This document shows positions 1 to 29,853 of a stretch of 29,853 bases of DNA, piece by piece (position 1 is the first letter of the stretch; each line of letters opens with the position of its first letter). Both the position numbers and the translations under genes were made by a program. The stretch spans positions 1 through 29,853 of the IMG/VR virus record IMGVR_UViG_3300033153_004782; one strand, 5' to 3'. The notes below the pieces were generated by a model. The model made no database searches and was not told the DNA's origin. It saw only the letters and a list, made by a program, of their open reading frames with translations. The DNA comes from a virus.

Positions 1-323
1 TCGATTTTAGTTTTTAAGTATGCTTTTAATGTAGGGACTGGGATCATTTCTTTTACCATTTTAAAGTCAGGTGTTCCCCTTAACGAATTTATAAAAGTGG
101 GTAGTACCCCAGCCGGGACAGAGGGGTATACACTGCGGGCAAGTATAAAATTGCCTACTCCCTCGATGTGACCTGTAGAGCTTTTACCTTCCTCTACTAA
201 GTAATCCATTAGTTCGGATTCTCTGTTTTTGATTGTGTTGTTTAACTCTTTTGTTTCTTGGGCGAGACTAGTCTTTTTTAATTTAAGCTCGTATATCTCC
301 GTCGCCATTTCAACTTCATTCAT
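1..323 (-). CDS. coiled-coil phage protein, C-terminus cut by window edge
   Basis: At least 107 residues read leftwards from an ATG at 323 and run off the left edge. An SD-like GGAG lies about 9 bases upstream. Residues 5-50 are rich in K, E, L and N and look like an alpha-helical coiled coil. A segment near residues 50-66 (EGKSSTGHIEGVGNFILARS) looks like short beta strands around glycines. This arrangement, a short coiled coil followed by a small beta unit, is common in early phage proteins of unknown role next to recombination or helicase genes; I cannot name the family. It has its own candidate promoter (361-389), and its start codon lies in one arm of a 14-bp inverted repeat (315-372). 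It follows the helicase gene in the same direction. Confidence 0.75.
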   Translation of the reverse strand, partial: MNEVEMATEIYELKLKKTSLAQETKELNNTIKNRESELMDYLVEEGKSSTGHIEGVGNFILARSVYPSVPAGVLPTFINSLRGTPDFKMVKEMIPVPTLKAYLKTKI

Positions 324-372
324 TGTGTTTTCTCCGTAAATTAATGATTAGTGAAGTCACACAATGAATGAA
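315..372 (-). promoter_or_regulatory. 14-bp perfect inverted repeat enclosing SD and start codon
   Basis: TTCATTCATTGTGT at 315-328 is exactly complementary to ACACAATGAATGAA at 359-372, with 30 bases between. In the leftward transcript the second arm contains the ATG of the gene starting at 323, and the loop holds its SD. The structure could hide the start codon, or the DNA repeat could be an operator overlapping the candidate promoter. Confidence 0.6.
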
Positions 373-389
373 TTGATTTCATAAGTCAA
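361..389 (-). promoter_or_regulatory. candidate sigma70-like promoter with TGATTTCA operator
   Basis: On the minus strand: -35 TTGACT (389-384), a 17-base spacer, -10 CATTGT (366-361). The spacer contains TGATTTCA (plus-strand 374-381), the motif that recurs in the cassettes at 11-13.5 kb. The -10 is weak, so the call rests on geometry plus the shared motif. Confidence 0.45.
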
Positions 390-390
390 G

Positions 391-1848
391 CTATTTTAGA
401 AAGTTTTTTACTTTCAGAAGTGCATTACTTAAGCATTCTTTATTATCAAGTGATTCAAGGACATTTTCCTCTAAGCTACCAGGGCAAACTAGGTCGATAG
501 AGTTAATAGTTTTGTGCATCTCGGAGCCTTTTCTGTGATTTCTAGCAAGCCCCTGGAGCCTATGTTCAAGACTAAAATTCCTACTAAACCAGATCGAAGT
601 GCTAGCCTCTATCAGATTGACCCCAGTACCGCCCGCCTGGGGGCTGGCTATCAATACCCTTATATCGCCCTTAGTAAATTCTTCCAGGTCAGAAGCCCTC
701 TTTTTGGGGTTCTGACCGCCTACTAAGAATCCATAAGAAATTTTTAACTTATCACAAAGATTAGATATCATTTTGTAGTTCTGTTTAAACGTGGCCCAGA
801 TAATTATCTTGCCTTCTCTATCTTGCAAGATATCTTTTAGCCCGTCAATCCGAGGATTCTTTTTAAATATAACATCTTCCCCATCGTCGGTAGTGACAAA
901 ACCAGAAACAATTTGAAGCAATCTAAGTGCTTTCGTCAAAGCTATTTTAGCTACTGCCGGTTTTAACTCCCCAGTTTCTACTTGCTCTACGTAAGATATA
1001 AAATGAGCTTTCATCTCTTTATAAGCTTTTGATTGCTCTGGACTCATATCTACAAATAAACTTTGTTTGATAAGTGGCGGCAAGGTTAGAGCTTCGTCTT
1101 TTCTTACTCTATCTGCACAAGTATAAATTTTTTCGTTAATCGCTTCCAAAGCTCCCATGCGTAGCACAAAATCGGGGAAGTGTTTATCTGAGGGCATACC
1201 CGCATTTTTATCCATATAGTATAGATTTCTAAACGCATAGAAATTAGCACCGAACCTTTCGCCGCCGTCTAGTATTCTATACTGGCTCCAAATATCGGAC
1301 GCGGTATTGAGTATCGGCGTACCAGTCAAAATATATCTGTAGTGTATTTTGTCGGACATTCTTATTAACATTTTTGTAGTGTTAGAATTGTGTGTTTTTG
1401 CTCTGTGTGATTCGTCTAATATCAAAACCTCAAAGCCTAATTTTTTTAGCTTTCTAAGAGGTTTTTTCTTGGTACCTACTTCGTCCCAAAATAACCCATC
1501 CATGTGCAAGGCTTCATAATTGGTTATAAAGATAAGTGCCTCGGACTCTTCGATATCTTTCATCCGCTGTTTTTTAGTACCTTGGAGCTTATGTACGTAC
1601 TTGCCGCATTTACTCCACTGATCTATTTCCCTAGCCCAGTTATCGACTACAATCGCCGGGCAGAAAATAAGAGTCTTTAAAGGCTTTCTATGCTTAAGAA
1701 AAAGATTTCTTAGGATAGTGATAGTGGTTAGGGTTTTTCCGGTGCCTTGTTCGTGGAACAGCCCGCGGTAGGGCAAGCCCCCTTTTATAGCTTTCTCGGT
1801 AGAGTTCGTTTGGTGGGGGTAGTGCTCTGGGGGTATTATTAAATCCAT
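391..1848 (-). CDS. SNF2-type superfamily 2 DNA helicase/ATPase
   Basis: A 485-residue protein with both RecA-like lobes. Walker A GTGKT is at residues 35-39, the DESH box (motif II) near 146-149 and motif III LTGTP near 172-176. The C-terminal lobe has the motif V-like AGGTGVNL and a motif VI of the form LQGLARNHRKG, matching the Q..AR.HR.G of SNF2 proteins. Such phage enzymes translocate on double-stranded DNA and act in replication, recombination or remodelling; the exact role is not shown. There is no attached nuclease or primase domain. GGAG about 13 bases upstream supports the start. The first 155 bases are also open in another frame, as the tail of the upstream 180-residue reading frame. 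It is probably transcribed with that gene from the promoter at 2271-2299. Confidence 0.93.
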   Translation of the reverse strand: MDLIIPPEHYPHQTNSTEKAIKGGLPYRGLFHEQGTGKTLTTITILRNLFLKHRKPLKTLIFCPAIVVDNWAREIDQWSKCGKYVHKLQGTKKQRMKDIEESEALIFITNYEALHMDGLFWDEVGTKKKPLRKLKKLGFEVLILDESHRAKTHNSNTTKMLIRMSDKIHYRYILTGTPILNTASDIWSQYRILDGGERFGANFYAFRNLYYMDKNAGMPSDKHFPDFVLRMGALEAINEKIYTCADRVRKDEALTLPPLIKQSLFVDMSPEQSKAYKEMKAHFISYVEQVETGELKPAVAKIALTKALRLLQIVSGFVTTDDGEDVIFKKNPRIDGLKDILQDREGKIIIWATFKQNYKMISNLCDKLKISYGFLVGGQNPKKRASDLEEFTKGDIRVLIASPQAGGTGVNLIEASTSIWFSRNFSLEHRLQGLARNHRKGSEMHKTINSIDLVCPGSLEENVLESLDNKECLSNALLKVKNFLK

Positions 1849-2236
1849 TTAATTTAATCTCCAATTTGTCGAAAATTTTAGAAACACTTTTCTTGAAAAA
1901 CTTAACTACTTTCTCTGCTACTTTCTCTGCTACTTTTTTAACCACGTTGAAAAGTTCGTTTAAGATCTCTACCACTGGGATCTCAAAAGAGACTACTTCT
2001 GGAAGGTCGCTATCAGTTGGGAAAGGAATCTCTTCGATAGTATCTTCTGAGTAGTTATCAAAATAATCAGCAAAATCACTATCAGCATTTTTCTCGAAAA
2101 GTGTTTCCTCTTTAGCCAGAATCAAAGCATCAACCTCGGAAGGAACATACTCTTTTCCACCGGCTGAGATATAATCCCAGTTTTGTAATTCTATCAAGAA
2201 GTCGAGAGATAAGAATTTTGATGGTGAAAGTTGCAT
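1694..2236 (-). CDS. unknown acidic/amphipathic protein overlapping the helicase gene
   Basis: 180 residues starting at an ATG at 2236 with an upstream AGGAAAA SD-like stretch and a promoter just beyond. Residues 1-90 are acidic and without recognisable motif. Residues about 92-125 form a strongly amphipathic, Lys/Val-rich helix with the duplicated unit VAEKVAEKV, encoded by a 12-bp tandem repeat at 1906-1929. The last 51 residues are read from DNA that encodes the helicase N-terminus including the Walker A motif, in a different frame, and are rich in R, P and H. Either the protein truly ends there (overprinting), or the tail is incidental, or ribosomes shift frame into the helicase. I recognise no family. 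Confidence 0.6.
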   Translation of the reverse strand: MQLSPSKFLSLDFLIELQNWDYISAGGKEYVPSEVDALILAKEETLFEKNADSDFADYFDNYSEDTIEEIPFPTDSDLPEVVSFEIPVVEILNELFNVVKKVAEKVAEKVVKFFKKSVSKIFDKLEIKLNGFNNTPRALPPPNELYRESYKRGLALPRAVPRTRHRKNPNHYHYPKKSFS

Positions 2237-2270
2237 TTTGTTTTCCTGGGTTCAAGTTTCTGACAACCCT

Positions 2271-2299
2271 TTTATCTCATAATGATTTCACAATTGCAA
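2271..2299 (-). promoter_or_regulatory. candidate promoter with TGATTTCA operator upstream of the 180-aa/helicase unit
   Basis: Minus strand: -35 TTGCAA (2299-2294), 17-base spacer, -10 GATAAA (2276-2271). TGATTTCA (plus-strand 2283-2290) lies in the spacer, as in the accessory cassettes. A weak hairpin, ATTGC/GCAAT, overlaps the stop of the preceding gene just upstream. Confidence 0.5.
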
Positions 2300-2304
2300 G
2301 CTTT

Positions 2305-2499
2305 TTAGCAATCTTTTTTTAATTTATTTTTAGTCCTTTGTTGCCCACAATCTGAACAGGACGTGAAAGCTCCAGGCATATCTACTTTTCTTAAAAATTC
2401 TTCACAATATTTGCACGTTGTCTTTTTCTTAAAAGATCTATTGTAGCCGTCCATATATTTTTTATTGTCAAACTTACTTTGCGGTAGTCTTTTATTCAT
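2305..2499 (-). CDS. small zinc-ribbon protein
   Basis: A 64-residue basic protein. Residues 29-32 carry CKYC and residues 48-51 carry CSDC, giving a Cys4 zinc-ribbon pattern with about 15 residues between the knuckles. Both flanks are rich in Lys. It begins in an ATGA overlap with the preceding gene, so it is probably translated by coupling. Cys4 ribbons of this size in phages usually bind nucleic acid or protein partners; no specific role can be assigned. Last gene of the long leftward run before the promoter at 2271-2299. Confidence 0.75.
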   Translation of the reverse strand: MNKRLPQSKFDNKKYMDGYNRSFKKKTTCKYCEEFLRKVDMPGAFTSCSDCGQQRTKNKLKKDC

Positions 2500-2759
2500 A
2501 ATTTCCCCAGTCTTTCTAATTCTTGTCTAACTTCCTCGGTAATTAAATGCCCTGCTTTTGGGTGTATCAATATTTTATCCGGCTTTAGCCCCGCGATATA
2601 TCTTACATCAAAAGGATTTCTAAAAATAATATGTTCCCCCGGTGTTTTGATCTCTCGAAGTGTTCCGCAATTGTGAGTGATAGCCGCTTGCTTTATATCT
2701 ATGTCTGCTAGATATTCTGCCCTGTTTTTATGTAAGCATATAACAAGCGTTATGGCCAT
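2496..2759 (-). CDS. hypothetical early phage protein
   Basis: An 87-residue protein with alternating beta and helix patterns: a hydrophobic first strand (ITLVICLH), a central PGEHIIFRNP turn, another strand (DKILIHPKAG), and a charged C-terminal helix (EEVRQELERLGKL). The look is of a small alpha/beta domain. No catalytic motif is seen. It overlaps the upstream gene by 10 bases and the downstream gene by 4, as expected for a tightly packed early operon. Confidence 0.7.
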   Translation of the reverse strand: MAITLVICLHKNRAEYLADIDIKQAAITHNCGTLREIKTPGEHIIFRNPFDVRYIAGLKPDKILIHPKAGHLITEEVRQELERLGKL

Positions 2760-3022
2760 TCTTCTAATGCCTTTCTAGCAATCTTAAAAGCATCACACAA
2801 TCTAAAAATAGGATAGCTTGGCTCATCTTCCATTCCAACAATAGCCTCCAAAGCTTCTTTGTATTTTTGTTCTTTATTAATATTTTCTGCTTCATATTTA
2901 CCGCATACATCTTGCGACTGAACCCTTATATCTAACAGATCACAATAATCATCACACAGCTCTGTGTTGTACCTATAATAAATACACTTACTACATTCGG
3001 TGTATTTTTGTTCTTTAGTCAT
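2750..3022 (-). CDS. small Cys-rich protein (Cys4-type knuckle) with C-terminal helix
   Basis: 90 residues. The first 45 carry CSKC followed by further cysteines in ELCDDYCD and DVCGKYE, a compact metal-binding pattern seen in many short phage proteins. A second half, from about residue 50, is helical (EALEAIVG..., FKIARKALEEW). The N-terminal half resembles the 51-residue protein at 4165-4320 in cysteine spacing (C-x2-C, a loop, then a late C followed by x-x-Y), so the two may be related. It starts in an ATGA overlap with the upstream gene. Confidence 0.7.
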   Translation of the reverse strand: MTKEQKYTECSKCIYYRYNTELCDDYCDLLDIRVQSQDVCGKYEAENINKEQKYKEALEAIVGMEDEPSYPIFRLCDAFKIARKALEEWP

Positions 3023-3231
3023 AAGTCTAACTCCCTAGCCATAAATTCTATTCCATCTAAATAGCCTTCCATGTAGCCTTTGATATGCTTAAATTCTCTA
3101 TCAAATTTAGAACAACCTACCGCAGTACGCAAACACTGATAAGAATTTTGCATACTGTTTCTTGTCTCTGTCCACGGTGGGCTCTCTTCAGGACATGCCT
3201 CGGACTTTTCACCTGTTCTATCGCCTATCAT
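3019..3231 (-). CDS. hypothetical protein, 70 residues
   Basis: The reading frame is open to a TTG at 3291, but that site has no SD. The ATG at 3231 follows AAAGGGGAGAAG, so I chose it, giving 70 residues beginning MIGDRTGEK. The protein holds two or three Cys (near residues 13, 33 and 40) and a C-terminal helix with Gly-Tyr-Met repeats (HIKGYMEGYLDGIEFM). No family recognised. It overlaps the next gene by an ATGA. Confidence 0.55.
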   Translation of the reverse strand: MIGDRTGEKSEACPEESPPWTETRNSMQNSYQCLRTAVGCSKFDREFKHIKGYMEGYLDGIEFMARELDL

Positions 3232-3339
3232 CTTCTCCCCTTTATAAACTGGCTTATTTTTCTCATCGTCATGAAACGGCTGTGAGTCCAAGAAGCTATC
3301 TTGAAGTCAAATTAAGACCTAGCCAAAGCCACCAGAATG

Positions 3340-3501
3340 TTATCGTATAAATGGTCTTAATACATATATTTGAAATGGTTTCTTGAGCATCTTTTTTTTA
3401 TTATTACACCAGTGCCTATTTTTGGTAAAACTCCACTTGTTCCCTGATGTTATTTGCCAATGCCAACACATAAACCTTATATTTAGAACTAAGTTACTCA
3501 T
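3340..3501 (-). CDS. small Trp/Lys-rich hypothetical protein
   Basis: A 53-residue reading frame starting at an ATG at 3501. GGAGG lies 7 bases upstream, inside the preceding 13-codon frame, and start and stop overlap as ATGA, which is good evidence of coupled translation. The product has four Trp, two Cys and a basic C-terminal half (KKKMLKKP). No domain is recognisable. Short length limits confidence. Confidence 0.45.
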   Translation of the reverse strand: MSNLVLNIRFMCWHWQITSGNKWSFTKNRHWCNNKKKMLKKPFQIYVLRPFIR

Positions 3502-3539
3502 TCCCCAACCTCCACGCCAGTATGTTTACTTATCCACAT
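3498..3539 (-). CDS. 13-codon leader peptide frame
   Basis: ATG at 3539 follows an SD-like AAAGGAG by 8 bases; the frame encodes MWISKHTGVEVGE and ends in an ATGA overlap with the 53-residue frame. The peptide itself has no recognisable feature. Its likely purpose is translational coupling. Confidence 0.35.
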   Translation of the reverse strand: MWISKHTGVEVGE

Positions 3540-3566
3540 TTTTAGTCTCCTTTGTTTGTGGTTGTT

Positions 3567-3650
3567 TTAGCAATTTGCAGCACAGACAAGAAAGCCCATG
3601 CAAAAGAAAATAGTTGCTATTAGTATATTGACAGCTATGTCTAATATCAT
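3567..3650 (-). CDS. 27-residue single-span membrane peptide
   Basis: Starts in an ATGA overlap with the Lar-like gene (SD TTGGAG just before) and encodes a peptide that is almost entirely one hydrophobic helix (NILIATIFFCMGFLVCAA). It would insert in the inner membrane. Small membrane peptides in early phage operons often modulate host functions, but nothing here shows which. Confidence 0.5.
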   Translation of the reverse strand: MILDIAVNILIATIFFCMGFLVCAANC

Positions 3651-3949
3651 TCTCCAAACTCCTTTATATGTTCATATATCAACCCGCTAATATCACCATG
3701 AAGCCTACCAAAATCAGACCAATCACAGGTTACTGCAAGTAACCTTATTTTAATATTCAACCGCCCAATCTCAATAAGGCTGGCATCTTCTTTGGTATGG
3801 GTTCTTTGGTTCCATGATTTAAAGACAGCTTCTTTGTTTTCATCGGGAGCTAAGCACTCAATGTCCCTACAGAATATCCAGTGAGTACCATCTGAGCTGT
3901 CGCACCCTGCGTCACCTCCACAGTGTGGGCAATTTTTTAGTTTAGTCAT
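3647..3949 (-). CDS. Lar-like restriction alleviation family protein
   Basis: 100 residues. The first half matches the Lar-family zinc ribbon: LKNCPHCGGDA at residues 4-14, HWIFCRDIEC in the middle, and EAVFKSWNQR at about 40-49, the usual 'EA...WN.R' end of the domain. Lar of the Rac prophage relieves type I restriction by modulating EcoKI; many phage homologues are untested. The second half (about 50-100) is a predicted alpha-helical extension (SLIEIGRLNIKIRLLAV) not needed for the family and has no motif. Overlaps the upstream gene by 4 bases. The domain call is strong; the anti-restriction role is inference. Confidence 0.75.
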   Translation of the reverse strand: MTKLKNCPHCGGDAGCDSSDGTHWIFCRDIECLAPDENKEAVFKSWNQRTHTKEDASLIEIGRLNIKIRLLAVTCDWSDFGRLHGDISGLIYEHIKEFGE

Positions 3950-4152
3950 AACTGCCCAGTCCTTTTTAAATATTTAAAATGTCCCTTAGAAAAACAACCT
4001 TTTGCCCACTTGTAGTATGACTGCTTGGGAGTACTTACTATTATCATCTTGCCCTTGTTAGCAGTCTCCAGAACACCAACACGCTTATACAGCTTAGCCA
4101 ATACTTTTGGGTCCAGATCGTTTAGTTCGTCTATGTATATTTGTTCATTCAT
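3946..4152 (-). CDS. hypothetical basic protein, 68 residues
   Basis: 68 residues: an acidic N-terminus (IYIDELNDLDPKVLAKLYKR, probably a helix), then a strand-like GKMIIVSTP and a basic C-terminus with YYKWAKGCFSKGHFKYLKR. No family recognised. It stops in an ATGA overlap with the Lar-like gene and starts 12 bases after the stop of the preceding small gene. Confidence 0.65.
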   Translation of the reverse strand: MNEQIYIDELNDLDPKVLAKLYKRVGVLETANKGKMIIVSTPKQSYYKWAKGCFSKGHFKYLKRTGQL

Positions 4153-4164
4153 CTCACACTCTTA

Positions 4165-4320
4165 TTAGTTATTTTCTTTAAAAACCTCAGAATAATCAAC
4201 ATATTCATCACATGCTTCATCTGCTGTAGATACTGGCCTTGGTGTACTTAGCTTGCACACAAACCAACCATGCGCATAGTCACCAAACTTGCAATGTTCA
4301 CATGTTTTAAGTTCAGTCAT
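4165..4320 (-). CDS. 51-residue Cys-rich protein
   Basis: Starts at ATG 4320, overlapping the upstream gene by 8 bases. The pattern CEHC at residues 7-10, then WFVCKL and ACDEYVDY, places four cysteines in a compact metal-binding arrangement like that in the first half of the 2750-3022 product. Probably a tiny zinc-binding domain. No specific role. Confidence 0.65.
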   Translation of the reverse strand: MTELKTCEHCKFGDYAHGWFVCKLSTPRPVSTADEACDEYVDYSEVFKENN

Positions 4321-4702
4321 TTTCTTTTAGCCACGCATCATAGTCAGTTTTAAATCGAGAGACATTCATTTGAAATTTACGATTAGATATCGCCATCCTC
4401 CCTATTTCTTGCTTCAGTCCTTTGTTTTCTTCATACAATCGACTGTTAGAAGCTTTTAAATTAATAATAATCTCTTTGTAGTTAATGCCCATACTTATTT
4501 TTGTTTCGTCTAACACTACCCAGTTATCTACTTCTTCAACATCTACTTCGGAAAGCTCTATCTCTTCCTCGTCGTTAAACGCCCATCCATTTGTGGTGTG
4601 GCACCAACTAATATAATCACCGTCTGCCCAATCTTTATGGCGTATCTTTAGATCGAGGTTGTTTCTTGCTTCATATAGAAGCTGGTAGCTTGTTTTGTTC
4701 AT
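4313..4702 (-). CDS. small early protein; N-terminal part faintly like DUF2829/Tad2-type domains
   Basis: 129 residues. Residues 1-66 have the order helix, KIRHKDW, a DYISW strand, an acidic loop and a DNWVVLDE end. DUF2829-type proteins, which include the anti-Thoeris protein Tad2, share the general form 'A...G.kvrR..W......(Y)I.......(D)W', so a distant link is possible but unproven. Residues 70-129 form a separate coiled coil (IIINLKASNSRLYEENKGLKQ) that those proteins usually lack. The gene overlaps the exported-protein gene upstream by 4 bases. A safer description is a small early protein with an SH3-like N-terminal half. Confidence 0.5.
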   Translation of the reverse strand: MNKTSYQLLYEARNNLDLKIRHKDWADGDYISWCHTTNGWAFNDEEEIELSEVDVEEVDNWVVLDETKISMGINYKEIIINLKASNSRLYEENKGLKQEIGRMAISNRKFQMNVSRFKTDYDAWLKEND

Positions 4703-5073
4703 TTAAAAAAAGCCCTCTCTATGTCTACCATATAGACATTACCGTTTAACACATACCCAAGGCATACGATTAAACTATTTTTTGTGGGGTAGCTTTCTAC
4801 AGGTACAAAGATCTTTTCTACTTCTTTGAAAGTTCTCTCAAAACCTCTGTATAGTTCAGCGTTATAAAAATCATCCTCACCGGCTTCAAACTCATACCAA
4901 GTGCTATCACTATACAAATGAAACTCACCGGCTATATCGGCCCCTAGGAAGACTATGCCAGTATTTCCTACGTGGTCGGGGGCTATGTTTATTGTAACCT
5001 CTACGCCTGTTATATATTGTGCAGTTGCTTGGGCTGGAGTAAAAAATAATAATGCTAAAAATAATGCTTTCAT
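4699..5073 (-). CDS. predicted exported protein with N-terminal signal peptide
   Basis: 124 residues. MKALFLALLFFTPAQATAQ is a typical short Sec signal peptide, with a likely signal peptidase I site after ATA or AQA near residues 17-19; there is no lipobox Cys. The remaining ~105 residues look mostly beta (VEVTINIAP, GIVFLGADIAGEF, STWYEFEAGE, NSLIVCLGYVL). An early gene product sent to the periplasm could act in superinfection exclusion or envelope modification, but nothing in the sequence identifies the role. It starts 6 bases from the end of the upstream gene. Confidence 0.65.
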   Translation of the reverse strand: MKALFLALLFFTPAQATAQYITGVEVTINIAPDHVGNTGIVFLGADIAGEFHLYSDSTWYEFEAGEDDFYNAELYRGFERTFKEVEKIFVPVESYPTKNSLIVCLGYVLNGNVYMVDIERAFFK

Positions 5074-5079
5074 CTAAAC

Positions 5080-5376
5080 CTATTCCTTTTCAAAAGTGTA
5101 ATCTTTGTTAAATGTAACTACATCCACAAAGGTTATTGTTTTTGTTTCTATGTTATTTACAAACCAGCCTTGGCCCCTACATGTTTCTTTGACATCACAA
5201 AATATATAAGGGTAGAGCAATATCCAAAAGGTATCTTTTGCACCTTGCTCTTTGGGGTACTTAAAAACATCACACGCATTTTTTAACCAGGCCGGACTTT
5301 GAGAAAAAGATTTTTCTTCGCCATCCCAAAACCAGGCCGCCATAGCTTGCTTATTTGTTTTGAATACTCTAGGCAT
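5080..5376 (-). CDS. small phage protein of the 'KKP.vveA.qw.g' type
   Basis: 98 residues. The beginning (RVFKTNKQAMAAWFWDG) matches the usual opening of a widespread phage family with the form 'KxRKKPvvieAxqwtG', and the end (GWFVNNIETKTITFVDVV...YTFE) matches its usual 'GDwivkgvkGe...pdiFe.tYe' close. The family is common among phages and has no established function that I know of. The middle carries three Cys. It overlaps the Tad1-like gene by 8 bases, so the two are likely co-translated. Confidence 0.6.
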   Translation of the reverse strand: MPRVFKTNKQAMAAWFWDGEEKSFSQSPAWLKNACDVFKYPKEQGAKDTFWILLYPYIFCDVKETCRGQGWFVNNIETKTITFVDVVTFNKDYTFEKE

Positions 5377-5758
5377 TGCTAGTGCCTTCTACGCCTCTTG
5401 ATTCTCGGTCAACCCTACGCTTCAATGACCACAGCAATGCCTCGTCAAGCTTTGTAATTACCATTGCATTTTCACGACAAGGAAACTTCTTATTTAAACC
5501 CTCAACAATAATCTTCGCAGCTTCGATAAGAGTATCTACCTGGCAACCATTAACACCATTCTCTTTTATGGGGCCGTCTTGGATCTTAAAACTAATCATG
5601 TTTTTGTCGTGGGTAATATGAATAGGAAAGTCTTTTCTGTATCCGTCAAACTTATCCCAATCATTATTGTTTTCTGCTAAGAATAGATTCCTATCTTCCT
5701 CAGTCAATACCTTAAAACCACCAATTTTTGTTAAGCCTTTTAATGTTTCTAATGCCAT
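5369..5758 (-). CDS. Tad1/Acb2-like protein, candidate cyclic-nucleotide sponge
   Basis: 129 residues from ATG 5758, chosen because AAGGAG lies 10 bases upstream; the frame is open further only into the tRNA-like element. Residues 40-73 are beta-rich with a conserved GPI.E.GVNGCQVD block. Residues 76-125 form the helical hairpin (IVEGLNKKFPCREN then ITKLDEALLW), ending RESRGVEGT. This fits what I recall of the Acb2/Tad1 hairpin-domain family: Tad1 binds the signal molecules of Thoeris, and Acb2 binds the cyclic nucleotides of CBASS. The N-terminal part plus hairpin fits Tad1 better than the shorter Acb2. Family placement is from memory, and which ligand it binds, if any, is unknown. It sits 24 bases after the 3' end of a tRNA-like element. 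Confidence 0.68.
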   Translation of the reverse strand: MALETLKGLTKIGGFKVLTEEDRNLFLAENNNDWDKFDGYRKDFPIHITHDKNMISFKIQDGPIKENGVNGCQVDTLIEAAKIIVEGLNKKFPCRENAMVITKLDEALLWSLKRRVDRESRGVEGTSNA

Positions 5759-5782
5759 TCTCTCAATCTCCTTTTTGTTTAG

Positions 5783-5861
5783 TGGCGGGGGAGGGTGGAC
5801 TTGAACCACCAACCTACCAGGTTAGCTACTTCCTGATGTTCTATCTTGAACTACTCACCCC
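5783..5861 (-). tRNA. degenerate tRNA-like element 1
   Basis: Read on the minus strand (79 bases). The 3' end is encoded CCA (5785-5783) after a G. The T arm is perfect: stem GGTGG/CCACC around loop TTCAAGT. The acceptor stem GGGG(T)GAG/CTCCCCC pairs over 7 bp if one T is bulged. The D-like hairpin is GTTC-AAGATA-GAAC, with no GG in its loop. The central arm ATCAGG/CCTGGT has a 10-base loop (12 if only 5 bp pair) instead of 7, so no anticodon can be assigned. Either a decayed tRNA gene or a tRNA-like RNA with another purpose. A 129-residue gene follows 24 bases downstream. Confidence 0.5.
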
Positions 5862-5864
5862 TTT

Positions 5865-5926
5865 TAAAAAAATGGGCTGGTCGCTCCACGACCATTTAAA
5901 AAAACCTCCCGCCCTTCTTAGGGGGC
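5865..5926 (-). terminator. two hairpins each followed by T7, candidate leftward terminators
   Basis: On the minus strand, GCCC/GGGC (5926-5911) is followed six bases later by T7 (5904-5898). Then TGGTCG-TGGAG-CGACCA (5894-5878) is followed five bases later by T7 (5872-5866). Both are imperfectly spaced for intrinsic terminators. If active they would limit expression of the downstream early genes, or act as processing or antitermination sites ahead of tRNA-like element 1. Confidence 0.4.
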
Positions 5927-5951
5927 TAGGCACGAATTTCACCCGCTTTAT

Positions 5952-6092
5952 TTAAGCTATGATTGCCACCTCGGGATCGGTATTAACGTCTTCAATGTTA
6001 GCTAATACTCTCTTCATCTCTTCGTCAAATAGTTCACCAGCCGCCCCGCGACCGATAGAATCTAAACCAACCTTCTCATACTTTTTTTGCAT
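5952..6092 (-). CDS. 46-residue protein, possibly a shortened 'replication terminator protein' family member
   Basis: ATG at 6092 follows AGAGG by five bases. The product, 46 residues, contains GRGAAGELFDEEMKRVLANI followed by EDVNTDPE. This matches the usual N-terminal half of a phage family often labelled replication terminator protein, with the pattern 'l..GA..E.f..e...vl.Ni.DpNTdp...R.i'. In the family a beta-rich half of about 50 residues follows; here the frame stops six residues after NTDP. It is therefore a truncated or minimal version. It lies between a membrane protein gene and the hairpins at 5865-5926. Confidence 0.5.
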   Translation of the reverse strand: MQKKYEKVGLDSIGRGAAGELFDEEMKRVLANIEDVNTDPEVAIIA

Positions 6093-6118
6093 ACTCACCT
6101 CTTTGTTAAAATATTAAA

Positions 6119-6331
6119 TTATTTTTTTAAACCTGATCTATATCCCTCTAACGCCTCACACAATAACTCTACATTATCCTCCTTTATTCTTTCAACAATG
6201 CAGCTTTTTATTCTTTGTTGTTCATCCGACCAATCGCTTACGAATGATTTTATTTCTCTCACGGATATAACAGCGATTAAAGCTATAACCATAGACAAAA
6301 ATGCTAATAGAAATTTTTCATATCTATTCAT
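6119..6331 (-). CDS. small single-span membrane protein
   Basis: 70 residues. Residues 7-25 (FLLAFLSMVIALIAVISV) form one membrane span, followed by a 45-residue soluble helix (SDWSDEQQRIKSCIVERIKEDNVELLCEALEG) likely on the outer face or in the cytoplasm depending on topology. The AGGGGGG upstream of ATG 6331 is the SD. It begins 14 bases after the 3' end of tRNA-like element 2. Resembles a spanin in size only; there are no lysis genes nearby, so I do not call it one. Confidence 0.6.
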   Translation of the reverse strand: MNRYEKFLLAFLSMVIALIAVISVREIKSFVSDWSDEQQRIKSCIVERIKEDNVELLCEALEGYRSGLKK

Positions 6332-6345
6332 GTTCCCCCCTACGT

Positions 6346-6430
6346 TGGCACCCGCAAAGGGAATTGAACCCCTTGGCCTTGGTTAGCAGAGCTATACAAG
6401 CTACCCAAAGCCTCGAACCATCGAGCCGGT
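6346..6430 (-). tRNA. degenerate tRNA-like element 2
   Basis: Read on the minus strand (85 bases). It ends in encoded CCA (6348-6346). The T arm is AGGGG/CCCTT around TTCAATT. The acceptor ACCGGCT/TGCGGGT pairs at five of seven positions. The D-like hairpin is CTCG-ATGGTT-CGAG. The central arm is long: GGCTTTGG/CCAAGGCC (8 bp), then TAGC/GCTA, with a 12-base loop. Alternatively the arm can fold with loop TTGTATA (anticodon GTA, Tyr) and a long variable region, but the stem is then poor. So it is either a decayed class II tRNA or a tRNA-like RNA. Confidence 0.5.
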
Positions 6431-6435
6431 AAAAG

Positions 6436-6624
6436 TTATTTTCTTTTTCTTTGTTGCGGTGGTGGATTGGTTGTAGCGTCCACCCATTCGGTGACAATTT
6501 GAATCACCGCACGACTAACATAGATATCTGCTTTGTTAGCTTCTTCCTGGAGAAGTGCATAAGTATCTACAGGAATTCTAATACTTATAGATTTTGTTTC
6601 TTTGGTTTCTTTTCTTAAAGTCAT
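6436..6624 (-). CDS. ribbon-helix-helix (Arc/CopG-type) DNA-binding protein
   Basis: 62 residues from ATG 6624. An upstream TTG is also open, but AAAGG lies seven bases before the ATG. The sequence reads as one RHH unit: beta strand KSISIRIP, helix VDTYALLQEEANKA, then YVSRAVIQIVTEWV, followed by a Pro/Gln-rich basic tail (PPPQQRKRK). RHH proteins bind as dimers with the strand in the major groove. It is the first gene of the long leftward operon and divides a 76-base divergent control region with the primase gene. A copy of TGATTTCA lies at 6702-6709, so it is a natural candidate for the factor binding that motif (inference). Confidence 0.8.
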   Translation of the reverse strand: MTLRKETKETKSISIRIPVDTYALLQEEANKADIYVSRAVIQIVTEWVDATTNPPPQQRKRK

Positions 6625-6709
6625 TGCCAAGCCTTTTTTAATATGTAATATTTCTGACTAGAAAAAAACTTACAACATTATATAAAAAAAGGCAAGCGTT
6701 TTGATTTCA
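6625..6709. promoter_or_regulatory. divergent control region between RHH regulator and primase
   Basis: A-T rich. On the plus strand CTGACT (6655-6660) and ATTATA (6678-6683) are spaced by 17 bases as a candidate promoter for the replication genes. The two SDs form mirror images (GCCTTTTTT at 6631-6639, AAAAAAGGC at 6685-6693). TGATTTCA at 6702-6709 overlaps the TTG start of the primase. A leftward promoter must also lie here; TATAAT-like bases are present on the minus strand, without a clear -35. Confidence 0.45.
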
Positions 6710-7483
6710 TTACACGGCGAAAGAAAAGGTCATTTTGTTAAAGGCTATCAAATAGTAGACCCTCAGAATTTTAAAGATATGTCAAGATATATATGCAACC
6801 ATGTTTGGAGCCATTGTATTTGGGCCGGGTGTTATAGAGAGGAGGTAGCTTTTGTAGCTTCTTTTTATTGTGTGTTGGATATAGATGATGGACTTACATA
6901 CAATAAAGCATTGGAGATGCTGCAAGGATACCGCTACATGATCGGCCCGACTAAAAATGATGGTGTTGTAAAGGTTAGCCCAAGCGGCGTTAGAAAGCCC
7001 GCTTGCGATCGTTTTAGAATAGTGCTCCCCTGGGCCACGCCGATCTATGATTTAGATACTTTCAAATACAATACAAAATTGACAGTAGGGAAGTTTTTGG
7101 CAGACAAAGCCGCGACCGATGCAAGTAGATGCTGGCAGCCCTGCAAGCAAATTAAATACTTTGGTAACGGTAAACCGATGGAGGTTGTGACAGAGATACC
7201 ATTGGAAGAAACGACAGAATTTAAGGAAAAGAAATTTAAAAAGTCAAGAGATTATTACGAAGAGACAAAAAGATTACCCGGCTACGTGATGGACATTTTC
7301 GCAGGTCGCTTGGATCATGGAGCAATTAACCCGATTCTATTTAAAGCTTGCTGTCATCTCTTTAATAGTGGAAAATCTTATGATTGGGTATACGAAAAGT
7401 TATCCAAGGTTGCAATCTTACAAGAGCACGACCATTTTGAAACAACTTTAAAAAGTGCTGCCAACAAAACCGGAGCACTTTAA
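6701..7483 (+). CDS. archaeo-eukaryotic-type (PrimPol) DNA primase
   Basis: 260 residues with a TTG start following AAAGG by eight bases. FYCVLDIDDG near residues 54-63 supplies the first metal-binding acidic motif (D-x-D). A second region, IGPTKNDG...KVSPSG, corresponds to the serine/histidine-containing phosphate-binding segment of the family. DRFRIVLPW near residue 103-111 is a typical AEP/PrimPol block, and DASRCWQP near 145 matches the usual 'asRf..p'. In most phages this domain is fused to, or directly precedes, a D5/P4-like helicase, as here. It would lay down primers for phage DNA replication. The C-terminal ~80 residues (helical, GRLDHGAINPILFKA) probably form the helicase-linking domain. 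Confidence 0.8.
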   Translation: MISLHGERKGHFVKGYQIVDPQNFKDMSRYICNHVWSHCIWAGCYREEVAFVASFYCVLDIDDGLTYNKALEMLQGYRYMIGPTKNDGVVKVSPSGVRKPACDRFRIVLPWATPIYDLDTFKYNTKLTVGKFLADKAATDASRCWQPCKQIKYFGNGKPMEVVTEIPLEETTEFKEKKFKKSRDYYEETKRLPGYVMDIFAGRLDHGAINPILFKACCHLFNSGKSYDWVYEKLSKVAILQEHDHFETTLKSAANKTGAL

Positions 7484-7489
7484 ACCAAA

Positions 7490-7515
7490 GCCCTGAAGTT
7501 ACCACGCTTCGGGGC
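7490..7515 (+). other. 9-bp stem hairpin directly after the primase gene
   Basis: GCCCTGAAG (7490-7498) pairs with CTTCGGGGC (7507-7515), one G-T pair, loop of eight bases. No T run follows, so it is not a standard terminator. It may stabilise the transcript, or be part of an origin together with the repeats just downstream. Confidence 0.55.
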
Positions 7516-7534
7516 ATTCTAGTCTTTGGGAGGT

Positions 7535-7585
7535 ACTACATCTAGCGTTCACTAATTTTATAAAGCACTACATCTAGCGTTTACT
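7535..7585 (+). repeat. two 19-bp direct repeats, period 32 bp
   Basis: ACTACATCTAGCGTTCACT at 7535-7553 recurs at 7567-7585 with one change (C to T). The 32-bp period (three helical turns) would place both copies on one face of the DNA. They lie between primase and helicase genes and upstream of the helicase SD (AAAAGGA at 7592-7598). Iteron-like protein binding sites or a promoter/operator pair are both possible. Confidence 0.6.
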
Positions 7586-7605
7586 TTTATTAAAAGGATA
7601 TTTTT

Positions 7606-8883
7606 ATGGCAGAGAAAAAAATTGCATTTTATGCAATATGTGAGACTTACTCTAGTTTATTAAATCATGGTGCGGTTGCAGATGTGACCTTGCCCATGAG
7701 CTTCAAAAAGAAATACCACGTAGAGGTTAGCGAGGAAGGGGAAAGGGTTGTTCTGCAAGAAATGAAAGGCATGGTCATGCGTTACATGTCAGAAAATGCA
7801 GTAATAGACGACCTAGTAGCTTACTCTCATTTACTGCCCGACGAGTACAAAGCTTTTAAACTCGACCACGAAAAAGCTAAGAAGATCATGAAATATTGGA
7901 AAGCAATTACCCCCAATTTCCCCCACAAAATAAAACCAATCCTGCAAAAAGATACCTCGGGCTACACGTTCCACCGACTAGATTTCAATATGGTCAAAAT
8001 GGAAACACCCACTTTTGATTATTTGCTCGAAGCTTTGGACACAAACCAAGAGGCTTTTCTTGCATACATAGGGGCGTTATTCGATCCTGGTAAAACTCAA
8101 CAGCAATATCTTTGGCTTTCTGGGGGCGGTGGTGACGGAAAAGGATCTCTCTTCAGATTACTACACAGAATTTTCAACCATTCGTATGTTTCGATCACCA
8201 CAGAGAATAGACATATTGATAAGTATTGGCAATCAAGTTTGATAGGCAAAAGGCTTGCTGTTTGCGGAGACACGAAAAATTTAGATTTTATTAATAGCTC
8301 TATTTTTATGCAAGTTTCTGGAGGCGACCACGTTACAGTCAGGCCCATGTATGCAAGAGCCTATACCGCAGAATTGAATACCATGTTTATTTTTGGGGCC
8401 AATGCCGACCCGGCGATAACTACAGAAGACAGCAGCCAAAGGCGGGCAATTATTTGTAAAGTTCAACGAGGTGGTGACGGCGTTTTTATTGACGGGTACG
8501 AGGAAAAGTTATGGGAAGAAAGGGCGGGCATTGTATACCGATGTATGGAAGCATGGAGAAAAGTTAGGCATCTAATTAGAATCCCAGTTGATGAAGAGTC
8601 ACTTCAAAACCTGGGGGAAGATACCGAAGAAATGCACCAACAATTAGTAGATAGGTATTTTGAGGTTGGCGAGGGGCTTAGTATCCCATCTTCTACAGTT
8701 ATCACTATATTGAAAGAGGGGGAGAAAAGGCCGCCCACAAATATTGAAATGGGAGCCTGGAAAAGGTTTTTGGTTCGTGCTCATGGTATTAAATTTGGTC
8801 GCGATAGGGCAGAAGGTAGGCAAACAAAAATGTATCTTGGCTTGGGCGAGAAGGATGTTACAGACAGTGAAGATAGGTTTTAA
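7606..8883 (+). CDS. D5/P4-type superfamily 3 replicative helicase
   Basis: 425 residues. Residues 1-165 match the D5_N-like linker. The SF3 core follows: Walker A SGGGGDGKGS near 171-180, Walker B as KRLAVCGDTKN near 216-226, and a motif C with sensor Asn in NTMFIFGAN near 262-270, then arginines in SSQRRAIICKV. Walker A reads GGGGDGKGS where SF3 usually has GxGxNGKS; Gly-Asp in place of Gly-Asn and Gly in place of the final small residue are tolerable variants. The enzyme forms a hexamer that unwinds DNA for the primase encoded upstream. A C-terminal wHTH-like part starts near residue 350. A terminator follows at 8911-8934. Confidence 0.88.
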   Translation: MAEKKIAFYAICETYSSLLNHGAVADVTLPMSFKKKYHVEVSEEGERVVLQEMKGMVMRYMSENAVIDDLVAYSHLLPDEYKAFKLDHEKAKKIMKYWKAITPNFPHKIKPILQKDTSGYTFHRLDFNMVKMETPTFDYLLEALDTNQEAFLAYIGALFDPGKTQQQYLWLSGGGGDGKGSLFRLLHRIFNHSYVSITTENRHIDKYWQSSLIGKRLAVCGDTKNLDFINSSIFMQVSGGDHVTVRPMYARAYTAELNTMFIFGANADPAITTEDSSQRRAIICKVQRGGDGVFIDGYEEKLWEERAGIVYRCMEAWRKVRHLIRIPVDEESLQNLGEDTEEMHQQLVDRYFEVGEGLSIPSSTVITILKEGEKRPPTNIEMGAWKRFLVRAHGIKFGRDRAEGRQTKMYLGLGEKDVTDSEDRF

Positions 8884-8910
8884 ATAGACAGCTATATTTT
8901 TGATTTTTCG

Positions 8911-8934
8911 AGGCCCGTTTATTCGGGCCTTTTG
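8911..8934 (+). terminator. intrinsic terminator of the replication module
   Basis: AGGCCCG (8911-8917), loop TTTATT, CGGGCCT (8924-8930), then TTT. A 7-bp GC-rich stem with T run 28 bases after the helicase stop. Confidence 0.85.
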
Positions 8935-8959
8935 CTTATTTGTTGTGCATGGCTGATAT

Positions 8960-9092
8960 GGTACCAACGGTACCGACGGTACCGACGAAACGGTACTGAG
9001 TACCAACGCGGTACCAACATTTTTTGATTCGTCGGTACCGCGATTTTTTCCAGTAAAAACAAAAGATTAAACCCTATTGGTACCTAGGTACA
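8960..9092. repeat. GGTACC-centred repeat array
   Basis: Perfect GGTACC at 8960, 8969, 8978, 9010, 9034 and 9079; one-base variants at 8992 (GGTACT), 8999 (AGTACC) and 9087 (GGTACA); another perfect copy at 9203. The first three are tandem with a 9-bp period (GGTACCRAC). CGCGGTACC (9008-9016 region) and GGTACCGCG (9034-9042) also form an inverted pair. Seven perfect copies of one hexamer in 250 bp is far above chance. Confidence 0.8.
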
Positions 9093-9222
9093 GACTCCCT
9101 CTAAAGAGAGAAATACTTATATATATGATATTGGTGTATTATTAGGGGGTTATGTATATATGGTTGTGAAAAGGTAGGAGGGGTAGTGAGGGTCGGTCTC
9201 TCGGTACCCTACGTACCAGTAT

Positions 9223-9266
9223 AAAAACTAGGCAGGTAATAAGAGCAAGCTTTTGACCTAGTTTTT
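9223..9266. repeat. 10-bp inverted repeat upstream of TerS
   Basis: AAAAACTAGG (9223-9232) and CCTAGTTTTT (9257-9266) are exact complements around 24 bases. With A and T tracts at the ends it could act as a terminator on either strand, or as a protein-binding site upstream of the terminase gene. Confidence 0.5.
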
Positions 9267-9372
9267 GGGGTTGCGGTGGGGGGCCGGGAAGAGGTGTTTT
9301 CCCTATGATTTCTTTTGGATTTCATATAAGATGTGATTTAGTGTGACTAAATTATTTCATAAGGTTTTCTAT

Positions 9373-9894
9373 ATGGCTAAAAAGACTACGAAAAAGAAGA
9401 TTAAAAAGAAGGCTAAAACCAAAGTTAGCCGTGGGAAGACTGGAGAGGTTCTTTCCAAAGTCTTGGCAGTCAAGGCCCGCAGACCAACGAAGTCTTTGGA
9501 AGATATTTCATTGGAGATCGACGAATCATATCGGGCAGTATACGAAGCGATAACGACCCCAGCGGGTAAGATGTTGGTGGACGAGCTTGAAAAGCAGACA
9601 GCTAGAACAGTGCAGAGAATACGGGCCAAGGCTTTGGCTATGTTCGAACAGTTCATTGTGACAGACCATAAGCCCGAGGTGCAGCTATCAGCTCTTAAGT
9701 TTGCGATTGGGGCTAGTCTGAGCAGAGAAGAGGAGGCCGCCCCGGAGGAGCTTATTTTTGAAACTATTATTTCAGAGACAGGGATAATGGAGCAAACGAC
9801 CAGGAAGATCTATCACAAGACTACGGCAACAGTGAAGCCGCCAAACGAGGACGAGGAGGCCGCCGAAGATGAATCAGTGCCACAGTTGCCATAA
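9373..9894 (+). CDS. probable terminase small subunit (DNA-binding)
   Basis: 173 residues from ATG 9373; AAGG lies about nine bases upstream, whereas the GTG at 9343 lacks an SD. The first 25 residues are a Lys-rich tail. Residues 38-65 read as a helix-turn-helix (KSLEDISLEIDESYRAVYEAI). A long helical part (TARTVQRIRAKALAMFEQFI, VQLSALKFAIGASLS) could be the oligomerisation core, and the acidic C-terminus (EDEEAAEDE) the TerL contact. This is the usual form of TerS. Separation from TerL by 3.6 kb of opposite-strand genes is unusual, so a different DNA-binding role remains possible. Overlaps the next gene by 26 bases. Confidence 0.6.
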   Translation: MAKKTTKKKIKKKAKTKVSRGKTGEVLSKVLAVKARRPTKSLEDISLEIDESYRAVYEAITTPAGKMLVDELEKQTARTVQRIRAKALAMFEQFIVTDHKPEVQLSALKFAIGASLSREEEAAPEELIFETIISETGIMEQTTRKIYHKTTATVKPPNEDEEAAEDESVPQLP

Positions 9895-10249
9895 ATTTCA
9901 TGAAGAGGCTACAGAGGCCGCTAGGTGCTTTCTAAGTCATTGCGAGGTTGCGGAGGATTTTTTGCCAGACGAGAATGAGACAGAGAAAATAATAACGGAT
10001 ATCATTGAGGGCCAGCACGTAGGCGAGACAGCTATTTCAGCTTTAAAAAGCCTGGGCTACACTGTAGAAATATTGGACATGTTATTTAAGAAACCGGAAG
10101 AAAATAACAAAGCTCGTATTAAAATAGCCAAAGCTTTGGCCGCAGGAGTTTTTAATATGCGGGTACTCTGTCAAGTGTTTGCAAGCCCCGAGGAGCTTGC
10201 AAACTATGTCGATGAGTATGCTAGAAAGGTGAAAGAGACAAAGGGCTAA
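9869..10249 (+). CDS. hypothetical protein with N-terminal Cys/His cluster
   Basis: 126 residues. GGAGG lies nine bases before ATG 9869, inside the TerS-like gene. Residues 4-25 hold Cys and His (CHSCHKFHEEATEAARCFLSHC would make a compact metal site if functional). The rest is helical: EKIITDIIEG, ISALKSLGYTVEILDML, RIKIAKALAAGVFNMRVLCQVF. No family recognised. Its stop overlaps the stop region of the convergent gene at 10246 by four bases. Confidence 0.7.
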   Translation: MNQCHSCHKFHEEATEAARCFLSHCEVAEDFLPDENETEKIITDIIEGQHVGETAISALKSLGYTVEILDMLFKKPEENNKARIKIAKALAAGVFNMRVLCQVFASPEELANYVDEYARKVKETKG

Positions 10250-10509
10250 GAGTGATAGTAGTCGCTTTCTTCTTCGGACCACTTTTTGATGTAGTCCATG
10301 AAGTGCTTTGAAGATACAAAGCTCTTAGCTGCTTCGTTTAGGAAGGCCGATAGGTTGCCTGTATTGCGGCCTATAAGGCAGATGTGGGCATCAATTGATA
10401 CGTGCACCTTCTTCTTACACTGCCCTTTGTGGCGATCCCGCCGCTGCCGCCATTTTCTTATCGGGGCTTTTGAAAGACTCTTTTTGCCCGCTGGTTTTTT
10501 TTCACTCAT
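10246..10509 (-). CDS. small basic protein, possible ribbon-helix-helix fold
   Basis: 87 residues from ATG 10509; the reading frame extends upstream, but AGGAGGT lies seven bases before this ATG. Residues 1-33 are a Lys/Arg-rich tail. Then KVHVSIDAHICLI could be the RHH strand, followed by GNLSAFLNEAAKSFV, which resembles the second RHH helix. The match is loose. The SD is held in a 7-bp hairpin (10516-10532), which suggests translational control. Faces the plus-strand TerS pair tail to tail. Confidence 0.6.
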   Translation of the reverse strand: MSEKKPAGKKSLSKAPIRKWRQRRDRHKGQCKKKVHVSIDAHICLIGRNTGNLSAFLNEAAKSFVSSKHFMDYIKKWSEEESDYYHS

Positions 10510-10515
10510 GGTATT

Positions 10516-10532
10516 ACCTCCTGGTAGGAGGT
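10516..10532 (-). promoter_or_regulatory. hairpin sequestering the SD of the 87-residue gene
   Basis: On the minus strand ACCTCCT-ACC-AGGAGGT is a perfect 7-bp hairpin with a three-base loop. The right arm is itself a full-strength SD (AGGAGGT) placed seven bases before ATG 10509, so in mRNA the SD would be paired with an anti-SD-like arm. Confidence 0.65.
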
Positions 10533-10572
10533 TAGCATTGAAGTAGTACCAAAGCAAGAAATAGGGTAGGGT

Positions 10573-10616
10573 TGTCACATGGAGGCCCAGGGACGGGCCG
10601 CAAAGGGGCCAGGAAG
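10573..10616. other. GC-rich GGCC hairpin cluster
   Basis: A short stretch, much more GC-rich than its surroundings, with GGCCC/GGGCC units that can pair in several ways (GGCCC-AGGGAC-GGGCC; GGGCC...GGCCC). No T run. Located between two minus-strand genes; possibly a transcript-end or REP-like structure. Confidence 0.45.
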
Positions 10617-10626
10617 GCCCGCCGCG

Positions 10627-10854
10627 TTAAGAAGCGTATGCCTTAGACCTTTCTAGTATTATCTTGTCAGTGATCGACTTAACACCTTTGCGATTAACGC
10701 CAATCATCTCACCGAAAGCCAAAAGGAAAGAATAATCAGTAGTGACTTGTTCTTTCTTCTCACTGCATTCGATACCGCCAAGCTCAAGAAAGGCAACTTC
10801 TTCCAGCTTTAAAATGTAGTTAGTAGCTCTTTTAAGTAGTTCCTGGTCAATCAT
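10627..10854 (-). CDS. hypothetical protein, 75 residues
   Basis: 75 residues, mostly helical (DQELLKRATNYILKLEEVAFLEL, YSFLLAFGEMIGV, KSITDKIILERSKAYA). AAGGGAAACACC precedes the ATG at 10854; the same SD context recurs throughout this block. It follows the 70-residue gene by 16 bases and shares its promoter (11127-11155). No family recognised. Confidence 0.7.
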   Translation of the reverse strand: MIDQELLKRATNYILKLEEVAFLELGGIECSEKKEQVTTDYSFLLAFGEMIGVNRKGVKSITDKIILERSKAYAS

Positions 10855-10870
10855 GGTGTTTCCCTTTGGT

Positions 10871-11083
10871 TTAAAGTGCTTTGATTGTTATGCTATAGCA
10901 ATCCCAGCGATCACTATAGATACTTGGGGAGTATTCTCTAACTAAAGTGACAAGCCCCTTCACTACTAATTTCTGGGCTGCGAGTACCATACGTTTCCCA
11001 TGAGGGTATACACAATAACAATTGCCACCTTCTGAGACTCCACCTTCAACAAGTTCTTTTAGTATTTTTTCTTCTGTCTTTGT
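10871..11083 (-). CDS. hypothetical protein, possible winged-helix-like
   Basis: 70 residues from ATG 11083, chosen over a longer open frame because the upstream part is the conserved cassette leader and AAGGGAAACACC stands before this ATG. Order of elements: helix TEEKILKELVEGG, strand CYCVYPHGK, helix RMVLAAQKLVVKGLV, strands TLVREYS and WDCYSITI. The helix-strand-helix-strand-strand order is compatible with a small wHTH but there is no sequence match I can name. Confidence 0.65.
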   Translation of the reverse strand, partial: TKTEEKILKELVEGGVSEGGNCYCVYPHGKRMVLAAQKLVVKGLVTLVREYSPSIYSDRWDCYSITIKAL

Positions 11084-11126
11084 CATGGTGTTTCCCTTTG
11101 GTGTAGTGTTTCTCTCGACTGAAAAC

Positions 11127-11155
11127 AGTAGAACATGTAAGCAAAAAGATTGCAA
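11127..11155 (-). promoter_or_regulatory. cassette promoter 1
   Basis: Minus strand: -35 TTGCAA (11155-11150), 17-base spacer, -10 TCTACT (11132-11127), then the shared leader TGTTTTCAGTCGAGAGAAAC. An imperfect operator copy (AGAAATCA, 11159-11166) lies upstream of -35. The spacer copy seen in the other cassettes is lost here. Drives the 70- and 75-residue genes. Confidence 0.7.
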
Positions 11156-11199
11156 GAAAGAAATCATTTTTATTTCATTTAATTTATAACGTACCAATA

Positions 11200-11592
11200 C
11201 TACACAGATTTATCTGAATAGTATTTAAGTATCTTGTGTGCTTGCTGCTTAGTTACAGGGGAAGAAATATAAGCATTCATTAACTTACATTTTTCGGAAT
11301 GACCCACACTCCACATTGTATGAGCTAATTCGTGAAATACAACATGTCGGAGGTAGTCAGTGCTTTCCTCTATTGTGCTAGCTGGTATCCAGATAATGTT
11401 GTCGTTAAGACGAGCAGTTCCCATAAGACCCGCTACCTTGCTATCTGTAATCCTAATGTCTATACGCGGCATCCTACCCCCTATCGCATCCCTGGCCTCA
11501 TATACTAGGGCCATTACTTTACACCTTAGAGCGTAAGTATTAGAGTCCATTTTTCGGTTAGTGTGTTGGGCTGTTCTAGTATTTTTTCTCAT
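11200..11592 (-). CDS. SprT-like zinc metalloprotease domain protein
   Basis: 130 residues from ATG 11592 (SD AAGGGAAACACC; the longer frame covers cassette leader only). The HExxH motif is H87-E88-L-A-H91 in VVFHELAHTMW, and H98 in SVGH can be the third ligand, followed by C-terminal helices. The domain before it (RIDIRITDSK..GTARLNDNIIWIPAS) is the beta part typical of SprT-like proteins. SprT/Spartan relatives cut proteins bound to DNA; in phages their role is mostly untested. No C-terminal zinc ribbon is present. It stands alone behind its own cassette promoter. Confidence 0.75.
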   Translation of the reverse strand: MRKNTRTAQHTNRKMDSNTYALRCKVMALVYEARDAIGGRMPRIDIRITDSKVAGLMGTARLNDNIIWIPASTIEESTDYLRHVVFHELAHTMWSVGHSEKCKLMNAYISSPVTKQQAHKILKYYSDKSV

Positions 11593-11632
11593 GGTGTTTC
11601 CCTTTGGTGTAGTGTTTCTCTCGACTGAAAAC

Positions 11633-11661
11633 ATTAGAACATGAAATCAATTTACTGTCAA
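11633..11661 (-). promoter_or_regulatory. cassette promoter 2 with two operators
   Basis: Minus strand: -35 TTGACA (11661-11656), 17-base spacer, -10 TCTAAT (11638-11633). TGATTTCA copies lie in the spacer (11642-11649) and upstream of -35 (11665-11672), 23 bases apart. Serves the metalloprotease gene. Confidence 0.8.
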
Positions 11662-11703
11662 TAGTGAAATCATTTTTATTTCATTTAATTTATAAGCCCC
11701 TGT

Positions 11704-12033
11704 TTAAGCAGTCTTATATGCTTTCTTTAGTCTCTCGATATCTTCGTATATTGCGGCTAATGCTTCGGGCTTAGAGGCATACTCCCCACGTACTAGGGGC
11801 ATGTTTGGATCTTCCTTACATGCCTCTAGGCAAACTTCATCTTCGGGAACGTAGTAGTATCTATCTACAAGGCAATCGGCTAACTCAACTACTGTTAAGT
11901 TTTCTTTGGCAGCTCTTTTATCTGCTGCATATTTACGTTTGTATGTTGACCAGCTATTGGCAAAGCAAGGTGCTCCGCTTTTGTCCATGTAGTGCCTGTT
12001 TCCGACTGGTGTTTCTAGTTTAAGTAAGTACAT
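11704..12033 (-). CDS. hypothetical protein, 109 residues
   Basis: 109 residues from ATG 12033; start chosen by the cassette leader and the AAAGGAAAC SD. Begins with a beta-like YLLKLETPVGN, continues with a Lys/Arg-rich part (STYKRKYAADKRAAKEN), an acidic part (YYVPEDEVCLEACKEDP) and a C-terminal helix (PEALAAIYEDIERLKKAYK). No family recognised. Single-gene unit behind cassette promoter 3. Confidence 0.7.
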   Translation of the reverse strand: MYLLKLETPVGNRHYMDKSGAPCFANSWSTYKRKYAADKRAAKENLTVVELADCLVDRYYYVPEDEVCLEACKEDPNMPLVRGEYASKPEALAAIYEDIERLKKAYKTA

Positions 12034-12074
12034 AATGTTTCCTTTTGTTTGATGTGTTTCTCTCGACTGAAAAC

Positions 12075-12103
12075 AGTAGAACATATTTCAATTATGCTGT
12101 CAA
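12075..12103 (-). promoter_or_regulatory. cassette promoter 3
   Basis: Minus strand: -35 TTGACA (12103-12098), 17-base spacer, -10 TCTACT (12080-12075). One exact operator upstream (12107-12114); the spacer copy is altered to ATATTTCA (12083-12090). Drives the 109-residue gene. Confidence 0.8.
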
Positions 12104-12135
12104 TAGTGAAATCATTTTTATTTCATTTAATTTAT

Positions 12136-12157
12136 AAGCCCCTAAGAGTAGGGGCTT
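12136..12157 (-). terminator. hairpin terminator between accessory units, copy 1
   Basis: AAGCCCCTA (12136-12144), loop AGAG, TAGGGGCTT (12149-12157). Six bases after the stop of the 110-residue gene in the leftward direction, where the T-run is broken (ATAAATT). On the plus strand TTCTTTT follows, so it may work in both directions. Confidence 0.65.
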
Positions 12158-12162
12158 TTCTT

Positions 12163-12495
12163 TTATAGGCGGGTATAAAGCCCAGTAACAGAAGTGAAAA
12201 GCTCTTGAAGTTGGTCAGCAAATACGCCGTCAAAAGATTTAATTTCCTTCCTGGTGACTGCCCAAGTCTTGCGGCTCAAGCTAACACGCTCGAAAAACAT
12301 ACTATATAGATCGTCACGAAGGTCATAGGTGACGGTTACGGTGTTGGTGCTGGTAGCATTGCGGCCAATCTTAAAGCGGCAAGCTCCCTCCGGCAGGGCA
12401 ATAAAGTCTTTGGCTCCGGTCATAAGGGCGAATTTTCTGCCGCCTAGTTGTCTGATGATTGTTTCTGCTATCTCGTTTTGCTGTGTTTTTGTCAT
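12163..12495 (-). CDS. conserved phage protein of unknown function (LGGxKF...QLQEIFT.VTGLYTRL type)
   Basis: 110 residues. The opening ETIIRQLGGRKFALMTGAKDF and the close FADQLQELFTSVTGLYTRL are strongly characteristic of a widespread small phage/mobile-element family that I recall from many genomes, in which the middle is a beta-rich region (CRFKIGRNAT...VTVTYDLRDDLYSMFF). I know of no demonstrated function. Starts in a TAATG overlap with the 57-residue gene, so the two are a translational pair. Followed by terminator copy 1. Confidence 0.75.
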   Translation of the reverse strand: MTKTQQNEIAETIIRQLGGRKFALMTGAKDFIALPEGACRFKIGRNATSTNTVTVTYDLRDDLYSMFFERVSLSRKTWAVTRKEIKSFDGVFADQLQELFTSVTGLYTRL

Positions 12496-12668
12496 TATGC
12501 AACCCTCTCTATTTGCTTGATAGTGTAGTCATTCCAATCAACTACTAGGATGTAGTATTGATCTTCGTAAATTTCTTGTGTTCCGTTTGCGGTGGTTAGC
12601 TTCATGCCTTTGACAGCATTAGAGATAATCTTTAGTGATTCTTTGTTTCTTGGTAGATCTAGTGTCAT
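12495..12668 (-). CDS. hypothetical protein, 57 residues, coupled to the 110-residue gene
   Basis: 57 residues from ATG 12668, after the cassette leader and an SD-like AAAGGGAAACACC. One helix (NKESLKIISNAVKGM) and then a beta part (KLTTANGTQEIYE, YYILVVDWNDYTIKQIERV). No family recognised. First gene of the two-gene unit behind cassette promoter 4. Confidence 0.7.
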   Translation of the reverse strand: MTLDLPRNKESLKIISNAVKGMKLTTANGTQEIYEDQYYILVVDWNDYTIKQIERVA

Positions 12669-12709
12669 GGTGTTTCCCTTTGTTTGATGTGTTTCTCTCG
12701 ACTGAAAAC

Positions 12710-12738
12710 AGTATCCCATGAAATCAATTTACTGTCAA
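12710..12738 (-). promoter_or_regulatory. cassette promoter 4 with two operators
   Basis: Minus strand: -35 TTGACA (12738-12733), 17-base spacer, -10 GATACT (12715-12710). TGATTTCA copies at 12719-12726 and 12742-12749, again 23 bases apart. Nearly identical to cassette 2 over about 90 bases. Confidence 0.8.
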
Positions 12739-12770
12739 TAGTGAAATCATTTTTATTTCATTTAATTTAT

Positions 12771-12792
12771 AAGCCCCTAAGAGTAGGGGCTT
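12771..12792 (-). terminator. hairpin terminator between accessory units, copy 2
   Basis: Same 9-bp stem and loop as copy 1 (AAGCCCCTA-AGAG-TAGGGGCTT), directly after the stop of the 62-residue gene and directly before cassette 4. T5 follows on the plus strand. A half copy (AAGCCCCTG) remains at 11693-11701, where the hairpin is broken. Confidence 0.65.
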
Positions 12793-12793
12793 T

Positions 12794-12982
12794 TTATAAT
12801 TTAAAAGCACTAGAATGAGATACAAGGGCTTTTAAAAATTGTTTAGCTGCCTTGGTTGCTAGGTATCTACTGGGGAAGCTCCCTACTATCATTGTATAAG
12901 TACCCTTATGATTCCGCACGTAGGCTATATATTCAGCCTCCCCAGTATATGTATATTTTTTGTGCGTCATTATGTTGTTCAT
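12794..12982 (-). CDS. hypothetical basic protein, 62 residues
   Basis: 62 residues; start ATG 12982 with AAAGG upstream (a second ATG at 12970 is possible). Layout: strand KYTYTGEAEYIAYVRNHKGT, strand YTMIVGSFPS, then helix YLATKAAKQFLKAL. The pattern is of a small two-strand/one-helix domain with many Lys and Tyr. Third gene of the unit starting at 13383. Its SD and start context, GAAGAAAGGCAACTAAAATG, is the same as that of the gene before it. Confidence 0.65.
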   Translation of the reverse strand: MNNIMTHKKYTYTGEAEYIAYVRNHKGTYTMIVGSFPSRYLATKAAKQFLKALVSHSSAFKL

Positions 12983-12983
12983 T

Positions 12984-13244
12984 TTAGTTGCCTTTCTTCT
13001 GCCTCTTTATTTCTTTTTTTAGCTCTGCTAAGTCTATACCTTGCACCTGGGCGATATATTTCGCTGTTCTACAGTGTACCATTAGAGAGTAGGGGAAGGC
13101 CCTAGAGGGCTGCCGTATACTCGCACTAGATACAGTTTCAATTGATGGAAACCATCTACCCGCTTTATCAAAGAACCCACAAGGGTTAATTTCTCTACTA
13201 GCTAGTTTTAATTGGTATGCTGCCGCTTGTTCTACATTCATCAT
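12984..13244 (-). CDS. hypothetical protein, 86 residues
   Basis: 86 residues from ATG 13244. The frame is open to 13277, but GAAGAAAGGCAACTAAA lies directly before this ATG and the upstream part overlaps the preceding gene. Basic, with RWFPSIETVSSASI, a possible helix pair (EQAAAYQLKLASREIN; AKYIAQVQGIDLAELKKEIKRQ). No family recognised. It ends KKGN-stop one base before the next gene starts. Confidence 0.6.
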   Translation of the reverse strand: MMNVEQAAAYQLKLASREINPCGFFDKAGRWFPSIETVSSASIRQPSRAFPYSLMVHCRTAKYIAQVQGIDLAELKKEIKRQKKGN

Positions 13245-13245
13245 T

Positions 13246-13383
13246 TTAGTTGCCTTTCTTCTCGCTAAGTCTTTCATTCATTGCGTCGATAATGCTTTGA
13301 TCTACTGCGGGGATCTCGAAAATATCTGTGATTATGTTGATGCTGATAACTTCGCCATTCATGTTGTAAGTAGTTTCTGTCAT
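13246..13383 (-). CDS. hypothetical protein, 45 residues, first gene of its unit
   Basis: 45 residues from ATG 13383, with AAAAGGAACCAACACC upstream. Sequence starts MTETTYNMNGEVISINIIT, then a short acidic helix ending MNERLSEKKGN. The ending EKKGN-stop plus following ATG is the same at the DNA level as the ending of the next gene, a small duplication that copies both the stop and the SD. Function unknown. Behind cassette promoter 5. Confidence 0.65.
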   Translation of the reverse strand: MTETTYNMNGEVISINIITDIFEIPAVDQSIIDAMNERLSEKKGN

Positions 13384-13427
13384 GGTGTTGGTTCCTTTTG
13401 TTTAGTGTGTTTCTCTCGACTGGTTAT

Positions 13428-13456
13428 ATACTGCCTGAAATCATTTTAGATGTCAA
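13428..13456 (-). promoter_or_regulatory. cassette promoter 5
   Basis: Minus strand: -35 TTGACA (13456-13451), 17-base spacer, -10 CAGTAT (13433-13428), leader CAGTCGAGAGAAACAC. Exact operator in the spacer (13436-13443) and a one-base variant upstream (13460-13467). Starts the three-gene unit 13383-12794. Confidence 0.7.
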
Positions 13457-13557
13457 GAAAGAAATCATTTTTATTTCAAATTAATTACAAGTACCGAAGA
13501 CTAGTAAGAAATACCAAAATAATTTAGAGTGGTAGGGGAAGATTCACGGATTTTAAA

Positions 13558-14967
13558 TTGAGTGGTAACACCTTGGCAAAAGTAACCAACAAAATATTTG
13601 CACCGCATAGCCCATTGCAGCGGGAAATTATGGAGTTCCTAGCGGGGGAAGGCCCGCCCTATATAATGTGGGTGGCTTGTGGCACCAAGTTCGGGAAGAC
13701 CGCCGCAGCTTGCGGGGGCATGGCTTATGCAGCACCAAAGCGAAAAGGTACTACTTGGCGAATAGTAGCACCAATTTATAAGCAGGTTAAAATATCTTGG
13801 AAGTATATATCTGAGATATGGCCCAAAGAGCCTTACGTAAAAAAGAACAAGGCCGACATGCTGATGCACCTACCAGGAAAAAAAGTCGACCTCCAATTTT
13901 GGCATGGCCAAAGCCCCGAGGATTTAGAAGGCGAGGGCATTCATGGCCAGATCAACGATGAGTGTGCAAAATTAAAGCAACAGGTATTCGACTCCAGCCG
14001 TACCACGTTCACCCGGACGCGGGGCAGGATGTTAAATATATCTACACCCAGGGGCCGCAATTGGTTCTATAGAGGTTGCAAGAGAGCACAGAAAGAGGAA
14101 GCCCTAGCATTAGAAGAGAAGAGGCAGCCCAGGGAGATATTTAGGACCGCCCCGACTTCTGCCAATCCCTACATACCCCAAGAATCAATCGAAGAAGCCA
14201 GGGCATTACTTCCCGATAGATTATTCCGCCAATATTATTTAAGCGAATTTGTCGAGAGTGGGGCAGTTTTCCCCAACCCGGTTATAGATCTTCCCTGGTG
14301 GAAAGAAGAGTTTTTAAGAGATGGCCCGGTAGAGTATTGGGTTCACCCGGAAGCAAAAGACAAAGTTGTGGTTGCCGGTTGTGACTGGGCAAAGAAAAGA
14401 GACTTCACAGTTTTGACGGTTTGGGATCATTCAAAAACACCCTACCGCATGGTGGGCTTTCTGAGATTCCAAGGCAAGCCCTATACTGAACAAGTGGTAG
14501 ATGTGGCCAAGTTTCTCTATCACAATTTTAAAGAGTGCGAGATGTTGTACCATGATAAAACTGGAGTAGGGGAAGCCCTGGACGATATGTTAGCCCAAGT
14601 ACCAGGATTAATTTATAAAGGGATAGTTTTTACCAATGCTTCTAAGTCTTACATGGTGAATGATTTAATCACAGCTATGGAAAGAAGAGAAATTGTTTTC
14701 CCCTGGTGGAAAAACTTAGTTGAGGAGTTCGAAATATTCGAAGTAGATACAAACGAATTGGGTAACATGAGATATCAGGCCGCCGAAGGAGGCCACGACG
14801 ATATTGTATTTTCTACGTGCTTAGGTATAGCCGCAGCGGTAGAGTATTCAGCAAAAGATTTTGAAGTTAAATTTTTAGAGGAATTACCCAATGCAGAAAT
14901 GCAGAAGGATACACTTGAAAACTATATGTTCGAAGAGTTGGACATTGACGAAGAGGAAGGGTTTTAA
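13558..14967 (+). CDS. terL: terminase large subunit
   Basis: 469 residues with a TTG start; the N-terminal FAPHSPLQREIMEF adenine-binding-like segment must be included, so a later ATG would be too short. ATPase: Walker A ACGTKFGKT near 40-48, Walker B ending INDEC near 131-135, coupling motif STPRG near 162-166. RNaseH-like nuclease: first Asp in AGCDWAKKRDF near 275, second acidic site in YHDKTGVGEAL near 341, and GGHDDIVFS near 412-420. All catalytic features are present. It packages DNA into the procapsid with TerS and docks on the portal encoded next, whose gene begins two bases later. Confidence 0.95.
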   Translation: MSGNTLAKVTNKIFAPHSPLQREIMEFLAGEGPPYIMWVACGTKFGKTAAACGGMAYAAPKRKGTTWRIVAPIYKQVKISWKYISEIWPKEPYVKKNKADMLMHLPGKKVDLQFWHGQSPEDLEGEGIHGQINDECAKLKQQVFDSSRTTFTRTRGRMLNISTPRGRNWFYRGCKRAQKEEALALEEKRQPREIFRTAPTSANPYIPQESIEEARALLPDRLFRQYYLSEFVESGAVFPNPVIDLPWWKEEFLRDGPVEYWVHPEAKDKVVVAGCDWAKKRDFTVLTVWDHSKTPYRMVGFLRFQGKPYTEQVVDVAKFLYHNFKECEMLYHDKTGVGEALDDMLAQVPGLIYKGIVFTNASKSYMVNDLITAMERREIVFPWWKNLVEEFEIFEVDTNELGNMRYQAAEGGHDDIVFSTCLGIAAAVEYSAKDFEVKFLEELPNAEMQKDTLENYMFEELDIDEEEGF

Positions 14968-14969
14968 AA

Positions 14970-17240
14970 ATGGATAAGTTAGCGGAGTTATTCCCATCGG
15001 GAATGGACGTAGTAGAAGAGAACACAATTCACGCCGACGAGTTAGAGGCTTATGGAAAGTCTATGTCTTCGGCAGAAGACAATACCGACACCTCTAACGG
15101 TAATTGGGCTATGGAAGTAAACGCGGCTATTGATATGTATAGTCTTAAAAACCTTTTGTACAATGACCAGTGGGTTTATATTCTTTGCAATACCCTAGCT
15201 AGAAAAATATCTAATCAAGTAATGTCGGTACACAAAAGAAGTATTAAAAAAGGAAAGCTCACGGATACGCCCTGGCCTTTCCACGCTTTAAATGAACAAT
15301 TAGAGAGCCCAAATAAATGGGAGTCATACGCTAATTGGATGTACCGCATAGCTACCGAGTTGGTACTAATGGGCAATTGTGTTTTGTGGAAACTTAAATT
15401 TCATGAGCAAGTTATCATGTTGCCCACCGAATCAATCACTATAGATTTTGCACCCGATGGCTCAATAGAATCTTACTCAGTGAACTACGGAAATTATAAC
15501 GAGGGCGAGCCGTACCTAAAAAGTGCAATGAAGATTCTACCAGAGGATATAATACATATTAGACTACCCAATCAAAACTCTATGCTTTGGGGCCTTTCAC
15601 CATTTATTCCAGGCTCTAGATCAATCTTGTTCGATCGTTACAGCCAGGAATATCTTTTAAATTTCTACTTAAAACAGGCTAACCCCGGTACAGTAATGGA
15701 GATAGGCACAGAGGCCAACGAGAAACAAGCGGTTAGGTTTTTAAAGTCTATGGAATTGCGGTGGACGGGTAGAGCTTCCCAGCGTAGGACAATGATTTTG
15801 CCTAAAGGCGTACAAGCAAAAAACCTCGGGCATACAATGGCAGAGCAACAATTAAAAGTGCATGTAGACGATAACCGCGAGACAATCAGAGCTTTGATTG
15901 CTATGCCTCCCCACATGTTCGGTACTCAAAAGACCGGCTCTATTGGATCGGACGACACAGAGAAGCAGATGAGAAACTTTTGGGAGACTACAGTTATCCC
16001 GCATCAAAATTTAATCTCGGGAGCTTTCACCCTCGCGTATAAAAGAGAGTTAGGAAAACGCTACCGCATGAAGTTCGATAACTCGGATGTACCGGCGTTA
16101 CAATCAAATAAAAAAGAGATAACAGAAATTGCGGAGAAGATGCTTTTAACTCACACCCTAAACGAAGTAAGGGCGGATCTATATGACGACGAGCCTTTGG
16201 AAGGTGGTGACGCTACACCGAAAGGAAACCAGCCTAGCTCTTTTGGTGCTCCTAACATGCGAGGGATGCCTTTAGGGTTACAGGCTGGAGAAATCCAAGA
16301 GCTTGGGGTTACTCCTAACTCTAAACGTCTTAGGTTCTTTCTACAAACTCATGCGGCTTGGTACGATAAATATAAATCAAAAGCTAGTGGGGAAGGCGGG
16401 GAGCTAAGGGACCAAGAGAATAAATACCTGGAAAGGGTATTGGGTATCTTTCTAAAGTTTGCACCCAAGGCAATAAATGCTTTTAGAAAAGTTTACTCCA
16501 ACAAAGCAATTGCAGAAGTTTTAGTTAAAGAAATTTATAGATCCAAGGATAATCGCACCGAGTTAGAAAAACTTTTAAACCAAGCTTGGAAACAATTCGA
16601 CTTGGATTATAAAAAAGATCTTGCCCCTATCCTCATTAATTCGGGTGATTCTGGTTATGACTTATCCTTGGACGTACCTTTTGACATTCCGAACGAAGAG
16701 GAAAGGGCAGTATTGAGAGAAGAGAACGAGGAAGGACGAAAAGAATTTTTAACAGCCAGGGGCTTGGAGTCTTTTCAGAATATCCAACAGACCACAACCA
16801 ACCAACTTTTGGATATTGTTTCAAAGGGTACCCAAGAAAGTAAAACGCTGCAACAGATTGCAAATGATATTGCAGCCTATGCAAAGGAGATTACCCCAGG
16901 AAGGGCTAGGACGATTGCGAGGACTGAGGTATTGACAGCTTCTTCACTGGGCCAGAAGGCAGCGTTAGACGATGCTGCCGAGAGTATTCCAGGCATGGAA
17001 AAAATGTGGATCACTGCGGGAGATTCCAGGGTAAGAGACTCCCATATATCTTTGGACGGCGACAAGGTTCCAGCACATAAAGAATTTTCAAATGGGTTAG
17101 ACTTTCCACGCGATCCATCGGGGAAGGCTGGGGATGTTATCAATTGTAGATGTACCCTTATCATGATTCCACCCGATGCGGATTTGGACGAGGGAAACAT
17201 AAGTTTTACAGGGGAGCAAAGAAACCCCACAGACGATTAG
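14970..17240 (+). CDS. portal protein fused to a MuF-type head morphogenesis domain
   Basis: 756 residues, nearly twice a plain HK97-type portal. Residues about 40-420 are the portal (YNDQWVYILCNTLARKI; LMGNCVLWK; MLWGLSPF; IALMPPHMFG-like IAMPPHMFGTQ). After a Pro/Gly-rich join near 430-470 comes a helical region, and at about 640-740 the MuF (SPP1 gp7-like) domain: ARTIARTEVLTASSLGQ, MWITAGDSRVRDSH, DGDKVP and the closing NCRCTL. MuF proteins are carried in the head and may be ejected or help assembly. In many phages they are separate genes; this fusion would put 12 copies inside, at the vertex. Confidence 0.92.
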   Translation: MDKLAELFPSGMDVVEENTIHADELEAYGKSMSSAEDNTDTSNGNWAMEVNAAIDMYSLKNLLYNDQWVYILCNTLARKISNQVMSVHKRSIKKGKLTDTPWPFHALNEQLESPNKWESYANWMYRIATELVLMGNCVLWKLKFHEQVIMLPTESITIDFAPDGSIESYSVNYGNYNEGEPYLKSAMKILPEDIIHIRLPNQNSMLWGLSPFIPGSRSILFDRYSQEYLLNFYLKQANPGTVMEIGTEANEKQAVRFLKSMELRWTGRASQRRTMILPKGVQAKNLGHTMAEQQLKVHVDDNRETIRALIAMPPHMFGTQKTGSIGSDDTEKQMRNFWETTVIPHQNLISGAFTLAYKRELGKRYRMKFDNSDVPALQSNKKEITEIAEKMLLTHTLNEVRADLYDDEPLEGGDATPKGNQPSSFGAPNMRGMPLGLQAGEIQELGVTPNSKRLRFFLQTHAAWYDKYKSKASGEGGELRDQENKYLERVLGIFLKFAPKAINAFRKVYSNKAIAEVLVKEIYRSKDNRTELEKLLNQAWKQFDLDYKKDLAPILINSGDSGYDLSLDVPFDIPNEEERAVLREENEEGRKEFLTARGLESFQNIQQTTTNQLLDIVSKGTQESKTLQQIANDIAAYAKEITPGRARTIARTEVLTASSLGQKAALDDAAESIPGMEKMWITAGDSRVRDSHISLDGDKVPAHKEFSNGLDFPRDPSGKAGDVINCRCTLIMIPPDADLDEGNISFTGEQRNPTDD

Positions 17241-17326
17241 AGGTTACATTTTTTAGATTTTACCGTAATATTAAAACAAGTGGCCCCAAGAAGGGGTTTA
17301 GGTAACACCAAGGAAGGCGTGACATT

Positions 17327-19054
17327 ATGAAAATCAATAAATTAAAAGTAAAAGGCTTACCAAATAGAGTAGTTGAATTTTCTTTTAAGACTAAAAAATC
17401 AGAAAACGGAAAAGATGTTTTTATAGAAGGCTTTGCAAATAGGGCAATGATGCAAGGTCAAAAGGTTATTGATAGAGGTAGTGAACATATCCCCGCCGAA
17501 GAATGGAACATAAAAGAATGGAAGAAAAACCCCATTATCTTTTTCAACCACGACCGCGACCAACCTATAGGCCAAGGCGTTCAAGCTAAGATCACAGAAG
17601 ACGGCCTTTGGGTTAAGGCTAAAATATCTAACTCGGATGCCCCCGATATTAAAAGAATCAGAGACTTAATCGAGGAAGGCGTTTTAAGGACTTTCTCAGT
17701 AGGTATTGATGTAGGCGAGGAAGTAATGGAAGAAGACGGCTCTATTACTTTGAAGGCTGTTAAGCTTTTGGAAAACTCGGTTGTCTCTATACCTATGAAC
17801 CAGGAGAGCTTTTTCAGTATATCTAAAAAAATGTTGATTGATACACCTCTCGAAGTTCTGGAAAGCAAGATAACCAAGGCCAAGGGTGCTTGGGTAGCTG
17901 CCGCAATTCATAACCAAATTTTTGAAATGCAGAGAGCTTCTGAAGATTTTAACCGGGCCGATGCTCTTACAGAAATTGCGGGAAATGCTGGGATATCTCA
18001 AGGCGAGTTGATGGACATGCTAGCCGGAAATACTGCAATCTTTACCGAGGCCGTTTTGGATGCGGTAGCCTCTACATTAGTAATGGATATCCAAGAGCTG
18101 GTAGCTTTAAACACTGCCGATATGGATGTTGGTAATGCAGATGCTTCTTTAAACCCCGATGAAGAAATCGAGGAAGAAGAGGCAGAGCTTGAGGGCGAGG
18201 ACGAAACAGAAGAGGAAACAGAAGAGGAAACAGAAGAGGAAACAGAAGAGGAAGCAGAGGAAGAGTCAGAAGACGAAGAAACCGAAGAAGAGGCAGAGCT
18301 TGAGGACGAGGAAGAAGAGGAGCTTGTAAACGAGGAAGAGGAGCTTGAAGAAACCGAAGAGGAAGAAGAAAAGCAAGCAGATCAGGGCGTAGATGTATCC
18401 TCTCCAGATATGGAAGAGAGTGATAGCCTCCCAAAGGTCGGAGAAGTCGAGGACGATCCAGACATAGAGGAAGCCGTAGAAGAGGCCCAACAGGTCGCAG
18501 CGATAAAAGAAGAAGGCGATGCCTTCCAAACGTGCGTAGATGAAAAGGTTAGAAAGCTTTTGGACGAAGGGAAAAGCCAGGACGAAGCTATAGCAATAGC
18601 TATTTCAGCTTGCAGCGAAGGGAAAGAGTGTACTCCAATGGATGCCAAAAGCTGGGAAAAACTTTTGAAGACAATCGCAGATTATAAGGCAGAAAAAAGC
18701 AAAGCAGACGGCGATGAGTCTAACGGAGTTACTGCACCGCTTGGTACTACTGACCCGATTGACGTTAATTTGGGGCAGCCTCAAATTATAGCAATGCAAC
18801 AAATGAATGTTTTATTGGGCCAATTAATCGGAGAAGTACAGAAAGGCAACCAATTATTAATGGATCTCCAGGCTCAAAAACCTCAAGAAATTGACGAAGA
18901 ATTAATGGAGGATATGCCTGAAAATAGCGAAGATGATTTACTAATTGACGACGACGAAGAAGGCGAAAAGGAGGCAGGTGAAAAGAAGGCACTTGACACA
19001 ATAGGTACTTATAAGCAAAAATTAGAGAAGAAATTGTCTCTATTCGGTTGTTAG
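17327..19054 (+). CDS. HK97-family prohead protease fused to acidic scaffold-like region
   Basis: 575 residues. Residues 1-170 form the S78 (U35) serine protease: catalytic His in FFNHDRDQPIG near 74, Ser in RTFSVGI near 123, and the VVSIPMNQ strand near 150. Residues 285-350 are almost pure Glu/Asp with ETEE repeated four times (12-bp DNA repeat at 18203-18250). A block at about 395-430 (AFQTCVDEKVRKLLDEG...AIAIAISAC) matches a motif frequently attached to phage proteases and capsid-associated proteins. The C-terminal part has a likely coiled coil (MNVLLGQLIGEVQKGNQLLMDLQ). The tail probably serves as scaffold and is cut away on maturation (inference). Confidence 0.88.
   Translation: MKINKLKVKGLPNRVVEFSFKTKKSENGKDVFIEGFANRAMMQGQKVIDRGSEHIPAEEWNIKEWKKNPIIFFNHDRDQPIGQGVQAKITEDGLWVKAKISNSDAPDIKRIRDLIEEGVLRTFSVGIDVGEEVMEEDGSITLKAVKLLENSVVSIPMNQESFFSISKKMLIDTPLEVLESKITKAKGAWVAAAIHNQIFEMQRASEDFNRADALTEIAGNAGISQGELMDMLAGNTAIFTEAVLDAVASTLVMDIQELVALNTADMDVGNADASLNPDEEIEEEEAELEGEDETEEETEEETEEETEEEAEEESEDEETEEEAELEDEEEEELVNEEEELEETEEEEEKQADQGVDVSSPDMEESDSLPKVGEVEDDPDIEEAVEEAQQVAAIKEEGDAFQTCVDEKVRKLLDEGKSQDEAIAIAISACSEGKECTPMDAKSWEKLLKTIADYKAEKSKADGDESNGVTAPLGTTDPIDVNLGQPQIIAMQQMNVLLGQLIGEVQKGNQLLMDLQAQKPQEIDEELMEDMPENSEDDLLIDDDEEGEKEAGEKKALDTIGTYKQKLEKKLSLFGC
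18203..18250 (+). repeat. 12-bp tandem repeat, four copies, inside the protease-scaffold gene
   Basis: Unit GAAACAGAAGAG repeated four times exactly, encoding ETEE. It lies in the acidic region and probably varies in copy number by slippage. Confidence 0.85.
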
Positions 19055-19085
19055 ACCGTAAACTTATCCAAGGAAGGATTTGAAA

Positions 19086-20522
19086 ATGACTATTAAAGCC
19101 AAAGGTAAGCCTACGGTAAAAGACTACAACAAGTTAGCAGCCGATTTTGGTTCGCTAAATGAAAGAGTCGAAAAAGCCGAAACATCTGCCAAAGAGTACG
19201 AAGCAAAGCTAGCAGACATGCAAGCTACTGGGCGGTTCCCCAGTGTTCAAACAAGCAACATTAATTCCGACGAGTCGAAAGCTCTAAGGAATTTTGGTTG
19301 TTCTAGTGTTAAGGAATTGATCCAAGTCAATACCTGCCAGCCAAAGTTCAACCATGTAAGCCAAGAAATTAAAGGAATGGTAGTTCAGCTCAAGAATGAT
19401 TTTGAGACTGCTAGAATTATCGCCCAAATTTTCTATGATGGCCAATGGGACCATCTCGGAGCTACCGAGAAGCAAGACCGATTTGCAAAAGTCAATTCAA
19501 TTAAAGAAACTTACTACTACAAAAATGTACTTGAGCCGAAGCTTAAAGCCTTTGGTACAGGTGTTTCTGGTGGTGGTGCTGAGTGGATTCCAACGGCTAT
19601 CGCCTCTAGTTATATCTCAGAAGCAGAGCTTGAGCGACAAATTGTCGGAGCACTTAAGCAGATCAACATGCCTACTAGTCCTTATGAGCTTCCAACAAAC
19701 GGATTCTCGGAAGCACGTAGAGCAACGGAAGGCGTAACAGCTACGGAGGGCGGTTTTGCAACTGGTGCTTTGAGCTTTAAGGCCAAAAAATTCCAAGAAT
19801 ACTACATTTTTCCAGAGGAGCTAAATGAAGATTCTGCCCCTGATATCATAGCGTTAGGGAAACTTGAGCTTACAGAAGCTCACCAACGAGGATTCGAGCA
19901 AGCACTAATAAACGGTACGGAGTTCGGTACTACTCACATTGATTCGGATACTCAAGCGGGATCGGCAGAGCTTGCAGCTAAACAATGGCACGGCTTTAGA
20001 AAGCTAGCTCTTGATAATGCGGCAAACGGAGCAACAGTTGATTTTGCTAACGCGGTAGTCTCAGATGCTAAACTTAGATTGATGCGTCAAAGAATGGGCA
20101 AACTAGGAATTAATCCTAAGAATCTTCTTTGGATTCCGGGCAGTGTTTCTTATCTTCAAATGTTGGGTACAGATAATGTAACCACAGTTGATAAGATGGG
20201 GCCAGCGGCCACAGTCTTAAAAGGTATGCTCGGATCTTATGACGGTATCCCAATAATGGAAACTGGTTACATGCGTGAAGACATGAGCGATGCGGGTGTA
20301 TATGACGGCGTGACTACAGACCGAACAGGTATGATTTTGGTTCATAGAAATCGCTGGTACTTCGGTACTCGTAGACCTATCAGGTTGGCGATCAGACCTT
20401 CCAAGTCTGCCGACGATAGGATCGAAATGGCTAGTTACTCAAGAGTGGATTTTGTAGGACACGATCAAGACGTTCGCACAAAAGAGCTTGGAGTGACTTA
20501 CGGGCTAGATATTGCAACCTAA
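19086..20522 (+). CDS. major capsid protein, HK97 fold
   Basis: 478 residues from ATG 19086 (AAGGAAGGA seven bases upstream; a TTG six bases earlier is unlikely). The first ~45 residues are a charged coiled coil (LAADFGSLNERVEKAETSAKEYEAKLADM), the usual delta domain cut off by the protease encoded just upstream. The remainder has typical capsid features: the E-loop region near AEWIPTAIASSYISEAELERQ, the spine-helix area LGKLELTEAHQRGFEQALING, and the P-domain/A-domain strands (NLLWIPGSVSYLQML, GSYDGIPIMETGYM, RWYFGTRRPIRLAIRP). A strong terminator follows, as expected for the most abundant product. Confidence 0.9.
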   Translation: MTIKAKGKPTVKDYNKLAADFGSLNERVEKAETSAKEYEAKLADMQATGRFPSVQTSNINSDESKALRNFGCSSVKELIQVNTCQPKFNHVSQEIKGMVVQLKNDFETARIIAQIFYDGQWDHLGATEKQDRFAKVNSIKETYYYKNVLEPKLKAFGTGVSGGGAEWIPTAIASSYISEAELERQIVGALKQINMPTSPYELPTNGFSEARRATEGVTATEGGFATGALSFKAKKFQEYYIFPEELNEDSAPDIIALGKLELTEAHQRGFEQALINGTEFGTTHIDSDTQAGSAELAAKQWHGFRKLALDNAANGATVDFANAVVSDAKLRLMRQRMGKLGINPKNLLWIPGSVSYLQMLGTDNVTTVDKMGPAATVLKGMLGSYDGIPIMETGYMREDMSDAGVYDGVTTDRTGMILVHRNRWYFGTRRPIRLAIRPSKSADDRIEMASYSRVDFVGHDQDVRTKELGVTYGLDIAT

Positions 20523-20548
20523 GCAATAGGCCAAGTATTGAGAAACTA

Positions 20549-20578
20549 AAGGGCAGGGCCGAAAGCCTTGCCCTTTTT
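20549..20578 (+). terminator. intrinsic terminator after the capsid gene
   Basis: AAGGGCAGGGC paired with GCCTTGCCCTT around a small CGAAA-type loop, 11 bp with one G-T, followed by TTT. It separates the abundant capsid transcript from the decoration block. Confidence 0.85.
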
Positions 20579-20591
20579 AGTAGGGGTTTAG

Positions 20592-21389
20592 ATGGGTTTA
20601 CTAAACTATGATTTTAGATCACAATTTAAGCAGGGCGATTCTCTTGATGTTATCCCCCTAGGCTTGCGTATGCCCGGCGAGTACCTTGCAAAAATAGACT
20701 CCAGGGACGTTACTTTATTATCAACCCTCTATATTCGATCAATAGACCCAGGGGCCACAATAACCGCCCAGTATTTTGATTTTACTACCGGGGGGGATCT
20801 CGGGGAAGAAACTCTAGTTGGTAGCCATGTACAGCCCATTGCGGGGGCTACAGATAGAATCCTTTTATCTAACGCCCACAACAAACCATTTTTGAGGGTT
20901 ATTGTTGCTGGTGGTAATGTAGATTTTTCCATCTATGGCACAGCTTTAAATAATGCCGGGGATGCTTCTATAGTTCGAGAGAATGACGCGGCTTTACTGG
21001 GTGTAGATTTTGCTAATGCGATAGCGGGCCTGGACGAGGCCGGTACAAAATGGAAGGTGGTCAGGGTTGGGGCAGATGGCAGCCTCTTAGTTAAAAACAG
21101 CGTTTCAGGTACTACGGTTCCATTTATTAGTACAACGACTCCCACGCCTGAAAATGTACCCGCGATTGATGATAAAATTATCGACCATATAAGCATCAGG
21201 TGTACAATTGACCAGGATACTTCCAATAGGCTAGAATTTAGTATTGATGAAGGTGTATCCTGGGGGAAGTTAAAAGTAGGTGAGACAAGAGAAGAAGAAC
21301 CAAGGGGCGGGATGAAGCATATACAGATTAGATCCGGGGCCGGTGCAGTTGTTGAATACGAAATTTATATTGATTTTGGAGTAGCGTAA
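20592..21389 (+). CDS. probable virion decoration protein, beta-rich
   Basis: 265 residues, starting 14 bases after the terminator T run, SD TAGGGG. Nearly all predicted beta strands with many Gly, Asp and Thr; no helix-rich core. Two halves: 1-120 (DVTLLSTLYIRSIDPGATITAQYF, FLRVIVAGGNVDFSIYG) and a C-terminal half from 175 (DHISIRCTIDQDTSNRLEFSIDEGVSWGKL...). Position after the capsid gene and beta content suggest a head decoration or accessory protein; there is no family match. It ends in a TAATG overlap with the next small gene. Confidence 0.6.
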   Translation: MGLLNYDFRSQFKQGDSLDVIPLGLRMPGEYLAKIDSRDVTLLSTLYIRSIDPGATITAQYFDFTTGGDLGEETLVGSHVQPIAGATDRILLSNAHNKPFLRVIVAGGNVDFSIYGTALNNAGDASIVRENDAALLGVDFANAIAGLDEAGTKWKVVRVGADGSLLVKNSVSGTTVPFISTTTPTPENVPAIDDKIIDHISIRCTIDQDTSNRLEFSIDEGVSWGKLKVGETREEEPRGGMKHIQIRSGAGAVVEYEIYIDFGVA

Positions 21390-21538
21390 TGGGCAAGAGC
21401 TGGACAACAGTACCGACATTAGGCGACGACGAAAGATTGGTTATGGTCGAAGTTCACCCAATAGATCAAAAGTGTATCCTAGAGGTAGCCCTTTTGGTCG
21501 ATGGTTCACCAGACTTTATAATAGCAGAGGATTGTTAA
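21389..21538 (+). CDS. 49-residue protein between decoration genes
   Basis: Begins in a TAATG overlap with the stop of the previous gene and ends two bases before the fibre gene; starts MGKSWTTVPTLGDDERLVMVEVHP, then VALLVDGSPDFIIAED. All strand and turn, no motif. The tight spacing on both sides supports a real gene. Confidence 0.6.
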   Translation: MGKSWTTVPTLGDDERLVMVEVHPIDQKCILEVALLVDGSPDFIIAEDC

Positions 21539-21539
21539 G

Positions 21540-23447
21540 ATGGGTTTACCAGTACACGTAATAACTTGTAGCGTAGCCCCTACGGGGAAGCCAGATTTTA
21601 AGGGCCAACATTGGATTACAGACAGCGGGGATCATTACCTAGCCAATGGTACTTCCAGCGTTACAGATTGGGTGCTCACAGGCTCGGCGACAGTATCCCA
21701 TGCTAGCACGACAGGCCAGACGGCAAATGACCACCACAATCAGCAACATGCTTTAGGCGGTGCGGATCATACTTCTGCCACTCTTGCAGAATTGAATGCT
21801 AAAATATCTGATGCTACCTTGATAGATACTGGCGATTCAAGGCTATCAGATGATAGAGATCCGAATGCCCACAATCATACTGCCTCTGAAGTCACAGATT
21901 TTGACACAGAGGTTGCTAATAATTCAGCAGTGGCGGCAAATACTTCAAAAGTAACAAATGCAACACACACCGGAGAAGTTACCGGAAGCGGTGCTTTGGC
22001 TTTAGACAAAACAGCCATTTCAAATAAAAGCTTAGTCAGTGCTGCCGTAGGCGATCATGTTTTGATTGCTGATAATAGCGACACAGAGAATTTAAAAAAG
22101 GTCACTGTCCAAACGATTGTTGATTTAGCTAGTGGTGGTGCGAGTCCACTAACGACCAAAGGAGATTTATTTGGGTATTCAACTGTAGACGATAGGCTGC
22201 CGATAGGTGCAAATGATTATATTTTAACTGCCGATTCTACTAAGGCTCTAGGTGTAAAGTGGGCAGCAAATGCTGGTCCGGTTGCTGCCGACCCAGCTTA
22301 TGGTAGTTTGTATATGGAAGGCAATTCCACAGCTACAACTATTACTACTAAAAGCGTTCCTGTAAAAATTTTGGGTACTACTACGGCAGGTCCATTGCAA
22401 GGGTTTACCCACGCAGATAATAAGCTAACTCACACCGAGACCGAAACATCAAAGTATTCCATAGACCTTGATGTTTCATTAAAAGCAGGTATCAATAACG
22501 ATGAGACGTTGGCTATCTTTATTTATAAAAATGGATCTACTCAAGTTTTTGCTAAAATAAACACTACTTGTAAAAAGCTCACAGATAATAAGCCTTCGGC
22601 TTCTGGAATTTCTGCAATTGTTGAATTAGCAGAAAATGATTATATCGAAGTTTATACAGCAAACGATAAATCAACAGAAAATATAACTGTAAATGCGATC
22701 ACACTAGCTATCAAAGCGATTGGTGCTAATGGTTCGGATGGTGAGGCAGGGGCAGACGGTGCAGCAGGGGCAGACGGTGCAGCAGGGGCAACTGGTGATA
22801 CTGGTGCAGGTGCAAATATTATAGTTCAAGAGGATGATGTTACAGTCGGGACAGTGACAGATACTCTTAATTTTGAAGGTCCGGGAGTTACTAGCGTAGT
22901 TGATGATGGGTCGAATAAAACTACTGTTACAATCGGAGATTTTAGCGGTGGGCCAATAGGCAATCCGATTTTCTACGCTGAAAATATGATACCCACGAAT
23001 AACGCTGATTTTGCTGTAACTGATGATGCTTCGCTTGTTGTCGATTCAAATAACATTGGACTTGTTAATGTTATTGCTTACGATGATACAATTGAAGAAG
23101 GTAGGTCTATCAAAGTACAGCCTCCCATTGGATCTACGAATATAAAGTTTACATTTAAAAGCAGGGCAGAGACGGCTCCGGGTGGTGTAAAAACTGTTAA
23201 GCTTAATTTTTATGAGCGAGAAAAACCAGACAATGTTGATATAACTGCTTGGAGTAGTGCGATTGCCTTGGATGATATTTCTATTCCTGCAAATGAGCGT
23301 TTTCAAAAAGATACTCAAACTATTGCATTAGCTACTCTGGGAATGGCAGCAGGACAGGAACATCAAATAATTATTTCAAGAGAGCCTGTAGGCGACGACT
23401 TAGTTGGTGATTGGTATTTAGAGTATATAAAAGTGGAGTACACCTAA
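21540..23447 (+). CDS. fibre-like protein with collagen-like repeats
   Basis: 635 residues. Residues 60-160 contain segments frequent in phage fibres (HHNQQHALGGADHTSATLA, DTGDSRLSDDRDPNAHNH). Residues 165-250 read like a fibre shaft with ADNSDTENLKKVTVQTI and TKGDLFGYSTVDDRLP. A beta domain follows (260-400). Residues about 400-425 hold Gly-x-y triplets (GSDGEAGADGAAGADGAAG, then ATGDTGAG), a short collagen-like rod. The C-terminal 200 residues are a beta-sandwich-like head. Being encoded between capsid and connector genes, it is more likely a head fibre or decoration than a tail fibre. Likely trimeric. Confidence 0.75.
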   Translation: MGLPVHVITCSVAPTGKPDFKGQHWITDSGDHYLANGTSSVTDWVLTGSATVSHASTTGQTANDHHNQQHALGGADHTSATLAELNAKISDATLIDTGDSRLSDDRDPNAHNHTASEVTDFDTEVANNSAVAANTSKVTNATHTGEVTGSGALALDKTAISNKSLVSAAVGDHVLIADNSDTENLKKVTVQTIVDLASGGASPLTTKGDLFGYSTVDDRLPIGANDYILTADSTKALGVKWAANAGPVAADPAYGSLYMEGNSTATTITTKSVPVKILGTTTAGPLQGFTHADNKLTHTETETSKYSIDLDVSLKAGINNDETLAIFIYKNGSTQVFAKINTTCKKLTDNKPSASGISAIVELAENDYIEVYTANDKSTENITVNAITLAIKAIGANGSDGEAGADGAAGADGAAGATGDTGAGANIIVQEDDVTVGTVTDTLNFEGPGVTSVVDDGSNKTTVTIGDFSGGPIGNPIFYAENMIPTNNADFAVTDDASLVVDSNNIGLVNVIAYDDTIEEGRSIKVQPPIGSTNIKFTFKSRAETAPGGVKTVKLNFYEREKPDNVDITAWSSAIALDDISIPANERFQKDTQTIALATLGMAAGQEHQIIISREPVGDDLVGDWYLEYIKVEYT

Positions 23448-24085
23448 TGCCAATAGAGTTTGATGGTACTCCAAAACATTTAGAATTTGACTCTAGCGAA
23501 TGTCCTGCTAATCTTTTTGCCGGTGGCGGAACAGCTAGTGTATGGTTAAATCTTGCTAGCTGGGGTGGTGATGGTGGAAATGGTCTTGCTAGAATATTCA
23601 ACAAGAATTCCGGTTGGAGAATTTACACAAGAAATCCGATTAAAACTCTGAGTTTCAGGCATCCCTTCAGTGGGACTAATTTAACAGCTACAGCACCGAC
23701 AAATGCTTTTGATGCGTTTGGTATCTGGAAATTATTTACAGTTACTTATGACAACACAAGTGCATCGAATGAGCCTCTTTTTTACATTGATGGCGAGAGT
23801 GTTACAGTCACAATGGAAGATGTGCCAACAGGCACCGCAAATGATGATAGTGCAATGGATATGCGAATTGGAGATTCGTTTTTGAATATCAGATATTTTG
23901 ACGGCATGCTAGCTGATATGAGACTTTACAATAGAATTTTATCCCCAAAAGAAATTAAAGAAATTTATATACAAAAAGGTCAAGATTTTAATGTAAAAGA
24001 TTTAGAGCTATGGCTAAGAGTGAATGAAAAACCAGCGAGCCAAGCAATAGGCACCGGTGAAAAGAACAAAATTAACTATAGATAA
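23447..24085 (+). CDS. LamG/concanavalin-like jelly-roll domain protein
   Basis: 212 residues from ATG 23447, overlapping the previous stop as TAATG; a start 36 bases further upstream is open but inside the fibre gene. It has the LamG_3 order of strands: GGGTASVWLNLASWGG, GWRIYTRNP, KLFTVTYDNT, PLFYIDGESVTV, MDMRIGDS, YFDGMLADMRLYNRILSPKEIKEIY. Domains of this kind bind carbohydrates or proteins. C-terminal 35 residues are a linker ending in IGTGEKNK. The stop codon lies 29 bases inside the next frame, see the frameshift remark there. Confidence 0.75.
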   Translation: MPIEFDGTPKHLEFDSSECPANLFAGGGTASVWLNLASWGGDGGNGLARIFNKNSGWRIYTRNPIKTLSFRHPFSGTNLTATAPTNAFDAFGIWKLFTVTYDNTSASNEPLFYIDGESVTVTMEDVPTGTANDDSAMDMRIGDSFLNIRYFDGMLADMRLYNRILSPKEIKEIYIQKGQDFNVKDLELWLRVNEKPASQAIGTGEKNKINYR

Positions 24086-25139
24086 TAGTGCTAGTAGTGA
24101 AGATCTAGACGACTATCAAATGCTTGTAAGATTGAATACTACTGATATTCCAAACTTGGTTTTAGGATCTACAAGCGGTGCAGACATTCGTTTCACAGAT
24201 AGCCTTGGAACAGAATTAAAATATGAAATTGAAGACTGGAATGATGGATCTGATAGTGCCATCGTTTGGGTTAAGGTTCCTACTATTACTGCAGGTTCCA
24301 CTACAGATTATATCTATGTCTACTATGATTATGACGGTACAGCTACATACGATCAGTCTACAGCAGACGAGCAAGCAGTATGGGATTCAAACTACAATGT
24401 TGTTTATCACTTAAAAGAAAACGGCAACGGCACATTAGACGAGTTTAGAGACAGTACGAGTAATGCTAAACACGGTCAAGGAGGAGGAGGAGACATCGGA
24501 AAAACTCCAACTCAAGTAGCTGCTCAAATTGGTGATGGTCAAGATTTTGATGGTAATGATTATGTAGATATTGCATCAGATGATATAGGTTTTTTAGGAG
24601 CACTTACTATTGAAGTGTGGGCAAACCCTGCTACTAATGAAGTACATTTTGCAGGAAAACATTTAACAAACGGGGTAAGAAATAATCCTTTTGATTTTCG
24701 CACAAATAGTTCAGGAGAAGTTACGGTTGTAAGAGCTGACGCTGGGGGATACAGAATTTTTGAAGGTCCGGCAATCACGACTGGTGTATCGAAAAACTAT
24801 ACCCTCGTTATTCACGACAATTTAATAGAAACTCCTCCGACTATATACATAGACGGTGTCCCAACGGTAATGTCTGATGTTGCAGGATCGAAAATGGGAC
24901 CAGTCACTGGAAGCGGCACAAATTTGCGAATAGGTGAGAGAATAGACGGAGGCCCATCGATGGATGGAGCAATGGATGAAGTACGGATTTCAAAAGTAGG
25001 ACGTTCCGCTGACTGGATTGAAGCCAACTATCTATCACAAAAAGATTCATCTACCTTCATAAGTTTTGGAAGTGAAGAAACGATTGGACCGGTGTATGCA
25101 GAAGGTTTTTTAAGTTATGAATATCAAGTACCGCAGTAA
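24057..25139 (+). CDS. DUF2341 plus LamG-like domain protein
   Basis: 360 residues with GTG start at 24057. Residues 1-110 match DUF2341 (RTKLTIDNSASSEDLDDYQMLVRL...ADIRFTDSLGTELKYEIEDWN...AIVWVKVPTI...DYIYVYYDY). Residues 115-330 are a second LamG-like jelly roll (YHLKENGNGTLDEFRDSTSN, VDIASDDIGFLGALTIEVWA, YTLVIHDN, IYIDGVP, LRIGERID, MDEVRISKVGRSADWI). No convincing SD precedes the GTG. DUF2341 usually begins just upstream of this point with a Trp or Tyr-rich strand, so this could be the second half of one protein joined to the preceding gene by +1 frameshifting or separated by a mutation. Confidence 0.75.
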   Translation: MKRTKLTIDNSASSEDLDDYQMLVRLNTTDIPNLVLGSTSGADIRFTDSLGTELKYEIEDWNDGSDSAIVWVKVPTITAGSTTDYIYVYYDYDGTATYDQSTADEQAVWDSNYNVVYHLKENGNGTLDEFRDSTSNAKHGQGGGGDIGKTPTQVAAQIGDGQDFDGNDYVDIASDDIGFLGALTIEVWANPATNEVHFAGKHLTNGVRNNPFDFRTNSSGEVTVVRADAGGYRIFEGPAITTGVSKNYTLVIHDNLIETPPTIYIDGVPTVMSDVAGSKMGPVTGSGTNLRIGERIDGGPSMDGAMDEVRISKVGRSADWIEANYLSQKDSSTFISFGSEETIGPVYAEGFLSYEYQVPQ

Positions 25140-25150
25140 GGGAAAATAAA

Positions 25151-25693
25151 ATGGCTAATGTAATCAATAGGACAACAAAACAGTATTTGAGAAGTGTGAA
25201 CACGCCTAAATATCCTGTAGCACTTTGGATTATCAACCCCGATATGTCGGAGGTGCAATCTACTCCAAAAGAATATTGGAAAATATCAGGCGATTTAGTT
25301 CTTGAAATGACTTCAGAAGAAAAAGCGGTAGTCAATGCAGCTAATTTAATAGCTAGCGTTACAGTAAAAGAGTCACAATTAAAAGGCCAGCTATTTCCGA
25401 ATCAAAATTTAGTTTCTACGCTTGTAATTACTGCGGTCCCAACGGGTTTAGTTATTGATATCAATTCGAGCGGGCTAGATATCTCAGATCAAATAACTGT
25501 TGTGGCAGATGTTTCACTAACTAAATACGTTAAAACTTTTTTGATATATAATTCCACAACTGACGGGTTTACTTTTGAAACTTATGAGAAAACAGATGGA
25601 AGTTATTTAGATATTGCGTCCGATGAATATGTGTTAGCAATAATTAACGAATGGCAAGTTTTAGCAAACGATACAGAAATGACGGAGTTATAA
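25151..25693 (+). CDS. hypothetical virion-associated protein
   Basis: 180 residues; SD AAGGG ten bases before ATG 25151. N-terminal 75 residues (NRTTKQYLRSVNTPKYP, ALWIINPDMSEV, KEYWKISGDLVLEMTSEEKAVVNA) resemble short modules seen at the end of phage fibre or adhesin proteins. The C-terminal half is beta (LVIDINSSGLDISDQITVVADVSL, FLIYNSTTDGFTFETYE). It may be an accessory or trimer-end part of the neighbouring fibre complex (inference from position). Confidence 0.55.
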   Translation: MANVINRTTKQYLRSVNTPKYPVALWIINPDMSEVQSTPKEYWKISGDLVLEMTSEEKAVVNAANLIASVTVKESQLKGQLFPNQNLVSTLVITAVPTGLVIDINSSGLDISDQITVVADVSLTKYVKTFLIYNSTTDGFTFETYEKTDGSYLDIASDEYVLAIINEWQVLANDTEMTEL

Positions 25694-25694
25694 G

Positions 25695-25865
25695 ATGGCT
25701 AGTCCAAAATCGCAAAAAGAAGATAAGGCTAAAAATGTTCAGGCTGATGCTGCCGCAGCGAATAGCGTTCCGGCTCTTAGAGATCAGGTTGTAAAGCTTG
25801 CGGAAGCGGTTGAGTTACTGAATGAGCAAGTTAGAGAATTGAGAGAGAGGGTTTTCAGCGGATAA
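25695..25865 (+). CDS. 56-residue coiled-coil protein
   Basis: ATG 25695, one base after the previous stop. Residues 1-25 are Lys/Ala-rich and probably disordered; 28-54 (LRDQVVKLAEAVELLNEQVRELRERV) show a clear heptad pattern, so it likely forms a small coiled-coil oligomer. Could bridge fibres or cap a spike. No family. Confidence 0.6.
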   Translation: MASPKSQKEDKAKNVQADAAAANSVPALRDQVVKLAEAVELLNEQVRELRERVFSG

Positions 25866-25950
25866 TTAAATATGGGTTAGGTCAAAATAGAATTTTATTG
25901 TATAGTGACCTAGCTTACATATTGAAAACATTTAAAAGGAGTTTTTTGAA
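25866..25950 (+). promoter_or_regulatory. spacer with inverted repeat and possible late promoter
   Basis: TAGGTCA (25878-25884) and TGACCTA (25906-25912) are an exact 7-bp inverted repeat. A TATAGT (25901-25906) preceded by TTG may be an extended -10, but the -35 is poor. AAAAGGAG (25936-25943) is the SD of the next gene. The largest gap in this part of the late module, so an internal promoter is likely. Confidence 0.4.
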
Positions 25951-26166
25951 ATGAAATTAAAATACATAGGAAAAGAAAGCCCGATTGTACTCTACAAGTT
26001 AGAGGGTGAAAAAAAGAGTGTTGCTACTGGTGAAGTTTTTGAATGCCCTGGTGGTTATGCTGGAGAGCTTCTGTCAAGATTTAATAAAACAGGCCGCCCG
26101 CCTCGTTTTGAAGACATGACAGGCAAATCGACAAAGGCAGCACCTAAAAAAGTACCCTCAATTTAA
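25951..26166 (+). CDS. small SH3-like protein, paralogue of the next gene
   Basis: 71 residues: KLKYIGKESPIVLYKLEGEK...VATGEVFECPGGYAGELLSRF, then a Lys/Pro-rich tail. The next gene's C-terminal domain has VKLRYIGPISK...VKKGDTFSCLSDYAGRLMEK, the same order with shared K-L-x-Y-I-G, a V-x-x-G-x-x-F-x-C strand and Y-A-G. The two are tandem relatives. Such short SH3-like proteins occur next to connectors in many siphoviruses. Role in the virion is not shown. Confidence 0.65.
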   Translation: MKLKYIGKESPIVLYKLEGEKKSVATGEVFECPGGYAGELLSRFNKTGRPPRFEDMTGKSTKAAPKKVPSI

Positions 26167-26177
26167 GGAGAATAGAG

Positions 26178-26477
26178 ATGGGACCAGATGAAGAGAATCC
26201 AGTTACGGAAGTAACCGAGGAAGCCCCAGAAGTAACCGAGGAAGCCCCAGAAGTAACCGAGGAAGCCCCAGAAGTAACCGAGGAAGCCCCAGAAACGAGC
26301 AAGGCGGAAGTAGTTAAGCTTAGGTATATCGGCCCAATTAGCAAGATACAGATCAATACCTTAAAAGGGTTTAGGTCTGTTAAAAAGGGAGATACCTTTT
26401 CTTGTCTGAGTGACTACGCAGGGCGATTGATGGAAAAGAACAAAGGCACAATCAAACTTTTCGAAACGGTGGATTAA
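26178..26477 (+). CDS. paralogue with acidic seven-residue repeats
   Basis: 99 residues. The N-terminal 40 hold EVTEEAP four times, encoded by four exact 21-bp units at 26208-26291, preceded by VTEV and ended by ETSKAEV. The C-terminal 55 residues form the same SH3-like domain as the previous gene. The acidic spacer is probably flexible and can change in copy number. Gene starts 11 bases after the previous stop with SD AAGGAG. Confidence 0.7.
   Translation: MGPDEENPVTEVTEEAPEVTEEAPEVTEEAPEVTEEAPETSKAEVVKLRYIGPISKIQINTLKGFRSVKKGDTFSCLSDYAGRLMEKNKGTIKLFETVD
26208..26291 (+). repeat. 21-bp tandem repeat, four exact copies
   Basis: Unit begins GAAGTAACCGAGG and ends AAGCCCCA (21 bp). All four units identical, which implies recent expansion. 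Encodes EVTEEAP. Confidence 0.9.
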
Positions 26478-26480
26478 AAA

Positions 26481-27113
26481 ATGGCTGCGACCTTAAACGA
26501 CAATGCTTTGGTGACTTTGGATATTGTGAAGGGGTTTTTAAAAATACCCTCCGCAGTAGTTTCAGAGGATGATCTAGTTAGGGATTTTATTAACGAAATA
26601 TCTAGCTTGATAGAGTCTTATTGCCAAAGAAAATTCAGAGGTCGCAGTTATTCCGAAAGATATGACGGGGCAAGAACCCCGGAGCTTATGCTAAAACAAT
26701 GGCCCATTGTAGCGATTGTGAATATGTGGGAAGATTCTAGCAGGGCTTTTTTAGTGGAAACACTGGTAGACCCTGCAAATTACCATGTATTAGAAGATAC
26801 CAACGGCGATGGTATCACTATCGAAAGATTCGACCATGCTTTCTCACAGGGTAGATCTACTGTAAAGGTAGAATATACCGCCGGGTATGATGCTTTTGAA
26901 GACGTTCCAGGGGATTTACAGCTAGCAGCTAAAAGAACAATCGCATATTATTGGAAGCAACAACAAAACGAAGATTTTAACGAAACAAATAAATCAAAAG
27001 GTGATGAAAATGTCACTTTGATTGATGGGATACCCAAGGCGGCTAGCCTTATCCTAGATAATTATAAGCGTTGGGAGATGCAAGCCCAGCCCGACCCAGT
27101 TAGGAACATGTAA
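26481..27113 (+). CDS. head-tail connector (gp6/Ad1-like adaptor)
   Basis: 210 residues. Features of the HK97 gp6/adaptor family: VTLDIVKGFLKIP at 12-24, then DDLVRDFINEISSLIESYCQRKF at 30-52, a beta insertion (YHVLEDTNGDGITIER, VKVEYTAGYD) and a C-terminal helix with DVPGDLQLAAKRTIAYYWKQQ. It would form a dodecameric ring below the portal. The following two genes are further connector parts in the expected order. It starts three bases after the previous stop. Confidence 0.8.
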   Translation: MAATLNDNALVTLDIVKGFLKIPSAVVSEDDLVRDFINEISSLIESYCQRKFRGRSYSERYDGARTPELMLKQWPIVAIVNMWEDSSRAFLVETLVDPANYHVLEDTNGDGITIERFDHAFSQGRSTVKVEYTAGYDAFEDVPGDLQLAAKRTIAYYWKQQQNEDFNETNKSKGDENVTLIDGIPKAASLILDNYKRWEMQAQPDPVRNM

Positions 27114-27115
27114 AA

Positions 27116-27598
27116 ATGGCAACCTTGACCGTAGAGGTAAAAGCACAGCAAAAGCTACTTGATACGCTTGCCGGTCTACGTGATAGGATGTCTCCTACCT
27201 CCCCAGCAATGAAAACGGCCCTTATCCGGGCCTCTGTAATTTTGGTTTCTCAGATAAAATTAAACTTGAGGGCTAAAAAGATAGTAGATCAGGGCCGATT
27301 ATTAAACTCTATACGCTATGAATTTATAAAGACAAGCGACCAGGATACTCTAAGGGTACTTGTAGGCTCATTTGGTGTGCCTTATGCGGCTATGCACGAA
27401 TTTGGAGGGCATTACCCCCGAAGACAGATGAGGGCTATGTTCGCATCGTTACGCGATCAGGGAAAGCTAAATTCAAAAGGTGGTGGCAAGGGTGTTTTGG
27501 TTAATGGGCAGCTTAGAGCTAGGCCATACATTAGACCTGCCTTTCTTTTGCACAAACAAAGAGTGATGGACTACATAAAAGCAGCAATTGAGGGCTAG
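27116..27598 (+). CDS. head-tail joining / tail completion protein, HK97 gp10-like
   Basis: 160 residues. LLDTLAGLRDRMSPTSP, ALIRASVILVSQIKLNL, GRLLNSIRYEF, VLVGSFGVPYAAMHEFGGHYP and RARPYIRPAF are the successive signature elements of HK97 gp10/phage Mu gpG-like proteins. These complete the tail or join it to the head. Basic, as usual. Follows the gp6-like gene by two bases. Confidence 0.85.
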   Translation: MATLTVEVKAQQKLLDTLAGLRDRMSPTSPAMKTALIRASVILVSQIKLNLRAKKIVDQGRLLNSIRYEFIKTSDQDTLRVLVGSFGVPYAAMHEFGGHYPRRQMRAMFASLRDQGKLNSKGGGKGVLVNGQLRARPYIRPAFLLHKQRVMDYIKAAIEG

Positions 27599-27602
27599 AT
27601 AA

Positions 27603-28070
27603 ATGGGTACAGGTTATAAAAGCCAGATAGCACAAAAGTTGATTGAGAGAATTAACTTAGTGAAAAAAGCAAACGGTTATACCCAAGATATTCAAACGGT
27701 ACGATTCGACAAAGTTAGGCTCAATTTGGCAGACTATGCAGATTATGAGCTGCCAGCGGTTCAAATCATAGATACTACCAGGGTATTCACTCATGAGATG
27801 AGTAGATCCAAATCTTCCTGGTTTTTGGCTATTGAAATGGTTATGAGGACTACCGAAAACATAGGGGTTGTAGACCAACAGGCATTATGGGACTTGGAAG
27901 AAAATGTTATGCGGGCTATAATGGAAAAGCCCAAGCTTGGACTTAATTTTGTGATTCAAGTTAAGCTTATTGACTCGGTTACGGACTTGCACTTGCAAGA
28001 ACCCAATTATATCTCTACTCTAGGGATAGAAGTTGTTTACTATGAACCAGTAACAAGGGATAATTGCTAG
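27603..28070 (+). CDS. probable tail terminator / minor tail protein
   Basis: 155 residues. Order of elements: helix QKLIERINLVKKANGY, strands TVRFDKVRL, LPAVQIIDTTRVF, SWFLAIEMVMRTTENIG, long helix ALWDLEENVMRAIMEKPKLG, and final strand YISTLGIEVVYYEP. This matches the tail-terminator fold (lambda gpU-like and relatives) and the position between gp10-like and tail tube genes is standard. Sequence alone does not prove it. Confidence 0.7.
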   Translation: MGTGYKSQIAQKLIERINLVKKANGYTQDIQTVRFDKVRLNLADYADYELPAVQIIDTTRVFTHEMSRSKSSWFLAIEMVMRTTENIGVVDQQALWDLEENVMRAIMEKPKLGLNFVIQVKLIDSVTDLHLQEPNYISTLGIEVVYYEPVTRDNC

Positions 28071-28124
28071 AGCGGCTAAGGATGGCCAAAATTTTTAAAA
28101 TTTTTCGGCAAGGAGGCCGCCACA

Positions 28125-29360
28125 ATGAAGAACTACAAAGACTTATTTAACAGTGCTAACGATTCAATTGCCCTGGAGCAACGATTTTATCTAAAAGAGG
28201 AATCCGTAAGGGGTGCAATGGTTTATCCTGCGGGATCGGATCTTTTTCTACACCTTCCAGGTGGAACAATTGACTTTTCACAACCTTTTGAAAGCTCCCC
28301 GCAAAAATCAGGGCGGCATAATTCAGGAATTATCAAAAAACGGAAACTATCTAGCTTTTCATTCGCTACTTTCTTCAATATTGATGAGGGTGCAGTAGAT
28401 GGAAAAACATCTATCGACGACCCTATCAAAGTTTTGTGGAAGTCTTTAATGGGTAACGAAGATGTATCGGGAGCCGATGCGGTATATGATGCCAGCACAG
28501 CACCAAACGTCACTTTTACCCTCTTAGAGGTTGGCGATATCTGGTCAAGACAAATGCCAGGTAGCTTTGTTCAGGGCGGCGATGTTCAGCTCCCAGGGGA
28601 TGGAGAAGCTTCGACAGCTTGGAGTGGAAACGGTAAAACGACTTACCTCGCGGGAATTGGTGAGAGTATTATTTCAAATGATGCTACCAACATCGTAGAA
28701 GTTGGTACAGGCCAAGCCGCAAAGTTTACCGTAGGGGCTGCGGTTATGTTAATCGAAAATGACGGTACTACAAGAAGTGCAGATACCCCAGACGGAGCAC
28801 CTAGAATTGTAGTCGGTGTTGATACGGTACTAGACCAAGTTACTTTAGACGGGGCGGTATTTGCTGATGCAGACGGTTCCGGTTCTTCAATATTTTTGGT
28901 TTACTATGAGCCAGAAACACCAACAGCGGTTAATAACCCTGTGACTGGCCTAGTCGGTTCGGTTTCTATTGTTGGTCTAGCTTCTCAGTGTTTGCGAAGT
29001 GTTGGTGTGAATATTCAAAATTCTCACGAGTTGGTCGACTACTGTTACGGGAGCGATTCACTAGCCGGGACGCTATTCGTACCAGGATCACGCATGAATG
29101 CGGAAGTATCTTTATCCATGAATCTTAGCCATAATACGCTAGCATTTTTTAACAGACTTTTAGAGTTCACAACAGAAAGCATAGTAGCCAAGTTGGGCGA
29201 TTCTGCGGGTAGGCATTTTGAGCTTACAATTCCGAGTGCTAGATTTCCTGTTCCGAGTTTTTCTGTTCCAGATGCGGGTTCAATTCCGATAGATTTTTCT
29301 GGCACAGCCTTTGAGTCGAGCTTGGGGGCTGCCGACGAGATTACGGCTAAATTTAAATAA
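28125..29360 (+). CDS. major tail (tube) protein
   Basis: 411 residues; AAGGAGG eight bases before ATG 28125. N-terminal 110 residues with tube-like strands (FYLKEESVRGAMVYPAGSD), a central insertion of about 150 residues rich in beta strands, and a C-terminal pattern usual for tail tubes: SVSIVGLASQCL, ELVDYCYGSDSL, MNAEVSLSMNL, HFELTIPSARFPVPSF, IPIDFSGTAFES. It is larger than most tubes, so the middle may be a surface-exposed extra domain. Its end is marked by a strong terminator. Confidence 0.8.
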   Translation: MKNYKDLFNSANDSIALEQRFYLKEESVRGAMVYPAGSDLFLHLPGGTIDFSQPFESSPQKSGRHNSGIIKKRKLSSFSFATFFNIDEGAVDGKTSIDDPIKVLWKSLMGNEDVSGADAVYDASTAPNVTFTLLEVGDIWSRQMPGSFVQGGDVQLPGDGEASTAWSGNGKTTYLAGIGESIISNDATNIVEVGTGQAAKFTVGAAVMLIENDGTTRSADTPDGAPRIVVGVDTVLDQVTLDGAVFADADGSGSSIFLVYYEPETPTAVNNPVTGLVGSVSIVGLASQCLRSVGVNIQNSHELVDYCYGSDSLAGTLFVPGSRMNAEVSLSMNLSHNTLAFFNRLLEFTTESIVAKLGDSAGRHFELTIPSARFPVPSFSVPDAGSIPIDFSGTAFESSLGAADEITAKFK

Positions 29361-29382
29361 TTCTCTCTTTCTCCTTTTTTTT

Positions 29383-29420
29383 GAAAGCTCTGCAAGTGAT
29401 CTTGCAGAGCTTTCATTTTT
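29383..29420 (+). terminator. intrinsic terminator after the tail tube gene
   Basis: GAAAGCTCTGCAA paired exactly with TTGCAGAGCTTTC (13 bp, six-base loop), then ATTTTT. Confidence 0.9.
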
Positions 29421-29465
29421 GATGTATTATTGCCATCAATTTACAAACTAAAGGAGATAATTTTT

Positions 29466-29853
29466 ATGGGCATGAAAAAGAAAGCAAAAATTGGTGTAGT
29501 TGATTTTGTTCACCCTGATGATAGTGCTATTGATCTATCTATCGACGAGGCTACCGGGCAGCCGGTTTCTGATGTGGAGAAGTACCGGGAGACTTGGGAA
29601 GTAAAGCATATTGCTATGCTTGAGGGTAAGGAGCCTACAAAGTTTAAAATTAACTTTGCTATTCCTTACAAGAAGCATGTAGCAATTAAAAACTCTTCTG
29701 TAGGCGGTTTTGGTAAGGGTGAGGAGGCCGGTTTTAAACTAGGCAACCATTCTAATCAAATTGTACGCTCGGTCCTGGTGGACATTATAAACGCCCCAGA
29801 CATGGAAGAAGAAGACAAGCTATCATTTAAGAGAGATCCCAAAACTAAACTTG
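29466..29853 (+). CDS. tail gene after the tube gene, possible assembly chaperone (partial)
   Basis: 129 residues visible from ATG 29466 (AAAGGAG ten bases upstream), cut by the right edge. Begins MGMKKKAKIGVVDFVHPDD, continues with EATGQPVSD, YRETWEVKHIAMLEGKEPTKFKIN and KGEEAGFKLGNH. No motif. In siphoviruses this position normally holds the tail assembly chaperone pair, which is a suggestion from position only. Confidence 0.6.
   Translation, partial: MGMKKKAKIGVVDFVHPDDSAIDLSIDEATGQPVSDVEKYRETWEVKHIAMLEGKEPTKFKINFAIPYKKHVAIKNSSVGGFGKGEEAGFKLGNHSNQIVRSVLVDIINAPDMEEEDKLSFKRDPKTKL

Follow-up and report, generated by a model that had tools for sequence, protein, structure and literature searches.

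Degenerate or pseudo tRNAs have been described in phage genomes, namely in T4-like phages (PMC1524935) and in phage CBA120 (PMC3184105). Like these tRNA pseudogenes, the two elements reported here, E1 and E2, are phage-borne, carry tRNA features and have no assignable decoding role. Unlike them, they lie in a window (the whole stretch of DNA analysed, 29,853 nt) in which no intact tRNA was found, whereas the degenerate tRNAs of T4-like phages and CBA120 sit in tRNA-bearing phages or tRNA clusters; moreover, the middle arm is enlarged in both E1 and E2. A change in the anticodon loop is shared with the altered-loop phage tRNAs for which resistance to host anticodon nucleases has been predicted (van den Berg 2023, PMC10264068). 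However, those tRNAs are detected by ARAGORN/tRNAscan and are meant to go on decoding, whereas the loops of E1 (12 nt) and E2 (10 nt) offer no normal anticodon display. A defence theme is likewise common to E1, E2 and the phage tRNAs that rescue from retron-Eco7 or PrrC (Azam 2024, PMC11555353), but the latter replace a cleaved tRNA and E1 and E2 possess no functional anticodon; the known cases in which phage tRNAs overcome tRNA-cutting defences involve intact tRNAs (PMC11555353, PMC10264068). Finally, tmRNA, including its permuted form (RF04321), resembles E1 and E2 in combining a T arm and a CCA end with a middle other than an anticodon arm. It differs in that neither Rfam nor the ARAGORN tmRNA search gave any match between or around the elements, by which we ruled out a tmRNA or two-piece tmRNA.

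Gene setting of the two elements

The window is a fragment of about 29.9 kb from an uncultivated tailed virus, with genes for a terminase, portal, prohead protease, head-tail adaptor, primase and SNF2-type helicase, and the carrier of E1 and E2 is a virus of bacteria or archaea. Its left part is largely a tight row of small leftward genes. Both elements belong to this row: E1 (6430-6346) is flanked by an Arc/CopG-like ORF on one side and a 70-aa ORF on the other, and the neighbours of E2 (5860-5783) are a terminator-like hairpin and a Tad1-like gene. The features of the region are:

6436..6630, minus strand: Arc/CopG-like small ORF that ends shortly before E1 (PHROG and Pfam matches, both weak)
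6346..6430, minus strand: E1, tRNA-like, 85 nt, with encoded GCCA
6375..6412, minus strand: middle arm of E1, 12 bp around one mismatch, with a 12-nt loop (pair probabilities mostly 0.97-1.0)
6357..6373, minus strand: T arm of E1, AGGGG(TTCAATT)CCCTT, followed in the sequence by G and CCA
6119..6331, minus strand: 70-aa ORF with a hydrophobic N-terminus (from the ORF list), starting 14 nt downstream of E1
5878..5894, minus strand: terminator-like hairpin with a T run, found by scan just upstream of E2; the count of such sites is about that expected by chance for the region
5783..5860, minus strand: E2, tRNA-like, 78 nt, with encoded GCCA
5838..5851, minus strand: D arm of E2, GTTC(AAGATA)GAAC, 4 bp with a 6-nt loop (sequence and Rfam alignment)
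5822..5831, minus strand: oversized anticodon loop of E2, AAGTAGCTAA, 10 nt, closed by TCAGG/CCTGG (sequence and Rfam alignment)
5794..5810, minus strand: T arm of E2, GGTGG(TTCAAGT)CCACC, perfect in sequence (pairing probability 0.98)
5369..5758, minus strand: Tad1/Acb2-like gene; its start lies 24 nt downstream of E2

PHROG and Pfam searches assigned no family to the 70-aa ORF. The Tad1/Acb2-like gene, already recognized in the first-pass annotation, is borne out by a phmmer match to the Tad1 structure 8kbb (E 4e-15), with a Pfam Acb2_Tad1_hairpin match below the cut-off. The annotation had also called on this neighbour in aid of the idea that the elements are decoys for tRNA-cutting nucleases, and here it does not help: the Tad1/Acb2 family sequesters the nucleotide second messengers of Thoeris and CBASS, and because its targets are nucleotide signals the gene says nothing on tRNA nucleases. 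Near it lies a gene for a Lar-like restriction alleviation protein (3647-3949, minus strand; Pfam E 9e-8), and the two genes possibly form a small counter-defence region. In the structural region, a protein with a DUF2341 and a laminin-G/concanavalin-like domain (24057-25139, plus strand) is perhaps a receptor-binding protein.

The position of both elements 14-24 nt upstream of a same-strand start codon, together with the terminator-like hairpin preceding E2, brings up the notion that they serve, within the leaders of the next genes, as hairpins for processing or regulation, at which RNase P and 3' processing would cut the operon mRNA ahead of the 70-aa ORF and the Tad1-like gene. However, phage genes and tRNAs are normally packed this tightly, the scanned region has promoter- and terminator-like sites at near chance frequency, and comparison lends no support. 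We regard this explanation as very improbable.

Structure of the elements

In its structural statements, namely a good T arm, an encoded CCA, a D hairpin of 4 bp with a 6-base loop and an odd central arm in each element, the first-pass annotation proved correct throughout, as judged by sequence, Rfam and RNAfold. It overlooked the damaged acceptor stems of both elements, the loss of the D-loop GG in E2 and the absence of the spacer in E1.

E2, read from 5860 to 5783, is GGGTGAG-TA-GTTC(AAGATA)GAAC-A-TCAGG(AAGTAGCTAA)CCTGG-TAGGTT-GGTGG(TTCAAGT)CCACC-CTCCCCC-G-CCA. It matches the Rfam tRNA model RF00005 over its whole length with 40.4 bits (E 2e-5), above the gathering score of 29 and below the class I phage tRNAs compared (46 bits and up). 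Its stems keep 20 of 21 pairs, the single acceptor mismatch being U4xC69. The alignment to the Rfam model places 10 residues in the anticodon loop against the 7 of the model, and the D loop AAGATA has lost G18G19, the GG on which the elbow contact between D and T loops depends. The 5' half of E2, TAGTTCAAgATAGAACATCAG, is close to what we take, from tRNA consensus sequences, to be the standard bacterial tRNA 5' half, so that E2 is a damaged or diverged ordinary tRNA. E2 is certainly derived from a tRNA.

E1, read from 6430 to 6346, begins ACCGGCT and has the D hairpin CTCG(ATGGTT)CGAG and the middle arm GGCTTTGG[G]TAGC(TTGTATAGCTCT)GCTA[A]CCAAGGCC. The acceptor stem contains two mismatches, G4xG69 and U7xU66, and directly abuts the D stem, spacer bases 8-9 being absent. 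Against the Rfam tRNA model it reaches 15.2 bits (E 5.9 in 1 kb), below the threshold, and the case for E1 stands on its T arm, CCA and stable fold; it is probably derived from a tRNA.

Folding with RNAfold, which had been proposed as a check, gave the whole cloverleaf as the minimum-energy fold of E1 (-35.3 kcal/mol for 88 nt, z -2.3), whereas the lowest fold of E2 differs from the cloverleaf (-23.5 vs -21.6 kcal/mol). ARAGORN, likewise suggested, called neither element at default settings; with a relaxed score and introns allowed, both became interrupted Ser(GCT) genes, their anticodon arms carrying inserts of 3 nt and 15 nt. A tRNA intron was rejected, as these inserts lie off the canonical site and no bulge-helix-bulge was discernible by eye. 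So was an amber-suppressor tRNA: CTA occurs in the E2 loop and beside the E1 loop, but in the standard code the reading frames of those phage genes that matched a family are open.

Both elements thus have G73, an encoded CCA and a canonical T arm, but their acceptor stems fall short of seven full pairs (one mismatch in E2, two in E1, that at pair 4-69 being common to both), and loops of 10 and 12 nt replace the usual 7-nt anticodon loop with its U33. A scan of the window for T arms that have a 5-bp stem and are followed by a properly spaced CCA gave two hits, E1 and E2; shuffled windows contained 0.01 on average, and two were never seen in 1000. The sequences and folds, the tRNA homology of E2 and this non-randomness are observed directly. 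When the T arm and CCA were held fixed and the remainder was shuffled, 1.8% of the shuffles of either element formed a cloverleaf. Could E1 then be a chance cluster of hairpins around a T-arm-like sequence, leaving E2 alone as tRNA-derived? The sub-threshold Rfam score of E1 and the cloverleaves formed by its shuffles are in line with this, but a T arm with CCA twice per window is far above chance, and we consider a chance origin of E1 improbable.

Probable tRNA descent and loss of decoding

We favor, with moderate confidence, the view that E1 and E2 are phage tRNA genes that no longer decode. Among the readings offered by the first-pass annotation (decoy, processing signal or old tRNA gene), the last fits best, because the acceptor mismatches, the loss of the D-loop GG and the bigger anticodon loop all remove decoding ability; the decoy reading gained no positive evidence. 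The whole-model Rfam match of E2 and the excess of T arm with CCA over chance also speak for decay. In this scenario the phage would have acquired tRNA genes that subsequently lost their decoding ability and now sit between genes of one leftward cluster. Both would have lost the 7-nt anticodon loop and full acceptor pairing, E2 in addition the D-loop GG and E1 spacer 8-9. We infer transcription, processing and loss of function of both elements: if transcribed, their ends are perhaps still trimmed by tRNA-processing enzymes, which is conceivable given that T arm, CCA and some of the acceptor remain, while the adaptor role would be gone. The survival of T arm and CCA would be owed partly to the fact that these are how the elements were noticed; since E1 and E2 were picked for them, damage can appear only elsewhere. 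If the elements are relics, they add another case of phage tRNA decay overlooked by standard annotation.

Several points weigh against decay. Nearly all stems are intact, including the strong 12-bp arm of E1, a state that decay does not favor; both T arms and CCAs are perfect, in part through the same ascertainment; a comparable non-standard element is clearly conserved elsewhere (see below); and the tRNA descent of E1, at 15 bits, is only probable. The first-pass annotation had added that the deviation common to E1 and E2 speaks against independent decay. This argument turned out to be weak, given both the selection by T arm and CCA and the alignment score of E1 with E2, which is 33.8 against a median of 38.9 in a panel of 342 phage tRNAs. 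Within this panel E1 and E2 have different best matches, and each is as similar to ordinary phage tRNAs as to its partner, or more so. As their likeness does not exceed that of random tRNA pairs, there is no sign that the shared oversize arm stems from one element having descended from the other, and E1 and E2 as duplicates of one gene were rejected on the same ground.

The 3' ends of the elements point to a further explanation. That of E1 matches the 3' half of a Trp tRNA located at one end of Paracoccus phage Shpa, and that of E2 a tRNA-like stretch beside the IN93 integrase gene; an attP core carries just such a T arm, acceptor 3' strand and CCA. The elements might accordingly be attachment-site remnants, host tRNA 3' halves that in a temperate ancestor restored the tRNA upon integration. 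We hold this to be decidedly improbable: no integrase is among the scanned proteins of the window (itself possibly a fragment), the 5' half of E2 is that of a genuine tRNA, and two neighboring sites would be unusual.

Relatives were sought by DNA and protein searches, in part through the primase, terminase, portal and helicase, and none spanned the region of E1 and E2, so that decay and selection are not separable by comparison. The closest finds were a 7.6-kb contig with identical terminase and portal genes, which stops short of the region, and one remote helicase.

Non-standard tRNA-like elements in other phages

The alternative to decay is a function other than decoding: E1 and E2 would be tRNA-like RNAs whose top half, that of a tRNA (acceptor, T arm, CCA), gives processing and stability, while the modified middle arm could serve as a decoy for tRNA-targeting nucleases or as another sponge. 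We think this possible but doubtful. The stems are largely retained while the loops vary, as such a function would have it, and there are precedents, described next; but no homologue of E1 or E2 was found, their acceptor stems are damaged where those of the precedents are not, and evidence for a target is absent, the link from Tad1 to a decoy being without mechanistic basis.

The best precedent is a tRNA-like gene of 86 nt whose 7-bp acceptor stem is perfect and which has D and T arms but a non-standard middle. Three related phage contigs carry it:

L065, 13625-13710, plus strand: tRNA-like gene
L100, 7393-7478, plus strand: the same gene, differing at two positions
L101, about 4824-4909, plus strand: the same gene, identical to that of L065

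The element is 97-100% identical among the three, whereas the upstream flanks of L065 and L100 are unalignable; a promoter-like TACAAT box stands a few bases upstream, and ARAGORN found no tRNA in the stretches of L065, L100 and L101 scanned. The case suggests that phages can retain a tRNA-like gene even when it is not fit for normal decoding. A further non-standard element, GGGGGAG..CTCCCCC with no D arm, a 6-bp arm and a 10-nt loop, lies between genes 57 and 58 of Microbacterium phage Casend. It is identical in 15 Microbacterium phages (Casend and 14 others) and lacks a tRNA annotation, but as this identity may reflect only close relatedness it is weak evidence of conservation.

To gauge how common such elements are, we scanned viral contigs totalling 1.41 Mb for a T arm, near-full acceptor stem and CCA; most of this sequence had been fetched by T-arm patterns, so that it is no random sample. 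The scan yielded 68 stretches, 63 of them called by ARAGORN, and 4.2 Mb of shuffled sequence yielded none. Two of the five uncalled stretches are ordinary tRNAs by eye (L104, L123). The other three have full or near-full acceptors, T arms and CCA with odd middles, and lie in or near tRNA clusters: L077 (12369-12465, plus strand) and L094 (5721-5815, plus strand), both fetched by the pattern itself, and L076 (1885-1962, plus strand). Several T-arm hits that first seemed odd are Leu tRNA variable arms or tRNA 3' halves. Non-standard tRNA-like elements are therefore real, but a small share. It is conceivable, if unlikely, that they form a class scattered among phages, non-decoding RNAs whose top half is a stable processed scaffold and whose middle is free to vary, with E1 and E2 as members and the gene of L065, L100 and L101 as the best example. 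If such elements are kept, as this gene suggests for at least one, phage tRNA counts omit tRNA-like non-decoders with a possible role against tRNA-acting defences.

The loop motif GTAGC..GCTAACC common to E1 and E2 was rejected as a signature. A scan of viral contigs for GCTAACC with a T arm returned 56 stretches, control heptamers gave similar mixtures, and the promising TAACCAT cases (L040, L054) are Leu tRNA variable arms, L054 being Leu(gag) by ARAGORN. The longer motif had one hit in 84,980 genomes, in apparently protein-coding sequence. Rfam matches to permuted tmRNA occur in two viral contigs that have many tRNA genes (L011, 16-297, minus strand; L042, 1640-1917, minus strand). In the related contigs L008 and L037, a tRNA-like stretch lies at the apparent 3' end of a protein gene, with its T arm inside the apparent reading frame.
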